A DNA stretch of 64,000 nt from Prochlorococcus sp. MIT 1223 (GTDB lineage Bacteria; Cyanobacteriota; Cyanobacteriia; PCC-6307; Cyanobiaceae). Location of the stretch: NCBI RefSeq assembly GCF_034092465.1, contig NZ_CP139303.1, forward strand, positions 124,001 through 188,000. The letters are read 5' to 3'. Of the stretch, positions 1 through 64,000 are shown one piece after another (position 1 is the stretch's first letter; every line of letters starts with the position of its first letter). The position numbers were made by a program, and so were the translations under genes. Below the pieces are notes generated by a model that had not been told where the DNA came from, ran no database searches, and saw nothing but the letters and a program-made list of their open reading frames with translations.

Positions 1-346
1 CAACTCTATTTAGGACTTTAATTTGTTCTTCATTTCCAAGTCGAAGTTGCCCTAAGCGTAATTCTTGAGAAATTGTTAAGCCGAGGAAATGGCGTTCAGG
101 GAATTGAAAAACAATTCCACACATCCATTTTCTTTGTCTTGAGTTAATAGGTTCTTCATCCCATTTGATAATCCCTGAATTAGGTGTCGAATGTCCACTT
201 ATGATTTCAATAAGAGTAGTTTTGCCACTTCCACTATTGCCTTTTATTACTGTTGGAATACCAGGATATGCGCGCAGGTTAATCCCTTTTAAAATAGGTT
301 TCTCTGAAGTTGCAGGATGAAAATGAATCCCTTTAAGTTCAAGCAT
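1..346 (-). CDS. ABC transporter ATP-binding protein, cut by the window edge
   Basis: The N-terminal part of an ABC ATPase reads leftwards off the window, starting at an ATG at 346. Visible are a Walker A loop (GNSGSGKTTL) at about residues 32-41 and a Q-loop segment (VFQFPERHFLG) of the sort seen in ECF/CbiO-type and cyanobacterial ATPases. The signature motif and Walker B lie outside the window. It would energise import or export of an unknown substrate. The upstream neighbour (DUF3531) is divergent, so this gene starts its own transcript. The ATPase assignment is firm; the substrate is unknown. Confidence 0.85.
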   Translation of the reverse strand, partial: MLELKGIHFHPATSEKPILKGINLRAYPGIPTVIKGNSGSGKTTLIEIISGHSTPNSGIIKWDEEPINSRQRKWMCGIVFQFPERHFLGLTISQELRLGQLRLGNEEQIKVLNRV

Positions 347-462
347 TAATCCCCCTTAGGTTCTTATTTTAATGAGAAAATGTCCAACCCTAAGCAATTG
401 GTATTTGTTTAGATAGATTTTTATTATTGTATATAAATCCATTTTAAAAATATGTACTTCAG

Positions 463-924
463 ATGAAGGTTAACTTTCGTGAGATAGATCCATTTAATTC
501 GTGGATTTGGATCCGTTTTGCAAACGTTCCTGGACAAGGTGAAAAGAATTATATTGATGGTGTTTTTGATAGTTGGTATGTAATAGGACGACTTGGTGGG
601 TTTAATTCAGCAAATCTCCAGGCACATGATTATGGCTCGGACTTAAGCTGGATGTCCTACGAAAATGCAGAGTCTGGCTCTGTATTGCCTTCATTAATGC
701 ACAATATTGGACAATTGGAATATCAAGGTGACTGGGCAAGGTGTTGGGTTGATTTGGGGACTTGTGATGCCTTGGCTATTGACGTTTTGATTAATTCATT
801 GAAGCAAGTAGATGTAGATATTGTTGAACTTAATGAAGTAGTAATTGGAGGAGTTAATGATGATTGGCCAGTTGAAGATCACCCAGACTCTATTTTTCCC
901 TCACAAGGTGAACGAAGAGTTTGA
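463..924 (+). CDS. DUF3531 family conserved cyanobacterial protein
   Basis: A 153-residue soluble protein with the look of the cyanobacterial and plastid DUF3531 family: an N-terminal VNFREIDPFNSWIWIRF motif, a central block ending FDSWYVIGRLGGFN, and a conserved GDWARCWVDLGTCDALA stretch. The family function is not established. Its stop overlaps the TTG start of rsmE by 4 bp, so the two genes are probably cotranscribed and translationally coupled. Family membership is from recognition of the motif pattern. Confidence 0.8.
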   Translation: MKVNFREIDPFNSWIWIRFANVPGQGEKNYIDGVFDSWYVIGRLGGFNSANLQAHDYGSDLSWMSYENAESGSVLPSLMHNIGQLEYQGDWARCWVDLGTCDALAIDVLINSLKQVDVDIVELNEVVIGGVNDDWPVEDHPDSIFPSQGERRV

Positions 925-1679
925 AAGAATTTAGGCGACTACTCATATCTCAAAAACGACTTGCAGATAGCAATAGTGATGCCGGCATCATTTCTTTGAA
1001 CAATGCAGAAGCTCATTATTTGTATCGAGTCCTCAGGTTACAAAAAGGTGATTGCGTGAATGTTGTTAATGGTAAAGGTTGTTTGTGGGATGCAGTTCTT
1101 AATACTCCTGCTTCTATACAACTTACCTCAACAGTTAACCAACCATTGGTTGATCAACTCCCTCCTAGGACCATGACTTGCTTGGCGATTGTAGTTCCTA
1201 AAAAAGGCTTTGAAGATGTTCTCAGAATGGGTTGTGAACTAGGAGTGGATGTTTTTCAACCATTGACTTCTGATTTTTATGTTCCTCATGCTACAACTAA
1301 AGGAAAGACGATGAGATGGCAAACTATTTTGCATGAGAGTCTTGAACAATCAGAGAGACTCTGGATACCTGAATTACGGGAAATTACTTCACTGAACACT
1401 TGGTTTAAAACTATTCCAAATTCCTCTGCTCTTTCGATAGCGACAGCAAGAACTCCAGGTTCTAAGGAAATCAATAAATGGATGAAATCTTTAGATAAAT
1501 CAATTAAACAAATATGGGTGTTAATTGGACCTGAGGGAGGATGGTCAAGGAGCGAAATATTTTTATCCAGTGAACTTGGTTTTGAGCAAGTTAAACTTGG
1601 AGATAATATTTTAAGAACATCTACTGCTGCTATTGTCGCTTCACATTCTATGGTTACATGGAGAAGACTCTCTTGTTAA
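921..1679 (+). CDS. rsmE: 16S rRNA (uracil1498-N3)-methyltransferase RsmE
   Basis: A SPOUT-class methyltransferase of 252 residues, the usual RsmE length. The N-terminal PUA-like part contains AHYLYRVLRLQKGD. The C-terminal knot holds the family hallmarks LIGPEGGWSRSE (about residues 203-214) and LGDNILRTSTAA, which bind S-adenosylmethionine. The enzyme methylates U1498 in helix 44 of 16S rRNA. The start is a TTG overlapping the upstream stop as TTGA; no better start exists because the reading frame opens there. A perfect 10-bp tandem duplication (ATGTCTATAG, 1701-1720) follows the gene. Confidence 0.93.
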   Translation: MKEFRRLLISQKRLADSNSDAGIISLNNAEAHYLYRVLRLQKGDCVNVVNGKGCLWDAVLNTPASIQLTSTVNQPLVDQLPPRTMTCLAIVVPKKGFEDVLRMGCELGVDVFQPLTSDFYVPHATTKGKTMRWQTILHESLEQSERLWIPELREITSLNTWFKTIPNSSALSIATARTPGSKEINKWMKSLDKSIKQIWVLIGPEGGWSRSEIFLSSELGFEQVKLGDNILRTSTAAIVASHSMVTWRRLSC

Positions 1680-1758
1680 ATTGAGAAAAGATTCCTTTTT
1701 ATGTCTATAGATGTCTATAGAATTTATAGTAAATATTTAATTTGCTATTTCATATCGC

Positions 1759-2502
1759 ATGATTTCTTTTACCTTAATTGATACTCAATGGCTCATTGCA
1801 TTTATCTTAAACTTTATCTTAATTTTTATCGGTCAAGGTACTAAGCTCTTAACGCCAAAAGGATGGTTTCATGCTGGAATCCTTGGAACGCTACTTTGGG
1901 GCTGCTTAGGATGGGAAGGGTGGTGTTCAGTTGTTGTCTATCTTGTTCTTGGAACCTATGTCACAAAGATTGGATTTAAGTACAAGGAATCACTTGGTAT
2001 AGCTGAAGGAAGAGGAGGTAGACGTGGCCCGGAGAATGTTTGGGGATCAGCCGCTACAGGCGCTTTTATTGCTATTCTCATAAATCTAGGTGTTAAACCT
2101 GAGTCAATTTTGTTGCTAGCTTTTTCAGCTAGCTTTTCTGCAAAACTTGCAGATACCTTTGGCAGTGAAATAGGAAAACGATGGGGGAAGAAAACATTCT
2201 TGATATCTTCCTTTCAACCTGTCCCTGCTGGTACAGAAGGTGCCATAAGCCTTGAAGGAACAATTGCTAGCTTCCTTGGAAGTATTTTAATGACATCAGT
2301 TATGAGAGCTTTTTCTTTGATTACATCTCCTTCATTTGTGTTGATATCAATTTTCTCAGGATTTATTTCAACGTTATTTGAAAGTGTTTTAGGAGCAGTT
2401 GTTCAAAATAAATTTAAATGGTTAAGTAATGAAATTATTAACTGTATTCAAACAAGTTTTGCTGCTTGCTTGGCTGTGTTTTTAGTCTATGTATTTTCTT
2501 GA
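1759..2502 (+). CDS. DUF92 membrane protein, phytyl-phosphate kinase (VTE6)-like
   Basis: A 247-residue polytopic membrane protein of the DUF92/TIGR00297 family. It has about six hydrophobic segments and the family motifs RGRRGPENVWGSAATG (about residues 90-105), SFSAKLADTFGSEIGK and PVPAGTEGAISLEGT. Plant VTE6 in this family phosphorylates phytyl phosphate to phytyl diphosphate for tocopherol and chlorophyll-phytol salvage. A similar role is plausible in a chlorophyll-rich cyanobacterium but is inferred only from the family. It stands alone between rsmE and the convergent SGNH gene. Confidence 0.82.
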   Translation: MISFTLIDTQWLIAFILNFILIFIGQGTKLLTPKGWFHAGILGTLLWGCLGWEGWCSVVVYLVLGTYVTKIGFKYKESLGIAEGRGGRRGPENVWGSAATGAFIAILINLGVKPESILLLAFSASFSAKLADTFGSEIGKRWGKKTFLISSFQPVPAGTEGAISLEGTIASFLGSILMTSVMRAFSLITSPSFVLISIFSGFISTLFESVLGAVVQNKFKWLSNEIINCIQTSFAACLAVFLVYVFS

Positions 2503-2513
2503 TCGTTTAAAAT

Positions 2514-3158
2514 CTATATTTCTGCCCATTTCAGGAGGGATTTCCAATTGGCTACTTGATTGTATATCCATGTATGCCCTAGAGAGTTTAGATGAATCCC
2601 ATCTTCTTCAATCCACTCCCTCCAGTCTTTTTCATTGATCATATTTCTGTAGGTTGGAAGAAAAGGAATATCTAATTCAATGCAAGTCTCTTCAATTTGG
2701 TTCTCATACGTAGAACAAGATTTATTTGAATACCATAAACAGTCGGCGAATGGCATGGCTGTCTCTTTGACTGGCGTTAAACCTAAAACTAATACATTTG
2801 TCTGAGTTTTTATATCGGAAAGGAGTCTTTCTAAACCGAATTTGAACGCGTCAGCTGAAAGTTGAGGACGACCATCTTCTCTACCTATTCTAGCTGTATC
2901 ATTCAGACCAATTGCTAAGAGCAATCCATTTGGAACTTTCCTTCGCAATTCACCTCGACATTGCCATTCTGTTTTCCATCTCTTTGCAACTTTTTCAAGG
3001 CCATCACCTCTTATTCCTAAAGGATATATTGCCGGAGCACTTGGGAGGCTCATCCAATCCCGACGAAGTCTTTCACTCCATCCACCACCTTTTTGATCTC
3101 CCCAGCCATAAACGTTGCTATCGCCGATAATTATTAGTTGTCTTGGAGGTACAATCAT
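2514..3158 (-). CDS. SGNH/GDSL-type hydrolase at the end of the phn operon
   Basis: An esterase-like protein with SGNH blocks in order: block I IIGDSNVYGWGD near the N terminus (nucleophile Ser), a GLND block III (IGLNDTAR, the Asn of the oxyanion hole), and block V DGIHLNSLGH (Asp/His of the triad). No signal peptide is evident. The frame is open up to 3185, but the ATG at 3158 places the start 5 bp after the phnE stop (3164) and directly before the first beta strand, so I prefer it. Position suggests cotranscription with phnDCE. The substrate is unknown; hydrolysis of a phospho- or acyl-ester is possible. Confidence 0.8.
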   Translation of the reverse strand: MIVPPRQLIIIGDSNVYGWGDQKGGGWSERLRRDWMSLPSAPAIYPLGIRGDGLEKVAKRWKTEWQCRGELRRKVPNGLLLAIGLNDTARIGREDGRPQLSADAFKFGLERLLSDIKTQTNVLVLGLTPVKETAMPFADCLWYSNKSCSTYENQIEETCIELDIPFLPTYRNMINEKDWREWIEEDGIHLNSLGHTWIYNQVANWKSLLKWAEI

Positions 3159-3163
3159 TGTTT

Positions 3164-4729
3164 TTATGATTGAAGAGAGACACAAAGTGAGGGGTCAGTT
3201 GTTTTCTTAATCCAGTATTCTCTTGCTTTATCGCTTATTAGTTCTCCACTCAATGTTAGCAAACTAAATGTTGTTGTAATTACGATAACCTGAGCCCAAT
3301 CAAATGAGCTAAGCGATTCTTGTAGTTGCCATCCTAATCCAACTCCTCCGACTACACCTACAACAGCAGTTTCCCGTAAAAGAACGTCTGTTCTATATGA
3401 AGCAAAAGCTAGATAGCTTTTGCTTTGTGGACTTAATTTGCCATAGAGCCATGCGATTAGACTTGATCCTCCCAAGGACTTTATAGAGTTAAAAAGAAGG
3501 TTATTATCGTGACTTAGATTCTCTTTAAGAAGTCTTCCCATTACTCCTATGTTACTTATCCCTAAGGCTAAAGCTGCAATTGATATGCTAGGTGTGGTAG
3601 TTAAGAGAAGTAGTAATGCTGATAATGGTGGAGGAATAAGTCTGAAGAATAGCCAAACAAAAGTTAGTATTCTCATACTTAATTTGCTTTGACAAAGCAT
3701 CATTAATAATGGAGGAGAACCTATTGCAATACCAGCAGATAATAAAGTTAAGTAAATTGTTGAGTAGATTAGACTTAATATTGGGAGTTGTTCAAAAGCA
3801 GATTTTATATCTAAAAAAGCTGGGAATATCAGGTTATCTAGTTGAATAGTGTTCAATGGATCTATTTGTATTGATTTTATAGAAGAAATAATAATTATAG
3901 TAGTTAGCCCGATAAAGATTGAATTTCTAAAACCGTTGTCTCTAGGATTCTGAATTGATGAATTAGCTCTATTTATCGCAATTATAATTTTCTCAATACA
4001 ATACATTGAAATAGCAAGCATCCAAAGAGAAGTCCAGAGTTCTCGGAATTCCAAGGACTGAATTGTTAATTGAAGCTCTGTACCTATTCCGCCTAGTCCA
4101 AATAGCCCAAGAAGAGTGGCTCCTCTAAGGGCACATTCCAATCTGTACCCTGCATACGTAGTAAACATATGCCTCATAGGAGGTAGCAGACTTGTTGCTA
4201 AAGCAGCAAATGGACCTGATCCTGATTGCGTTATTGCTATTAATGATTTTTTATTTAAAGTATCCAATTGATTAGCTATAACTCTTGACATCAATGAAGA
4301 ATGGGGAATCATTATTGCAATAATGGCAACCAGTGGATTTAATCCAAGGATTTGCAATAACAAGAGACCCCATATAACTTCATGAATTGATCTTGGTATT
4401 GCTAAGATTAATCTGATGCTATTTCCTATCCAAGGTCGACCAGTAAATACCTGCCAAAATATATTTGAGCTTAGTACTCCTAAAATAGTTCCAAAAACTA
4501 CACTCGAAATCCAACCAATTAAGGCTATAGCAATTGTTATTTGCAAGCTGTTCCAGGCATTGCTTAAAACTATTGGTTCAATTGATGGGTTTATTGCTGC
4601 TGAGAAAAAAGACAATAATGTATTTAATCCACCAATATGTGCAGTGCTTGAGACCTCTATAGCTACTGGGATGATGGCAAGTGCAGGAAGAATAACAATC
4701 GCTACAGGAGTAAGATTAAGTCTGTACAT
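3164..4729 (-). CDS. phnE: Phosphonate/phosphite ABC transporter permease PhnE (double-length)
   Basis: A 521-residue integral membrane protein with two similar permease halves, each carrying a binding-protein-dependent transport signature (first half near ALRGATLLGLFGLGGIGTEL; second half near LLRETAVVGVVGGVGLGWQL). Single PhnE proteins are about 270 residues, so this is a natural fusion of two permease units, as seen in marine picocyanobacteria. It should form the channel for phosphonate or phosphite together with PhnC and PhnD. Its start overlaps the phnC stop by one base (TAATG). The internal end is followed 5 bp later by the SGNH hydrolase gene. Confidence 0.9.
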   Translation of the reverse strand: MYRLNLTPVAIVILPALAIIPVAIEVSSTAHIGGLNTLLSFFSAAINPSIEPIVLSNAWNSLQITIAIALIGWISSVVFGTILGVLSSNIFWQVFTGRPWIGNSIRLILAIPRSIHEVIWGLLLLQILGLNPLVAIIAIMIPHSSLMSRVIANQLDTLNKKSLIAITQSGSGPFAALATSLLPPMRHMFTTYAGYRLECALRGATLLGLFGLGGIGTELQLTIQSLEFRELWTSLWMLAISMYCIEKIIIAINRANSSIQNPRDNGFRNSIFIGLTTIIIISSIKSIQIDPLNTIQLDNLIFPAFLDIKSAFEQLPILSLIYSTIYLTLLSAGIAIGSPPLLMMLCQSKLSMRILTFVWLFFRLIPPPLSALLLLLTTTPSISIAALALGISNIGVMGRLLKENLSHDNNLLFNSIKSLGGSSLIAWLYGKLSPQSKSYLAFASYRTDVLLRETAVVGVVGGVGLGWQLQESLSSFDWAQVIVITTTFSLLTLSGELISDKAREYWIKKTTDPSLCVSLQS

Positions 4730-5469
4730 TATTCATTATAAAGCCATTCTAAATCTTGATAGTTCAATCCGTATGAGGGGCTGTCTAATACAACTTCTCC
4801 CTCGTTAAGTCCTATAACTCTAGAAAAATGGCAAATTAATTCTGGTTGATGCAAGCTAATCAAAAATGTATTTTGAATAGATGTAGAAAAAATACTTCTT
4901 GAATGTAGTAATAAATTAAGTATCTCTGTTGAAAGGTGAGGGTCAAGACTGGTAAAGGGTTCGTCTGCAATTATTAGATGAGCTTTTTGCCTAAGGAGTC
5001 GAGCTATTGCAACTCTCTGTCTTTGACCTCCGGACAATTGATTTACTTGGGCTCTTATGACTTTTTTAGATAAACCAGCTGCGTTTAGACAAGAAATACA
5101 TTGTTTAGTCTCAACCTCTCCAAAGAGATTTTTTAGTGCCCATATGAAACTATGTCTACCTAGTGCGCCTATATTTATATTCTGCTGAACATTCAACTCT
5201 TCTACAAGTTTTAAATCTTGCCACAGAGTACCAATTTCAATACGTTGTCTTCTGTTTAAGGACTTTAGATCTTGCCCTTTCCATTTTACTTCTCCATTAC
5301 TAGGTTTAATAGAGCCATTCGCAACTGATATAAGACTTGTTTTGCCAGCACCGCTTTTGCCTAATAAAGCGATTTTCTCTCCTTCATAAATAGTTAGTTG
5401 AATATCTTTTAGTCGATTACCTCTGCTACTTTTTAAGTTTATTCCATTCAACTCAATCAACTTACTCAC
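4729..5469 (-). CDS. phnC: Phosphonate/phosphite ABC transporter ATPase PhnC
   Basis: A 246-residue ABC ATPase with Walker A GKSGAGKTSL (about residues 37-46), signature LSGGQRQRVAIARLL, Walker B LIIADEP and a switch histidine (LISLHQPELI). Similarity and context assign it to the PhnC group. It sits between phnD (4-bp ATGA overlap) and phnE (1-bp overlap) on the same strand, which is strong evidence for one operon. It couples ATP hydrolysis to import of phosphonate or phosphite at the cytoplasmic membrane. Confidence 0.93.
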   Translation of the reverse strand: MSKLIELNGINLKSSRGNRLKDIQLTIYEGEKIALLGKSGAGKTSLISVANGSIKPSNGEVKWKGQDLKSLNRRQRIEIGTLWQDLKLVEELNVQQNINIGALGRHSFIWALKNLFGEVETKQCISCLNAAGLSKKVIRAQVNQLSGGQRQRVAIARLLRQKAHLIIADEPFTSLDPHLSTEILNLLLHSRSIFSTSIQNTFLISLHQPELICHFSRVIGLNEGEVVLDSPSYGLNYQDLEWLYNE

Positions 5470-6383
5470 TTAATTTTCCCTAATTGACGTCCAATCTTTT
5501 CTATGTCTTTGTATTGATCGGCATCTGCAGAGATGAATTTGTTTGCACCGAATAAGTTTAAAATGCGTTTTTGACGTTTTGATTTTTTATTGAAGCTTAG
5601 AAGCGTGGTTTTTAATTCTTTTGTAAAACCTTTTCTAAAACGTTTGTCAAGATCCCCTTGTGCTAGCCAGTGATAATCAACGTATGAAGGTGTTCTCCAA
5701 ATGATATTTACTTTTGATAAGTCTATGCGATTTTTTTCGATATTAGCTAGCCACACTTGCTCGTTAAGTACACCCGCTTCATATGAACCACTTTGAACAA
5801 GGGCCACAGTAGCATCATGACTACCGCTAAACCCTGGACGACCGCCTTTGAAATCTTTGATGCTGATGCCAGCTTTTTGCAAATAATGTTGCGGCATTAA
5901 TCGTCCAGAGGTTGAACTTTCTGATCCAAAGGTAAACCTCTTCCCCGCTAGAAGCTTAAGCCCGGAGATATCTTTTATTTTAGGTAATTTGCTTTTCTTA
6001 TTTGCAATAAAGACACTATGAAACTCAGCATCAATATCGCGTTGTGCAATAACTTTGGCATCTTTTGTTTGCAATCTTGCTTGAACACCTGTGAGGCCAC
6101 CAAACCAAACTAAATCAAGGTCTCCAGTCCTAAATGCTGTAACTGCTGCAGGATAGTTTATGACGGGTTTGTATATAACAGGAACTTGAAGGCTTGCACT
6201 TAGTTCTGAGGAAAGAAGTCTATAAAGTCGATTTAGTTTCTCGGGATTTTGATCTGGTATTGCTCCAATGACTAAAGAATTCTGAGCAAATGTCATATTA
6301 TCGACTATGCATAAGTTGATAATGGTCAGAAAAACAATTATCACTGCATTCTTATCAGGGATTAATCGCGTTGAAATTCTCAT
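5466..6383 (-). CDS. phnD: Phosphonate/phosphite-binding periplasmic protein PhnD
   Basis: A 305-residue periplasmic binding protein. The N terminus (about residues 1-33) is a signal peptide with a hydrophobic core ending near TFAQ. The mature part has PhnD hallmarks: DLVWFGGLTGVQARLQ, RDIDAEFHSVFIAN and the ligand loop FGSESSTSGRLMP. Published work on Prochlorococcus PhnD proteins reports binding of phosphite and methylphosphonate; which one this copy prefers cannot be read from sequence. It begins 4 bp after the aspartate aminotransferase stop and overlaps phnC by 4 bp. Confidence 0.93.
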   Translation of the reverse strand: MRISTRLIPDKNAVIIVFLTIINLCIVDNMTFAQNSLVIGAIPDQNPEKLNRLYRLLSSELSASLQVPVIYKPVINYPAAVTAFRTGDLDLVWFGGLTGVQARLQTKDAKVIAQRDIDAEFHSVFIANKKSKLPKIKDISGLKLLAGKRFTFGSESSTSGRLMPQHYLQKAGISIKDFKGGRPGFSGSHDATVALVQSGSYEAGVLNEQVWLANIEKNRIDLSKVNIIWRTPSYVDYHWLAQGDLDKRFRKGFTKELKTTLLSFNKKSKRQKRILNLFGANKFISADADQYKDIEKIGRQLGKIK

Positions 6384-6387
6384 ATTG

Positions 6388-7575
6388 TTAATAAAATTTG
6401 GTCATTAATTGTTGGAGTCTTGCTAATCCATCTGAAATTGTTTCTTCAGAAACTGCACATGAAATTCTTATGCACATATCTTCACCAAAAGCTATACCTG
6501 GAATTATAGATAGGCCAACTTCCTCTAGGGCAATTTTACAAAAATCAATAGAGGTTAAATTCATTTTTTCTACTTTCGGAAACGCATAAAAAGCTCCTTG
6601 AGGTTTAGTTAATGTTAAACCGTTGATTCTCTCGAGACCTTCACTAAGCAATCGCCTTCTGTAATTATAGATTTCTACCATCCCTTTTATGCTTTCTCTG
6701 GGACCTCTGATTGCTGCTAAAGCACCCTTTTGAGCAAAGCTGCATACATTACTAGTGCTTTGACTTTGTAAGGCTGTAGCCTTTTTTATTACTTCAGTAT
6801 TTCCTGCTAAGTACCCAATTCGCCAACCTGTCATAGCCCAGGCTTTAGCAAATCCGTTGACTGTGAATATTCTATCTAATAAATCAGGCGCAATTGCCGC
6901 AAAACTATAATGTACTTGACCTTCTGCAAGAAGAAATTCATATATCTCATCGCTCATTAATAATACTTTTGGATGCCTACGAAGAAATTCAGCTATAGCA
7001 ATCATCTCTTTCTTGCTCATAACAAGACCAGTAGGATTACTCGGTGAATTTAAAATTAATAATCGTGTCTTCTCGCTTATTCTTGACTCTAATCTTTCAA
7101 TTTGTATTTTGAATGATTCTAAAGGCGATGATTCAATGAATATGGGTTTTGCTCCAGCAAGTAAGGCTATATCCGGGTAGCTAAGCCAATAGGGGGATGG
7201 TATGAGAACTTCGTCACCGGGATTAAGTATTACTTGAAAAAGATTATAAATAGCTTGTTTCCCTCCATTTGTTACCAGGATATTTTTAGATGAGTAATTT
7301 ATTTTGTTTTCTAATTTCATTTTATTAGCTATTGCTTCTCTTAGTTCCGGATCCCCTCCAGCAGGCCCATATCTTGTAACCCCTTCTTTTAGTGCTGCCA
7401 TTGCAGCCTCAATTATGAAATCTGGAGTATCGAAGTCAGGCTCCCCTGCACTTAAGCTGCATACATCTTTCCCTTGACTTCTCAAGGCTTTTGCTTTTGC
7501 TGTGATTTCCAAAGTCAGTGATGGCTTGAGTCCCATCGCTCGCTTTGATAAAAATGAAGAGTTAGGAGTTTTCAA
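6388..7575 (-). CDS. aspC: Aspartate aminotransferase (class I PLP enzyme)
   Basis: A 395-residue fold-type I aminotransferase of the I-gamma aspartate group. It has LSAGEPDFDTPDFI at the N terminus, NSPSNPTGLV in the middle, the PLP lysine in NGFAKAWAMTGWRIGYLAG (about residues 240-258) and a C-terminal substrate arginine in CIRISCAVS. It interconverts aspartate/oxaloacetate and glutamate/2-oxoglutarate, and some members also act on prephenate. It heads the minus-strand string that includes phnDCE, with only a 4-bp gap, so cotranscription with phosphorus uptake genes is likely. Confidence 0.92.
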   Translation of the reverse strand: MKTPNSSFLSKRAMGLKPSLTLEITAKAKALRSQGKDVCSLSAGEPDFDTPDFIIEAAMAALKEGVTRYGPAGGDPELREAIANKMKLENKINYSSKNILVTNGGKQAIYNLFQVILNPGDEVLIPSPYWLSYPDIALLAGAKPIFIESSPLESFKIQIERLESRISEKTRLLILNSPSNPTGLVMSKKEMIAIAEFLRRHPKVLLMSDEIYEFLLAEGQVHYSFAAIAPDLLDRIFTVNGFAKAWAMTGWRIGYLAGNTEVIKKATALQSQSTSNVCSFAQKGALAAIRGPRESIKGMVEIYNYRRRLLSEGLERINGLTLTKPQGAFYAFPKVEKMNLTSIDFCKIALEEVGLSIIPGIAFGEDMCIRISCAVSEETISDGLARLQQLMTKFY

Positions 7576-7663
7576 AGCCCTTCCATTTGGAATTAGTCTT
7601 AAACTTTACATATTGCCTGATGATGAGTATTAAACAACCTTTATTTATTATTTAAGAATTTGA

Positions 7664-8053
7664 ATGACAAAACTTGAAGCTAGTGTCGTAATTGCAGCTA
7701 GGGAGCCAAAAGCACTTGCGGACTTTTATGCAAAAGTAAATAAAGTTGACATTGTTGATGGAATTGAGCCGGATCATTATCTTGTTTCAATAAATGATGG
7801 TTCTTTATATATTCAGTTTTACCGACCGTCGCGTACCCGGGATTTCCCTGAGAAAGGAAGGAGTACGTCAATATGCTTTCAATCTAAAGCTGTTTCTCAG
7901 CCGCTTATTTATATTGCTAATTGGTCAAGTGACTTGGAAAAACTAGGGGCGACCCTTGTTGAACCTCCTATTAATAAATCTTTTGGAGCTGAGGCATGGA
8001 TGACAGACCCAGAAGGAAATAAATTTTTAATCCTTGTACCTCTTCTTTCTTGA
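7664..8053 (+). CDS. VOC-superfamily (glyoxalase/bleomycin-resistance fold) protein
   Basis: A 129-residue protein with the paired beta-alpha-beta-beta-beta pattern of vicinal-oxygen-chelate proteins. It begins KLEASVVIAAREPKALADFYAK and ends with the typical EAWMTDPEGNKFLILVP strand. Metal-binding residues cannot be assigned with certainty. It is divergent from aspC and runs into the glycosylase gene 9 bp downstream in the same frame. The fold call is good; the substrate is unknown. Confidence 0.75.
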   Translation: MTKLEASVVIAAREPKALADFYAKVNKVDIVDGIEPDHYLVSINDGSLYIQFYRPSRTRDFPEKGRSTSICFQSKAVSQPLIYIANWSSDLEKLGATLVEPPINKSFGAEAWMTDPEGNKFLILVPLLS

Positions 8054-8062
8054 AAGGATAAT

Positions 8063-8686
8063 TTGATTGGACTTAAGATTCCTATTGATTTTTCTATGAA
8101 TAATTCTTTGATTTCTCATCACAGCAAAGCTACGGGAGTTTCTTCTAAGGTTGTTGTTAGCAGAGGGAATCCTTTGTCAAAATTAATGATTGTAGGTGAA
8201 GCCCCTGGAGCAATGGAAGAAGAATTAGGACAACCTTTTGTGGGTAGGTCAGGTAAAGTTCTTGATGATTTATTTGATTCGGTGGGAATTGATACTCAAA
8301 AAGATGCTTATATTTGCAATGTGGTCAAATGTCGACCACCTAAAAACAGAAGACCTACGAAGGAAGAAATTCAATTGAATTTACCCTGGCTCTATCAGCA
8401 AATAAAACTTGTTGACCCACTCGTGATTGTTTTAGTTGGTGCTACATCAGTTGAAGCACTTTTGGGAATTAGAGGAGGGATTAGTAGGCTTAGGGGTACT
8501 TGGCAGAATTGGGAGGGTAGATTAGTTATGCCTTTATTTCATCCGGCTTATCTTTTAAGGAATCCATCTAAAGAAGAAGGTGCACCAATTTCCTTGACCC
8601 TGTTAGATCTTATTAAGGTAAGAGAAAAGCTTCGGAGATCGCATCTTTTCCCTGTGTTTTCTAATCCTGAATCCGCTATTAGTTAG
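8063..8686 (+). CDS. Uracil-DNA glycosylase, family-4-like but lacking most Fe-S ligands
   Basis: A 207-residue glycosylase with motif [21 protein letters not shown] (about residues 47-66), [13 protein letters not shown] and motif [15 protein letters not shown]. These place it with family 4 uracil-DNA glycosylases, which remove uracil from DNA and normally hold a 4Fe-4S cluster on four cysteines. Here the N-terminal C-X2-C pair is absent, the fourth cysteine position reads Asn (IQLNLPWL), and only the cysteine in KCRPP remains. No upstream extension is possible because an in-frame stop (8051-8053) sits just before the TTG start. The protein is probably a cluster-free variant. Confidence 0.88.
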
Positions 8687-8688
8687 CC

Positions 8689-9921
8689 ATGACAGCTACT
8701 TTGAGTCAAAACTTGTCAGAACCTTCTCTTTCAAGGAGATATAGCACTCAAATTATCCGTCGCAAGACTCGAACTGTGATGGTAGGAGATATTGCTATGG
8801 GAAGTGAGCACCCAGTAAGAGTTCAGTCAATGATTAATGAAGATACAATGGATATTGAAGGGTCTACAGCTGCAATAAGACGATTGCACGAAATAGGTTG
8901 TGAAATAGTTCGAGTTACCGTTCCTACTCTCGCAAGTGCCAAAGCAGTAGGAGAAATAAAGAATAATCTTTTACAAACCTATCAACCCGTTCCTTTGGTT
9001 GCAGATGTTCACCATAATGGAATGAAGATAGCTCTTGAGGTGGCTAAGCATGTAGATAAAGTTCGTATAAATCCTGGGCTTTTTGTTTTTGAAAGACCTG
9101 ACGCTAATAGAACAGAGTTTTCTGATAAGGAAATACAAGCAATTAAAGATAAAATAGTACAGAAATTTGAACCTATAGTTAATACTTTAAAGGAGCAAAA
9201 TAAAGCCTTAAGAATAGGAGTAAATCATGGTTCATTAGCAGAGAGAATGTTATTTGCTTATGGAGATACACCCCTAGGTATGGTTGAATCAGCTATGGAG
9301 TTTGTTCGGATTTGTGATTCTCTAGATTTCCATAATATTGTTATTTCAATGAAAGCCTCTAGACCCCCTGTCATGTTAGCGGCTTACAGAATGATGGCAG
9401 ATACAATGGATAAAGAAGGTTTCAATTATCCTTTGCACTTAGGAGTAACAGAGGCTGGAGATGGAGATTATGGTCGCATCAAAAGTACGGCCGGAATAGG
9501 TACTCTTTTGTCTGAGGGAATCGGAGATACAATTCGAGTTTCTCTTACGGAAGCTCCTGAAAAAGAAATACCTGTTTGTTATTCAATCTTACAGGCTGTT
9601 GGCTTAAGAAAAACAATGGTTGAATATATAAGTTGTCCTAGTTGTGGTAGGACTTTGTTTAACCTAGAAGAGGTTGTTGCGAAAGTCAGAGAAGCGACTC
9701 AGCATCTAACAGGACTTGATATTGCTGTTATGGGTTGTATTGTTAATGGTCCTGGAGAGATGGCTGATGCAGACTATGGATATGTAGGAAAAGGGAAAGG
9801 CACCATCGCTTTATATCGCAATAGAGACGAAATTAAAAGAGTTCCTGAAGATGAAGGGGTTAAAGCATTGATAGATTTAATTAAAGAAGATGGCAAATGG
9901 TTTGAACCTGATCAAAAATAA
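8689..9921 (+). CDS. ispG: 4-hydroxy-3-methylbut-2-enyl diphosphate synthase IspG
   Basis: A 410-residue enzyme of the MEP isoprenoid pathway that reductively converts MEcPP to HMBPP using a 4Fe-4S cluster. The N-terminal TIM-barrel part is recognisable in [19 protein letters not shown] and RINPGLF. The C-terminal cluster cysteines are in [16 protein letters not shown] and [17 protein letters not shown]. The short single-barrel form is the bacterial/cyanobacterial type that accepts electrons from ferredoxin. It starts 2 bp after the glycosylase stop, so the two genes probably share a transcript. Confidence 0.96.
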
Positions 9922-9958
9922 ACTATCTATATTTAACTCCTATTATATTTAATTTACT

Positions 9959-11302
9959 ATGTATAAATATATAAAAAGATCTTCTAAACTAAGATGTTTT
10001 TTTAAGGATTCTCTTAAGATATTTTTGCTTTTTTCATTATTAATTTCGCCTTCTTCTGCATTTCAAAATAAAGCTAGATCAATAATTAAAAGTAATCCCA
10101 AAGAAGTTATTGATGAGGTTTGGCAGATAATCTATAGAGATTACTTAGACTCATCGGGGACTTATGATAAAAAAGAATGGATTTCGACTAGAAAAGAATT
10201 ATTAGGGTCTAAATATATTGATTCTCAGGATTCATATATCGCAATTAGAGAAATGCTATTAAGTTTAAAAGATCCTTATACAAGATTTCTAGATCCTAAG
10301 GAATTTATGGAGATGAGAATTGATACCTCAGGAGAATTAACTGGAGTAGGTATTCAAATTTCATTAGATACGGTCACTAATAAAATTGTAGTTGTTTCTC
10401 CAATAGAAGGAACTCCTGCTTTTAAGGCAGGGATAAAACCTCAAGATGTGATTTTTTCAGTTGATGGACAATTCACAGATGGTATGACTATTGACCAAGT
10501 CGTTAAGTTGATTAGAGGTGAAAGAGGTTCAACAGTAAGTCTTGGTATCATGAGAGAAAATAGGTTTTTTAAGTTTTCATTAGTTAGAGAAAGAATAGAA
10601 ATAAATACAGTTAAGAGCCATATAAATATGACTAATGAAGGAATAAATATTGGCTATATAAGATTGAAGCAATTTAATGCTAATGCAGCTAGAGATATGA
10701 GTAAGTCCATTGAAAAGTTAGAGAAAGATAATGTATTGGGATATGTTTTGGATTTAAGGGGTAACCCTGGCGGACTTTTAGAAGTAAGTATTGAAATAGC
10801 AAGACAATGGATCGACCAAGGCGTAATTGTAAGTACTCAAACTAGAGATGGTATTAAGGATGTCAGGATGGCAAATGGGAGCGCTCTAACCAATAAACCT
10901 ATAGTAATTTTAGTGAATGAAGGTTCGGCAAGTGCAAGCGAGATCTTGTCAGGAGCAATTAGAGATAATGGTCGGGGAATACTAGTTGGAAAGAAAACAT
11001 TTGGTAAGGGATTGGTTCAATCAGTTAGAGCTCTTTCTGACGGTTCAGGACTTACCGTGACCATTGCTAAATATTTGACACCAAATGGGATAGATATAAA
11101 TAAGAACGGATTGAAACCTGATATAAATGCAGACTTAATAATGAAATCCAACAAAAAACTATCAAGCTTAGACTTAGGGACTAATAAAGATAGTCAATAT
11201 GTCATAGCAGAGAATGAGTTGGTTAAGAAACTATCTAATCAATTAAAAGATTCAGCTTATAATCCAGTAAGTACGAATTTAAGGTTTGCATTAAGTAACT
11301 AA
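9959..11302 (+). CDS. Carboxyl-terminal processing peptidase (S41 family)
   Basis: A 447-residue S41 protease. An N-terminal hydrophobic segment (about residues 15-35) is a signal peptide or anchor. A PDZ domain begins near GELTGVGIQI, and the catalytic core has the serine in GSASASEILSG and the lysine in GKKTFGKGLVQS. Cyanobacterial CtpA processes the D1 precursor of photosystem II; paralogues CtpB and CtpC have other roles, and I cannot decide which this is from sequence alone. It is co-directional with ispG and separated by 37 bp. Confidence 0.9.
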   Translation: MYKYIKRSSKLRCFFKDSLKIFLLFSLLISPSSAFQNKARSIIKSNPKEVIDEVWQIIYRDYLDSSGTYDKKEWISTRKELLGSKYIDSQDSYIAIREMLLSLKDPYTRFLDPKEFMEMRIDTSGELTGVGIQISLDTVTNKIVVVSPIEGTPAFKAGIKPQDVIFSVDGQFTDGMTIDQVVKLIRGERGSTVSLGIMRENRFFKFSLVRERIEINTVKSHINMTNEGINIGYIRLKQFNANAARDMSKSIEKLEKDNVLGYVLDLRGNPGGLLEVSIEIARQWIDQGVIVSTQTRDGIKDVRMANGSALTNKPIVILVNEGSASASEILSGAIRDNGRGILVGKKTFGKGLVQSVRALSDGSGLTVTIAKYLTPNGIDINKNGLKPDINADLIMKSNKKLSSLDLGTNKDSQYVIAENELVKKLSNQLKDSAYNPVSTNLRFALSN

Positions 11303-11314
11303 ATCCTAAGAATA

Positions 11315-11890
11315 TTATTTATCTATTCTCATATATCCATACCAATCAGGCACAAATAGTTGACATCTTTTCTCTTTGTCTTCAGTTAGTTCAATTTCCC
11401 AATCACCGTTCACTTTGATTGAATGGCAATTGTCAATTCCTATAATTCTTCTTAACTTTGTCAAGTTATCTTTGTGTATTTTGTTTAATTTATTATTTTC
11501 CCATTGATATTTTGCTTTTGTTATTGCTTCTTTGCTTGTTTTAGCGACTACCAATCTAAAACTATGTTGTTCTGCAAGCTCATTTTTATTATAACCTCCT
11601 AGATTGACAAACCATAACATATTATTTTGCTTATTTATTTTGCTACTTAAGGAAGACTTTCTTGTTATAGAAACTTTATACCCATCTACAAATCTAATCT
11701 TTATATAACTATCTATATGAAGTCCTTTCTTTTCTCCAAACCATTCATTTCTAAGTTGTTTAAATGTATCTTCTATCTTCTCTCCTATGACCCATCTTAC
11801 GTCATGTAGTTCAATATTGCAGGCTCTAATATTCCCTCCAAGTATTACAAGAAATAGACTCTTTTCACTTTTTGATAGATATTGATTCAT
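11315..11890 (-). CDS. DUF1543 domain protein
   Basis: A 191-residue soluble protein. Its N-terminal half carries the DUF1543 pattern: LFLVILGGNIRACNIELHD, VIGEKIEDTFKQLRNEWFG and HIDSYIKIRFVDGYKV. The family is found in several bacteria and its function is not known. The C-terminal half repeats the theme with degenerate similarity (FVNLGGYN, FRLVVAKTSKEAITKAK), as in two-unit family members. It is convergent with the protease gene and upstream of nothing obvious on its strand. Confidence 0.75.
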   Translation of the reverse strand: MNQYLSKSEKSLFLVILGGNIRACNIELHDVRWVIGEKIEDTFKQLRNEWFGEKKGLHIDSYIKIRFVDGYKVSITRKSSLSSKINKQNNMLWFVNLGGYNKNELAEQHSFRLVVAKTSKEAITKAKYQWENNKLNKIHKDNLTKLRRIIGIDNCHSIKVNGDWEIELTEDKEKRCQLFVPDWYGYMRIDK

Positions 11891-11959
11891 AAAATAAATA
11901 TTAAACTATTGATCTATTTTTATCTTAATAAGTTTCTGTTGGTTTAAATTAATTGTTAA

Positions 11960-12925
11960 TCAATTACTCATCTCAAGCATCCTTTTTATAGGAATATATG
12001 CCTTTTTTATTATCCTTTCACTTAAACTTATCTGTGGTTTCATATGTTTTAAACAATCTAAAACCTTCTCAAGTGTATTTAATCTCATGTATGGGCATTC
12101 ATTACATCCACATCCATCAATTCCTGGAACATCCAAATAAACTTTGCTTGGATTGGCTCGTCTCATTTGATGTATAATGCCTGGTTCTGTAATTACAATG
12201 AAGGTGTTTTTCTTGCTGCTTTGAGTGTATTTTAGTAATTTACTTGTAGATCCAATGAAGTCTGCTAGATCTAGAATATTTGGCTGACACTCTGGATGCG
12301 CAATAACATCAGCGTCTGGATATTTAAGCTTGAGTTTAATAAGAGCCTCTTCGCTGAAGGCTTCATGAACCGAGCATCTTCCTGGCCATAAGGTTAGCTC
12401 TCTCCCACTATTCCTTTGAACCCACCTGCCAAGATTTTGATCGGGTGCAAACAAAATTGGTCTATCTTTTGGTAATTGATTTACAAGATCAACTGCGTTG
12501 CTGCTGGTGCAAATTAAATCACTTTCGGCTTTTACTGCCGCTGAGCAATTGATGTAGCTGACAATATAGTGTTCCGGATATTTTTGTTTAAATTTTTTGA
12601 ACTCGTCTTCTGGGCAATCGTCTGACAAGCTGCAACCTGCATCAATATCTGGGATAAGTACAGTTTTATCTGGGCATAGTATTTTGGCTGTTTCTCCCAT
12701 GAAATGTACCCCACAGAAGACAATTACATCTGCGTTTGTGCTGGCGGCTTTTCGAGAAAGTTCTAGTGAGTCTCCAATGAAATCAGCAATATCTTGTATT
12801 TGAGGCTCTTGGTAGTAATGAGCAAGTATTACCGCATTGCGTTCTTGACAAAGCAAAGCAATCTCTTCTAAGACTTCTTCCCTTTTATTGGGAACCGGTA
12901 AAACCGTCTTGTAGGCGGTAATCAG
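11960..12925 (-). CDS. nadA: Quinolinate synthase NadA, probable CTG start
   Basis: NadA condenses iminoaspartate with dihydroxyacetone phosphate to quinolinate in NAD synthesis, using a 4Fe-4S cluster. Seen here are NAVILAHYYQEPQIQDIADF, the cluster cysteines in VFCGVHFMGETAKIL, CTSSNAVDLV and GCGCNECPYM, and MRRANPSK. The first canonical start in frame is a TTG at 12856, which would remove the conserved N-terminal helix. The frame remains open to a stop at 12934 and encodes a family-like leader (VPNKREEVLEEIALL). The only plausible initiators there are CTG at 12925 or ATT at 12922, so I extend to CTG. The function is certain; the start is inferred. Confidence 0.9.
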   Translation of the reverse strand: MITAYKTVLPVPNKREEVLEEIALLCQERNAVILAHYYQEPQIQDIADFIGDSLELSRKAASTNADVIVFCGVHFMGETAKILCPDKTVLIPDIDAGCSLSDDCPEDEFKKFKQKYPEHYIVSYINCSAAVKAESDLICTSSNAVDLVNQLPKDRPILFAPDQNLGRWVQRNSGRELTLWPGRCSVHEAFSEEALIKLKLKYPDADVIAHPECQPNILDLADFIGSTSKLLKYTQSSKKNTFIVITEPGIIHQMRRANPSKVYLDVPGIDGCGCNECPYMRLNTLEKVLDCLKHMKPQISLSERIIKKAYIPIKRMLEMSN

Positions 12926-12957
12926 TTTTCTTCAAAGCATTTGAGGCATTATAGAGG

Positions 12958-13818
12958 TTGTTTAACTTAATTACGCTGTCTAGTTTTAATCTTTTGATTG
13001 CGGGTGATCTTCATGGCTTATGGAGCAGTGAAGATCTTGACCTCATTATCAGGATTAATCCTGATGCAGTGCTTTTCGTTGGAGATCTAGGAGAAGGAGA
13101 TATAGCTGTAGTAAAGGAAATAAAAAAAATACCTATTCCAGTGTCAGTAATACTTGGAAATCATGATCATGGTCATGATGGCACGGGTCTTCTTCTTAAA
13201 ACACAATTGAATTTATTGGGTGATTTAGATTGTTCTTGGAGCCTTAAACGTTTTGAGAATCCATCTTTTTCTTTAATTGGTGCTAGGCCTTGTAGTTCCG
13301 GGGGTGGATTTTATCTTTCTAAAGAAGTTCATGCAGTTTTTGGTCCGATTACCCTTGAAGAATCAGTTAGGAGAATTGTCGCTGCAGCCAAAGAAGTACC
13401 AACTGATAAACCTTTTGTTATTTTGGCTCATTCTGGACCGTCTGGTCTTGGATCTGATTTTGCGAGCCCTTGTGGCCGTGATTGGAAGGCACCGGCTCTT
13501 GATTGGGGAGATAAAGATTTATCTTTAGCAATTGATAAGATTAGAAAAATAAAGGTTCCTGACTTAGTTGTTTTTGGTCATATGCATCATGTTTTGAGAA
13601 GAGGCCAAGGGAAGAGAGTTACATTTACTAAAGATATTTGGGGTACGTCTTATCTCAATGCGGCATGTGTTCCTAGAAAAGGAAAAGATGTATTGGGGCA
13701 ATCTTTGTGTCACTTTTCCTGGGTGGAATTCCAAAACAATAGTCTTAAACGTGTTTCTCATCGTTGGTATAGAAATGATGCAACATTGGCATATGAGGAA
13801 AAATTATTAGATCAATAA
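12958..13818 (+). CDS. Calcineurin-like metallophosphoesterase (TIGR04168-like)
   Basis: A 286-residue protein with the metallophosphoesterase motifs in order: GDLHG near residue 17 (written AGDLHGLWS), FVGDLGEGD, ILGNHDHGHDG, LAHSGPSGLG and FGHMHHVL. These supply the dinuclear metal ligands. The overall pattern fits the cyanobacterial and plant TIGR04168 group, whose substrate is unknown. The start is a TTG at 12958. It is divergent from nadA, with about 30 bp between the probable starts, so the two promoters must overlap. Confidence 0.85.
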   Translation: MFNLITLSSFNLLIAGDLHGLWSSEDLDLIIRINPDAVLFVGDLGEGDIAVVKEIKKIPIPVSVILGNHDHGHDGTGLLLKTQLNLLGDLDCSWSLKRFENPSFSLIGARPCSSGGGFYLSKEVHAVFGPITLEESVRRIVAAAKEVPTDKPFVILAHSGPSGLGSDFASPCGRDWKAPALDWGDKDLSLAIDKIRKIKVPDLVVFGHMHHVLRRGQGKRVTFTKDIWGTSYLNAACVPRKGKDVLGQSLCHFSWVEFQNNSLKRVSHRWYRNDATLAYEEKLLDQ

Positions 13819-13843
13819 TTAGACAAAATGCTTTGGTTCGGAT

Positions 13844-14647
13844 CTAATCAGAATTTGATTTTATGCTTTTGGTTAATGTTCTTTGAGCTAGTAAGTAGCC
13901 AATAACCCCGGCACCCAAAAAACCTACCCCATTTCTTAGGAGTGGAAGTATCTCACTGGTTCTAGTAATAACTGGAGCAACTCCGAAAACTCCAAAAAGA
14001 ATTATCCACAAAGGAGAAAGAAGTAAAAGCCAACCCCATGCAATTAATTGATCTTCCTTTCTTGGTGCTGCTGCAAAACCAGCAATTAATCCACCAAGTA
14101 ATGAGGTTATTAATGTCCAAGTCCATTGTTCTTTAGGAAGACCTGGTACAACTTCACATCCTCCTTTATCAAGGCAGGTCTTTACCGCTGAGATTGCATC
14201 AAGAACAGAACCATCTTCTCCATGATCTTTAACATAAAATTGATTGCCATAACGGGTCTGTAGTTCCACCCAAAAAATTCTTGGCATAAGAGCGAAATAA
14301 GCATCACCAACATTGAAATTTAATAGATTTCCTCCTCTTGGGTCTGCTATTACCAATAAACTACTTTCATCGAGTCCCCAAAACTCTCTCACTGCTAATC
14401 CAGGGGTTTTTTCATATTGAGATAGAAATCTTATTTTCCATCCGGTATTACTTTCATAGTCAATAAGTGATTTCTCTAGAGCTTCTCTTTGGGTATTACT
14501 TAATGTCCTGGCAAGATCAATTACTGGTGTTTGATGATCAGGAAGTAATTCTGGGTTATTAGAGGCATACGCAGGTAACCATAAGCTTAAAGATATTAGA
14601 AATGCGAAGATAGCTGAAAAAGCTTTTATTGTGCGTTGTGATTTCAT
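13844..14647 (-). CDS. TPM-domain membrane protein (Psb32/TLP18.3-like)
   Basis: A 267-residue protein. A signal peptide (about residues 1-28, ending LPAYAS) is followed by a TPM domain (VIDLARTLSNTQREALEKSL, GWKIRFLSQYE, LLVIADPRGGNLLNFNVGD). Two or three C-terminal membrane spans are at about residues 180-260. TPM proteins of this type are linked to photosystem II repair (Psb32 in cyanobacteria, TLP18.3 in plants) and are expected at the thylakoid membrane. The assignment to Psb32 itself is an inference. It is divergent from the methyltransferase gene, 25 bp away. Confidence 0.8.
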   Translation of the reverse strand: MKSQRTIKAFSAIFAFLISLSLWLPAYASNNPELLPDHQTPVIDLARTLSNTQREALEKSLIDYESNTGWKIRFLSQYEKTPGLAVREFWGLDESSLLVIADPRGGNLLNFNVGDAYFALMPRIFWVELQTRYGNQFYVKDHGEDGSVLDAISAVKTCLDKGGCEVVPGLPKEQWTWTLITSLLGGLIAGFAAAPRKEDQLIAWGWLLLLSPLWIILFGVFGVAPVITRTSEILPLLRNGVGFLGAGVIGYLLAQRTLTKSIKSNSD

Positions 14648-14672
14648 GGGATTATCTTAACGAATAAGATTC

Positions 14673-15893
14673 TTGCCAATGGACCCTATAGACGCTGAAT
14701 GTCCAAATTGGCTCTCTAAGCGTATTGAAGAAGAGAAGGGAAGTATTAGTTTCTTCCAATTTATGGAATGGTCTTTAAATGATCCTGAGTATGGAGCCTA
14801 TGCAACAGGACGTTTGTCTATAGGTAAACACGGAGATTTCGTCACATCCCCATCTTTGGGATCTGAGTTTTCCGACCTTTTGGCTGTTCAAGTAATTGAT
14901 TGGTTGAATCAATTGGGTGAATTTTGTGATAAATCCCAGTCTTTCTCGTTAATTGATATTGGTCCTGGAGAAGGTGATTTGTCTAAAGGCTTAATTAATT
15001 CAATAGAAAAATTAGCTCCATTACTTTTAAGCAAAATCGAATTGATTTTGGTAGAAGTTAATCAAGGGATGATAGATAGACAAAAAAGAAATCTAGAAAA
15101 TATTAAATCAGTTCCTATAAGATGGAGTTCTTTAAGTGATTTAGAACGAAAACCTTCTATAGGAATTGTAATAGCTAATGAATTATTAGACGCAATGCCA
15201 GTAGAGAGAATCGTATTTAGAAATGGAGATTTATATCGTCAGGGCATATCTATTTTAAAAAAGGATCAAAATAGCTATTTGAATTTTGTCGAGCTTCCTC
15301 TGTCTGTTCAATTAATTAACTCTATAGATTCATTTACAAGTTCTAATAACATCAAAATACCACCATTTGGAGTTGTTGATGGTTGGACTACTGAATGGCA
15401 TATAGGGTTAAATGCTTGGTTTAAAAAGGTTTCAAAGATTTTATCAATAGGTTCTTTATTAATTATTGATTATGCCTTAGAGGCATATCGCTATTACAGT
15501 GAAAAGAGATCATCAGGAACTCTGATGGCATATAGAAATAATACCGCTTCTACTAATATTCTTTATCAGCCAGGATATTGGGATCTAACCTCGCATTTAT
15601 GTTTAGAAACCTTGATAGATTCTGCTAAAAATAATGGACTAATCTTCTTAGGTGATCTACGCCAAGGAGAAGCTTTATTAGCATTAGGTCTTTCTCAAAA
15701 GCTTTATTCATTGAACTCTTTATCAATCGAGAATTTGGCAATTGCTTTTGAAAGAAGAGAAACACTTCTTAGATTGGTAGATCCTCATTGTTTAGGTGAT
15801 TTTCGTTGGATTGCCTTCCAATTTAATAATCAAAATACAATTGTCAAAGCAAATAATATTCAACTATCCACAAGATTTCTACAAGAACCATAG
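14673..15893 (+). CDS. MidA/NDUFAF7-type SAM-dependent methyltransferase (DUF185)
   Basis: A 406-residue protein of the Methyltransf_28 (DUF185) family. Family landmarks are ISFFQFMEWSLNDPEYGAYA, GDFVTSPSLGSEFSDLLAVQ, the SAM site DIGPGEGDLSKGL, ANELLDAMPVER and SLLIIDYALE. The mitochondrial relative NDUFAF7 methylates an arginine of complex I; in cyanobacteria a role on NDH-1 is conceivable but unproven. It ends directly against the convergent aroB gene, with no gap. Confidence 0.88.
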   Translation: MPMDPIDAECPNWLSKRIEEEKGSISFFQFMEWSLNDPEYGAYATGRLSIGKHGDFVTSPSLGSEFSDLLAVQVIDWLNQLGEFCDKSQSFSLIDIGPGEGDLSKGLINSIEKLAPLLLSKIELILVEVNQGMIDRQKRNLENIKSVPIRWSSLSDLERKPSIGIVIANELLDAMPVERIVFRNGDLYRQGISILKKDQNSYLNFVELPLSVQLINSIDSFTSSNNIKIPPFGVVDGWTTEWHIGLNAWFKKVSKILSIGSLLIIDYALEAYRYYSEKRSSGTLMAYRNNTASTNILYQPGYWDLTSHLCLETLIDSAKNNGLIFLGDLRQGEALLALGLSQKLYSLNSLSIENLAIAFERRETLLRLVDPHCLGDFRWIAFQFNNQNTIVKANNIQLSTRFLQEP

Positions 15894-17000
15894 TTAACTG
15901 ATTTTTTTAAGACATTCAACTATTTCCGTTTTATCTATATCATTTGAAATCTCAGTAGAACCAATGCTAGTTGGAAGAATAAACCGCACTTTCCCATCTC
16001 TTACCTTCTTATCTCCTTCTAAAGTTTTTAAAACTTTATTGATATCTAAGCTTGGCCAAACGGTAGGTAGTCCAGACCTTTTAATCAAATCTTTTTGTCG
16101 TCTAGCATCAGTCTCTTGCCATTTTCCTTTAAGGACAGCTAGTTGTCCAGCTGCAACCATTCCAATTGCAACAGCTTCTCCATGAAGATATTTCCCATAT
16201 CCACAAAGATTTTCAATTACATGACCAAATGTATGACCATAATTTAATATTGCTCGAAGGCCTCCTTCTCTTTCGTCAGACATAACGATTTTTGCTTTGG
16301 TGGAAGCTGAGCGTTGAAGGATCTCTTCGATAAGATCTTTTCCCATTCCAGAAAGGCTATTTATTTCTGGAGAATCTTCTAGTAATTTAAATAGTTCATA
16401 ATCTCCAATTACAGCATATTTAATTACCTCAGCCATCCCTGCTCTGAACTCTCTTTGTGGGAGAGTATCTAAGGTTAATGGATCAATTAAAACTAATTTC
16501 GGCTGATGAAAAGCCCCAATTAAATTTTTACCCCCAGGGTGATTTACACCTGTCTTACCTCCTATTGAGGCGTCTACCATTGCAAGTAATGTAGTAGGAA
16601 CTTGAATAAAAGAAATTCCTCTTAACCAAGTGGCAGCTGCAAAACCAGCTATATCTCCAACAACTCCACCTCCTAAAGCTATTATTAAAGATCCTCTTTC
16701 AAGCTTATAGTCAAAGGCAGCATTATGTATCTTTTCAATTGTACTTAAGTTTTTATTAGTTTCGCCTTCTTCAATAGTCAATGAATTTGCATGCAGCCCT
16801 GTTCCCTTAAGCTGATTTATAGCCTGTTCGCCATAATATTTATAGATAATTGGGTTTGTTACAAGAAGGATCTTTGTATTTTTATTAATCCCTAATCTGA
16901 TTAATTCTTCACCAATATTTTTTAATCCTTTTCCTCCAATTATGACATTGTATGGATTATTAACTAAGTCTACCTGGATTACTTTTGGATTCTGGTTCAC
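15894..17000 (-). CDS. aroB: 3-dehydroquinate synthase AroB
   Basis: A 368-residue enzyme of the shikimate pathway converting DAHP to 3-dehydroquinate with NAD and a divalent metal. Seen: the NAD loop [19 protein letters not shown] (about residues 110-128), [30 protein letters not shown], and the metal ligands E (AEVIKYAVI) and H ([24 protein letters not shown]). Length is normal. It is followed upstream by a 208-bp AT-rich spacer before purK in which I see no gene. Confidence 0.96.
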
Positions 17001-17208
17001 AATTTTGATATTAAATCTGTATGTGTATGACTATATTAAATAATCATTGAAAGAACAAAGGATATTTATTTAAATAAATTGATACTAGTCTTATATAAAA
17101 GAGATTAGTTGTTTTGATTTAGATATAATGATAATGAGCTTTTAGGTAGAATAAAAATCTTTGAGGCTTTTTTAAGTTGTTAGTCTTTTTCTCTTCTTAC
17201 TATTTTTA

Positions 17209-18405
17209 TTGCTGTATATGAGCAATCCATCTCCACCCCTAAACCACCATTTAAAGAATATGTTGGGAGTTGTTGGAGGAGGACAACTTGCCCAAATGTT
17301 AGTTGATTCGGCGCTACAGAAAAGAATTGACATAGCAATACAAACTGTCTCTAAATCCGATCCAGCGGCAAAAAATGCAAAAAAGGTTTTTCTTTCAGAT
17401 CAATCTGATGTTGAGACAACAAAGCAAATGTCAAGTGAGTGTGCATGCATAACTTTTGAAAATGAATGGGTAAATACTGAAAAACTGATGTCTTTAGAAA
17501 AAGAAGGTATTCAGTTTATTCCAAGGATTTCATCTATATCTGCTTTGATGGATAAAAGCTCTCAGAGGAGTTTGCTTCAAGAATTGAATATACCTGCAGC
17601 AGATTGGTTGCCATTATCTTTTATAAACCTTAGTGATACAAAATTACCAAATGGATGGAATTTTCCTTTGATGGCAAAAGCTTCTAGAGGTGGATATGAT
17701 GGTAAAGGCACTAAAAAGATTAATGACTTCAGTCAACTGCACACTTTAATAACCTCGGTGGATTCAAAACTTTGGTTTTTAGAGAAATGGGTTGAGTATG
17801 AAAAAGAGTATTCCATTGTGGCAAGTAGAGACTTAGAAGGAAGTATCAAAGTTTTTTCACTTGTTGAAACTCAGCAATATAATCAAGTTTGTGATTGGGT
17901 CCTGGCCCCAGCTGATGTAAGCCATTCAGTGGAGATGATGGCTTTTAATATAGTGGCATCTCTATTAAGTGAGCTTAACTATTTTGGAGTAATAGCAATT
18001 GAATTTTTCTATGGAAAGAATGGTCTCCTTGTTAATGAAATAGCTCCTAGGACTCATAATTCTGGTCATTATTCCATTGAAGCTTGTCAAAGCAGTCAAT
18101 TTGATCACCAAGTATGCATAGCTGCTGGATTGCCCGTTCCCTCTCCCAAGATGATTGTCCCTGGAGCTATAATGATTAACCTTTTGGGGCAGCCCGATAG
18201 TTGTAGTTTGACTTTAGAAAGTAGAGTTGAACAAATAAAACAAATACCTGGGGTTAATTTGCACTGGTATGAAAAGAAAGAAGAAAAGCCAGGAAGGAAG
18301 TTAGGGCATGTAACATTTGTATTGAGGTCAGATGACTTTACTTCTAGAAGACAAGAGGCAATGGAGATAGTCGAAAAAATACGTTTAATTTGGCCCATTA
18401 AATGA
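17209..18405 (+). CDS. purK: N5-carboxyaminoimidazole ribonucleotide synthase PurK
   Basis: An ATP-grasp enzyme of 398 residues that carboxylates AIR to N5-CAIR in purine synthesis. It shows GVVGGGQLAQML near the N terminus, the ATP-grasp glycine loop KASRGGYDGKGTK (about residues 157-169), EKWVEYEKEYSIV, and the metal/ADP segment LVNEIAPRTHNSGHYSIEAC. The ATG at 17218 or slightly downstream could also serve as start, since the first residues are not conserved. The 6S RNA lies immediately downstream, an arrangement known in other cyanobacteria. Confidence 0.94.
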   Translation: MLYMSNPSPPLNHHLKNMLGVVGGGQLAQMLVDSALQKRIDIAIQTVSKSDPAAKNAKKVFLSDQSDVETTKQMSSECACITFENEWVNTEKLMSLEKEGIQFIPRISSISALMDKSSQRSLLQELNIPAADWLPLSFINLSDTKLPNGWNFPLMAKASRGGYDGKGTKKINDFSQLHTLITSVDSKLWFLEKWVEYEKEYSIVASRDLEGSIKVFSLVETQQYNQVCDWVLAPADVSHSVEMMAFNIVASLLSELNYFGVIAIEFFYGKNGLLVNEIAPRTHNSGHYSIEACQSSQFDHQVCIAAGLPVPSPKMIVPGAIMINLLGQPDSCSLTLESRVEQIKQIPGVNLHWYEKKEEKPGRKLGHVTFVLRSDDFTSRRQEAMEIVEKIRLIWPIK

Positions 18406-18424
18406 CAGGATTGCATTAATATTT

Positions 18425-18610
18425 AACAGGACTACTTTGTTGGTGAAGGCCTTTCTAGTGCTCTGATCTGACTCTCTTTCGATTTGGGGGAGACTGTCGT
18501 GTATGTGACGTATACCAGTCAACTGGAAACGAAGCACCACTTTGACTCCCCCCTCTGGTATTACCAGGTCGAACGCTGAGGTTCTCACGGCAAGGTGGTT
18601 CAACTCTTCG
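18425..18610 (+). ncRNA. ssrS: 6S RNA (boundaries approximate)
   Basis: The segment directly downstream of purK has unusually high GC for the window and no convincing reading frame. It can fold into a long imperfect rod: GGGGGAG near 18486 pairs with CTCCCCC near 18546, and outer segments near 18435 and 18595 contain complementary GGTGAA/TTCAAC-type pieces. The synteny purK-6S RNA is established for cyanobacteria. 6S RNA binds the housekeeping sigma factor-RNA polymerase and adjusts transcription with growth state. The call rests on synteny, size and foldability; exact ends are not determined. Confidence 0.8.
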
Positions 18611-18787
18611 AAAGTGATTGATATAACATTAATTTGATTTAGTTGCTTATTCGCAAGGTCTTTTAATTGTACCTACAAGTTTTACCTACAGATTTTTAGT
18701 TAAGAGTGATCTCTTTAATCCTTCCCTAGATACGTTTTTAATGGGTAAGTAGATCGTTTGCTTTCAATTTTCTATTCCAAGCAAGGG

Positions 18788-18870
18788 TAGGTCTATACAT
18801 GGAAAACGCAATAAGGGGTCTATACAGGGGAAAGGCGATAAGGGGTCTATACAGGAGGGACGGGATAAGG
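18788..18870. repeat. Three tandem copies of a 27-bp repeat
   Basis: The core GGTCTATACA starts at 18790, 18817 and 18844, giving an exact 27-bp period. The units diverge mainly in the purine-rich half (GGAAAACGCAATAAGG, GGGGAAAGGCGATAAGG, GGAGGGACGGGATAAGG). The period is a multiple of three, so a minus-strand frame through it encodes a nine-residue repeat around PCIDPL, but that frame has no convincing start signal. The surrounding 18611-19060 has no gene I can support. Confidence 0.85.
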
Positions 18871-19060
18871 GAGTATGCCGAATGAGATGAGTGATGAAGT
18901 TTCTTTTTGAGTCGAGCTGGACTTTAAACGTAGCGAGCATAGCTTTCTCATTCAAAGCGTTTAATCAAGACATAGCCTCGTAGTAGGCGTAGACCGATAA
19001 TCCGAGATAGCAACGGATTCAGGCTGCCAGTCATGGGTACTGGGGATAGAAGTAAACGAG

Positions 19061-19258
19061 ATGCTGTCTTTTAGACAGGTCAAAGACTTTGCTTTCTTTC
19101 AGGGTTGGGGACTCCCTATTTCTTTTGCGTATCCGAGCTCGGTGAAGCCTGCATGGCAGCATCTCTTAGATAAATCAAATGTACCTAAAACAGCAATGTT
19201 TTATAAGGGACTTTTTTACCTTTCTTATTCCAAACCGGCTGGTGAATACCTTCTTTAA
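19061..19258 (+). CDS. Small hypothetical protein (65 aa), uncertain
   Basis: A 65-residue frame opening with an ATG after a purine-rich stretch (GAAGTAAACGAG). The product is aromatic-rich (FAFFQGWGLPISFAYPS, KGLFYLSYSKPAGEYLL), not membrane-like, and of no family I recognise. The 5' end overlaps a small hairpin (CTGTCTTTTAGACAG, 19064-19078). It may be a genuine orphan gene or part of a noncoding stretch. Confidence 0.4.
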   Translation: MLSFRQVKDFAFFQGWGLPISFAYPSSVKPAWQHLLDKSNVPKTAMFYKGLFYLSYSKPAGEYLL

Positions 19259-19388
19259 CAGCAAGGTTCAAAGTCATTGGTTTTGATTAGTAAAGCCAGC
19301 AATCATAATCCTTAAATAAATTGCTTATTTCTAATTAGTGTTGAGATGCTTCTACTGTTAGAGAAAACAAAGAAGAAGATCTAAGAGA

Positions 19389-19556
19389 ATGGATGCACTT
19401 GACCCGCTAAACCAAGTCGCTGGAGGTACTTCTCCTTCTCCTCTGCTGTTGATCATGGGAGGTATTGGAGCATTCTTTGCAGGTGCCTTGATCACCTCTC
19501 TCATGAGAGGAAGAAAAGAACAGGGTTGGTTTAAACAAAAGGAGGAAGATGAATGA
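19389..19556 (+). CDS. Small single-span membrane protein (55 aa)
   Basis: A 55-residue protein: a short polar N terminus (MDALDPLNQVAGG), one membrane span rich in Gly/Leu/Ala (about residues 18-37) and a charged tail (RGRKEQGWFKQKEEDE). The following mini-gene begins inside its stop codon (ATGA at 19553), a classic sign of translational coupling. No family is recognised; the topology resembles small subunits or assembly factors of membrane complexes. Confidence 0.65.
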   Translation: MDALDPLNQVAGGTSPSPLLLIMGGIGAFFAGALITSLMRGRKEQGWFKQKEEDE

Positions 19557-19684
19557 CTGATTCAGAGAGAGATGTAGATGATGACTCCTATGACGAAGTA
19601 AAGGAATACTTCAGGGGACAAGACCCTGATGATGAAGATGGTGCTTACTTTCCCCTTGAAGAATCACAGCCACCGCATTATTGA
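19553..19684 (+). CDS. Small acidic protein (43 aa) coupled to the preceding gene
   Basis: A 43-residue, strongly acidic soluble protein (TDSERDVDDDSYDEVKEYF, PDDEDGAYFPLEE) starting at the ATG that overlaps the upstream stop by 4 bp. Its pairing with a one-span basic-tailed membrane protein suggests the two products work together. No family recognised. A 5-bp hairpin (TAGGC-ctgac-GCCTA, 19721-19735) follows before the zinc-ribbon gene. Confidence 0.6.
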   Translation: MTDSERDVDDDSYDEVKEYFRGQDPDDEDGAYFPLEESQPPHY

Positions 19685-19754
19685 GGCGAGCCTTTTGAGC
19701 AGAAGGAATTAGAATTTCCATAGGCCTGACGCCTAGCTTGTTCGCTGTCTCGCT

Positions 19755-20861
19755 TTGTCCCAACAAATCAAATGTATCCGCTGTGGTGCACCCATTCAGT
19801 GGACTACCTCTCAAGCAAAATGTGAGTTTTGTGGACAGCCAATCGTACGAACTCGTCAATCTTTAAGAGACGTTAGAAATGTTCTAGATCAAATCAACAA
19901 CGGTTTCAGGCAAGTTCCTCTTCCTTCTAAGAAAAAGCTTTTAGCTCAAGGAAAAATCCTTTTTGAAAAGCAGAACATTCTCTCTGATAAACAATTGAAA
20001 GTTGTAGGGAAATTTGTAGGGAAAGTTTTTCGTCGAAAAAGGAATATTTTTCTATTCATGGCAATACCCATCAGTGTTTGGGGTTACTTCAAAATTAATT
20101 ATCCACAAACTGCTAAACCTTACTATCCAGATTTTCCTTACAAAATGCCATCTCCTGAAGAGACCGGAGACTTTGTTTTATATGGCAGGGAGGACACTAA
20201 AGAAGGGATAGCTAGCTTGAGGTTTTGGTGCCCACGATGGAGAAAAAACCAATCTCTATCCAAGTGCATTGAAGAAAACTCCCAGAAGAAAAGATGGGTT
20301 GATATTGGCTCAAAGAAAAAATATAACGACTGGTTTGTGGTGAAGTTGGCTTCCTCAATCAGAGATGGGCAGACGCCTTCTACTTTGAACCACAATGATG
20401 CTGCGGTTCAATGCAAGAAAGGGTTAATCGCTTATTACCAAAATGGTGGACTAGATAAGTTCTATGAAATGCAATCACAATTTCCTTCTCAGTTTGGTTA
20501 TGAGGAAAAAGAGCAGTATGAAAGGCGAAAACCTCTTTCAGTACAAAGAAAAATGGGAAAACTTTGGTGGAGTTCAGGCGATGTTGATAGTGACCTGGAA
20601 AGTGGGAAATATTTAGCGTGGCATAGAAATAATCTCAGCAATTACGAAGAACGCCTTAGAGAAGTGTCTGATAAGAATTATTGTCCGTTTCGGGAGGGTT
20701 TTAAACACAAGTGCAAAAATCCCAAGCATCGTTTAGAAAGTATAAATACAATAAAATCTCTTCTTAAAAGTTCCAAGGAATCTCTTGCCTTAAGGAAATT
20801 ATGGAGAAAGGAACATGCTGTAAATTATGAGGTCTTATTGAGAAAAGTCTGCAAGAGCTGA
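19755..20861 (+). CDS. Zinc-ribbon single-span membrane protein
   Basis: A 368-residue protein of unknown function. An N-terminal zinc ribbon has cysteines at residues 7, 10, 23 and 26 (CIRCG...CEFCG). A basic linker leads to one membrane span (about residues 96-113, IFLFMAIPISVWGYF), and a 250-residue cysteine-containing domain follows. By the positive-inside rule the ribbon should be cytoplasmic and the large domain periplasmic or lumenal. The same ribbon-linker-span architecture recurs in the last gene of this cluster (23992-25800). The start is a TTG 70 bp after the acidic mini-gene. All five genes to 25800 run the same way. Confidence 0.75.
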   Translation: MSQQIKCIRCGAPIQWTTSQAKCEFCGQPIVRTRQSLRDVRNVLDQINNGFRQVPLPSKKKLLAQGKILFEKQNILSDKQLKVVGKFVGKVFRRKRNIFLFMAIPISVWGYFKINYPQTAKPYYPDFPYKMPSPEETGDFVLYGREDTKEGIASLRFWCPRWRKNQSLSKCIEENSQKKRWVDIGSKKKYNDWFVVKLASSIRDGQTPSTLNHNDAAVQCKKGLIAYYQNGGLDKFYEMQSQFPSQFGYEEKEQYERRKPLSVQRKMGKLWWSSGDVDSDLESGKYLAWHRNNLSNYEERLREVSDKNYCPFREGFKHKCKNPKHRLESINTIKSLLKSSKESLALRKLWRKEHAVNYEVLLRKVCKS

Positions 20862-20981
20862 AACTAAAACAGTACAGGTTACCTTCAGTCCAGGACGCTC
20901 TTCTTTATTTTGTGGGATAATAACTTTAGAAGATGATTGGTTTTGACAAAGAAAATAACTAGGAAAACATCATTGACTCTT

Positions 20982-22214
20982 ATGACTTTGAAGAAACTCA
21001 TAACTGGATTCTCAACATTATCTTTGCTGGGATGTTCAACTCTATTGCCAGCTAAATCTGAATCACCTAGCGAGCTCTATAAGAACAAATCTGATTGTAT
21101 AGAGAGTCCTGAGTTTGTTACACCTAAATCTGGAGCCTACAAATATTGCATAAAACCTGATGGAGCCATACAAAAAATAGATATCTATGGGGTCGTTACA
21201 GAGGAGGAAGGAAAGCTTGATGCGCTAGTAGAAAACAAGATTAAGAAAGGAGGATTTAGTAGAACTAGCGTCGATAGTTTGTCTGAATTTAAAATCGAAG
21301 GAAATGAGTTGATCGAATATCGATGCAAAGCAAAGAAAGTAAACAAAGAAATTCAATGCGATGGGGCTAGCGAGAGAAGGACCAAAGGTGTAAGACCTAA
21401 AGGTTATTACTTGGCCAAAGGTTTAATTGAAATCGAGGATAAAAACTGGAAGGAATCAATTAAATATTTTGATGATGAGCTTGATTTGAAAAAAAATGTT
21501 GAAGCTTATTACTATCGAGCTTTCTCTAAATTAATGCTAGACGATTTCAAAGGAGTCATCAAGGATGCAGATTTAGCCTTGAAAATAGATTCAAATTATC
21601 TTAAAGCTTTTAATGTTAGAAGTATAGCTAAATTTGAGTTAAAAGATTTCAAAGGAGCGATTAGTGATTTAGATAGATTAACGACTTTATATGAGGCTTT
21701 AACTTCTAAGGAGATAGAACAACTTGAGATTGAAGATACTAATGAAACATTCGACAAGTTTTACTTTAGACGCGGGTTAGCAAAAAGTGAGACTGGCGAT
21801 AGTGAAGCTGCAAAAGCAGATTTTATTAAAGAAATAGATCTTAATCCTCTTTTTGGACAAGCATATTTCCAAAAAGGTTTGGAGCAATATTGGACAAATA
21901 GAGATGCTGCTTGTAATGATTTACTCAAAGGTATTTCACTAGGAGCTCGCGATACAAGTGACTCATTTGTAAATCAAAAAGGAAATTCTGAATCATTCTT
22001 GGATGAACTTTTCGATAATGAAATCACTTTAACTAAAGCTTGTAAGGATTCCAGTGCTAAGAAAGTAGATCTCAATAAACAAAATTATGAGACAGAGAAT
22101 TTAATTGAAAAAGCATATCAGTTAGGACTCAAGTATATTTTATTAGTTCCGATATTTCTTGTGATTATTATTTCAATCATCATTAAATATGCAGGCAAGA
22201 ATGATAGTGAATAG
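20982..22214 (+). CDS. TPR protein with signal peptide and C-terminal membrane anchor
   Basis: A protein of about 410 residues. The ATG at 20982 starts directly on a signal sequence (TLKKLITGFSTLSLLGCS) whose LLGCS could be a lipobox; a TTG at 20937 would add 15 residues in front. The middle contains tetratricopeptide-like repeats (AYYYRAFSKLMLDDFKGVIKD, AFNVRSIAKFELKDFKGAISD, FYFRRGLAKSETGDSEAAKAD). A C-terminal hydrophobic helix (ILLVPIFLVIIISIIIK) is followed by a short tail. It is probably an envelope scaffold. The TPR call is from the repeat pattern; the partner is unknown but likely encoded next door. Confidence 0.75.
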   Translation: MTLKKLITGFSTLSLLGCSTLLPAKSESPSELYKNKSDCIESPEFVTPKSGAYKYCIKPDGAIQKIDIYGVVTEEEGKLDALVENKIKKGGFSRTSVDSLSEFKIEGNELIEYRCKAKKVNKEIQCDGASERRTKGVRPKGYYLAKGLIEIEDKNWKESIKYFDDELDLKKNVEAYYYRAFSKLMLDDFKGVIKDADLALKIDSNYLKAFNVRSIAKFELKDFKGAISDLDRLTTLYEALTSKEIEQLEIEDTNETFDKFYFRRGLAKSETGDSEAAKADFIKEIDLNPLFGQAYFQKGLEQYWTNRDAACNDLLKGISLGARDTSDSFVNQKGNSESFLDELFDNEITLTKACKDSSAKKVDLNKQNYETENLIEKAYQLGLKYILLVPIFLVIIISIIIKYAGKNDSE

Positions 22215-22294
22215 TTATTTAATTTTGAAGAAAAATTTATGCTTTAAACATCATTTAATCATGATGGTAAACTCATAAAGATTTAAAGAAGACC

Positions 22295-23263
22295 TTGGCC
22301 GTTACAACAATAGAAAGTAAGGCAACCAATGATTCGCTGGTATGGTGTCATCCTAATAGAGATATCGTCATAGGCTCTCAGATACTTGTAAATGAAAGCG
22401 AAGAGGCGTTGCTTTTTGAAAATGGACAGCTTGTACAGATTCTTCAAGCAGGCAAGCATTTAATTGAATCAGGAAACATACCTGGATTAGATGCACTTAT
22501 AAGAAGATCTATTGGTAATAACTCTCCAATTAAGCTTGATGTTTGGTTTGTCAGTAAAACTTCTTCCACTGACTATAAGTGGGGTGTTCAGTTACAAGCT
22601 AAAGATACGACGCATCAACTCATTGTTCCTGTTGGTTCATATGGCTCGATGTTATTGAGGATTCAAGACCCTGCATCTTTTGTCGTTCAGGTTGTTGGAA
22701 AGAAAATGTCTATGACTAAGCAAGAGTTGAAAGACTTTCTTGTCCCAAATATTGAGAGAAGCCTCAAAGACTACATTGCAGACAAAATTAAGAAAGGAAC
22801 CCTCGATATATTCACAATCGAATCCATTTTGGAGGAGGCTTCAGCAGATACAAAGAAATCTATCGATCGATCGTTTGAACGGTTTGGGTTAAAGCTTCTA
22901 GATTTCTTTATTCAAGGAATCGAAGTCATTGGAGATAACCCCGAATATATAAAGATCAAAGAGAGTCTTGCAGATGCTGCCAGTTTGAGAATTAGAGCAA
23001 AGGCAGCTTCAGAATCACAAGGTTTCTATCAACAAGAACGAGCGCTTGATGCCCTTAATAAAGCTGCAGAAAAAGATTCAAATGTTGCAGGCAAATTAAT
23101 GTCAGAAGGTCTGGGGAGAATTAACTTTGGAGGTAAAACAAAAACTGAATCAGCTGGAGACTTAAAGATGAAACTAAGCTCATTAAAGGATCTGTATGAC
23201 GAGGGGCTCATCTCTGAAAAAGAGTATGAAAAGAAAAAACAGGACTTATTAGGACAAATTTAG
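22295..23263 (+). CDS. SPFH-domain protein with C-terminal SHOCT motif (YdjI/COG4260-like)
   Basis: A 322-residue protein. Residues 1 to about 225 match the stomatin/prohibitin-like COG4260 pattern: IVIGSQILVNESEEALLFENGQ, GKHLIESGNIPGLDAL, NNSPIKLDVWFV, VPVGSYGSMLLRIQDPASFV. The C terminus is a SHOCT motif (LKDLYDEGLISEKEYEKKK). Bacillus YdjI and related proteins carry a C-terminal zinc ribbon and act with PspA at stressed membranes; here the ribbon is on separate neighbouring proteins. SPFH proteins form membrane-associated oligomeric cages. The start is a TTG. The domain call is good; the membrane-stress role is inferred. Confidence 0.82.
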   Translation: MAVTTIESKATNDSLVWCHPNRDIVIGSQILVNESEEALLFENGQLVQILQAGKHLIESGNIPGLDALIRRSIGNNSPIKLDVWFVSKTSSTDYKWGVQLQAKDTTHQLIVPVGSYGSMLLRIQDPASFVVQVVGKKMSMTKQELKDFLVPNIERSLKDYIADKIKKGTLDIFTIESILEEASADTKKSIDRSFERFGLKLLDFFIQGIEVIGDNPEYIKIKESLADAASLRIRAKAASESQGFYQQERALDALNKAAEKDSNVAGKLMSEGLGRINFGGKTKTESAGDLKMKLSSLKDLYDEGLISEKEYEKKKQDLLGQI

Positions 23264-23296
23264 GATTCACATGACCAATTCCATTACTAGAAAACT

Positions 23297-23995
23297 ATGA
23301 GATTGAAAACGGCACTTCCAATTTTATGGCTCCCATTAATTGGAGTATGGTCATTTCTCCTTTCTGTTCAACTCAATAAGACATCTACAGAATTAGAGAG
23401 CATTGTTCCACTGATTAGTTATATACTGGTTTCATTCCTGTTGGTATTGCAATTACAGCTAGTTATTGGGAACAAAAGAGAAGTCGCAATAGTTAAGCTT
23501 GGAACGGCAAATGTCTTGTTGACATGTTTAGTTGTAGCAACAACTTCAATACTTTTAAATCTGTTTAATGCTATTCAAAATGAATTATCTGTAGGGATAG
23601 TTGTTTCATCCTTAATTGTCAATACTATTCTGGCTGAAATTTTCTCTGCATCAAGTAAACAGGTTATTAAACAAAAAGATAAACTAGTTAAAAAGAAAGA
23701 GGCTTGGGTTCAAACCAATCGTGAAATAGAAGAAAAACAAATCAATGCTTCAGAAGAAAAGGCAAGAAAGAGAAACTCTAGTCTGAGATATAGACAGGAA
23801 TGGAAAAAATATCTTAAACAGGCATCAATTGATTATTTAGATAATAAAGAGATTATAGAAGAAATAACAAGAATAAAAGAAATAGTTGAATTCAGTTCTT
23901 ACTTTAGAGAATCTTCTTGTATGCTAATGTTATCTAAGCTTCAATCTTCTTTAGACCCAGATCAAGTTATAATTATATTAGCAGAAGTAAAATGA
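23297..23995 (+). CDS. Four-span membrane protein with coiled-coil tail
   Basis: A 232-residue protein with four predicted spans (about residues 8-26, 35-58, 66-88 and 96-117). A highly charged helical tail (KQVIKQKDKLVKKKEAW onward, to about residue 165) looks like a coiled coil, and a short helical end follows. No family recognised. It lies 33 bp after the SPFH gene and overlaps the next gene by 4 bp (ATGA), so it is clearly part of the same transcription unit. Confidence 0.7.
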   Translation: MRLKTALPILWLPLIGVWSFLLSVQLNKTSTELESIVPLISYILVSFLLVLQLQLVIGNKREVAIVKLGTANVLLTCLVVATTSILLNLFNAIQNELSVGIVVSSLIVNTILAEIFSASSKQVIKQKDKLVKKKEAWVQTNREIEEKQINASEEKARKRNSSLRYRQEWKKYLKQASIDYLDNKEIIEEITRIKEIVEFSSYFRESSCMLMLSKLQSSLDPDQVIIILAEVK

Positions 23996-25800
23996 ATATT
24001 AGATCCTCAAATAAATGCAACTACTGTGGAGCACCTGTCCCTTATAGTTCAATTAAATGTAATTTCTGTGGTCAAAGGATTCAAAAGGGTATAAGATCTA
24101 GCTTAAGATTGAATAGAGAAGATTTTGAAATAAAAAATATAAAGTCTAATTTTTATTTGATAACAAGAAATTTATCGAAAAGTACTAATAAATTAAAAAA
24201 TAGAAGTATTCTGTTATTAAATAAAATACAACTGTATGGAGGAGACAAGCTTGAGAATTTAAATAAACTAATTAGAAAAGAGTTAAAGAGTGAAAGAACT
24301 AAGAAAATAATACCTTACCTACCCCTTGGAATAGTTGTTTTATTGTCTTTATCTATCTCTTCCAGTTTAATTGTAAAGCATACTAGAAAGAAAGAAGCTG
24401 AATATTTATTTAACGAAGGACTCAAGGCGCTGAACTCGAATTCATATTCCTCGGCAAAAGAATACTTTGAGAGTGCATTAGAAATCTCACCAAAAGATCA
24501 TCGATTATATTTTAATCTTGGCTTAGCTAATGGTAAATTATTCAAACATAGATCAGCAGTTGAGAATTTTAGTAAAACAATTGAACTAGCTCCTAAATCT
24601 TATATTGAAAGAAAAATTGTTTACTTTGAGAGAGGTAATGCTAATTATGGGATGCGTAATTATTCCCAAGCAATCTCTGACTATCGTATATATAAAGTAC
24701 AAAGAGACACTGCTGCAGTTAATTATAATCTATGTATTGCTAATTATAACTTAGGTAATTATAGTCAATCAATATTAGATTGCTCTAGGTCAATAGAGCT
24801 TAATATTAGAGGAGGTGATGCATATTATATGAGAGCACGATCTAAATTGTTAAGAGCTCGTAAAAAATATACTCCTAATGCTTTATTAGATAAAAAAGGA
24901 TATTGTGATGATATTGATAAATCTGTAAAACTTGGTACTAAAATTACTTTTTCTAAAGATAAGAATTACAAGGTTTTTTGTAGTAAGTTAGAACAAGAGA
25001 TCTTATCTAATCAAAAAAAAGTAAGAGAAAAACAAAAAGAAAGGAAAAGAAAAGAAAAAGAAGAGAAACTACCGAAAGAGGCAAAGTATTATTTAGATAG
25101 ATTAAAAGAAACACATGGAAACCGTAAAGATTGCTCTGATACTATTCGTCTTTCTAACTTGTTAATTCCAGAATATAATTCAGATACTTCTTATTATTAT
25201 AGAGCCAAAGGTAACTTCCTATGTGGTAATTACCTTTCTTCTATTAGTGATTATTCTAAAGCGATTGAACTAGATTCTGACAATGTGGAATATTACAAGG
25301 GAAGAGCATCTGCTAGGAGTATGTCCAACGATTTTAAGGGCGCTGTTGATGACTATACTAAGGCAATAAATATATTGCCAGACTTTGGCCTCTATCAATC
25401 GAGAGGAAAAGCATATTATAAATTATCTACATATGCAGCAGCTATTTCTGATTTTAAGAAATCAATTTTAATTAAAAAACCCAAAGATAGTACTTCTCAG
25501 TCTTATTATTGGCTAGGTCAAATTAATTTTAATTTAGGTAAATATATTGATGCAATTGATTATTTGAATAAAGCGATTAAATTACGAAGATATAACTGGC
25601 CATTATATGCCCTTAGAGGGAATTCTAAATATATGATCAAAGATTATAGTGCAGCTTGTTCTGATTGGGTTCTCTACGCCAAGAAAAGTCACTCCAAAAG
25701 CTATTACGCAAAACCTAACTTAAATAGACTGAAAAGTCTAAAGAAATTGCCCGGTAATTCAGAAAGTATCGATGAGTTGTATCGTAGAAGTTGTACATAA
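23992..25800 (+). CDS. Zinc-ribbon single-span TPR protein
   Basis: A 602-residue protein. The N-terminal zinc ribbon has cysteines at residues 9, 12, 23 and 26 (CNYCG...CNFCG) with the spacing of the first gene of the cluster. A basic linker, one membrane span (about 104-126, LGIVVLLSLSISSSLIV) and two blocks of tetratricopeptide repeats follow, separated by a Lys/Glu helix (about 345-372). Examples of repeat units are AEYLFNEGLKALNSNSYSSAKEY-type and YYWLGQINFNLGKYIDAIDY. The TPR part should face the periplasm or lumen. The substrate or partner is unknown. The gene ends the co-directional cluster. Confidence 0.78.
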   Translation: MNIRSSNKCNYCGAPVPYSSIKCNFCGQRIQKGIRSSLRLNREDFEIKNIKSNFYLITRNLSKSTNKLKNRSILLLNKIQLYGGDKLENLNKLIRKELKSERTKKIIPYLPLGIVVLLSLSISSSLIVKHTRKKEAEYLFNEGLKALNSNSYSSAKEYFESALEISPKDHRLYFNLGLANGKLFKHRSAVENFSKTIELAPKSYIERKIVYFERGNANYGMRNYSQAISDYRIYKVQRDTAAVNYNLCIANYNLGNYSQSILDCSRSIELNIRGGDAYYMRARSKLLRARKKYTPNALLDKKGYCDDIDKSVKLGTKITFSKDKNYKVFCSKLEQEILSNQKKVREKQKERKRKEKEEKLPKEAKYYLDRLKETHGNRKDCSDTIRLSNLLIPEYNSDTSYYYRAKGNFLCGNYLSSISDYSKAIELDSDNVEYYKGRASARSMSNDFKGAVDDYTKAINILPDFGLYQSRGKAYYKLSTYAAAISDFKKSILIKKPKDSTSQSYYWLGQINFNLGKYIDAIDYLNKAIKLRRYNWPLYALRGNSKYMIKDYSAACSDWVLYAKKSHSKSYYAKPNLNRLKSLKKLPGNSESIDELYRRSCT

Positions 25801-25843
25801 ATTGCATAAAAAGAAATAGCTTTTTCCTTTTATTCTTTAGTTA

Positions 25844-26500
25844 TTATTTCTGCAAACAAAACATTTTATAGTAAGCATCTTTAATCTTTCCTTTAGTACT
25901 TCCAAACCTCAGGCCAGACCTTAGAGCTAATGCTCTGTTCTCTCCTGCTCCGTGATGTTGAACATGATCATATTCTTTATCTCCAAGTAATGCCGCTGCT
26001 AAAATCATATTTTCAACATCCTTTTTGTTGAAAGATAGGTTTGGAATACTTGCGAGAATTACTCCAGCGAAACAATCTGCCTGTAATTCTATTCTCATTG
26101 TGTTGTTTTTTGCCCTGGCTACTAGTTGCGCCTGTGCAAATTGAACGTGGTGGGCATATTCATGGGCGACAACAAAGGCAACAGCCGCATCTCCTATCTT
26201 TGCTAGGTCATTCATGAAGTTCTTTTCAAAGCAGATGAGGCCTGAGCTTGGGCTGTAATAAGTGTCATCGCACCAGGTCCATTTGATTTCTTTTGCGTTT
26301 GCCCTTTTACCCATCGTCTTAGAAGCACCAGTAAGTACGACTTCAATCAATGATTCGACACCCTCTGTCAAATCTAAAGCTGCTTTTGCTGGTGTAGATC
26401 CAAGTAAAAGTAGTGAATATAGCAATGATGCTGAAATTATTTGTTTGATCACAATTTCTGCTAGGTCAGAATAAATTCTGACATAAATTTCCGTGTCCAT
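25844..26500 (-). CDS. Secreted zinc metallopeptidase-like protein
   Basis: A 218-residue protein. A signal-peptide core (IISASLLYSLLLLGSTPAKA) ends near residue 40. An HEXXH zinc motif (VVAHEYAHHVQ) is followed by a third-ligand-type glutamate in RIELQADCFAGVI, the arrangement of the YpfJ-type neutral zinc metallopeptidases (PF04228). A conserved H-x-GxGENRALALRSG segment follows. It should act in the envelope. It faces the zinc-ribbon/SPFH cluster convergently. The likely start may be an internal residue nearer the signal sequence, since the first 15 residues are polar. Confidence 0.78.
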   Translation of the reverse strand: MDTEIYVRIYSDLAEIVIKQIISASLLYSLLLLGSTPAKAALDLTEGVESLIEVVLTGASKTMGKRANAKEIKWTWCDDTYYSPSSGLICFEKNFMNDLAKIGDAAVAFVVAHEYAHHVQFAQAQLVARAKNNTMRIELQADCFAGVILASIPNLSFNKKDVENMILAAALLGDKEYDHVQHHGAGENRALALRSGLRFGSTKGKIKDAYYKMFCLQK

Positions 26501-26549
26501 TTTAATTACTAAGAAAACTCAGTTACCCCCATAACACTTTTTTTTTTGT

Positions 26550-26753
26550 CTAATCCAATCGCTCTATCGCTTTCCTGACGTCTCCCCTCTTCGGTCTGGT
26601 GTAGCTCATATCCACTTCACTTCTTTCCTTCACAGAATTTTGAGTGATCTCGAGGAATTTGTATGGAGAGATGTTGATCTTGCTTCGTTTAGCAACTATA
26701 TAACCTCGTAGTTCAGGAGATCCGAATTTATACCTCCAACATCTTTGAAGTTC
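26550..26753 (-). pseudogene. Open frame without start codon, possible gene remnant
   Basis: Between stops at 26754-26756 and 26550-26552 the minus strand has a 67-codon open frame with natural-looking composition (WRYKFGSPELRGYIVAKRSK..., ending YTRPKRGDVRKAIERLD) but no ATG, and GTG only late. It may be the 3' part of a decayed gene or a gene using a rare start. No family recognised. Confidence 0.3.
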
Positions 26754-26761
26754 TTAATTTA

Positions 26762-26965
26762 TTAGATGTTACCTTTATTAAGTCTATTTAGTTTTAAATT
26801 AATCTCATCAATATTATTTCTTGCCATTGATATGTATTCCTTTGCTCCGTATTTACCATCAAATGATAAATCCTTTGAATCTAAATACCTTTCGTATAAT
26901 TCTATATCTTCCTCCCACTTCTTTATTTGTTTTAAAAGATAAGATTTATAATTCTCTGTCATCAC
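26762..26965 (-). CDS. Small hypothetical protein (67 aa)
   Basis: A 67-residue, highly charged and probably all-helical protein (KQIKKWEEDIELYERYLDSK; RNNIDEINLKLNRLNKGN) that could form a coiled coil. No family recognised. It is one of several tiny minus-strand genes between the metallopeptidase and pepN. Codon use and charge pattern look like real coding sequence. Confidence 0.55.
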   Translation of the reverse strand: MMTENYKSYLLKQIKKWEEDIELYERYLDSKDLSFDGKYGAKEYISMARNNIDEINLKLNRLNKGNI

Positions 26966-26986
26966 ATTTTTTATCTACAAAGGATC

Positions 26987-27133
26987 CTATTCTTTAGGAC
27001 TTAATTTCTTAGAGATTTCCGTTCTGATTCGATCGGCTCTGTGCAAAAGGCTTACTGCTTCTTTTCTTCCTACAGCATTATTTGCCTTGTGCATAACCTT
27101 GGCATACTCTTTATTCAATTTTGATTGGTTCAT
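26987..27133 (-). CDS. Small basic hypothetical protein (48 aa)
   Basis: A 48-residue basic protein (NQSKLNKEYAKVMHKANNA, GRKEAVSLLHRADRIRTEI) starting at an ATG at 27133, with a purine-rich GAGGTT motif just upstream. It is predicted helical and has no recognised family. It shares strand and spacing with the preceding mini-gene. Confidence 0.5.
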   Translation of the reverse strand: MNQSKLNKEYAKVMHKANNAVGRKEAVSLLHRADRIRTEISKKLSPKE

Positions 27134-27233
27134 TAATTAACCTCAGTTGTTTGTGTGCTAGATGAATTGGACGACTTACCAATATCTTTTGCCATCTCTT
27201 TTGAGATGTCAATAGTATAGCACAATAGAATTC

Positions 27234-27488
27234 TTAATCAAAATTAAATGATCTTTTTATAAAATTACTTCTTATATAGCTTACAAAATTACTGTTTAGA
27301 CCCTGTAAAAATTCATCAATATCATGATAGTTATATGTCTGATTAATCCGAATACGCAAATCATCCAACAATAGTTTGGTTTTGCCATCATTGTGTATTT
27401 GATATGATTTTCTTCGTAACTTACTTTTCCCTATATACCGCCCATTTATCATTGTTATCATTGGTTTCGGATAGAGATGCAAATGCAA
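27234..27488 (-). CDS. Hypothetical frame overlapping its upstream neighbour, possibly a frameshifted tail
   Basis: An 84-residue frame (GRYIGKSKLRRKSYQIHNDGK, LRIRINQTYNYHDIDEFLQ). It overlaps the upstream small gene by 68 bp in another frame. The part beyond the overlap (from about residue 23) has convincing coding character, while the overlapped part does not. It may therefore be the continuation of the upstream gene after a frameshift rather than an independent gene. Confidence 0.35.
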   Translation of the reverse strand: MHLHLYPKPMITMINGRYIGKSKLRRKSYQIHNDGKTKLLLDDLRIRINQTYNYHDIDEFLQGLNSNFVSYIRSNFIKRSFNFD

Positions 27489-27675
27489 TATTTGTTTTGT
27501 CTTTTCTTCTTACAATGATTTCCTTTCCACCCATATAAGGCTCATTTATTTCGGATTCAGATTTATCGGCTTCTTCTCTTTCCTTTTGGCTTAGGGTTTC
27601 TAGTATCTTATCCCATATTAAATCGTCAGTAGCAAAAGCCTGAACTGAGAATTTACTTGGACCTGGTTTATTCAC
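27421..27675 (-). CDS. Small hypothetical protein (84 aa)
   Basis: An 84-residue acidic soluble protein (MNKPGPSKFSVQAFATDDL, ILETLSQKEREEADKSESE, GGKEIIVRRKDKTNIAFAS). No family recognised. Its 3' end overlaps the next frame by 68 bp, so it may be the first part of a longer protein interrupted by a frameshift near 27430-27480. Confidence 0.5.
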   Translation of the reverse strand: MNKPGPSKFSVQAFATDDLIWDKILETLSQKEREEADKSESEINEPYMGGKEIIVRRKDKTNIAFASLSETNDNNDKWAVYREK

Positions 27676-27842
27676 TAAAGAATTTTATCTAATTATATTC
27701 ATTCTACTAATAATATCAATAGTTCAGCTTTTATATTTTTTGTTTAATTTAACATCTTGATTCCTGTTTGTAGAAATATATGGTTTGAAAATATCGGATA
27801 TTTAATTAGAAAATCCCTGGATTATTAATTAATTCAATAAAT

Positions 27843-28046
27843 TTAGTTATCTTGCGACTCCCTGCTTTTACGGACTAGTTGGTCATTTTTTAAAGTTGTG
27901 TCAACAAGTTCTTGAAAGCCTCCCTTGGCTGAGGCAATGCCAAACATTATTATAAAACTTATCCCAGAAAAAAGAATTGCTCCAATTGCTAATGGACTTA
28001 GATTTAGATCTGTTGCAAGTATTGGTGCAAAAGTAGAATAAATCAT
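27843..28046 (-). CDS. Small membrane protein (67 aa)
   Basis: A 67-residue protein with two hydrophobic stretches, an N-terminal one (IYSTFAPILATDLNLSP) and a clear span (IGAILFSGISFIIMFGIAS), and a charged C-terminal tail (KNDQLVRKSRESQDN). No family recognised. It lies alone in AT-rich sequence downstream of pepN on the same strand. Confidence 0.6.
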   Translation of the reverse strand: MIYSTFAPILATDLNLSPLAIGAILFSGISFIIMFGIASAKGGFQELVDTTLKNDQLVRKSRESQDN

Positions 28047-28227
28047 TTGCTAAGTAAACGTTTGTTAATTCACCTTACACTTAACTCCTAGGATATATCT
28101 TAAAACTTTCTATTATATTAGTACCTCTAATTAAGTAGATCGGTATTAGCTTAAGTACAGGCTTGTCTTATAGTTATCATATTCATTGTGCTAGTGAAAT
28201 AGCGTTGCTTAAGTTGGCTTTTGGTTT

Positions 28228-30846
28228 TTAATTAATTATAAGTTCTATTACTTCCCTTGTATTAGAAGATAACTCTTGACTATTTATAATTTCTAGCGCT
28301 TTTAACATATTTCTCTTATTAGTATCTATATGACTTTTCCATTTACTAAATACTTTTAAAAGTCTAGAGGCTGTTATTGGATTCCTCTTGTCCACTTCTA
28401 TAATTTGTTCTGCTATGAAAATGTATCCACTACCATCATCTGCATGAAAATATTCTAGATTTTTAGAAAAGCCACCAAGTACAGCTCTTAGTGAGTTTGG
28501 AGCAATTCGATCAAACTTGGGATGATCTAACAAGTCCTTAACTGTTTTTAAAGCGTTTTTATGTGGTATAGAAGCTTTTAAGGTAAACCATGTATCTAAT
28601 ACCACAGGGTTTTCTTTCCATCTTTCATAAAATATATTTAAAGCTTCATCTCTTTCTAGGCAATCTATTGGAGATAGAGCATTAAGTGCTGACCTTGTTA
28701 ACGTCATTGAGTTACCTTTGACAGATTCTAAGCAACTTGTTCGAATACTTTGATTTTCATTGAGTACTAAAAAACTCCAAATTATTTCCATTAATTTTCT
28801 TTCTGCTTTGCCTTCCGGCCATATTTTCGATGCTGACTCAAGATGTTTTTCAAGTAAATTATTTAATTCATCTGAAAGGTTTTCTCCTATTTGTTTTAAC
28901 ATGTGAATATAAGATCGATATAATCTAACTGGATCAACAACTTCCTGAAATATTTCAAGTTCATCCACTTTGGGAACCGTCAAAATTGCTGCTAGGAATT
29001 CCTTATTCGTTTCTTTAAACATGGATATATTTTCTCTATATAAATCTGTAAGCCATCCTTCTGTCTTACTACATGGAGCCCCTAAAGATCTTGAAATTAA
29101 AACTCTCCTACTTATTTCTTGAACTGCATCCCATCTGGAGAACAGATCCTTATCACATTGGCCTAATTTAAAAAGCTCTTCTAATGATAAGTCTGATTCC
29201 CATTTAACTGGCGCAGAAAAATTTCGAAATAATGAGATAAGTGGAGGTTGAGTTTTCTTGGGAAGATCATTAAATTTATATGTTTGTTCTTGTTTCTCTA
29301 GAATTAAGGTTAATTCTTTGAGCTCTTCTTTATCTTGATTTATTATTCCTAAGCGAATTGGGATAACTAGTGGAGTTGCTTTTTCTCCTTGATTCTGTGT
29401 ATTTATTCCTTGCTTGATAATTATAGATAAGCTTCCTTCTTTGCTATTCCATTCTCTTTTGATTGATATATTAGGTGTCCCCGACTGATAATACCAATTT
29501 ATAAACTGAGGCACATTAAAATTTATATTGCATCCACTATCCGAAGCACCTTCAGTAATTGCATAAACAAAATCTTCTGTTGTTGCCGCTGAACCATCAT
29601 GTCTTTTTATGTATTCACTCATCCCTTTCATGAAATATTCTTGGCCTAACAATGTTTGTAGCATTCGAATTATTTCAGCGCCTTTCTCATAGATAGTTGT
29701 TGTATAGAAATTATCAATAGAAATATATTCAGAAGGTTTGACAGGATGTGACGTTGGTCCTGAATCTTCTTTAAACTGAGTACTTCTAAGAAGTGATACA
29801 TCTTCTATTCTTTTTACGGTAGAAGAATGTAAGTAAGAGGTAAATGATTGATCTCTAAAAACTGTCAGGCCCTCTTTAAGAGATAATTGGAACCAATCTC
29901 TGCAGGTGATTCTGTTGCCAGTCCAATTATGAAAATATTCATGTCCAATTACACTTTCTATTCTTTCTAATTCACCATCAGTTGTTATACGAGAATCTGC
30001 AAGAACTAGTTTTGAATTAAAAATGTTGAGACTCTTATTTTCCATTGCACCCATATTGAAATGGCGAATAGCAACTATATTGTAGGTATTTAAATCATAC
30101 TCCAAATTATAAACTTCTTCATCCCACCTCATTGACTTCTTCAAAGAATCTATAGCATGTTGAGTATATTCTTCATCTCCTTCTTCGACGTAGATATTGA
30201 TAGTTATATTCCGTCCCGAAAGAGTTTGATACGCAGAACTAGATCTTCTTAGGTCTCCTGCGACTAAGGCAAAGAGATATGATGGTTTTGGAAAAGGATC
30301 CTCCCAGATAACCTCATGTCTAGATGAATTAATTGTTAAAATCTTTGAACTTATATTATTGCCATTAGAAAGTAGAATTGGATACTTTTTTATATCAGCT
30401 TCAATTCTAACTTTATATCGACTTAAAACATCTGGTCTATCAGGATGAAAACAAATTCTCCTAAATCCCTCTGCTTCACATTGGGTAGTTATTATTCTTT
30501 CGCTTGAATATAGTCCTTCTAACGAGGAGTTCAGGAAAGGATTAATAGAAGTTTTTATCTCTAGGTTGAATTCCTGATCTGGTATGTCATTTATTATTAA
30601 CTTACCATCAAGAAGTTTAAATTTGTCTTTATCTAAATCTTGTTGATTGATTTTAATTCCTTTCAGTTTTATATCTATCCCATTTAGAATTAGCTTTTTA
30701 GATTTATTATTTATAGGTATTATCGTCATTGACGATATGACGTCTACATCATTATCATTTATAATAAAATCGATATATATATTCGGTATCTCAGCAGGAT
30801 ACTTTGTGTATTCACTTAATTTGACTTTTGTTTGTGGTCCCTTCAC
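28228..30846 (-). CDS. pepN: Aminopeptidase N (M1 family)
   Basis: An 872-residue M1 metallopeptidase of normal length for the bacterial PepN type. The exopeptidase motif GAMENKSLNIF and the zinc motif HEYFHNWTGNRITCRDWFQLSLKEG are seen as two short blocks (about residues 265-275 and 300-325). The catalytic tyrosine region (TTTIYEKGAEIIRML) and the C-terminal helical domains are present. It removes N-terminal residues from peptides in the cytoplasm. It is a core gene sitting inside an otherwise accessory stretch, flanked by small orphans. Confidence 0.95.
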   Translation of the reverse strand: MKGPQTKVKLSEYTKYPAEIPNIYIDFIINDNDVDVISSMTIIPINNKSKKLILNGIDIKLKGIKINQQDLDKDKFKLLDGKLIINDIPDQEFNLEIKTSINPFLNSSLEGLYSSERIITTQCEAEGFRRICFHPDRPDVLSRYKVRIEADIKKYPILLSNGNNISSKILTINSSRHEVIWEDPFPKPSYLFALVAGDLRRSSSAYQTLSGRNITINIYVEEGDEEYTQHAIDSLKKSMRWDEEVYNLEYDLNTYNIVAIRHFNMGAMENKSLNIFNSKLVLADSRITTDGELERIESVIGHEYFHNWTGNRITCRDWFQLSLKEGLTVFRDQSFTSYLHSSTVKRIEDVSLLRSTQFKEDSGPTSHPVKPSEYISIDNFYTTTIYEKGAEIIRMLQTLLGQEYFMKGMSEYIKRHDGSAATTEDFVYAITEGASDSGCNINFNVPQFINWYYQSGTPNISIKREWNSKEGSLSIIIKQGINTQNQGEKATPLVIPIRLGIINQDKEELKELTLILEKQEQTYKFNDLPKKTQPPLISLFRNFSAPVKWESDLSLEELFKLGQCDKDLFSRWDAVQEISRRVLISRSLGAPCSKTEGWLTDLYRENISMFKETNKEFLAAILTVPKVDELEIFQEVVDPVRLYRSYIHMLKQIGENLSDELNNLLEKHLESASKIWPEGKAERKLMEIIWSFLVLNENQSIRTSCLESVKGNSMTLTRSALNALSPIDCLERDEALNIFYERWKENPVVLDTWFTLKASIPHKNALKTVKDLLDHPKFDRIAPNSLRAVLGGFSKNLEYFHADDGSGYIFIAEQIIEVDKRNPITASRLLKVFSKWKSHIDTNKRNMLKALEIINSQELSSNTREVIELIIN

Positions 30847-30981
30847 TTCTTTTTATTCCTATTAATAGTGTCTAAAAATTATCTTAAGCCAACCTTTGTG
30901 CTTTTACAATTAATCATTCGAGTCAATTCTCTTCTCGTGAATTAACCACGCTATAATTCTTGATATAAATATACTTAATAT

Positions 30982-31335
30982 ATGAACTTTATTTCTATTG
31001 TTTTTAGTCTTATTCTCATGATTCAATACCCATCAACATTTAACTGTGAAGGGAAGCAAATAGCTGTGGTTGTTCGCAATAACCAGAATGGTGACTATTC
31101 ATTAGCTCAAGACTTGGAAAATCTGGATAAGGGTTCGTTTGTTCTTTTGGATAGCGTCGAACGTAGGTTAATGTTGCCTCTTTCTTTTAAAGCAGGAGAG
31201 ATTACTTTTACAGATGGTAAATGGTTGTGGAGTTTTAAAGATAATGTGAAGGGATTAAGGGTTGACCAGCCCCGATATGCGAAATACCTTCCAGATGGAA
31301 AAATAGAAGAATACTGCTGTCAAAGGAATTCTTAA
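30982..31335 (+). CDS. Small secreted hypothetical protein (117 aa)
   Basis: A 117-residue protein with an N-terminal hydrophobic signal (NFISIVFSLILMIQYPSTF). The mature part has cysteines near both ends (NCEGKQIAVV; EEYCCQRNS) that could form disulfides in the periplasm. No family recognised. It is divergent from pepN across 135 bp and convergent with the decayed flavin-oxidase gene. Confidence 0.6.
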   Translation: MNFISIVFSLILMIQYPSTFNCEGKQIAVVVRNNQNGDYSLAQDLENLDKGSFVLLDSVERRLMLPLSFKAGEITFTDGKWLWSFKDNVKGLRVDQPRYAKYLPDGKIEEYCCQRNS

Positions 31336-31399
31336 CTTTCGTAATTAATACATAGTGTATTTAATTTTATTATCAGATTATTAATATCACTTAGCTTTG

Positions 31400-31933
31400 T
31401 TAGGGGTTTATTCTTTCTTCAATCCATTCATTGTCTTTACTCCACTTGGTTCTATGGTGAGGATAATTTTTAGGGACAGTTGTTCCACATAGTCAATATC
31501 AACGCTAATCAGCACAAAATTTCCTGGCATGTCTGTTTCATTAGGAATTTCTAACTTGAATAGTTATGTTTTATTGTATGTCTGTGAGGTTGAGGCCAAG
31601 TCCACATTGCTTTGCCTTTGGGACTAGGTCCATCCAGTGCAACTGAGCTTTTAGATTCCTTTTAGACGTTGCCTCTCCCCTGAACCGAAATTGCGACTTT
31701 GCTTTTGCAAGTAACCAGCAAATTTCAACTCTTGATCACCTTTTTAAATCAGATATCTTTTTTTCACTTCTTGTGTCTGAAAGTATTTCAATTCATCCAA
31801 GGCACTCTCTTCAGTGTAGAACGACAGTACGTACTCTTGGAGACTTATTAATAGCTACTGTGGATAACTGTATCCATTTGCTTGAGTTGTCACGCCCCTC
31901 TTGTCCTTGAGCAGTTACTTTCATTATCTCCAT
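31400..31933 (-). pseudogene. Decayed PNPOx-family flavin oxidase gene (Alr4036-like), several frameshifts
   Basis: Reading the minus strand in all three frames recovers the family in order but in pieces. From an ATG at 31933 come WIQLSTVAINKSPRVRTVVL then a stop; EKKISDLKR then a stop; VEICWLLAKAKSQFRFRGEA; in another frame GPSPKGKAMWTWPQPH; LEIPNETDMPGNFVLISVDIDYVE; and in another frame YPHHRTKWSKDNEWIEERIN with a terminal Pro and stop at 31400-31402. These match the pyridoxamine-phosphate-oxidase-like FMN-binding fold (QLATV...RTVV, CWYF...QFR, WxWP, FVLL..VD, final NP). At least three frameshifts or stops make it a pseudogene. It is probably a recent loss because the motifs are still clear. 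Confidence 0.8.
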
Positions 31934-31996
31934 GATGGAAGATTAGAGGTGCTTACAAGAACTGGTTAGAGTTAGTTGGGATTGCGGTGAATACCG

Positions 31997-32251
31997 TCAG
32001 AATTTCTTGGTTTCTTTTATCGTAAAGCCATTTTTTGTTATCAGATTATTGTCTCGGATCTCTAGCCCTTTGACGGTTGAGATTTCTCCTTTAAGGCCCT
32101 CTGCTTTAAGTTGTTCCAGCATATTTTGAAGAACTTGTCTTTCAACTAATTTTCTATCAATTTTATCTGGAGTCATTTTTTCTAAAATTTTACCTGCTTT
32201 AGCTTTTACTACTTCAGATGAATTAGTGATTTCGAGCAGAATCATTCTCAT
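31997..32251 (-). CDS. Small hypothetical protein (84 aa)
   Basis: An 84-residue soluble protein with a helical N-terminal half (KAKAGKILEKMTPDKIDRK, VLQNMLEQLKAEGLK) and a beta-rich end (ISTVKGLEIRDNNLITKNGF). No family recognised. It sits immediately upstream (on its strand) of the decayed flavin-oxidase gene. Confidence 0.55.
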   Translation of the reverse strand: MRMILLEITNSSEVVKAKAGKILEKMTPDKIDRKLVERQVLQNMLEQLKAEGLKGEISTVKGLEIRDNNLITKNGFTIKETKKF

Positions 32252-32749
32252 TAATACGTTTTAAACAAATTAGTGGATTAATCAGCTTTTCGCTGGAAAT
32301 CTTGAGATCAGTGCAAGCGTACTATTAAAATAGATCTAGCTAGAGCCTTATAGTCTCATTTTTAAAGCATATCTCCGTTGACATCATCTTCAGGCTTGAT
32401 GAAGCGTATATACCGTTGCTATATAAAGAATCCATAAATCAACTTTTGTTTTTGATTAGGGCTTATCAATTTAATGCTCGGGATCATAAATACACTGTCA
32501 GTCTTTCAGTTGATGGATATGAAGAGCAGAAATAGTGCATTGTGAACTAAACATCTTTAGCTCTAGCCCGTCTAACTACGACTGTCTCAGTGGTGAAAAT
32601 CAATATGTTCTATTTGCTATAGACGTATATAGATTAAAATTTCATGTTTTTCCTATTCCTGTTTTCTTGTAAGGGAGACAGCTCCAAGTGTTAGTCGAAT
32701 CTTAACCCTTAGCCTCGAAGGCAGTTTCATATAATGAATCCGCTCGAGC

Positions 32750-32776
32750 TAAGGAATGTCTAATTGCCATTCCTTA
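32750..32776. other. Perfect 9-bp stem-loop
   Basis: TAAGGAATG (32750-32758) and CATTCCTTA (32768-32776) are exact inverted repeats around a 9-nt loop. No U-run follows, so this is not a typical terminator. It could be part of a small RNA in the gene-free stretch. Confidence 0.5.
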
Positions 32777-33098
32777 CTCGCAATAGGGAACTTTTCTGTA
32801 GATAGCGCCTGAATTATTGCTCATTTCGTTTCTTCAACTATTTACATAGGGAAATATCTACGCCTATCTCGACACCCTTAAGTATGAGGAGGCTGTCCAA
32901 TTCAGGTTGACTGTGAAAATATAGGCATTTTGACAAAAAACCTTTAATTACATATCCCCAATATGGAAGCAGGGCAGATCTTTAAACTCAGTCTATGACT
33001 TAGTAGAAAATAGATTGACTACTCGTCTAATACTCAGACTTTGATTTTATATTTGCACTCCCTTTGTCATTGTTCAATCAAACAGCAAATGAAACCTT

Positions 33099-33156
33099 TA
33101 TAGGGAAGAGACCGTTTTGTTTTGATCTACGTACAAGTAGCATCTATTTCCCTATA
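33099..33156. repeat. 9-bp inverted repeat with 40-nt spacer
   Basis: TATAGGGAA (33099-33107) and TTCCCTATA (33148-33156) are exact inverted repeats. The element lies about 165 bp upstream of the histone-H1-like gene and may be regulatory or structural RNA; the function is unknown. Confidence 0.45.
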
Positions 33157-33321
33157 ACACCCTACAAGTAGAGCCTTGTTGGCTTATTGATAGCTAATTA
33201 GAACTGTCTGTCTGAGTTGATTTGGATCAAATTAAGTAAGTTAATTCAGGAATCAAGGACTACTACTATTTTGTCGATACGCGCAGAATATGCTACATAT
33301 GTGATAGGTAACTTCTAATTA

Positions 33322-33846
33322 ATGTCTCAACTAACGATCAAGCTGAGCGCTAAGGCAGATGCCTTAATTGCTCACCTTCAAAAGGAAATTTTTAATCGTC
33401 GCCGTAAGAAAGTAACGGCTCAAGGAGTTGTTGAAACTCTTGTCGAAAGTGGTGCTAAATCACAGTCAGACAAGAGATTTGCGACATCTTGGAAAAATCT
33501 AATTAAGGATATAGAGAAAGCAGCCAAAATCTCAGAGGTTCATGGGAATAAGCCTGCAAATATCAGTGCTGAAGAATGGACTCTAATACTTTCGCACCGA
33601 AATCGAAAAGGTACGACAGTTAAAAAAGCTCCTGCAAAGAAAGCTTCCTCAGCAAAGGCAAAAACTGTAAAAAAAGCTTCTTCTGCTAAGAAGTCAGCTG
33701 CAAAAAAAGCAACAACAAAAAAAACATCGGCTAGTAAAACAGCTTCATCAGTAGCTAAACGTATGGCTAAAGCGGCCACACCAAGACCAGCCAGGCGAGC
33801 CAGGAAATCTGCAGCAGCAAAAGCAGCAACAACAGATAGTAAATAA
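33322..33846 (+). CDS. Histone-H1-like basic-tailed protein, probable nucleoid protein
   Basis: A 174-residue protein in two parts. Residues 1 to about 95 form a folded helical domain (SQLTIKLSAKADALIAHLQ, RRRKKVTAQGVVETLVESG, SAEEWTLILSHRNRKG). Residues about 97-174 are a low-complexity Lys/Ala tail with KKAPAKKASSAKAK-type repeats and a final PRPARRARKSAAAK, like bacterial H1-type proteins (HctB, AlgP, Hc1). A role in DNA or RNA binding follows from composition; the N-terminal domain is not one I can name. No operon partner is seen; 230 bp of AT-rich DNA with a hairpin follows. Confidence 0.75.
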   Translation: MSQLTIKLSAKADALIAHLQKEIFNRRRKKVTAQGVVETLVESGAKSQSDKRFATSWKNLIKDIEKAAKISEVHGNKPANISAEEWTLILSHRNRKGTTVKKAPAKKASSAKAKTVKKASSAKKSAAKKATTKKTSASKTASSVAKRMAKAATPRPARRARKSAAAKAATTDSK

Positions 33847-33886
33847 ATTATCTGTTTAGTAAAGAAGTCAGATCCGTATAAGCGGT

Positions 33887-33909
33887 GAGAAAGGTGCAAA
33901 TCCTTTCTC
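33887..33909 (+). terminator. Hairpin downstream of the H1-like gene
   Basis: GAGAAAGG (33887-33894) and CCTTTCTC (33902-33909) form an 8-bp perfect stem with a 7-nt loop, 41 bp after the stop. There is no strong T-run, so it is either a weak terminator or a 3' stabilising structure. Confidence 0.5.
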
Positions 33910-34079
33910 TGACTATTAATAACATGATATATATGTAAATGACCTTAACCTTGCACTTTCATAATTAATACCTTACACCTTTAAAGTAAAAAGATAATTA
34001 TTTTTTGTATATTTATATGGTTAATTATTTAATCTTTTTTTGTTGTTAACCTACTATTTATTATCGAAAAAGCCAGTAA

Positions 34080-34418
34080 CTATGCAGCCTTGCTGGTGTT
34101 AATACCGCAAGAGATATTAGTTACATTGTCTTTATTCGTATCGAATTCTTTATATGCTGATCCTTCGATAATACATTTTTGGAAGGCAATTAACTTAAAC
34201 TTGTCTGACAAATCTCTCCACTCTATATTTTCGAGAGCATCTAATTCTTCATCACTAAGACCTTCACTTTCAAAAAAGCATTTTAAAGCGGATTCGAATT
34301 CAGTTAACTTGCTATCTAGAAAAAAAGCTTTAATGCACTCATCAAAAAAATTAATTTTTTGTAATTCTGTTTCAACGGAACGAGCCATTGTCTTGTAGTC
34401 ATTCAATCCTAACGCCAT
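34080..34418 (-). CDS. Hypothetical protein (112 aa)
   Basis: A 112-residue acidic, mostly helical soluble protein (VETELQKINFFDECIKAFF, LKCFFESEGLSDEELDALE, WRDLSDKFKLIAFQKCIIE). The opposite strand is also open here, but its product has no natural composition, so I favour the minus strand. No family recognised. Confidence 0.5.
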   Translation of the reverse strand: MALGLNDYKTMARSVETELQKINFFDECIKAFFLDSKLTEFESALKCFFESEGLSDEELDALENIEWRDLSDKFKLIAFQKCIIEGSAYKEFDTNKDNVTNISCGINTSKAA

Positions 34419-34664
34419 AAGGGAATCCTTTTAAGTTTATAAACCTTTTATACCTCTAATATCTAGAGAATGGAAGTACTTAATTTAACTAAAGTCTTAT
34501 ATCAAATTTAAGTTTCTATAAAATTTTCTATAGTTATAAGTTCTTTCTCTTGTCAAAAGATAAGAAGTGAGTTTAATTCTTCTATTCTTTTATATAATTA
34601 TGTGATTTATATAATAAGATCTTTAATTAATATATTATAGTTCAATTAAGATTCCTATAAAGAC

Positions 34665-34829
34665 TTAATTGTCATCTAAATCACTATTAATTGAATCTAG
34701 TAGACCTTCTATAATTGTTGAGGCATTTAGATTAATTCTCTCCTCATATTTTTTTTCGTGGATCACTTGCTCCCTGTTTGAGCAGGATTTGTCGGATAAA
34801 GTATTAAATGAAGTAGATCTTTGAGTCAT
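34665..34829 (-). CDS. Small hypothetical protein (54 aa)
   Basis: A 54-residue polar protein (TQRSTSFNTLSDKSCSNRE; NASTIIEGLLDSINSDLDD) starting with an ATG at 34829 after a purine-rich GGATTTAATCC region. No family recognised. It lies in AT-rich DNA between two other orphans. Confidence 0.45.
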   Translation of the reverse strand: MTQRSTSFNTLSDKSCSNREQVIHEKKYEERINLNASTIIEGLLDSINSDLDDN

Positions 34830-35003
34830 GGATTAAATCCTTTATCGAAATATGCGCCATAATCAGAAATAAGCAAGCCTTATAAATGGATGAAAGCCTA
34901 ATTAAAAGTAAAGAATTTGACCTAATCTCTCTGGCTCAAGGCAAACAATCGAGAATACTGATAAGACTTGCTAGTACACTAATACTATCGCGAGAGGTTT
35001 GCG

Positions 35004-35246
35004 TTGGAGTCTTGTCCTTATCCTGAGTTTCTTCATGTAAGAAAAGGAGATTACATTGTTATTCAAGGTGAATTATCTCGTTCAGAAGGAGAAGGAACTG
35101 AATACTGGATAGCCCAAGTGATTCATGTAGTGGGTGGCTCAAGAAATTCCTCAGTCAATACGATCTTTCAAGTCGCTAACATTGATACCGGGCAGATCGC
35201 TTATATTAATGCTGACCTTGCGATGAAAATTCTTAGAAAACCATAG
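35004..35246 (+). CDS. DUF3104-like picocyanobacterial protein (80 aa)
   Basis: An 80-residue soluble protein, mostly beta (LHVRKGDYIVIQGELSRSE; YWIAQVIHVVGGSRNSSVN; TIFQVANIDTGQIAYINAD). The pattern resembles DUF3104, a family confined to marine Prochlorococcus and Synechococcus whose function is unknown. The start is a TTG at 35004. Confidence 0.6.
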   Translation: MESCPYPEFLHVRKGDYIVIQGELSRSEGEGTEYWIAQVIHVVGGSRNSSVNTIFQVANIDTGQIAYINADLAMKILRKP

Positions 35247-35354
35247 TTCTAAGGAAGATAGACAATTTAGAAGTTTGTAGAAAGGGTAATTTAAAAGGTA
35301 TTTATTAACAGGGGATACTTTTACTTGATCAGATAGATTGAAAATATTTTATTT

Positions 35355-35546
35355 TTAGAAATTGCAATTATCAAAGGTAAATTCATCGATTACCAATATC
35401 TCTTCATCAAAAGGAGGGCCCTCAAGCCACTCTTTATATTCTTTGGCTAAAGCTAATTGATCTTTACCTTTTAGTTCAGATGCACGTTTTAGGACATTCA
35501 CAAGGCTTTCAGCCATAGATTGTTCAATACGTGTAATTCTGTTCAT
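35355..35546 (-). CDS. Small acidic protein (63 aa), paralogue of the gene at 37730
   Basis: A 63-residue helical protein whose C-terminal half (LALAKEYKEWLEGPPFDEE then ILVIDEF) resembles the small protein at 37730-37915 (RALTNEYGEWLSASEKEIE then ILVIEYL). The shared pattern is A-L-x-x-EY-x-EWL-x(5-7)-E-ILVI-[DE]. Function unknown; two divergent copies in 2.4 kb suggest a small lineage-specific family. Confidence 0.6.
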   Translation of the reverse strand: MNRITRIEQSMAESLVNVLKRASELKGKDQLALAKEYKEWLEGPPFDEEILVIDEFTFDNCNF

Positions 35547-35759
35547 TTATAAATTGAATATATTTCAACTTACCTTACAATTCTGAATTGCATAGCCTTA
35601 TACACGCGAAAAAGAATAAATTCACTCAAAAATTTATTACTAGTTGCTATGGGTTTATAACAAAACGAGAGAAATAGTGTTCATTTGAACTTTTTTTAGG
35701 ATTAGACACTTGTTTCTTTCATTTGTTGTTGCATGATTGATAAATAGAATTTTTAGATA

Positions 35760-36071
35760 TTGATGGGGAACACCCAAAAATTAATAAGCCATAAAGCTTC
35801 TTACTATAAGGAAGTTTCTAATAATATCGTAAATTTTCTCGATAAACCAAAAAATCGTGCAGTCAAAGAAAATCAATTAATACCAGATGAAAATAAAGTA
35901 ATTATGTTATTTATAATTTCATTTATTTATCTATTCTCAGCTTTAGAAGAGGCAGATTGGAATGTGTTATCAGCAAGTAATAATGATCAGGAGATTGTTG
36001 TTGATAGGTCAGGATGGAATCTCTCAAGTATTATTAACTTACTAAAGTCTAGGATCAAAACTACATCTTAG
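35760..36071 (+). CDS. Hypothetical protein with one hydrophobic segment (103 aa)
   Basis: A 103-residue protein: a basic N-terminal half (KLISHKASYYKEVSNNIVN), a hydrophobic helix (VIMLFIISFIYLFSALEEA) and a polar C-terminal part. It may be a single-span membrane protein. No family recognised. Convergent with the rhomboid gene. Confidence 0.45.
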   Translation: MMGNTQKLISHKASYYKEVSNNIVNFLDKPKNRAVKENQLIPDENKVIMLFIISFIYLFSALEEADWNVLSASNNDQEIVVDRSGWNLSSIINLLKSRIKTTS

Positions 36072-36098
36072 GAAGACATTTTCGTCCAATAGCCTTTA

Positions 36099-36737
36099 TT
36101 AGAGAACGAATATTATAGAACCGGCAATAAAACCAGATAAGTGAGCAGTTAAGCCGACCCCAGGTGTTAGAGAATATATAAAACTGATTATAGATATAAA
36201 AAATATTGATCTACTTATTGAATTATTCTTCCTAAGAGAAATCCTATAATTGAGAAACTTTTCTTTCCCAAATAATGCACTTAGAAGTATAAATGCATTG
36301 ACTCCATAGATAATACCACTAAAGCCATACCCTATATAATTTAACTTTAATAGTATGTAGCTATCAATAAACCAATTAATTAAGACTTGAGTCGGAGCTA
36401 TTAATAAAAATAATTTTAGTAGGATTAAATTATCATTTATCTTTATTGCAATCAAAAAGTAACGAGCGATAATTATTCCGAAGATATTGGCAGTTAAATG
36501 TGCTAAGTCATGATGTATAAAGTGTGTTGTTATTATCCTATATGGCTGATTAATGATTATTGAGGGTATGTATGCAAAATTTATCTTGTCTATTGTTGTA
36601 AATGCATTTTCTACAATAAATACAAAAAAAATAAGAATAGAGATTATGATAAATTGGAAATCAATAGTCTTAATGCTTCTAACAAACCTCTGATTGAAAA
36701 AACTCATTTTATTAATATTACCATTAATTAATCGCAT
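36099..36737 (-). CDS. Rhomboid-family intramembrane serine protease
   Basis: A 212-residue protein with about six spans and rhomboid landmarks: the L1/TM2 motif YRIITTHFIHHDLAHLTANIFG (read as two halves around HHDLAH), the catalytic serine in GFSGIIYG, and the catalytic histidine in LTAHLSGFIAGS. The dyad is intact, so activity is expected. Rhomboids cleave transmembrane substrates; the substrate here is unknown. It is unusual to see it embedded among small orphan genes, some of which are short membrane proteins. Confidence 0.85.
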   Translation of the reverse strand: MRLINGNINKMSFFNQRFVRSIKTIDFQFIIISILIFFVFIVENAFTTIDKINFAYIPSIIINQPYRIITTHFIHHDLAHLTANIFGIIIARYFLIAIKINDNLILLKLFLLIAPTQVLINWFIDSYILLKLNYIGYGFSGIIYGVNAFILLSALFGKEKFLNYRISLRKNNSISRSIFFISIISFIYSLTPGVGLTAHLSGFIAGSIIFVL

Positions 36738-36926
36738 GAGGAATTTTTATACTAGTTAATTTTACCTTGTATTTATAGTTCCTAGGATTGTAAAATAATA
36801 GTATTTTCATGTGTTTAGTTAATTCACTTTATTAATAATATATAAGAGGACTTCTATGGCGATAACCGTACTTTTCTTTATTCCTGAAGATAGATATATA
36901 ATTTGTTGAACTCCTTTATCCATTGT

Positions 36927-37064
36927 ATGGATAATAAAATAAAAAATACCCTTAAAGAAGCATTGCATTCTTCTAATGCAAAGGGAAATAAATCATTGGC
37001 AAAAGCAGTTATTTACGCTTTAGAAGAAGGTGAGATAGCAGAAGCGAAGGTTAAACCAGCCTGA
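36927..37064 (+). CDS. Small hypothetical protein (45 aa)
   Basis: A 45-residue helical protein (DNKIKNTLKEALHSSNAKG; SLAKAVIYALEEGEIAEAK) starting at an ATG at 36927. Amphipathic, no family recognised. A 17-codon frame with a good AGAGGA ribosome site precedes it at 36856 and might be a leader peptide. Confidence 0.45.
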   Translation: MDNKIKNTLKEALHSSNAKGNKSLAKAVIYALEEGEIAEAKVKPA

Positions 37065-37218
37065 ATATCAGCAGCCTATAATTCCAGTATTAATCCATTT
37101 TGTCTTATTTGCCTCATAAATATCAGATTATCTTGATATGAGACTTGTTTTTACGTAATTATACTTAAACCCCTTTTCTTGATTTAAAGCTAGAAATTAA
37201 TTAGAAGCGTTTTTTAAC

Positions 37219-37422
37219 ATGACAATATCAAAAGGGTCTAGAAGGGCGTTGATCAACATAGTACAGAGAAGTAATGAGGAAAAAAGCTATAGAAGAGCAT
37301 TTACCTTGGCCTTTTTAATTGCTTCTATTTTGTCTGCTATATCAATTGGGTATATTTTATACATTAGCAATACATTTTTTCAGGAATCATTTCTTAAGTT
37401 GACAGCGATTAACCTTTTATGA
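37219..37422 (+). CDS. Small single-span membrane protein (67 aa)
   Basis: A 67-residue protein with a basic N terminus (SKGSRRALINIVQRSNEEK) and one clear span (FTLAFLIASILSAISIGYIL). The 'positive-inside' charge suggests the N terminus is cytoplasmic. No family recognised. A hairpin that may terminate it lies at 37441-37460. Confidence 0.5.
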   Translation: MTISKGSRRALINIVQRSNEEKSYRRAFTLAFLIASILSAISIGYILYISNTFFQESFLKLTAINLL

Positions 37423-37729
37423 GAATAATTATGCAAAATGAAAGCTAGAAAAGCTTTTTATAGATTGAATATATCTATGTATATATGTAATTTTATCTAT
37501 TTTATTTATATTTAAATTAATTTTAAAAGTGATACCAGATGCGCTAAACATAGGAATAATATTTTTCGAATTTTTATTAATTTGAATTTTCTTATATTTA
37601 TGCTTGCTTCTTTTTCTTATTGCATTGAATAGTTACTTTATTTAATATTTGACAAGTTATATTACTCATTCTTATTGCATAATTCGTTCAGACCGATGAA
37701 CCTATATATGTCTAGGAACAATTATTAGT
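37423..37729 (+). terminator. Gene-free AT-rich spacer with a likely terminator at 37441-37460
   Basis: AAAGCT (37441-37446) and AGCTTT (37452-37457) form a short stem followed by TTA, consistent with a terminator for the 67-aa gene. The remainder to 37729 is very AT-rich and holds no gene I can support. Confidence 0.45.
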
Positions 37730-37915
37730 ATGGATACTAAATCAACTAATGTTGAGACAAGCATAGAATTCGCAATTTATAATGCTCTGGATAGGATCTC
37801 ATTGCTTCAGGAGGCTGACATTAGAGCATTAACAAATGAATATGGAGAATGGTTATCAGCCTCGGAAAAAGAAATCGAAATATTAGTCATTGAGTATTTA
37901 AATGATTTAAAATAG
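37730..37915 (+). CDS. Small acidic protein (61 aa), paralogue of the gene at 35355
   Basis: A 61-residue helical acidic protein (TSIEFAIYNALDRISLLQE; RALTNEYGEWLSASEKEIE; ILVIEYLNDLK). It shares the EY-x-EWL...ILVI-[DE] pattern with the minus-strand gene at 35355-35546, so the two are paralogous. Function unknown. Confidence 0.55.
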   Translation: MDTKSTNVETSIEFAIYNALDRISLLQEADIRALTNEYGEWLSASEKEIEILVIEYLNDLK

Positions 37916-37979
37916 ATGGGATGCTTTCTATCTTTTCATTATTAAATGTACTGCATAAACTATTTCTTTTGATTTTCAA

Positions 37980-38312
37980 ATGGTAAAAGTATTATTCGAC
38001 ATGATTATATCCTTATTGTTATGGGCTTGGCTTGTTATCCATATTAATGACTCTTATACCGATAGCGTAAAAAAGATCTTAAGAAAAATCCTCTCTCTCT
38101 TTATTCAGTTATATGAGAATCTGATTGTGTTATTCTTTTTACTTCTTAAGGACTTATTACTTAGTCAAGCACAAAGCCCAGATGAATATATAAAAGAGAA
38201 TCAATTTAGCACTAGTAATCATAAGCCTATTACTTGTAATATCAAGGAATCTGAGTATCCGTATGAGTTTATTTCTATAAGTAATAGATTAAATGAATTA
38301 AGGAGTGAATGA
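37980..38312 (+). CDS. Small membrane protein (110 aa)
   Basis: A 110-residue protein with two hydrophobic helices (VLFDMIISLLLWAWLVI at residues 4-20; LYENLIVLFFLLLKDLLL at about 44-62) and a polar tail rich in Ser/Asn. No family recognised. Confidence 0.5.
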   Translation: MVKVLFDMIISLLLWAWLVIHINDSYTDSVKKILRKILSLFIQLYENLIVLFFLLLKDLLLSQAQSPDEYIKENQFSTSNHKPITCNIKESEYPYEFISISNRLNELRSE

Positions 38313-38351
38313 CTCTAGGAATTATTATCATGTCTAATAAATAATAAATAT

Positions 38352-38438
38352 TTAGTTTATTAATGTAAGAACTAAAGCAGGAGTTGCTACGATTATTAAG
38401 CCAACTGCGGCCGTTGCCGCAAGGAGAGAAGTGCTCAC
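38352..38438 (-). CDS. Very short hydrophobic protein (28 aa), possible photosystem-type subunit
   Basis: A 28-residue frame from a GTG at 38438: polar start (STS), then one continuous span (LLAATAAVGLIIVATPALVLTL) and a two-residue end. Its size and single span resemble low-molecular-mass photosystem or cytochrome subunits, but I cannot match it to a named one. The frame stays open upstream without an ATG. It could equally be spurious. Confidence 0.4.
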   Translation of the reverse strand: MSTSLLAATAAVGLIIVATPALVLTLIN

Positions 38439-38545
38439 GGTTAATTGCTTGGATAAGAATATAAAGAAAATCTTAAGCCCGAGGGATCTCTTTCCTTGGT
38501 TCAATAGAAGAAGAAGTCTTTTTTTTTAATATTTCGTTGTATTGA

Positions 38546-38863
38546 CTAGTCTTTTGCTTCTTTTATTGTGCTGGTCTTTTTCTTTTTAACAGAGAGGTAG
38601 AACCATAGCCATGTCGGGAGTGTTATAAAGAACCCTATAAGAATGATATAACTTTTTGTAGTATCCCAGGAGGCTTTATTGCAAAGTTCTTTTACTTGTG
38701 ATTTGCTTTCTATTTCAAGCTTATTAGTTAGGGAATTACATATATTTATTCCGTGCAGGCTTAATGCTCCATAAGTTATTGCAGTGGGTACCGTAGCAAG
38801 CCAAATCGCTAATATTAAATTACCTACTTTTAGGTTTCTATCATCTTTTCTTGAGATAGTCAT
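38546..38863 (-). CDS. Two-span membrane protein (105 aa)
   Basis: A 105-residue protein with two spans (NLILAIWLATVPTAITYGAL and SYIILIGFFITLPTWLWFYL) joined by a loop with two cysteines (ICNS; LCNK) that could form a disulfide on the outer side. Both termini are basic and probably cytoplasmic. No family recognised. Confidence 0.55.
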   Translation of the reverse strand: MTISRKDDRNLKVGNLILAIWLATVPTAITYGALSLHGINICNSLTNKLEIESKSQVKELCNKASWDTTKSYIILIGFFITLPTWLWFYLSVKKKKTSTIKEAKD

Positions 38864-38910
38864 ACAATCTTATGGATTTATTTCACAACTATTCTGCCTC
38901 CGGAGGTTAT

Positions 38911-39264
38911 TTATAGTTTGTTATTTACATTCTTCTTCATTAATTCCTTGTATAAGCCGTTTATTCTTCTTCTATTTACCCCTAAATCAGAGGCCCCATA
39001 TCTAGATGATGATTTTACTTGAATTAGAGAAAGCTCTGTTGACTTTAGGATTTCCAGGTCATCCGGAAATCTAAAAATTAAGCTTCTACAGATGCCATGC
39101 CAATAATTATTGGTTTCTTCGACTACGGTTGTTCTAGGAATAGATAACGATATTTTAACTAATTCGTTAAATGCTTTATTAATATCCTTGAATTTCCATT
39201 CATCAAAAAAACAATTTGTTTCAATCACACATTTAGCGAGTTTATGATCTGATTTTTTAAGCAT
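38911..39264 (-). CDS. DUF1499 family protein
   Basis: A 117-residue protein carrying the DUF1499 core: VVEETNNYWHGICRSLIFRF, PDDLEIL and IQVKSSSRYGASDLGVNRRR with a following Ile. The family usually reads ETxNYLHAxxRSxxFxFxDDxEF...IxVRSASRxGYSDLGVNRxR. It lacks the signal peptide seen in some members. Function is not known. It lies in the small-gene island on the same strand as the two-span protein. Confidence 0.75.
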   Translation of the reverse strand: MLKKSDHKLAKCVIETNCFFDEWKFKDINKAFNELVKISLSIPRTTVVEETNNYWHGICRSLIFRFPDDLEILKSTELSLIQVKSSSRYGASDLGVNRRRINGLYKELMKKNVNNKL

Positions 39265-39590
39265 CTTTCAAATAGCTTTAATTAATATTACTACAGAAAC
39301 TTTTTAAAATATCACTATGTTCTCTATTCCTTTTTCTTTCCATAAATATCATCCAGAATATTTTTATTAAGATTGGCTTTTGGGGGTAAGCCTTAATAAG
39401 GGGTTCTTAATGCAGTAAAGTAATAAATAACCTTCAATACAATCTCTTCTCTTAGCAAGAATGGGGTTTTCTTTATAGCCTTAGTTTTTAAGGCAATAAA
39501 GCCAACTAAGATAATAACGTTTTAAGTATGTTTGCTTAAATCGGCGTATTATCTGAATTTGAAGGGTTTAATTCCCGAATACTTGATTTA
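39265..39590 (+). other. Gene-free spacer with two hairpins
   Basis: No gene is seen. One hairpin has an outer stem TTATTAA (39364-39370)/TTAATAA (39393-39399), an inner stem GGCTT (39375-39379)/AAGCC (39388-39392) and a G-rich loop. A second is GCCTTA (39478-39483)/TAAGGC (39489-39494). They may be terminators or part of a small RNA ahead of the gene at 39591. Confidence 0.45.
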
Positions 39591-39794
39591 ATGTCAACTA
39601 GTAAGAGAGAAGAAGTTAGCTCTCATTTGCGTTATATCCGCCAAGAGCTAAGAGATTTAGATCAGATGCTAAATGAAGATGGATTAATCCCTGAATTGAC
39701 AGAACTTAAGGAGATCCATAATTCTTTAGATGCCTTATATCAATTGCTGGCTGGCAAGATCAAGAAGAAACCAAAGCCAGAATTTGATGATTAG
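39591..39794 (+). CDS. Small conserved-looking protein (67 aa)
   Basis: A 67-residue helical protein (SSHLRYIRQELRDLDQMLN; PELTELKEIHNSLDALYQL; ending KKKPKPEFDD). The heptad spacing suggests a coiled coil. No family recognised, but composition and codon use look genuine. Confidence 0.6.
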   Translation: MSTSKREEVSSHLRYIRQELRDLDQMLNEDGLIPELTELKEIHNSLDALYQLLAGKIKKKPKPEFDD

Positions 39795-39814
39795 TAAACT
39801 TTAAGGATGATCAT

Positions 39815-40000
39815 CTACGACTCGTAATTTAAGCAAGCTATTCGTGTGGGATGCTCTTTGCAATCATTGATCCAGTATTGGTTGATTTGTGGACTTTGCT
39901 TCTTTTTTGTTGCTGAAAGGCCAATAGGAGCAAGACCTATTGCATCGCCATAGTAGTTGCTTGAGGCCTCCAGCAGTCCTCTGAATAGCATATTGAGCAT
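39815..40000 (-). CDS. Small hypothetical protein (61 aa)
   Basis: A 61-residue protein with an N-terminal mildly hydrophobic part (LNMLFRGLLEASSNYYGDA) and a C-terminal cysteine motif (YWINDCKEHPTRIACLNYE). That C-terminal motif resembles small picocyanobacterial proteins I have seen, without known function. It may be exported with a Cys-Cys bond, but this is speculative. Confidence 0.55.
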   Translation of the reverse strand: MLNMLFRGLLEASSNYYGDAIGLAPIGLSATKKKQSPQINQYWINDCKEHPTRIACLNYES

Positions 40001-40142
40001 TTTTCTAGAGCGAAGATATACAGATGAAAGCCTAGAATTGGATTTTTTGCATGCGTTTGAATACTCAAATTAAATATTCAGCTTGTCTTTTCTTCTTAAC
40101 AACAACAATCATTAACTTAAATTTAAATAATAGAATATCGCT

Positions 40143-41219
40143 TTAAGTTAATTTGTAACTGCTCTTGCTCTCTAATATATCTTCTATAAGTATCTCTTTG
40201 ATTAAAACTTGTAGTACTACTGAAAGTGGTAAAGCTAAGATTAAGCCGATGGGGCCAAATATAATTGCAAAAATAAATTGTGAAGTAAGAGCTAAGCCCG
40301 GAAGAAGCTTAACTTGTTTTTGCATAATTGAAGGAGTAATTAAATAGCTTTCGATATTTTGAATTATGATATACATTCCAAGTACAGCTACGGACTTCCA
40401 TGGAGAGTCTAAGAAAGCGATTGACATTGGAAAAATAGTACTAATTGTTGGTCCTACGTTTGGGATAACATTAAGTAATCCAGCAATAATAGCATTTGCA
40501 AAAACTAGTTTTATTCCTAGAATATATAATCCAATAGCAGCTAATAAGGCTACAAAACTTGAACTAATCAAAACTCCAAACATCCAATTAGTTAAGGCAC
40601 TTCCACACATTATTAATATTGATCTTGCGCGCCTTCTGTAAAAAGAAGGTATTAATAATATGAATACCTCTCTATATGAATTTGGTTGTACTGTAATCAT
40701 TAAGCTTACTGATAGTATAAATAATAGCTGTATTATTCCTACTCCTAAATTACTTGCTAGTCCTACGATCTTACTCAAGCTGTCAGTAACACCATTTGCA
40801 AGTGTAGCGCTATCAGGCATTGAAAATATAACTTTTTCAAGTATACCCTTCTCTAGCTTAGGATCAATGTTACTGCCATATATAATTGTAGAAAATTCCC
40901 TTACTAAACTCTGAAGTAATTCCCAAATTTCTCTTGCCGCTGATGGTAGATCTGTTATTAGTTGTTGGAACTCATTAGTGAATTGAGGGACAACAATTAA
41001 TATAAATATAATTAACAGTAATATAAGACTTGTAATTGTAATTGTTAGTGCTAGGAATCTTGGTATTGATAATAATTTTTCAATTTTTCCTGTTAGAGAA
41101 CAAAGAGCCATGGCAAGTATGATGCTCGCAAAAATCTGTATTACTATCTCTTTAAGACTCCAAAATAGGATGATCGCTATTATTATGAATGTTAATGAAA
41201 TTAGATTTGATATTTTCAT
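40143..41219 (-). CDS. AI-2E/PerM-family membrane transporter
   Basis: A 358-residue protein with about eight spans typical of the AI-2E (PerM/TqsA) family: two N-terminal spans, a soluble helical region (about 75-150), and the conserved C-terminal LLNVIPNVGPTIST and LVFANAIIAGLLN segments. Family members export small signals or act as Na+/H+ antiporters; the substrate here is unknown. Its ATG overlaps the psb28 stop (TAATG), so the two are cotranscribed. Confidence 0.87.
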   Translation of the reverse strand: MKISNLISLTFIIIAIILFWSLKEIVIQIFASIILAMALCSLTGKIEKLLSIPRFLALTITITSLILLLIIFILIVVPQFTNEFQQLITDLPSAAREIWELLQSLVREFSTIIYGSNIDPKLEKGILEKVIFSMPDSATLANGVTDSLSKIVGLASNLGVGIIQLLFILSVSLMITVQPNSYREVFILLIPSFYRRRARSILIMCGSALTNWMFGVLISSSFVALLAAIGLYILGIKLVFANAIIAGLLNVIPNVGPTISTIFPMSIAFLDSPWKSVAVLGMYIIIQNIESYLITPSIMQKQVKLLPGLALTSQFIFAIIFGPIGLILALPLSVVLQVLIKEILIEDILESKSSYKLT

Positions 41220-41584
41220 TATCTATCCTCCATATTAATGGTATCGGGATTGTGTTTTTCTCTTGAATATTTGTTAGCAAATCTTATAAATCGCTGGAAT
41301 TCATCAATTGTCTTCCACCTGTAAGTAAATTCTATAAATTTGTTTTTATCATTATTCTCGTAGAGTTTTATTTCTCTACTAGTGATTTCGCCTTCGGGGT
41401 CCTTCATAATCATTTCACTTGTTTTACTGCTTTTACTTAACTGAAGTTCACCTTCGTATTTAAATAGAAAATGTGCCTTACCACTTTTACCATCTCTGTT
41501 CCGTTGGAGCCTTATTTCTGGTTTTGATGATAATTGGATATCACTTGTAAACTTAATGGTTGCAAGTTCAAACTTATTTTTCAT
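41219..41584 (-). CDS. psb28: Photosystem II assembly protein Psb28
   Basis: A 121-residue protein matching Psb28: ATIKFTSDIQLSSKPEIRLQ, RDGKSGKAHFLFKYE, MKDPEGEITSREIKLYEN, IEFTYRWKTIDEFQRFIRF and ANKYSREKHN. Psb28 binds PSII assembly intermediates (CP47 side) on the stromal face. Divergence at the N terminus is greater than in typical members. It is 59 bp downstream of mnmH and overlaps the transporter by one base. Confidence 0.85.
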   Translation of the reverse strand: MKNKFELATIKFTSDIQLSSKPEIRLQRNRDGKSGKAHFLFKYEGELQLSKSSKTSEMIMKDPEGEITSREIKLYENNDKNKFIEFTYRWKTIDEFQRFIRFANKYSREKHNPDTINMEDR

Positions 41585-41643
41585 TTGATTTAGTTAATGA
41601 CTTAAAAATAATCGAAGCTTGTGTTGAATATGGATTCATGGTT

Positions 41644-42768
41644 TCAATATACAAGACCTTTTTTGAGAAGTAATTTTGCAGAGGTTTCAATATCTAAACC
41701 TGATAGATCAATACTTTGAATTTTCTCAATTTTACTTAATTGATAGTCATAACACCTATCGTAATAATCAAGCATAATTCTGCATGCTTCCCCCAAATCA
41801 TTTTTCATAATTGCTTCTAATGCCTTTTGAGTTCTCTGAGGCCCTAAGCGCTTCTTGATTCTTAAGGTCGCTTCTTTAAGCTCATCCGCTGAGTAACTTC
41901 CGTATACATATACAAGTTCTATTACCCTTTCTTCTTGAGTTTTAATAATTTCAAGAACAGGAGAGGATTTCATCTGATCAGTTATTCCCTTAGGTATTCG
42001 ACATTTTCCTAAATTCGGGCCTTCATCTTCAACCCAAATTGCTTTACTACTAGTTTTAGTACTTTTATCTAGCAATTCTGCTAATAAATTTTCATATTGC
42101 TCTGTACTTGGTTGAGGAGGGTACCCAAGTCCTCCAAAGCTACTGCCTCTGTGATTAGCTAAACCCTCTAAATCAATTGTGAAGATATCTTTTTCGGATA
42201 AAGATAAAAGGAGTTTTGTTTTACCAGTGCCCGTTCTACCTCCTATTAAATGAAGAGGCCATTCTTTTTTAAACTGATTAAGAACCCAACTCCTATAGGA
42301 TTTGTATCCACCTTGTAATTGAACTGAATTTATACCGAGTTGATTGGCTAGCCATACAACACTCTTTGATCTCATCCCACCTCTCCAACAATAAATACGG
42401 AGTTTTAAATTATTATTAAAGCTATTCTCTGATTTTTCTTTTGAGAACACCTCACTTAGCTCTTCTTTAATTGATTGAAGTTTGGGCCTTACGAACTCAA
42501 TACCTTTAATGAAAGCCTCCTGTTGGCCCACTTTTTTATATGTAATCCCAATAAGCTTTCTTTCCTCATCACTGAATAAAGGGATATTTTTAGAATCTGG
42601 CCAATGGCCTTTTTCGTATTCTTTAGGGCTTCTTATATCTATAATTGGACCACTTACCTTTCGAAATTTTTCAAAAGATAGACTAGGAACTCTTCTTGCC
42701 CCTGATATCTTGATCAAGCTCTGGTAAACAGAGGATGCTTTCAACTTATGGCTTCTGAAAAATCCCAT
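41644..42768 (-). CDS. mnmH: tRNA 2-selenouridine synthase MnmH/SelU
   Basis: A 374-residue protein with an N-terminal rhodanese domain (IIDIRSPKEYEKGHWPDSKN; catalytic Cys in YCWRGGMRSKS, about residue 126) and a P-loop domain (LIGGRTGTGKTKLLLSL). It replaces sulfur by selenium at the tRNA wobble uridine through a geranylated intermediate; whether selenium is used here is unknown. The ATG at 42768 overlaps the divergent gun4 start by 21 bp, so a TTG at 42717 is an alternative. Confidence 0.9.
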   Translation of the reverse strand: MGFFRSHKLKASSVYQSLIKISGARRVPSLSFEKFRKVSGPIIDIRSPKEYEKGHWPDSKNIPLFSDEERKLIGITYKKVGQQEAFIKGIEFVRPKLQSIKEELSEVFSKEKSENSFNNNLKLRIYCWRGGMRSKSVVWLANQLGINSVQLQGGYKSYRSWVLNQFKKEWPLHLIGGRTGTGKTKLLLSLSEKDIFTIDLEGLANHRGSSFGGLGYPPQPSTEQYENLLAELLDKSTKTSSKAIWVEDEGPNLGKCRIPKGITDQMKSSPVLEIIKTQEERVIELVYVYGSYSADELKEATLRIKKRLGPQRTQKALEAIMKNDLGEACRIMLDYYDRCYDYQLSKIEKIQSIDLSGLDIETSAKLLLKKGLVY

Positions 42769-43464
42769 TCAAATAATTTAAGCATTAAAGAGTTGCTTGA
42801 TCAGATTTCTAGTAGCACTACTAGGAAGAGGAAAACTCTTTTATCTTCTCTTGAAAAGAGAGTAGACGAGCTGATCGATCTGGATTCGGCAGGCTTAAAT
42901 AATTTTGATCCAGAGGGAGATGATTATTCTGCAGGATTTATCCTGCAATTACTCAATCGAAATAATCCCGATATCCTTGCCAAGGTACTTACAAATAAGC
43001 CTGATGGCTGGTTTAAATTAAAATCATCTGTGGCAATTAATTATGGACCGCTTCAGGAATGCCTTCTTAAAGAAAATTTTGAAGAGGCAGACAGAATTAC
43101 AAGCTCATCGTTAAGGGAATTAGCTGGGGAAGCCGCTGTAAAACGAGGATATGTTTACTTTAGTGAAGTATCAAATATTCCTTCAGATGATCTAATCACT
43201 ATTGACAGGCTCTGGGTTGCTTATTCTCAAGCTAAGTTTGGCTTTTCTGTACAGGCGTCACTTTTAGATTCTCTTGGGGGTAGATATGAAATGCTCTGGC
43301 CTAAGATCGGATGGAAAAAAAATGGAGTTTGGACAAGGTATCCTGGTTCATTTGATTGGTCCCTAGCGGCTCCTGATGGTCATATGCCATTGGTTAATCA
43401 ACTTCGTGGGGTTAGATTAATTGATTCTTTATTGAGTCATCAGGGTATTAAATCTCGTGTCTAA
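42748..43464 (+). CDS. gun4: GUN4 domain protein (Mg-chelatase cofactor)
   Basis: A 238-residue protein. The C-terminal GUN4 core binds porphyrins: DRLWVAYSQAKFGFSVQAS, WPKIGWKKNGVWTRYPGSF, DWSLAAPDGHMPLVNQLRG. The N-terminal helical extension (about residues 1-95) is the usual cyanobacterial domain. GUN4 stimulates magnesium chelatase (ChlH) in chlorophyll synthesis. It is divergent from mnmH, with overlapping 5' ends. Confidence 0.92.
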   Translation: MASEKSHSNNLSIKELLDQISSSTTRKRKTLLSSLEKRVDELIDLDSAGLNNFDPEGDDYSAGFILQLLNRNNPDILAKVLTNKPDGWFKLKSSVAINYGPLQECLLKENFEEADRITSSSLRELAGEAAVKRGYVYFSEVSNIPSDDLITIDRLWVAYSQAKFGFSVQASLLDSLGGRYEMLWPKIGWKKNGVWTRYPGSFDWSLAAPDGHMPLVNQLRGVRLIDSLLSHQGIKSRV

Positions 43465-43554
43465 AGTCGATCTTTTGAAAACAAGCACTTTTTATTCATT
43501 ATTTATTTCGGTAATGGTTCTATTTTTTCTCTATGAGCCTTAATTAGCTCATTT

Positions 43555-43986
43555 ATGCTCAAGACCTTTTCTCTGAAAATTTTATATCTATTAGATAAAC
43601 CTACTTTTAGCTGGGTTCAATTCACATCGCCATCAACACTCCAGTTATCTCCATTTATAAAGCTCCTTTTAGAACCTTTAAGAGACCCTCAGGAATTAAA
43701 CCGTATTGAGCTTGGATTACATGAGGCGCTTGTAAATGCAGTTAGGCATGGAAATTCATGCGATCCAACTAAAATGTTGCGAGTAAGGAGAATTATGACC
43801 CCAAACTGGTTTATTTTGCAAATCCAGGATCAAGGGGAAGGTTTACCTTCTTACTCAAGAATCAGTTCCTTACCAGCGCAAGTAGACGCTGAAAGTGGTA
43901 GAGGATTATTCCTGATTCATGAATGCTTTGATGATGTCAGGTGGAGTGCTAAAGGAAATAGATTACAAATTGCTTGTCGTCGATAA
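43555..43986 (+). CDS. Anti-sigma-factor/serine-kinase-like ATPase (HATPase_c_2)
   Basis: A 143-residue protein with the GHKL fold of RsbW/SpoIIAB-type regulators: N box ELGLHEALVNAVRHGNS, G1 box QIQDQGEGLPSY, and G2 box GRGLFLIHECFDDV. It probably controls a partner switch or a sigma factor. No cognate anti-anti-sigma gene is adjacent. It follows gun4 by 90 bp. Confidence 0.82.
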   Translation: MLKTFSLKILYLLDKPTFSWVQFTSPSTLQLSPFIKLLLEPLRDPQELNRIELGLHEALVNAVRHGNSCDPTKMLRVRRIMTPNWFILQIQDQGEGLPSYSRISSLPAQVDAESGRGLFLIHECFDDVRWSAKGNRLQIACRR

Positions 43987-43992
43987 CTTCGT

Positions 43993-44247
43993 TTAATGAT
44001 TAGGACATCCAGGATCCTTTATCTCATGATTTAACCATTTCAAAGATTGGCTTATAAGCTCTTTAATATCCTCTTTTTCTCCTTCATTGATTAATTGTGA
44101 TAGTGCAGCAACCAAAAGCTCAGCGGCCCTTTTTTCGTGATCAGATTTTTGCACATGCCAATCTCTGTTATTAATAGAAATGTCCTTATGAAGCCCTTTC
44201 AATAATTCTTTTGTTTGATTGCTCCATTTATTCGAATTTGATTTCAT
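43993..44247 (-). CDS. Conserved cyanobacterial protein (84 aa), DUF6439-like
   Basis: An 84-residue soluble helical protein (WSNQTKELLKGLHKDISIN; NRDWHVQKSDHEKRAAELL; ISQSLKWLNHEIKDPGCPN with a final His). The NRDWH and DPGCP motifs recall a family widespread in cyanobacteria, provisionally DUF6439; the function is unknown. Convergent with the anti-sigma-like gene. Confidence 0.65.
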   Translation of the reverse strand: MKSNSNKWSNQTKELLKGLHKDISINNRDWHVQKSDHEKRAAELLVAALSQLINEGEKEDIKELISQSLKWLNHEIKDPGCPNH

Positions 44248-44280
44248 GGAATCTATATAGTGATTTTTTTGTATTGGTAA

Positions 44281-44318
44281 TTAATTAATCCTTTAAAAGC
44301 TTTAAAAGGATTAATTAA
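44281..44318 (-). terminator. 14-bp perfect hairpin, probable terminator
   Basis: Arms at 44281-44294 (TTAATTAATCCTTT) and 44305-44318 (AAAGGATTAATTAA) are exact inverted repeats with a 10-nt loop. It lies 53 bp past the stop of the minus-strand methyltransferase gene and probably ends its transcript. Confidence 0.7.
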
Positions 44319-44370
44319 AAATTATAAGCTTATCTGCTGTTTTTTAGATTAAAGGATTAAGTGTACTTTT

Positions 44371-45444
44371 TTAATATTTTTCTGGAGTAGGCTTGTATGC
44401 GGTCCAAACTCTAGTCATGAAATGAGATTGAGCACTTATATTTATAAATCCAGCATTTTTGAGCCTTTTATTTATATCATCATTAATATAATCCTTATAA
44501 TATGGTTCGTGAAATACTTTGTGAAAATTATCCATTACAACTTTAAACTCCGGCGAGTCGGATAATTGAATGGAATCGGCTAGAACAAATACACCACCAG
44601 GTTCAATTAATCGAAAGCATTCGTTTATTACATTTTGCCTAGCTTTTGGGGGTAGCTCATGTAATAGAAAAACGCAGGTAATTCCATTCATTTCATTGCT
44701 TTTATAGTTCATTTCTTCCGCATTACCTTTCGCAAGTTGTACAATCTCTCCTTCCCTCCTGCTAAGGTATTTACTTGCTTGTTTTAGATAAGAACTAGAA
44801 AGATCTAAGCCAAATAGTTCTACTTCTGGTAAAGCACTCCTGATCTGTTGTAGTGTTCTACCTGTCCCAGTAGCAACATCAAGTACTTTTAATTCATCTT
44901 TATTTCTGTTATTAAAGAATTTAAGTCCGTTTATAAGTGGACTTAGAACTCTTCTGCGCATTGAATCAGCTGTTCCATTAAATAAAATTTCCACTTGTAT
45001 GTCATATAGTTCTGCAGAATGTTTGCTTAAGTAACCATCAGTTTGATGATGAAAATTTTGTAAATAATAGTCAGGATATTGTTTGCGATTTATATTTTTA
45101 GGAATATCTCTAGTTTTACTTTCTTTGCGTCTATTCCAGGTCAATGGCATGTCTAGCCAGACAAGTGGGTATTTTTTTGCCCATTCAATCCAGGGTGCTT
45201 CGAAAAGTTGTGCTTTAGGGTAAATACCATTTTCCGCTTCTAGCCAATCTATTTCTTGAAGTGTATTCATGGACTTACGCAATTTATTAAAGACATCTGG
45301 ACTTAGTGGAAAATCTGATGAATTTTTATCTTGCAAATACCTTTCCATTAGCTTTGTGCTTACACTCTTATGAGCTAAGCCGGCAATGCTTTTTCCTTGT
45401 TGAAGTGTGTGGTAAGCAATTTTCGCAAGACTTGGGCTAACCAT
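44371..45444 (-). CDS. Class I SAM-dependent methyltransferase
   Basis: A 357-residue protein. The N-terminal 180 residues are unique to this cyanobacterial group; the C-terminal part has SAM motifs VLDVATGTGRTLQQIRSALP, LFGLDLSSSYLKQASKYL, GNAEEMNYKSN and EPGGVFVLADSIQ. The pattern is of the ubiquinone/quinone (UbiE)-like or small-molecule methyltransferases. Substrate unknown. It lies in the same direction as glnA and is separated from it by a 47-bp palindrome. Confidence 0.85.
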   Translation of the reverse strand: MVSPSLAKIAYHTLQQGKSIAGLAHKSVSTKLMERYLQDKNSSDFPLSPDVFNKLRKSMNTLQEIDWLEAENGIYPKAQLFEAPWIEWAKKYPLVWLDMPLTWNRRKESKTRDIPKNINRKQYPDYYLQNFHHQTDGYLSKHSAELYDIQVEILFNGTADSMRRRVLSPLINGLKFFNNRNKDELKVLDVATGTGRTLQQIRSALPEVELFGLDLSSSYLKQASKYLSRREGEIVQLAKGNAEEMNYKSNEMNGITCVFLLHELPPKARQNVINECFRLIEPGGVFVLADSIQLSDSPEFKVVMDNFHKVFHEPYYKDYINDDINKRLKNAGFINISAQSHFMTRVWTAYKPTPEKY

Positions 45445-45727
45445 AAAAAGGTTTTAGTTGACACTATTTCAACAGAAATATGAGTTTTTTGAGACAAATT
45501 AGTCAATTTACTAACAATTTCCAAGCTTTTTGGTGGATTTTTAGATTTGAATCTTAGTTTTTTCAATATTTCTCTTCAAGAAATTTAATTTAGAGTAAAA
45601 GAACTTTTGTATTTGAGAGATAACCTTTTATCTTTCTTTGATGCTTTCTTTGATGCTTTATTTGGTTAAAATTAACTAATACCTTGTTTACTATAAGTAG
45701 ATATTTTATATGAATGAATAATTCTTT

Positions 45728-45774
45728 ATATAGAACACTGCAACTTAAAACTTTTAAGTTGCAGTGTTCTATAT
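45728..45774. terminator. 47-bp perfect palindrome, glnA terminator
   Basis: Arms of 23 bp (45728-45750 and 45752-45774; core AGAACACTGCAACTTAAAA and its exact complement) surround a single C. It begins 28 bp past the glnA stop on the minus strand. As RNA it gives a long stem whose tip is A/T-rich. A transcript from either direction would fold the same way, so it can act bidirectionally. Confidence 0.85.
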
Positions 45775-45801
45775 GAAATTTAAATCCGAAAAGTTCGAAA
45801 A

Positions 45802-47223
45802 TTATGCGTCGTAATACATGAAGAATTCATGTGGGTGAGGCCTTTGTCTCAATTGCTGGACTTCTTCGAATTTAAGAGAAATCCAGTTTTCTATAAAGTC
45901 GTCTGTAAAAACACCCCCCTCTTTTAAATAATCATTGTCAGCTTTTAAGGCATCAAGCGCATCATTCAAAGATGAAGGTACCGTTCTTATGCTTTCAAGT
46001 TCATCAGAGGGTAGTTCAAACAGATCTACATCAACTCCTTCGCCTGGATCAATTTGGTTTTTAATACCATCTATCCCTGCCATCATCATTGCTGAAAAAG
46101 CTAAATAAGGATTTGCTAAAGCATCTCCTGATCTGAATTCTAATCTTTTCGCTTTTGGACTAGGGCCAGTTAGAGGAATGCGAACAGCGGCAGATCTATT
46201 GCCTTGTGAGTAAACCAAATTAACAGGAGCTTCAAATCCAGGAACTAAACGTTTGTAACTATTAGTTGTTGGATTTGTAAAGGCTAAGAATGATGGAGCG
46301 TGCTTCAGAATCCCACCTATATACCATTTTGCAGTTTGAGAAAGGTTGGCATAAGTCCCTTCTCCAAAGAATAAGGGTTGGTCACCATTCCACAAACTTT
46401 GATGAACATGCATTCCAGTTCCGTTGTCATTGAAGACAGGCTTTGGCATAAAAGTTGCTGTTTTACCATATTTTTTAGCGATATTTCTCACAACATATTT
46501 GTATATCATTACGTTGTCTGCCGCATTAATTAAAGGCGCAAATTTCATCCCTAATTCATGCTGACTTGCTCCAGCAACTTCGTGGTGATGTTTCTCTATT
46601 GGAACACCTAATTCACCCATCAAAAGAAGCATCTCTGAGCGAATATCTTGAGCAGTATCATTAGGCGCTACAGGAAAATATCCTTCTTTATATTGAATTT
46701 TATAAGCAAGGTTTCCACCTTCTTCTTTCCTTCCAGTGTTCCAAGGCGCTTCAATAGTATCTACACTATAAGAAGATTCTCCTTCACTAGAGTTATATCG
46801 AACGTCGTCAAATAAGAAGAATTCTGGCTCTGGACCGAAGTAAGCCTTGTAAGCAAGGCTTGTACTAGACAAATAATCTAGGGCCTTTTGAGCTAGAGCT
46901 CTGGGACATCTTGCATAGGGTTCCCCACTTCTTGGTTCTTGTATTGAACAAATTAAGCTAAGTGTCTTGTGTTTATAAAATGGATCAATCCAAGAGGTAT
47001 TTGGATCTGGGACCATTGCCATATCAGATTCATTAATTGCTTTCCAACCACGAATTGATGAGCCGTCAAAAGCTAGCCCTTCAGTAAAAGACTCATCCTC
47101 AAGCATCTCAGTAGTAATTGTTAGATGCTGCCACTTGCCATGCAAGTCTGTAAATTTAAGATCAACAAGTTCTATGCCTTCATCCTTGATTTGACGTAAG
47201 ACGTCCTGAGATGATTTAACCAT
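45802..47223 (-). CDS. glnA: Glutamine synthetase type I
   Basis: A 473-residue GSI enzyme making glutamine from glutamate and ammonium. Landmarks are [74 protein letters not shown] and [11 protein letters not shown]. The position of the E. coli adenylylation tyrosine (NLYDLP) reads DLFELP, i.e. phenylalanine, so adenylylation is not expected. Cyanobacterial GS is instead controlled by NtcA and by inactivating factors. A perfect NtcA box lies 60 bp upstream of the start, and a palindromic terminator follows. Confidence 0.97.
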
Positions 47224-47282
47224 GGAGTTTTTTCTAAGTTTATTTCCTATATAGACCGTAATAAGGACGAGGGACTAGTTTT

Positions 47283-47296
47283 GTATCAATGGGTAC
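47283..47296 (-). promoter_or_regulatory. NtcA binding site of glnA
   Basis: The plus strand reads GTA-TCAATGGG-TAC, the exact GTAN8TAC consensus of the nitrogen regulator NtcA; the site is palindromic. It ends 60 bp before the glnA start. On the minus strand a TTATTAC -10-like element lies about 19-20 bp further down, close to the 22-bp spacing of class II NtcA-activated promoters. It is also 134 bp upstream of the divergent aminotransferase gene. Confidence 0.85.
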
Positions 47297-47430
47297 TTTT
47301 TTAGGTCTGCGTTTAGATCTGGTGTAAAGAATTTCCAAAATTTATTGTAAGGCTATTGCAATACAAATAAAAATTTTCCGTAATTAGGCCTTTGCTGTTT
47401 AGGCTCGTATGTAGATAGAAAGATTAGATC

Positions 47431-48594
47431 TTGACGACAACTCCAATTTTGCCATCAGTAAATAATCTCCATAAAAAACTCTTTGGGCCTATTTCTGTTC
47501 CCGAAAGGCTTTTGTTGGGACCAGGCCCCTCTAATTCTCACCCTTCTGTTTTAGAAGCTTTATCTCTTAATCCAGTCGGTCATTTGGATCCTTTTTACAT
47601 CTCTTTAATGGGAGAAGTTCAGGAATTGCTTCGATATGTTTGGCAAACAGATAATCGATTAACACTTCCTATGAGTGGGACTGGTAGTGCGGCTATGGAG
47701 GCCACAATCGCAAATGTAGTGGAGCCAGGAGATACTGTTTTAGTTGCAATCAAAGGATATTTTGGACATAGATTGGCTGATATGGCAGGAAGATATAGGG
47801 CAAACGTTCAAACTATTGAAAAACAGTGGGGAGAAGCTTTTTCATTGGATGAGATTGAAAGAGCATTAGTTAAATATAAGCCTGCTGTTTTCGGAATTGT
47901 TCATGCAGAAACTTCTACAGGTGTTTGTCAGCCGATGGAAGGCATTGGTGAACTCTGTCGAAAACATAATGCTCTCTTACTCTTAGACACAGTTACCTCT
48001 TTAGGAGGAGTTCCTTTATATCTTGATAAATGGAAAGTAGATCTAGCTTATAGCTGTAGTCAAAAAGGATTAAGTTGTCCTCCTGGTTTAGGACCTTTTA
48101 CTATTAACTCTAGAGGTGAAGAAAAGTTAAGTCAAAGAAGTGGAAAGGTGCCAAATTGGTATTTGGATGTATCCCTTTTAAATAAATATTGGGGAAGTGA
48201 TCGTGTGTATCACCATACAGCCCCAGTAAATATGAATTTTGGTATAAGAGAATCTCTTCGATTGATTGCGGAAGAGGGGTTAGAGAATTCGTGGAAACGT
48301 CATTTGGATAATGCAAATCTTCTTTGGAGTGGACTCCAGAGTCTTGGCTTGAAAATGCATGTCAATCCCGATTTGCGTTTAGCAACTCTGACAACTGTTT
48401 GTATCCCTTCTGGAGTTGACGGAAAGGCTTTTTCACTTCATTTATTGAATAATTTTGGTGTAGAAATAGGGGGTGGATTGGGAGATTTGGCTGGTATGGT
48501 ATGGCGCATTGGACTAATGGGGTACAACTCAAAAAGGGAAAATGTTGAACGCATTCTTTCTTTGTTTGAATCTGAATTGCCAAAATTTAGATAG
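47431..48594 (+). CDS. Alanine-glyoxylate/serine-pyruvate aminotransferase
   Basis: A 387-residue class V aminotransferase with LLLGPGPSNSHPSVLEAL, MSGTGSAAMEATIANVVEPG, HAETSTGVCQPMEGIG and the PLP lysine in YSCSQKGLSCPPGLGPF (about residue 209). In oxygenic phototrophs these enzymes work in photorespiratory glyoxylate metabolism; the amino donor cannot be decided from sequence. The start is a TTG. It shares its upstream region with glnA and so may also feel NtcA. Confidence 0.9.
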   Translation: MTTTPILPSVNNLHKKLFGPISVPERLLLGPGPSNSHPSVLEALSLNPVGHLDPFYISLMGEVQELLRYVWQTDNRLTLPMSGTGSAAMEATIANVVEPGDTVLVAIKGYFGHRLADMAGRYRANVQTIEKQWGEAFSLDEIERALVKYKPAVFGIVHAETSTGVCQPMEGIGELCRKHNALLLLDTVTSLGGVPLYLDKWKVDLAYSCSQKGLSCPPGLGPFTINSRGEEKLSQRSGKVPNWYLDVSLLNKYWGSDRVYHHTAPVNMNFGIRESLRLIAEEGLENSWKRHLDNANLLWSGLQSLGLKMHVNPDLRLATLTTVCIPSGVDGKAFSLHLLNNFGVEIGGGLGDLAGMVWRIGLMGYNSKRENVERILSLFESELPKFR

Positions 48595-49078
48595 AATTAT
48601 TTGCCCTTTTTCGTTTGAACCAATTCTTAATTTGATAACTTACTTCTTCCTCTAAAAAACCTCTTTGAATAATTATTTTGTGATGAGAACTAGGTTGTTT
48701 TGACAAATCTATAGTTCCTCCTAGCCCCCCCCTTTTAGTATCTGATGCCCCATATATAACCTGGCCTACTCTTGCTTGAATAAGAGCAGCTGAACACATA
48801 GTGCAAGGTTCTAGCGTAACAATTAAAGTGCAATCGTTAAGCCTCCAATCATTTTTTATCCAAGCAGCTTGTCTTATTGCTGCAATTTCAGCATGTCCCA
48901 TGGGATCTGCTTCCCTAACCCTTCTGTTACCTCCATGTCCGATACATCTCCCTTTCTCATCTAAAACAACTGCTGTTACAGGTATCTCTCCTAGCGCACC
49001 AATATAATCAGCTCTTTTTATAAGAATAGTCATCCATTCTTTTATTTTGTTTTCATCTATATGTATTGGTTTTGACAA
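48587..49078 (-). CDS. tadA: tRNA-specific adenosine deaminase TadA
   Basis: A 163-residue deaminase of normal TadA length. The zinc motif is HAEIAAIRQA (His and the proton-shuttle Glu) and PCTMCSAALIQARVG; GGTIDL supports the assignment. It converts A34 to inosine in tRNA-Arg(ACG). Its 3' end overlaps the convergent aminotransferase gene by 8 bp. A tract of eight C occurs near 48725, close to the 3' end. Confidence 0.93.
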   Translation of the reverse strand: MSKPIHIDENKIKEWMTILIKRADYIGALGEIPVTAVVLDEKGRCIGHGGNRRVREADPMGHAEIAAIRQAAWIKNDWRLNDCTLIVTLEPCTMCSAALIQARVGQVIYGASDTKRGGLGGTIDLSKQPSSHHKIIIQRGFLEEEVSYQIKNWFKRKRANNSI

Positions 49079-49185
49079 AGTTTTATAGAGCTGTTGGGTT
49101 CTGATTAAATAAGCTTAAGAAAGGGAGGCTAAGGAATAAAATTTTTAGGTTAACAACAGAAGTTTGTATAAACACATCATTCTCA

Positions 49186-50559
49186 TTGGAACCTTTTGCC
49201 TCTCCAGATCAACTTGATAGTGAGTTGAGATCATTCTTAGATGATACTTGCAGTGAACTATGTAATTGGTTTGCGGCAACGGGCAAGTCTTCGCCTTTGC
49301 CTGTCTCAAAAAAAAATGTTGAGGTAGCACCTCTTTATGAGGGATTTTCAAGACAAGATTTATTAGAAGATCTCAAAATAATTATGGCAGGTGCTTATCG
49401 CCCTTCTCACCCAGGAGCTCTTGCTCATCTTGATCCGCCGCCTCTTACTTCGTCGATAGTTGCTGATCTTGTTTGTGCTGGATTAAATAATAATTTATTA
49501 GCCCATGAGCTTTCACCAAGCTTTAGCAAGTTGGAGCGCAACGTTTGTAAATGGATTGCAGATCAATTTGACTTTCCATCCTCGAGTGGAGGAGTGCTTG
49601 CGAGCGGTGGAACTATTAGTAATTTAATGGCTTTAGTTATAGCTCGTAAAAAAGCTGGACTACAGACTGATGCTAAAGCTGTAATTTTGGCAAGCTCAGA
49701 TGCTCATATTTCACTCTTGAAATCTATTGGGGTTATGGGACTTTCTCGTGAATCATTTGTAAAAGTATCAACTAATAATGATGGTCAGATTTCAATTGAC
49801 TCTTTGAGGATTGAATTAAATAAACTTCGAGAGAAAGGTCAGAAATGTTTTGCCGTGGTTGCTACAGCAGGTACCACTATTCGAGGAGCAATTGACCCTT
49901 TATTAGAGATGTCTCGATTTTGTAAGAGTGAGGGACTTTGGCTTCATGTAGATGGAGCTATTGGCGGAGTTTTTGGATTAGTTGACTCCACTTCTTCATT
50001 AGTAAAAGGAATATCTTTAGCAAACTCTCTTTCTATTAATCCCCAGAAACTTTTAGGAGTGGCGAAAACATCCTCATTATTACTAGTAGCAGATAGAGCT
50101 GATTTAATGTCTACGTTTGGAACTGAGATGCCATATATTGAGCCAAGTATCGGAGATGATTTCCATGGAGGAGAAGCAGGCCTTCAAGGAACAAGGCCTG
50201 CAGATGTCCTCAAGTTATGGATGGGTTTACGACAATTAGGAGAAAAAGGGATTGAATCTTTACTTCAGAACGCTATTGATAGACGAAGATACCTTCAAAC
50301 TCTTATAGATGAATCTAACTTTGAAATTGCAAGTGGCCCTTTACATTTAATTGCTTTAACCCCTAAAAAACTTGATAAGGAACTTAGTTCTTCATGGTCT
50401 ATCAAAACAAGAAAAGACCTTTTGGATAATAACTTTATGGTTTCTAGACCTCTTTATAAAGAGAGGTATTATTTGAAAATTGTTTTAGGTAATCCTCATA
50501 CAAGTAAAACACACTTGAATGAGTTGTCAGAAATTTTAAATCAATCATTATTTAAGTAA
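49186..50559 (+). CDS. Group II PLP-dependent decarboxylase
   Basis: A 457-residue decarboxylase-like protein of the aromatic-L-amino-acid/glutamate decarboxylase superfamily: GVLASGGTISNLMALVIARK, ATAGTTIRGAIDPLLEM, the PLP-contact aspartate in LWLHVDGAIGGVFGL, and the PLP lysine in LSINPQKLLGVAKTSSLLL. The last motif is the cyanobacterial variant of the usual HKW. The substrate is unknown; glutamate, aspartate and aromatic amino acids are all possible. Start is TTG at 49186. Confidence 0.88.
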   Translation: MEPFASPDQLDSELRSFLDDTCSELCNWFAATGKSSPLPVSKKNVEVAPLYEGFSRQDLLEDLKIIMAGAYRPSHPGALAHLDPPPLTSSIVADLVCAGLNNNLLAHELSPSFSKLERNVCKWIADQFDFPSSSGGVLASGGTISNLMALVIARKKAGLQTDAKAVILASSDAHISLLKSIGVMGLSRESFVKVSTNNDGQISIDSLRIELNKLREKGQKCFAVVATAGTTIRGAIDPLLEMSRFCKSEGLWLHVDGAIGGVFGLVDSTSSLVKGISLANSLSINPQKLLGVAKTSSLLLVADRADLMSTFGTEMPYIEPSIGDDFHGGEAGLQGTRPADVLKLWMGLRQLGEKGIESLLQNAIDRRRYLQTLIDESNFEIASGPLHLIALTPKKLDKELSSSWSIKTRKDLLDNNFMVSRPLYKERYYLKIVLGNPHTSKTHLNELSEILNQSLFK

Positions 50560-50569
50560 GGTAGACCAA

Positions 50570-50749
50570 ATGTCATTTCCTCGTAAAAAAATCCTAGCTC
50601 TTTTCACAGCCGGAATTTCAGTTCTTATTGGATTTGGCTATTTGCTGTTGATAACACTTTTAGATGCACGTGGCCCTATGCTTCCTCCCCCCCCCGAGGC
50701 CTTTGGTGCGGTGGTAGTTGTCGATTTAGATTATTTCTTAGGGGAGTAA
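50570..50749 (+). CDS. Small single-span membrane protein (59 aa)
   Basis: A 59-residue protein starting at an ATG at 50570, 10 bp after the decarboxylase stop. A basic N terminus (SFPRKK) precedes one span (ILALFTAGISVLIGFGYLLL), and the tail contains a PPPP stretch encoded by a run of nine C (50686-50694). The tail overlaps the convergent GTPase gene by 74 bp. No family recognised. A length change in the C-run would alter both proteins. Confidence 0.55.
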   Translation: MSFPRKKILALFTAGISVLIGFGYLLLITLLDARGPMLPPPPEAFGAVVVVDLDYFLGE

Positions 50750-52214
50750 CAACTTTTCTTAACGCTAGATTTATAAAATTACTTAGAGTTTCTTCTCTCC
50801 GATTTAAATCATATTGATGTTGGACTACCTCTTGAATGCCTCCATCTCCCCAATCCTGATCTTGCTGGAAATATGTTATGAAACTTTCTCCTGCGACACG
50901 GGTAAGCCATGCTGCGGTAACACTTTGAATAGCTCTAGTAACAATAAAACCTGGTACATTCATCGATAGAGCTGAGGTTATTGCGCTTAGCCCACCCTGA
51001 ACAATCCCTAATCCTGTAAGTGTTTTAGCCACAGACAAAGCCAAATCTTTTGCTCTTGCTCTTGTGATTTCGATACCATACACTTTTGCAATCTCAATTA
51101 CCATTTGGGCATTAACTGCTGCTGCTCCTAATAGCTCTACTCCTGGTAGTGGAGTGATTGCAACTACGCCGCTACTTATCCAGCTATATTTATCAACTGA
51201 TTTCCTTGCAGATAGTTCACGTTGTTTATTAAGTACGTTTTTGCCAATGTTTCCAAGGCTTTTGCATTGAAGAAGAATATTGTCTGAGAGAAGTTCTTCT
51301 CCTTCTTCATAAAGTACTTTAGCTAGACGCCTGACAAGGTTGTCAATCTCAGGTAGAGGCTGGATGGGACTTTTTCCTGGCTTTGGTATTGATTGAGGAG
51401 ATGCAGTTGTAGCTATGATATCTTCTGATTTAATTAGTCCTTTAGTTCTTGCTCTAAGTATCGCAAGTAGTTGCTGTTCTTCTTTAATTCCTCGAAGATC
51501 AATTTTATTTAATACAAGAAAAAGTCTTTTCCCAACTTTTGAAAGATTATCAATAATCTCAAACTCTGCTTCTCTCAAATCAGTATCTATTACCACAATC
51601 ATTAAGTCTGCTCTACTGGCTTTAATTAGAGCTTCTCTCTCTCTAAATCGGCCATTTTTACCTCCTTCAAGAATACCTGGCGTATCTGTTATTTGGATAC
51701 CTCTTCTTAATCCTTTGAGCCTGAGTCTATAGGAATTGCTGTTAGTTGTTGATCCCATCGAAGGTCCTACATTACCTACTATTTCATTTAAAAGTGCTCT
51801 TATAAGAGATGTTTTTCCACTCGATCCTGTTCCGAATACGACTATATTTAAATCACCTCTAGAAAGCTCACTTTTAACACGGTCTCGTTCCTGCCTTAAA
51901 CCTTCTATCTCAACTTTATTATGGATCCTTGCTATAAGCCTATCAATACTCTCGATACTTTTTATGGCAGCTTCTTTTTTTGTTTTAAGAAATAAATTTA
52001 GATGATTTCTTTTCCTGTTTGAGCCTGTAAAACTTAGTATTTTATTAATTATAGGAGACTTTAACTTTTTCGAGAAAATAAGAATAAGAATGGATGTAAT
52101 AAATAATGTCTGAAGGTTTATTAGTCGTATTAGCGCTCCTATTATTCCTGCAATTACTAAAAAGAAAGGAAAACTAATTGCAATTAATATTATGAGTTTT
52201 TTTCTGGTCATCAT
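50676..52214 (-). CDS. Era-like GTPase with DUF697 C-terminal domain
   Basis: A 512-residue membrane-associated GTPase. Two hydrophobic segments occupy about residues 9-45. The G domain has G1 VFGTGSSGKTSLIRAL, G3 ITDTPGILEGG and G4 VLNKIDL. The C-terminal DUF697 region (ITPLPGVELLGAAAVNAQMV; YGIEITRARAKDLALSVAK) is helical. Such proteins (YcjX/YcjF-like) are conserved in cyanobacteria with unclear function. The last residues (PRGGEEA) are encoded across the poly-C tract shared with the convergent mini-gene. Confidence 0.87.
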   Translation of the reverse strand: MMTRKKLIILIAISFPFFLVIAGIIGALIRLINLQTLFITSILILIFSKKLKSPIINKILSFTGSNRKRNHLNLFLKTKKEAAIKSIESIDRLIARIHNKVEIEGLRQERDRVKSELSRGDLNIVVFGTGSSGKTSLIRALLNEIVGNVGPSMGSTTNSNSYRLRLKGLRRGIQITDTPGILEGGKNGRFREREALIKASRADLMIVVIDTDLREAEFEIIDNLSKVGKRLFLVLNKIDLRGIKEEQQLLAILRARTKGLIKSEDIIATTASPQSIPKPGKSPIQPLPEIDNLVRRLAKVLYEEGEELLSDNILLQCKSLGNIGKNVLNKQRELSARKSVDKYSWISSGVVAITPLPGVELLGAAAVNAQMVIEIAKVYGIEITRARAKDLALSVAKTLTGLGIVQGGLSAITSALSMNVPGFIVTRAIQSVTAAWLTRVAGESFITYFQQDQDWGDGGIQEVVQHQYDLNRREETLSNFINLALRKVVTPLRNNLNRQLPPHQRPRGGEEA

Positions 52215-52265
52215 AAATTATTTTTATTATTTAATTTTGGCATGCAAGTACCTGGTGAATTTAAG

Positions 52266-52745
52266 CTAAAAAATACTCTCTTCATTCTTTTTCTTTATAA
52301 TGTCTACTAGAAAGAAAATCAAACCTATATTAATTGCAATATCAGCAAAATTAAAAATGGGGAAGTTGATAGGAACTATCTCAATGAAATCATTTACATA
52401 ACCTAGTCTAAACCTATCTATACCATTACCTATCGTTCCTCCCAGGAGAAAACTCAAAGATGTTCCAAGCCATAACTCTACTAATTTGGAGCGCAATAGC
52501 CAAATAATTATCGACATAGTGAAAAACAGACTTATAAAGGAGAGGAAGGATGTTCTTTCACTAAGAATGCTGAAAGCAGCTCCTGTGTTTCTTGCAAGTC
52601 TTAGTTGGATTAAATTAGGTATGATTTTAATGATAAAATTTTCTTTGAGCAGATTGATTGCAAAATATTTGCTTAGTTGATCTATTAGCATTATGAAAAA
52701 TGCCAATGTAATTAAGACTTTATGACTTATATAAGCTTTTTTCAT
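52266..52745 (-). CDS. lspA: Lipoprotein signal peptidase LspA
   Basis: A four-span aspartic peptidase that removes signal peptides from prolipoproteins. Catalytic aspartates lie in GNGIDRFRLGYVNDFI and FNFADIAINIG, and LARNTGAAFS is also typical. The frame is open to 52799, but the ATG at 52745 (MKKAYISHKVL) begins a normal LspA and overlaps the bioY stop by 4 bp (ATGA), so I use it (159 residues). Confidence 0.93.
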   Translation of the reverse strand: MKKAYISHKVLITLAFFIMLIDQLSKYFAINLLKENFIIKIIPNLIQLRLARNTGAAFSILSERTSFLSFISLFFTMSIIIWLLRSKLVELWLGTSLSFLLGGTIGNGIDRFRLGYVNDFIEIVPINFPIFNFADIAINIGLIFFLVDIIKKKNEESIF

Positions 52746-53314
52746 TTGATAAATAATACTTTCTTGATAGAGATAGAGAATAGTGCAATTGCAGGACAAA
52801 GAATCAGTTGATGAAGGAAAGGTGAAAAACCATACAAAAATATAAGTTCAGTCATGCTTCCCCCCCAGAGCTGTAGGAGCCCTCCTAATATTAAATTAAT
52901 TATGCCAGTAACATGAATTACTAATAAACCTACAATAGATATTTTTGTAAAAAAGATTAAAGGATTTTTCTTCTTACGCTGTGAGAGTTTACCAGTAATG
53001 AATGCTGCAGGAATGAATCCAACAAGATAACCAAATCCAGGCGTAATTACATATCCAATGCTGCCCCCACCCTGGAAAATTGGAAGGTAGAAAAGACCTA
53101 TGGTTAGGTATGCGATAGATGATAGAACGGCTGTTCTGGGGCCGAGAACTATTCCACTTACTAAAACAGAGGGTATTTGTAATGAGCTTTTTAATGAAAT
53201 AATATTAGCTAGAGAATTAACACTGGGGGCTAAGAACCCAGTTGGAACCATCGTTCCTATTAGGATCATCATAAGACCAAGTATTGCCCCACTTAAGATT
53301 CTTACGGCTCTCAC
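52742..53314 (-). CDS. bioY: Biotin transporter substrate-binding subunit BioY
   Basis: A 190-residue S component of an ECF-type biotin transporter: six spans, with QIPSVLVSGIVLGPRTAVLS and GGGSIGYVITPGFGYLVGFI typical of BioY. The ATPase and T component are not adjacent; BioY may work alone or with a shared ECF module. It is translationally coupled to lspA. Confidence 0.9.
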   Translation of the reverse strand: MRAVRILSGAILGLMMILIGTMVPTGFLAPSVNSLANIISLKSSLQIPSVLVSGIVLGPRTAVLSSIAYLTIGLFYLPIFQGGGSIGYVITPGFGYLVGFIPAAFITGKLSQRKKKNPLIFFTKISIVGLLVIHVTGIINLILGGLLQLWGGSMTELIFLYGFSPFLHQLILCPAIALFSISIKKVLFIK

Positions 53315-53459
53315 AAATTAATTTCATATACAACTATGCTGCTGCATTTTTTAGATAAGCGCTACTTACATGAAAAAAGATATTTATTAAAAGTAGAGAT
53401 TGCTTGACTTCCTATACTGGTGTTTGCTGATTCAGAAGCTTTTTTCGTCAATTGAAATT

Positions 53460-53690
53460 ATGGATTTATTTATTGGAGCCAAAGTCTTTATAAAGTCATC
53501 GCTTCCTTATCTTAAAACCACTGATCCTATGCCCATGCTACGTCCCCCAGATCTTGTAACTGTTGAGGAGTTGGGGGAGGTGATTGGTTTAAGGGCAAAA
53601 GAGATTGCAGAAGTAAAATTCAGACGAGGTACATTTTTAATACCTTTTGAAAAACTATCTATGCAAGCACCAGTAAATCACAATGAATAG
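53460..53690 (+). CDS. sipA: SipA-like protein (DUF3148)
   Basis: A 76-residue SH3-like protein from the ATG at 53460 (DLFIGAKVFIKSSLPYLKT; TDPMPMLRPPDLVTVEELG; VKFRRGTFLIPFEKLSM). The PYxKTxDPMPMLRPPD signature is that of cyanobacterial SipA, which binds the histidine kinase NblS (DspA) and stimulates it in light/stress signalling. The frame is open to a TTG at 53400, but residues before the ATG are not family-like. Its 3' end overlaps the convergent M16 gene by 13 bp. Confidence 0.82.
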   Translation: MDLFIGAKVFIKSSLPYLKTTDPMPMLRPPDLVTVEELGEVIGLRAKEIAEVKFRRGTFLIPFEKLSMQAPVNHNE

Positions 53691-54946
53691 TTATCCCATT
53701 TTTGGGTAAGTTTTTTCAGGCTTTTCCTTGGTCCGCAAAGACTTAGCAGAGGCGTTGATAAGTATTTAGTTGCTACATTTAATAATTCATTACTTGTTAT
53801 CGATTCAATAGCTTTAAGATTTAATTCATCTTGATTTATAGGTAGTTTCATTCCTAGTAAATAGGCTTTTCTTTCTGCGCGTTGGGATACGGTTTGAGTT
53901 GAGTGTGATATTTGACTACGATATTTAGTTTTAGCTAGTGAGATCTCTTCTTTTGATAGCAAATCTTGTTGAAGATCTCTCAATGCTTTTATAAGGAGAT
54001 CAAGAGTTAGTAAAGATTTTTCTTCACTTGTTGAAGCATGTAGGACAAATGGAGATCCTATTTCCCTGGAGGGATTGTATACACCAACATCGTATGCTAC
54101 ACCGTGCTTTTCTCTTAATTCAAGAAATAATTTACTAGACATGCCTGAACTAAGATGACAATTGAGGAGTCGTAGGCAAAGGTTGTCTTTATTTGTATAA
54201 CCAACTGTTGGTTGACCAATCATTAAAACAATTTGCGAGGTATTTGCAAAATTTAGACTTATCGTTGGACCTCCTTTATTCGGTTGGATGACGTTTGATA
54301 AGAAATTATCTTGCGAACTTAAATCACCTGAATCTTCTTTTGTTAGATCATTAAATGGCTCAATATACTGAATCTCTTCTGAAAGATTTTGGGGTAGTGC
54401 TCCAGAAATAACCAGAATTTTTTTTTCTTTATAGATAGATTTTGATAGCGTGATTAGATCGTCTTTATTTATGTTTTTAATATCTTCAATTTCTCCAAGA
54501 GGATCATGTCCATATGGACCATTGCCATAAGCAATACGTCTCCAACCATCATATGCAATATAAAAGGGATTCTCTCGTTGTCTGTTTAATGCATGAATAG
54601 AAAGATCTTTCTCTAAATTTATATGATCTGCGTTTAAATGAGGATCTTTTATCATCCATCCCAATATCGGAAAAAGCTTATGAGCGTCACTACCCATACA
54701 TTTCAAGCTAATTAAAATACCATCTTCGTATGTTTCGCAATGTAATCCTGCTCCACATCCTTCAACTATATCTCCTAAGGCTTTATCGTTATATGGTCCG
54801 CATCCCCTACTCAGTAATGAACTTAGTAATTGATGTGCTCCTTTTCGCCCTGAGGGATCATCACGACTACCTCCACTAATCCATAGTTTTGCGGCAAGAA
54901 CACCTGGTGAATTATGAGGATCGAAGTATGTTTTTAATGTTCTCAT
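53678..54946 (-). CDS. M16-family peptidase, non-catalytic subunit type
   Basis: A 422-residue M16 domain pair without the HXXEH zinc motif; at the expected place it reads GAHQLLSSLLSRG. The C-terminal domain shows REKHGVAYDVGVYNPSREIG and TVSQRAERKAYLLG. In M16B peptidases one subunit holds zinc and the partner lacks it, and the two genes are usually adjacent, as here. Substrates are unknown, perhaps transit or signal peptides. Confidence 0.87.
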   Translation of the reverse strand: MRTLKTYFDPHNSPGVLAAKLWISGGSRDDPSGRKGAHQLLSSLLSRGCGPYNDKALGDIVEGCGAGLHCETYEDGILISLKCMGSDAHKLFPILGWMIKDPHLNADHINLEKDLSIHALNRQRENPFYIAYDGWRRIAYGNGPYGHDPLGEIEDIKNINKDDLITLSKSIYKEKKILVISGALPQNLSEEIQYIEPFNDLTKEDSGDLSSQDNFLSNVIQPNKGGPTISLNFANTSQIVLMIGQPTVGYTNKDNLCLRLLNCHLSSGMSSKLFLELREKHGVAYDVGVYNPSREIGSPFVLHASTSEEKSLLTLDLLIKALRDLQQDLLSKEEISLAKTKYRSQISHSTQTVSQRAERKAYLLGMKLPINQDELNLKAIESITSNELLNVATKYLSTPLLSLCGPRKSLKKLTQKWDNYSL

Positions 54947-54951
54947 GTTTT

Positions 54952-56214
54952 TTATTTTTTTGGATTTGCTATGAGAATTGATGCTTTATCTGGATGTAAA
55001 TTATAAAAGATTTCGTTTTTGAGGTTTTCTGCTGACCAGTAATTAATGAGTTCTAAAGGTGCTAATAAGGGTTGATGCCGACCCCAAAGAAATTGTGATC
55101 CAATGCATGAGGAAACATTGCGGCTTGTCTCGAGTGAAAAACAAAGACTATTTTTAACAAGTTGGTGGGCACGTTTAATTTCTTCTGACTGAGCAGGATT
55201 ATTTATATATTCGTTTAGTATTAAAAAAATCTCTTTCTTTACTTTTTCAATTTCTTTTTTTTGACAAGAAGCCTCAAGAGTGATTATTCCCCCCTCTTCA
55301 AGTGAAGTTATATCCATGTCTATCGACTCCACAATCTTAAGATTTTCACGTAAATGTTCAACCAAACGGCTACGACGCCCTTCCGCAAGTAAAGAAGTAG
55401 CAATATCAAATCCCATGATTAGAGATTGATCCTGGGCAGGTGGACTAGGCCAAGCCATAATCAAACGTGATATCCCAAGTCGATCTACATTTATTTCTTT
55501 GGTTACTTTTTTGAAAACAAGAGGCGTTTTTTTCTTTTGTTTAGGATCTATTGATGAATTCTTCTCTTGTTTTGAGAGATTTGATTTATTGAATAAGCTT
55601 TTGATTTCATCTGGGACATTTCCTGCTATTGAGATTACGCAATTAGTAGATTTATAAAGCCTTTCATGAAATGATTTCATATCAACGTTAGAAAGTTCAT
55701 TCAGACTTTTTTGGAAACCTAAAATAGGACGCCCGTAAGGATGATTGATCCAACAAATTTCTAATAACTTTTGAAATATTTGCTCATCAGGTTGATCATT
55801 ATGTTGAGCAATTTCCTCTAAAACAACCTTTCTTTCCATTCTAAACGCATTTGGTTCTATAGCTGGGTAAAGAACTAACTCAATTAAAAGATTAAGTGCA
55901 GGTTTTATCTTTTCTGATGGTACTAGTACGTAGAAGTGGACGTCATCAAATCCAGTTGCAGCATTACTACTTCCACCTAGAGCCTCAATTTTTCTATCGA
56001 ATTCACCTTCTTTTAGATTCTTCCCACCTTTGAAAATCATGTGTTCAAGGAAGTGAGCAATACCCTCTTCCCCTGGCCTTTCGTATGAACTACCAGCTTT
56101 GATCCAAAGATCAATACATGTCAAAGGTGTGTCAGGCATATGGGCGATGACACAAGAGATATTGTTCTGAAGAGAACAAACTTTAAGACTTGGTTCTAAG
56201 ATTGAGTTTGTCAG
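54952..56214 (-). CDS. M16-family zinc peptidase, catalytic subunit, probable CTG start
   Basis: An M16 metallopeptidase. The inverted zinc motif is HFLEHMIFKGG, with the distal glutamate in MERKVVLEEIAQHNDQPDE. The first ATG in frame (56139) would cut off the first conserved strand; upstream the frame remains open to a stop at 56226 and encodes a natural leader (SLQNNISCVIAH, typical of M16 starts). No ATG, GTG or TTG exists there, but CTG occurs at 56214, so I extend to it, as for nadA. The gene is directly upstream of its non-catalytic partner (5-bp gap). Confidence 0.88.
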   Translation of the reverse strand: MTNSILEPSLKVCSLQNNISCVIAHMPDTPLTCIDLWIKAGSSYERPGEEGIAHFLEHMIFKGGKNLKEGEFDRKIEALGGSSNAATGFDDVHFYVLVPSEKIKPALNLLIELVLYPAIEPNAFRMERKVVLEEIAQHNDQPDEQIFQKLLEICWINHPYGRPILGFQKSLNELSNVDMKSFHERLYKSTNCVISIAGNVPDEIKSLFNKSNLSKQEKNSSIDPKQKKKTPLVFKKVTKEINVDRLGISRLIMAWPSPPAQDQSLIMGFDIATSLLAEGRRSRLVEHLRENLKIVESIDMDITSLEEGGIITLEASCQKKEIEKVKKEIFLILNEYINNPAQSEEIKRAHQLVKNSLCFSLETSRNVSSCIGSQFLWGRHQPLLAPLELINYWSAENLKNEIFYNLHPDKASILIANPKK

Positions 56215-56254
56215 TGTCTCTTGTCAAAGATTTACTCCCTTTATACTCTCTGTT

Positions 56255-57001
56255 GTGCTTCTTTCTTCATATATTAGTGGAAAAGGTCTTCATCCACTTT
56301 TAGAATCAACTGCTGATTTAATAAGGAAATCTAGAGATAGCCTCGATCAAGTGGCTTTATTGGATTTAGATCCAGAATTACGAAATGTTTATAAGAAAGT
56401 TGATGGAGATGACTTGTTTATTTTTAATGAATTACATCAGGCGAGAGGCTTTAGGAAGCTTCATTTGGAATTAGCAAGAATTGGTTCGAACTTGCAAATA
56501 CTTCATTGTGTATTTTTCCCGGACCCCAGATTTAATCTGCCTATTTTTGGAGTGGATCTTGTATCAGCTAACGGTATTGTGACAGCTGCAATTGTTGATC
56601 TGTCTCCCGTTGGAAAGTGTTTACCTGATCCGATAATACAAAAGATGGCTTTAATTGATATGCCTGAATTCAAATCAATAAGAGCTATACCTGAATGGGG
56701 AACTATATTTTCTTCAAATGTATGTTTTATCAAGCCCGAATCTTCAATGGAAGAAAAAAATTTCTTAAAGCTGGTTCATAATTATTTGGGTTCTTTAATT
56801 TCTTACTCTTTTCTTGTTGAGCCTGATTCTTTGCATTCTCCAACTACGATTGAAAGATATAACTATCAGAAGACCTATTGCATACAACAGAAGAGAAATG
56901 ACAAAACCAGGAATGTCCTTGCCAAAACGTTCAGTCCGACTTGGGCTGATCGCTATATAGATATAGTTTTATTCGAATGTTCTCCACTTCCAAAAGAATA
57001 A
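56255..57001 (+). CDS. pcyA: Phycocyanobilin:ferredoxin oxidoreductase PcyA
   Basis: A 248-residue bilin reductase that converts biliverdin to phycocyanobilin by four-electron reduction. The pattern ELHQARGFRKLHLELAR, LQILHCVFFPDPRFNLPIFG and VDLVSANGIVTAAIVDLSP includes the active-site His and Asp. Prochlorococcus keeps PcyA despite reduced phycobilisomes, presumably for residual phycoerythrin or phytochrome-like pigments. The GTG start at 56255 gives a full-length family N terminus. Overlaps the next gene by 25 bp. Confidence 0.93.
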   Translation: MLLSSYISGKGLHPLLESTADLIRKSRDSLDQVALLDLDPELRNVYKKVDGDDLFIFNELHQARGFRKLHLELARIGSNLQILHCVFFPDPRFNLPIFGVDLVSANGIVTAAIVDLSPVGKCLPDPIIQKMALIDMPEFKSIRAIPEWGTIFSSNVCFIKPESSMEEKNFLKLVHNYLGSLISYSFLVEPDSLHSPTTIERYNYQKTYCIQQKRNDKTRNVLAKTFSPTWADRYIDIVLFECSPLPKE

Positions 57002-57894
57002 ATTTTTTGAAATCATTTTTGGTCTCATCATTCGGCTTGTTTGTTGTATTGGGTTTAACAGGCTGCCTAAAAGAAACGCAACAGGCTTCGTCTTTAAAGG
57101 AAGAAATAGTTAAACCTGTTGAATCTGTAGCAGCATTGGGTCAACTTTCTCCTTATGGGGAAGTTAGACGACTAGCTGCCCCTTTAAGTAGTTTCGGTGG
57201 TACACCTAGAGTCTCTAAGCTTTTAATTAAAGAAGGAGATGTCGTTACTCAAGGACAGATATTGGCTGTGTTTGATAGTCAACCAAAGATCATTTCTGAC
57301 CTTTCATCAAAACAAGTTAGATATAAAACACTTACTAAAAATATTTCTTATCAGTTAAAAGATATCTCTCGTTATCAGCAAGCGGCACTAAAGGGTGCTT
57401 TCCCAATTGCCTTGCTTGAAGAGAAAAAAGATGAACTTTTAAAATTAGAAGGACAAAGAGATGAGATACTTGCTGAAATTACTGGTTTAAAGTCAGAACT
57501 TAGAGACAGCCAATTGTTAAGTCCAATTGATGGAATGATACTTAAAGTAAATACTCGTGTTGGAGAGAGACCAGGACTTGAAGGCGTTCTAGAAGTTGGA
57601 GCAAGCCAATTAATGCAAGCATTGGTTGAAGTTTATGAATCTGATATTTCAAGAATTAGAGTTGGTCAGTCTGTGTCATTAATCAGCGAAAATGGAGGCT
57701 TTGACGAGATTCTTTTAGGGACTGTTGAAAGAATTAGTCCTCAAGTAAGACAAAGAAAGGTTTTATCAACAGATCCAACTGGAGATGCTGATGCAAGGGT
57801 TGTTGAAGTCAGGGTAAAACTCCTTCCTAATTATATTAAATCTGTTAGTCATTTAACAGGAATCAAAGTTATTGCAAAATTTAAACCAGAGTGA
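56977..57894 (+). CDS. devB: DevB-like membrane fusion protein of an ABC exporter
   Basis: A 305-residue HlyD/MFP-type adaptor. The N-terminal segment (FLKSFLVSSFGLFVVLGLTGC) is a signal or anchor and may be a lipobox. It contains a coiled-coil stretch (about 120-170) and a beta-barrel part (LLSPIDGMILKVNTRVGERP). It should bridge the inner-membrane DevC/DevA pair to the envelope. In cyanobacteria DevBCA-type systems export glycolipids or other lipids; the cargo here is unknown. Its stop overlaps devC. Confidence 0.87.
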   Translation: MFSTSKRINFLKSFLVSSFGLFVVLGLTGCLKETQQASSLKEEIVKPVESVAALGQLSPYGEVRRLAAPLSSFGGTPRVSKLLIKEGDVVTQGQILAVFDSQPKIISDLSSKQVRYKTLTKNISYQLKDISRYQQAALKGAFPIALLEEKKDELLKLEGQRDEILAEITGLKSELRDSQLLSPIDGMILKVNTRVGERPGLEGVLEVGASQLMQALVEVYESDISRIRVGQSVSLISENGGFDEILLGTVERISPQVRQRKVLSTDPTGDADARVVEVRVKLLPNYIKSVSHLTGIKVIAKFKPE

Positions 57895-59063
57895 ACATTA
57901 ATTTTTGGACTTCTCGGCAAATACCTCTTTCTTGGTTGTTATTGACAAGACAGCCTTTGAGACTTTTTGTTGCTATCGCTGGAATTTGTTTTGCTGGAAT
58001 TTTGATGTTTATGCAATTGGGGTTTAGAGATGGTCTGTTTGACACAAGTGTGACTGTTCACAAGCTTTTTGATGCAGATATTGTCTTAATTAGCCCCAGG
58101 TCTAAGAGTTCTATAAGTATGAGTGGTTTTCCAAGGAGAAGGCTCATTCAAGCGATGGCACATAAAGATGTATTAGGAACAACTCCCGTTAACTGGACGT
58201 TTGTTTTATGGAGAAATCCTAAAACACTTTCTACGAGATCAATACTTGCTCTTGGCTTTGAGCCAACAGACCCTTTGTTAAAAGAGGAAGGATTCAACGC
58301 TAAGGCTAAAACTCTTACAAATGTTGGCAGAGTTTTATTTGATGAGCTTTCTAGAGATGAGTTTGGTCCTATACCTCAATGGTTTCGTTCTGGACGTCCA
58401 GTTGAGACTGAAGTTGCTGGTAAGCGAGTACGAGTCTCTGGTCTTGTTAAACTTGGCCCTTCCTTTGGCGCTGATGGAAATCTCTTAACTAGCAGAGAAA
58501 CTTTTTTGAAATTATTACCGAACACTCCTTCTGGAAGTATTGAAATAGGGCTTGTAAGATTAATCAATAAAGCGGATCCCGTTAAAGTTGCGAAATCCCT
58601 TCAGTTAAGTCTTCCAAGGGATGTAAAGGTTTTGACTCAAAAAGAATTTATTGAGTTTGAAAAAAATTATTGGAGAAATAGTACTTCTATAGGATTTATT
58701 TTTTCACTTGGAGCAGCAATGGGATTTGTTGTTGGATGCGTAATTGTTTATCAAATTCTATATAGCGATGTAAGTGATCATTTAGCAGAATATGCAACAT
58801 TAATGGCTATGGGATACAAATTAAAAACTTTGTTAGGAGTGGTAGCCAGAGAAGGAATTTTGCTTTCAATAATGGGATATTTGCCGGCATATATATCTGG
58901 TCAAGGGCTTTATTCGCTTGTAAGAAGTTCTACTAAATTGCCTGTAGTGATGACTTTTGAAAGAGCATCACTTGTTTTGATCCTCATTTTATTTATGTGC
59001 ATGGGATCTGCTCTTGTTGCTATGCGACGTCTTTCGGATGCTGATCCTGCCGAAATTTTCTAA
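57891..59063 (+). CDS. devC: DevC-like ABC exporter permease
   Basis: A 390-residue permease of the MacB/FtsX-like DevC family: an N-terminal span (LRLFVAIAGICFAGILMFMQ), a large periplasmic domain (about 60-250), and three C-terminal spans. Characteristic motifs are MQLGFRDGLFDTSV and LAEYATLMAMGYKLKTLLGV. It overlaps devB by 4 bp and precedes devA by 19 bp, so the three form one exporter operon. Confidence 0.9.
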   Translation: MNINFWTSRQIPLSWLLLTRQPLRLFVAIAGICFAGILMFMQLGFRDGLFDTSVTVHKLFDADIVLISPRSKSSISMSGFPRRRLIQAMAHKDVLGTTPVNWTFVLWRNPKTLSTRSILALGFEPTDPLLKEEGFNAKAKTLTNVGRVLFDELSRDEFGPIPQWFRSGRPVETEVAGKRVRVSGLVKLGPSFGADGNLLTSRETFLKLLPNTPSGSIEIGLVRLINKADPVKVAKSLQLSLPRDVKVLTQKEFIEFEKNYWRNSTSIGFIFSLGAAMGFVVGCVIVYQILYSDVSDHLAEYATLMAMGYKLKTLLGVVAREGILLSIMGYLPAYISGQGLYSLVRSSTKLPVVMTFERASLVLILILFMCMGSALVAMRRLSDADPAEIF

Positions 59064-59082
59064 TGAGAGCACACTATGAATT

Positions 59083-59793
59083 TTGTTTTTTGTTAATTTG
59101 ATTTCTGATTCTGAATTAACTGTTGAAATAAATTCTCTTTGTCATTGGTTTGGCAAAGGGACAATGAGGCGACAGGTCCTCCAATCTGTTTCTATGAAAA
59201 TTGCACCAGGAGAAGTTGTATTGCTAACTGGACCCTCTGGTTGTGGCAAAACCACGTTGCTTACCCTTATCGGTGCTCTTAGACAAATTGAGAAAGGAGA
59301 GTTAAATGTTTTAGGGAAACAATTGCATAGTGCGAGTAGAAATAGCAGGCAGTTGATTAGAAGAAAGATTGGGATGATTTTCCAAGGTCATAATTTACTT
59401 CGTTGTCTTACTGCTGAGCAGAATGTTCAGATGGGATCTGACTTGTTAGAGGGTTTTTCATACCGGGCTCGAAGAGATCAAGCGCGTGAGTGGCTGAGGG
59501 CTGTTGGATTAAGTGATCATATGAGTAAGCTTCCCCACAATCTTTCAGGTGGACAAAAACAAAGAGTCGCTATCGCTAGAGCCTTAGCAGCGAGACCAAG
59601 ACTTCTTTTGGCCGATGAGCCCACCTCTGCTCTTGATAGCAGTACTGGTAGAGAAATTGTTGATTTACTAAAAAAATTAGCATTAGAGCAATCTTGCTCA
59701 GTCCTTATGGTCACTCATGACCCAAGGATATTAGATATTGCAGATCGAGTGTTAAAAATGGAAGATGGCAGATTAATGTCCTCGATTGAGTAA
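59083..59793 (+). CDS. devA: DevA-like ABC exporter ATPase
   Basis: A 236-residue ABC ATPase: Walker A TGPSGCGKTTLLTL (about residues 53-66), signature LSGGQKQRVAIARAL, Walker B LLLADEPTSALD, H-loop MVTHDPRIL. It powers the DevBC exporter immediately upstream. The start is a TTG at 59083; the first 15 residues are not conserved, so an internal start is possible. Confidence 0.92.
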   Translation: MFFVNLISDSELTVEINSLCHWFGKGTMRRQVLQSVSMKIAPGEVVLLTGPSGCGKTTLLTLIGALRQIEKGELNVLGKQLHSASRNSRQLIRRKIGMIFQGHNLLRCLTAEQNVQMGSDLLEGFSYRARRDQAREWLRAVGLSDHMSKLPHNLSGGQKQRVAIARALAARPRLLLADEPTSALDSSTGREIVDLLKKLALEQSCSVLMVTHDPRILDIADRVLKMEDGRLMSSIE

Positions 59794-59828
59794 GTTGGGT
59801 AGATATAGTTTTTAGGACTTTTTGACGA

Positions 59829-59984
59829 ATGGCTAAAAGAAGAAACCTTAAGAAGGAAAAACAAGAGAGAAATCGTGCTTATGCAAGGAGATTTAAGAAG
59901 CGTAAGTTGAGAAATGATGGTCGTGGAGAAGGTGCAGGAAATGGGGTTACTGGTACTGCTAATAATGGAGGAGCAGCAGACTGA
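59829..59984 (+). CDS. Small highly basic protein (51 aa)
   Basis: A 51-residue protein with an Arg/Lys-rich N-terminal half (AKRRNLKKEKQERNRAYAR; RFKKRKLRND) and a Gly/Asn-rich tail (GRGEGAGNGVTGTANNGGA). It resembles small RNA-binding or ribosome-associated proteins, and similar picocyanobacterial proteins exist. Starts at an ATG after GAC, no function known. Confidence 0.65.
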   Translation: MAKRRNLKKEKQERNRAYARRFKKRKLRNDGRGEGAGNGVTGTANNGGAAD

Positions 59985-60036
59985 CTTCTAAAATGAGTTT
60001 TTTTAAAAGAAAAAATACTTTTTATGGTGTTATTTA

Positions 60037-60969
60037 ATGTTTATAAGTGTTATTATTCCCACTTATAATCGGAAGCTTATTCTTGAGAAGTGTCTAAATG
60101 CTCTCGAGAAACAAATCATAATACCTGAAATAAAAGAGTATGAAATCGTAGTTATAGACGATGGTTCAACTGATGGGACGATTCCTTGGTTAAAAAAGAG
60201 TGGTAAATTATTTCCTCATCTTCGACTTTTAGAGCAGGAACATAGAGGTCCCGCAGAAGCTCGAAATCTTGGAGTATTAAATAGTTTTGGTGATTTAATA
60301 ATATTTATAGATAGCGACTTGGTAGTTACTGAATTGTTTTTAAGTTCTCATGTTAAATCTTTAATAAGCACTTGGAATAGACGGAAGGACCGTCTTTGTT
60401 TCACCTATGGATCTGTTATAAATACTTCAAATTTAGAATTCCCAACATCAGAGCCTTATAAGTTATCAGATCTTTCTTGGGCTTATTTTGCTACTGGAAA
60501 TGTAGCGATTGATAAAAACGTTCTCTTAAAATCGGGCCTTTTTGATACCTCTTTCCATCTTTATGGATGGGAGGATTTGGAGCTGGGGGAAAGACTACGC
60601 CAAATGGGAGTTCAACTTGTTCAATGCCCAAAGGCAATTGGTTATCATTGGCATCCTGCATTGACTTTAGAGAAAATCCCAGATCTTATAAGGGTTGAAA
60701 AGGAGAGGTCAAAAATGGCATTGGTTTTTTATCGAAAACACCCGACTTTAAGAGTTCGCTTTATTATCCAATACACTTTTATTCATAGACTGCTATGGGA
60801 AAGTCTGACACTAGGTGGCTTGATTAATGAGAAAACACTTCGCCCTCTTATAGCTGTTCTTATTCGTAGAGGTAATTCAAATTTAGCAATGAATATTTTA
60901 AGAATTCCTTTAAATCTTATTGGGGTTAGGGCTATTTATAGAGAAGCTAAGTCTATTCACCATAATTGA
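60037..60969 (+). CDS. Family 2 glycosyltransferase
   Basis: A 310-residue GT2 enzyme with ISVIIPTYNRKLILEKCLNA at the N terminus, VVIDDGSTDGT, a DXD-like metal site in IIFIDSDLVV, and an acceptor-side motif GWEDLELGERLRQMG. It transfers a sugar from a nucleotide donor to an unknown acceptor, perhaps for envelope or exopolysaccharide. It lies between the DevBCA operon and rpsB. Confidence 0.88.
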   Translation: MFISVIIPTYNRKLILEKCLNALEKQIIIPEIKEYEIVVIDDGSTDGTIPWLKKSGKLFPHLRLLEQEHRGPAEARNLGVLNSFGDLIIFIDSDLVVTELFLSSHVKSLISTWNRRKDRLCFTYGSVINTSNLEFPTSEPYKLSDLSWAYFATGNVAIDKNVLLKSGLFDTSFHLYGWEDLELGERLRQMGVQLVQCPKAIGYHWHPALTLEKIPDLIRVEKERSKMALVFYRKHPTLRVRFIIQYTFIHRLLWESLTLGGLINEKTLRPLIAVLIRRGNSNLAMNILRIPLNLIGVRAIYREAKSIHHN

Positions 60970-61093
60970 GCATTCTATTTGATAAATTATATAAGTAAAC
61001 AAAAAACACACACTTGACTGTTTCGGGTGATTATTGACTCTAAGTCGTATTGATCTTGTCAAGTGGAGGCCAACTCGAAACTAAGAACAAATT

Positions 61094-61813
61094 ATGGCTG
61101 TTGTAACTCTCTCAGAGATGATGGAGGCTGGTGCACATTTTGGCCACCAGACGAGAAGATGGAATCCAAAGATGTCTCGTTACATCTATTGCGCTCGAAA
61201 TGGAGTGCACATTATTGATCTAGTAAAGACTGCAGTATGTATGAATAGTGCATACAAGTGGACTAGATCTGCGGCAAGAGGAGGGAAAAGATTTCTTTTT
61301 GTTGGTACTAAAAAACAAGCATCTGAAGTAATTGCTCAAGAAGCTATGAGATGCGGAGCTGCCTATGTGAATCAACGCTGGCTTGGTGGAATGCTCACTA
61401 ACTGGACCACAATGAAGGCTCGTATTGACCGATTAAAAGATCTAGAAAGAATGGAATCCAGTGGAGCAATTGCAATGAGACCTAAGAAAGAGGGGGCTGT
61501 ATTGAGACGAGAATTAGAAAGACTTCGTAAATATCTTGGAGGCTTAAAAAATATGAAAAGATTACCGGATGTTGTTGTTCTTGTCGATCAGCGAAGAGAA
61601 ACTAATGCTGTCTTAGAAGCGAGAAAGCTTGATATTCCTTTGATTTCGATGCTTGATACTAATTGTGATCCTGATCTGTGTGAAGTACCAATTCCTTGTA
61701 ATGATGATGCTGTTCGCTCAGTTCAATTAATTCTTGGACGATTGGCAGACGCTATCAACGAAGGCCGTCATGGCTCTAATGATAAAGGTGGTTCTGATGG
61801 AGGCAGAAGATAG
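61094..61813 (+). CDS. rpsB: 30S ribosomal protein S2
   Basis: A 239-residue S2 protein: [78 protein letters not shown] and [19 protein letters not shown]. Core of the small ribosomal subunit; required for S1 binding. It is followed by tsf after 85 bp, the usual gene order. Confidence 0.98.
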
Positions 61814-61898
61814 CATCTATCGCTAAATTTTTTAAGTTTATAAGTCTTTAATTTATAGTTCACTTAGTAATCTTTATTAACTCCAATCTCTTTTTAAA

Positions 61899-62561
61899 AT
61901 GGTTGCAATAACAGCGAAACTCGTCAAGGACCTGCGCGATAAAACAGGTGCAGGAATGATGGATTGCAAGAAAGCTCTAGCAGAAACTTCTGGTGATGTT
62001 GAAAAAGCAATTCAATGGTTAAGACAAAAAGGCATAGCTAGCGCTGAAAAGAAATCTGGTAGAGTTGCCGCTGAAGGAGCAGTTGGAAGTTACATTCATA
62101 CAGGCTCTAGAGTAGGAGTTTTGCTTGAGTTGAATTGTGAGACTGATTTTGTTGCTCGCGGAGAAAAATTTCAAGGTCTTTTGAAGGATCTGGCTATGCA
62201 AGTAGCAGCTTGCCCTAATGTTGAATATGTAAGCGTTGATGATATACCAGATGATATAGCTGATAAAGAAAAATCAATAGAAATGGGGAGAGATGACCTG
62301 TCTGGCAAGCCAGAGCAAATTAAGGAAAAGATTGTTGAGGGCAGAATTGGGAAAAGATTAAAAGAACTTGCATTATTAGAACAGCCTTTTATCCGAGATA
62401 GCTCTTCAAGTGTTGGCGAACTTGTTAAAGAAGTAGCAGGTCAAATAGGAGAGAATATTAAAGTTCGTCGTTTTACTAGATATACTTTAGGAGAGGGTAT
62501 TGATGTCGAAGAGGCAGACTTTGCATCAGAAGTGGCATCTATGACTGATATTAAAAATTGA
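61899..62561 (+). CDS. tsf: Elongation factor Ts
   Basis: A 220-residue EF-Ts. The N-terminal UBA-like domain ([39 protein letters not shown]) and the core ([19 protein letters not shown]) are typical. It exchanges GDP for GTP on EF-Tu. The stop overlaps the next TTG start by 4 bp (TTGA). Confidence 0.97.
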
Positions 62562-63796
62562 ATTTACCAAAAGATAATTCTTCAAAATATAAACCTGAGA
62601 AGCAGCTTGAGCTTTTAAGACTGCAGTGTAAAGAACTGTCTCCAGAACTATATAAACTTAATGCTTTATATCTTAAATTAATTCGTTCAATTTTACCTAA
62701 TGCGGTGCGCCAGTCAGTTTTCTTGCTTATAACTGATCAAGGTAAATATCAAATGGAATCTTCAACCTTAAACTCTAAAAATGTATATTTGAATAAAATT
62801 GATACACTTATCTCAAGCAATCTATCATTATTGACAATTGAGCATTTAATGAATGTTTCAGAAGAATTAGAAAAAGAGAATGAAGAAAAAATCAAGCAAA
62901 ATCAAAAGGCAATTCTATCTGAATTTGATCTAAATAATGTTTCATCTAATGCTAGCTCTAGGACCATTTCTGAATCGATAGAAATACCTTCTAACCCTCC
63001 CCTTGAATTTCCAGAAAGGATATACGAGTCATTTTTTAAAAATGATCTTCAGATAGAAGAGAATGTTTCATTTCCTAATTTAAAAAATAATACTCATAAA
63101 TTAAGTTCTGAATTAGACAGAAGAAAAGAATCTTCCAAGAATGAAGGGCAATTCAAAATTAAACGTTTAAATGATAATAATGGCCTGGCTGGTTTGAGGA
63201 GAATCTTTCAGATAGCTGGAGATACCATGCTCTTTAAAAAAAATAATGATCAAAATAATGAAAGTAGAAGAATAGAGGAAGTTAATAATGGAAATGATTC
63301 AATAACAGAATCACCAACAGCCAAAGCTGGATTTTTACCTGAAGATCCTTATGAGCTTTATAAATGGATGAATTCATTGGAGTTATCTTTGATTAGAATT
63401 CTTAGAGATTTATCAAATTCAATAAATATAGAGCTGCTATCTGGTGGGTTTATAAATAATTTAATACCTGTCAGTATTCTCGATTCAGCGGTTGCTGGGC
63501 AGATTCATTCGCAAAACGCCCCATCTAATTTATTAAGGATATATGTTCCGATTAATAGTGCTCTTTCTGATCAAGCTATAGATATTACTTGTGTTTTGAT
63601 ACGGCCTTCTGAGCTTGAATTTGACAATCACAGACTAAGAAAATGTAAGTCCTTGCTTAATCAACAAAGGCACCTTTTACTCAAAATGATAAAACAGCAT
63701 AGCCATTGGCAAAATCGCTTGCTGGCTAATGAAGTAAGTCAACAATGGTTGAAGAAACCCCTAAATTCCAACAATCCAACCACAACAAAGGGCTGA
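62558..63796 (+). CDS. Conserved hypothetical protein between tsf and recG (412 aa)
   Basis: A 412-residue acidic protein. Residues 1-100 and 270-412 appear structured ([54 protein letters not shown]-like segment; [19 protein letters not shown]), with a polar, low-complexity middle rich in Ser, Asn and Glu. The tsf-X-recG order is typical of cyanobacteria, where X is a conserved protein of unknown function. Its TTG start is coupled to tsf, and it overlaps recG by 52 bp. Confidence 0.65.
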
Positions 63797-64000
63797 CTGA
63801 TAAAGAGGTCGGATTATTTCAAGCATGGACTCGTCTACTTCAAAAGGCTTTGACCTTAGAGGTTGAAAATGATTTCAAAAATCTTCAAGGTAGAAATGAA
63901 TTATTCAATGCGTTTATTTCAAGGCAATTAAAAGCTTTCCCTGCATTTTTGTCAAAAGACTCTATTGCGCGATTACAAGAATTTGAAAAAGGATTCAATG
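63745..64000 (+). CDS. recG: ATP-dependent DNA helicase RecG, N-terminal part
   Basis: The first 85 codons of RecG, cut by the window end. The cyanobacterial N-terminal helical domain is recognisable (FQAWTRLLQKALTLEVEND; FKNLQGRNELFNAFISRQL). RecG remodels replication forks and Holliday junctions. The ATG at 63745 lies inside the end of the preceding gene in another frame; helicase motifs are outside the window. Confidence 0.8.
   Translation, partial: MVEETPKFQQSNHNKGLTDKEVGLFQAWTRLLQKALTLEVENDFKNLQGRNELFNAFISRQLKAFPAFLSKDSIARLQEFEKGFN

Follow-up and report, generated by a model that had tools for sequence, protein, structure and literature searches.

A conserved SPFH-centered gene cluster in Prochlorococcus with membrane proteins that exchange their tails behind a zinc-ribbon module

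Analysis of a 64,000-nt window, the whole stretch of DNA considered here, from Prochlorococcus sp. MIT 1223 (source genome of 1.796 Mb, one contig, 100% complete) identified a conserved core of three genes, B, C and D, built around an SPFH protein and accompanied by a multi-copy family of membrane proteins in which C-terminal parts are exchangeable. Members of this family, represented in the window by A and E, share an N-terminal module composed of a zinc ribbon, a basic linker and a single span. The architecture, in terms of gene content, gene order and co-occurrence, is well supported. A search of the literature found no paper on the B-C-D/ribbon cluster, and as far as our tools show, the family of C is already known and the exchangeable set of ribbon-addressed partners is undescribed.

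Organization of the gene cluster

A sequence-only reading of the window had described five consecutive plus-strand genes, A to E, and all five open reading frames are present at the positions it gave. A sixth gene of the set, F, was absent from that reading and encodes a protein with an apparent signal peptide. The start of E and the end of D overlap by 4 bases. The features are as follows:

19755..20861, plus strand: gene A, a ribbon-linker-span protein with an extracytoplasmic payload domain at about 20103-20858
19773..19835, plus strand: zinc ribbon of A, C-X2-C-G-A-P-I...C-E-F-C-G, read directly, with columns invariant in the family alignment
20046..20102, plus strand: single span of A, weakly hydrophobic (mean 1.28), with RRKRN just before it
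20937..22214, plus strand: gene B, with a signal peptide, a small Cys-containing N-domain, TPRs and a C-terminal span at about 22134-22187
22295..23263, plus strand: gene C, with SPFH (Band_7_1) at about 22355-22927 and SHOCT at about 23174-23251
23297..23995, plus strand: gene D, with four spans, helix 4 extended as a long stalk and then a small helical domain
23992..25800, plus strand: gene E, with a ribbon at about 24016-24069, a span at about 24319-24375 and a long TPR tail
25844..26500, minus strand: gene F, a secreted metallopeptidase (PF04228, HExxH-type), convergent with E

The view of these genes as a five-gene set stood in part. B, C and D are kept together, but A and E represent a variable family and are not parts of a fixed five-gene unit. 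The ribbon proteins vary by locus in number and in C-terminal content, the TPR tail being one payload among several.

The B-C-D core and peptidase F

The B-C-D order is kept in 12 Prochlorococcus loci, one of them in the window, where B and C lie about 80 bases apart in most cases and C and D about 25-45 bases apart; since the order recurs in 12 loci, the arrangement is not due to chance, and the expectation that an SPFH-centered membrane cluster would be conserved in relatives was borne out. The pairwise identities measured for B, C and D are strongly correlated with one another (Spearman 0.89-0.93, 21 pairs), as expected under joint inheritance. The named carriers of the SPFH gene nearest to the window are Prochlorococcus single-cell genomes, and the B-C-D set was not seen in the distant Chloroflexi and Elusimicrobia loci.

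Gene C matched Band_7_1 in Pfam (4.4e-28, 98.8 bits versus a cut-off of 24) as well as SHOCT (1.2e-07), and hydropathy scans showed no transmembrane span in its orthologues. The PF13421 family is common to gene C and B. subtilis. The C terminus of C consists of SHOCT without a CxxC pair, a YdjI-like zinc finger being absent and ribbons being carried on partner proteins instead. The C-terminal zinc finger is a trait of YdjI and is not defining for the PF13421/COG4260 family. A profile search of solved structures with the SPFH relatives gave nothing useful.

The D orthologues are four-span proteins in the hydropathy scan, and the AlphaFold model of D (mean pLDDT 87) contains four N-terminal helices, of which helix 4 extends as a stalk over residues 95-179. 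Among 251 family genomes, D was limited to the 11 genomes with a close or divergent SPFH gene, plus G073, in which the contig ends just beyond D. Orthologues of F (E <= 1e-88) were found in seven of the 251 genomes, each with D, and the best F match in any other genome was 1e-10. B is conserved in the 12 loci with six conserved cysteines after the signal peptide, and its TPRs matched Pfam below threshold (5e-06). An LLGC motif in the window copy raised the possibility of a lipoprotein, which was dropped as that cysteine is not conserved. In L029 (10507-12141) and L030 (10354-12054), B is longer and has a C-type-lectin-like insertion between the TPRs, with a Lectin_C match of 2e-05 in the L029 protein.

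A divergent and simpler form of the cluster was observed at L032:7584-10482, L082:2985-5788 and L083:8959-11830. It contains a divergent SPFH protein, a D-like protein with 3-4 spans, a one-span protein of 219-240 aa and a ribbon protein of 125-129 aa without a span.

A shared N-terminal module with exchangeable tails

Direct reading of the two ribbons confirmed the cysteine spacing reported earlier, C-X2-C-X12-C-X2-C in A and C-X2-C-X10-C-X2-C in E, both ribbons lying below Pfam cut-offs. The four cysteines and a C-G-A motif are invariant in 16 of 16 family members (A, E and 14 relatives). The proposed homology of A and E in their membrane halves holds for the ribbons, but outside the ribbons the similarity is weak (10.4 bits, reached by 4 of 1000 shuffles), and E-type linkers are barely recognizable as kin of A-type linkers. 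Mean within-locus identity decreases from 49% in the ribbon to 31% in the linker and span and 18% in the tail. The source genome has a third ribbon member at C1:438978, outside the window. A recombinase-like gene with a weak Phage_integrase match lies directly upstream of it (L107:5674-8207, corresponding to G000:C1 ~437674-440207).

Tails are exchanged behind the conserved module. The ribbon proteins L077 2517 and L078 11374 are 83% identical over residues 1-87, with 85.7% DNA identity over 237 bases, whereas beyond the module their tails are unrelated, M48 in the former and TPR in the latter. Neighboring ribbon genes in L027 (79%) and in L080 (83%) show DNA identity only over the first ~380 bases, to the end of the span. 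The tails found across the loci include TPR arrays (in E, a Pfam match of 2e-33 with 8 stretches), Trypsin_2 with TPR (L029), Peptidase_M48 (L077), DUF3721 (L028), a repeated domain (L026, L034 and L109), an A-type domain (the window, L025, L028 and L080) and unassigned regions.

The A payload was present in 3 of 400 family genomes, and full-length relatives of A in L025, L028 and L080 are 38-49% identical to it. Its structure was predicted confidently (pLDDT ~85). No Foldseek match was obtained at E<=0.001, and VIA matches had Z <= 6.4, mostly over the helical end, leaving no fold assigned. A PADLOC hit to CARF4 in A (6e-4) falls in a region that is largely helix and probably arose by chance.

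Topology of the ribbon proteins

The ribbons had been placed in the cytoplasm and the TPR parts outside, a placement that is probably correct given the parity of tail cysteines and the charge bias around the span. An even number of cysteines was counted in 29 of 29 full-length tails, compared with 53 of 93 other span-less ORFs of the same loci; these 29 tails form eight sequence clusters and so are not 29 independent cases, and the count left out one atypical ribbon protein (L031) and two fragments. Within the A family, two cysteines were lost together in L028. The even count suggests that the tails probably fold outside the cytoplasm. The flanking charges of the ribbon proteins (K+R 124 and D+E 20 before the span, K+R 82 and D+E 58 after it) likewise favor a ribbon-in, tail-out orientation, and this topology is strongly indicated. 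The evidence does not favor the thylakoid over the plasma membrane as the location.

Co-occurrence across genomes

The SPFH gene was found among the 251 family genomes in its close form in nine and in its divergent form in two (G010 and G178), with more distant SPFH-family members in other genomes of the 251. C occurs with D in 11 of 11 genomes (p 2e-18), close-type C occurs with the ribbon module in 9 of 9 (Fisher p 2e-13), and close F orthologues are limited to D-bearing genomes (p 7e-11). All three values refer to the 251 genomes, which are related, with shared ancestry uncorrected, and the profile used to find ribbons was seeded with ribbon genes of these very loci. The module was present in 14 of the 251 genomes, comprising the nine with the close SPFH gene and five others; it is weak in G058 and G223 and stop-broken in G058. 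Among the five module genomes lacking the close SPFH gene, G073 also contains D and F, located where its contig ends, the ribbon gene of G078 is a remnant interrupted by three stops, and completeness is no more than 53-64% in G033, G144 and G236. Ribbon genes that are decayed or lie apart from the core also occur.

These distributions bear on an explanation in which mobile islands that happened to settle next to the SPFH core carry the ribbon genes as passengers, the module being a mere anchor that makes no contact with C or D and is kept through duplication and recombination. Consistent with such passengers, ribbon genes repeatedly have Phage_integrase-type recombinase, DnaB-like, SNase and HTH genes in their vicinity, the third ribbon copy of the source genome adjoins a recombinase (L107), and the remnant in G078 stands without the core. 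However, the near-perfect co-occurrence includes unlinked copies, the divergent SPFH form is also accompanied by a small ribbon protein, and in B. subtilis ribbon and SPFH proteins act in one complex (PMC8581546, PMC9239133). On this balance, we regard the passenger explanation as unlikely.

A candidate membrane hub and its relation to known systems

We consider it about an even bet that the cluster encodes a Ydj-like SPFH hub at the membrane with plug-in ribbon partners that dock exported payloads. C would form an SPFH oligomer at the cytoplasmic face of the membrane. As it lacks a span, D would keep it in place, with the long helical stalk of D predicted to be directed into the cytoplasm. 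B would act as an outside TPR protein with a C-terminal anchor and F as a soluble outside peptidase. The cytoplasmic ribbons of A, E and their relatives would dock on the C-D hub with the module as a standard plug, and docking would gather the varied outside parts at one place on the outer side. As the ribbon module is the only part common to the payload proteins, it would be what the hub recognizes. Such an assembly would likely serve to fold, capture and degrade envelope proteins locally, with payload swapping by gene transfer tuning the system to strain or niche. The protease and TPR payloads, together with peptidase F, suggest envelope protein quality control, which is probably the function; since the A payload has no recognizable fold, this reading draws on the protease and TPR payloads.

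In B. subtilis, membrane localization of YdjI, a soluble and span-less SPFH protein, needs the membrane proteins YdjG and YdjH, of which YdjH binds YdjI (PMC8581546) and YdjG has a zinc ribbon (PMC9239133). If the comparison holds, C would be kept at the membrane by D or by the ribbon proteins. In the divergent form (L032, L082, L083), too, the SPFH protein is found together with a small ribbon protein and a protein resembling D. Docking of the ribbon on the SPFH protein is plausible by this comparison; however, the contact reported in B. subtilis is between YdjH and YdjI and not between the ribbon protein YdjG and YdjI (PMC8581546). It is possible, and here our confidence is lower, that the ribbon-linker-span serves as a general plug, an N-terminal address that can be moved from protein to protein and directs any extracytoplasmic partner, even a protease, to one SPFH microdomain, with payloads exchanged by horizontal transfer, which would make it a modular membrane platform not described before.

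The B. subtilis PspA-YdjG-YdjH-YdjI system resembles the cluster in combining a soluble PF13421 SPFH protein with membrane partners, one of which has a zinc ribbon. The Prochlorococcus cluster differs in containing no PspA, in having SHOCT on C in place of the C-terminal zinc finger of YdjI, in its multi-copy ribbon proteins with large exchangeable outside domains and in the additional TPR protein B and peptidase F. HflK/HflC, prohibitin and stomatin assemblies organize membrane proteases and are similar in associating an SPFH scaffold with proteolysis. In contrast to these assemblies, C has no N-terminal span, and the proteases here are extracytoplasmic, joined to the ribbon module and not FtsH-type. 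The N-terminal membrane anchor of classical flotillins (FloA/FloT) is also absent from C.

PspA lies outside the B-C-D/ribbon system. The absence of PspA from the neighborhood, reported earlier, was confirmed by locating the sole PspA_IM30 gene of the source genome elsewhere in the chromosome at C1:1672545, with the cluster at ~C1:143755-150500, ~0.27 Mb apart if the chromosome is circular. PspA_IM30 was not found in G115, G209 and G010, which share a genus and make up three of nine C-bearing genomes; the assemblies of G115 and G209 are, however, incomplete. A genuine membrane-stress system of the Psp type, with C bringing PspA/Vipp1 to membrane that has been damaged, would agree with the membership of C in the family of YdjI, which recruits PspA in B. 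subtilis (PMC8581546), but is highly improbable given the distant or missing PspA_IM30 gene. G010 is a 99%-complete single contig without a PspA_IM30/Vipp1 match, which is surprising for cyanobacteria.

More improbable still are ribbons that act as membrane-tethered, nucleic-acid-binding regulators with the outside parts as sensors. The YdjG ribbon has been read as a DNA-binding type (PMC9239133), and a gene that weakly matches sigma-70 region 4 (L075:3724-4140) has homologs near the cluster in two further loci (L077:1388-1813 and L080:3316-3732), making three loci in all. Nevertheless, the payloads include proteases and not sensor domains alone, and the linkers are not recognizable as DNA-binding domains.

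Little is understood so far of what is recruited by SPFH proteins and by which means. The ribbon family presents an apparent natural swap experiment in which the membrane-targeting module is constant and the cargo is a protease, a TPR array or an unknown domain. Should the ribbon bind the SPFH hub in this way, a very abundant phototroph would offer a defined recruitment code for membrane domains in bacteria that can be put to the test, and perhaps a portable tag with which exported proteins could be placed.

Genomic context and mobility

C of the source genome is 79-83% identical to its counterparts in G209, G115, G052 and G026, which belong to other genera, compared with 64% identity to that of the same-genus G003. 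The order is reversed for the housekeeping gene pepN, with 59% identity to G003 and 54-57% to G115, G052 and G026; no pepN was found in G209. This reversal suggests that the B-C-D core moved between genera. The purK-pepN location is common to the window and L029. Tycheposons and genomic islands have been described in Prochlorococcus (PMC10872708), and the loci resemble them in having recombinase genes near variable cargo and, at some loci, a nearby tRNA gene. A tycheposon is bounded by a tRNA and has a tyrosine recombinase; recombinase homologues occur near some ribbon genes, and tRNA genes at some of the loci, with none in the window.

The island setting, together with patchy presence, intergenus transfer and exchangeable protease payloads, would also suit a role in biotic conflict with phages or competitors, in which a core with exchangeable payloads on mobile islands follows a constant-sensor, variable-effector logic. 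We judge this role quite unlikely: PADLOC gave only weak or partial hits among the six window proteins, none convincing, the payloads are apparently outside the cytoplasm, and no contig or record of a phage carried the SPFH gene. The loci also hold small SNase-like genes whose products have a signal peptide or lipobox, several of them directly beside ribbon genes (L027:15221-15610, L108:9616-10008, L110:9163-9555 and others).
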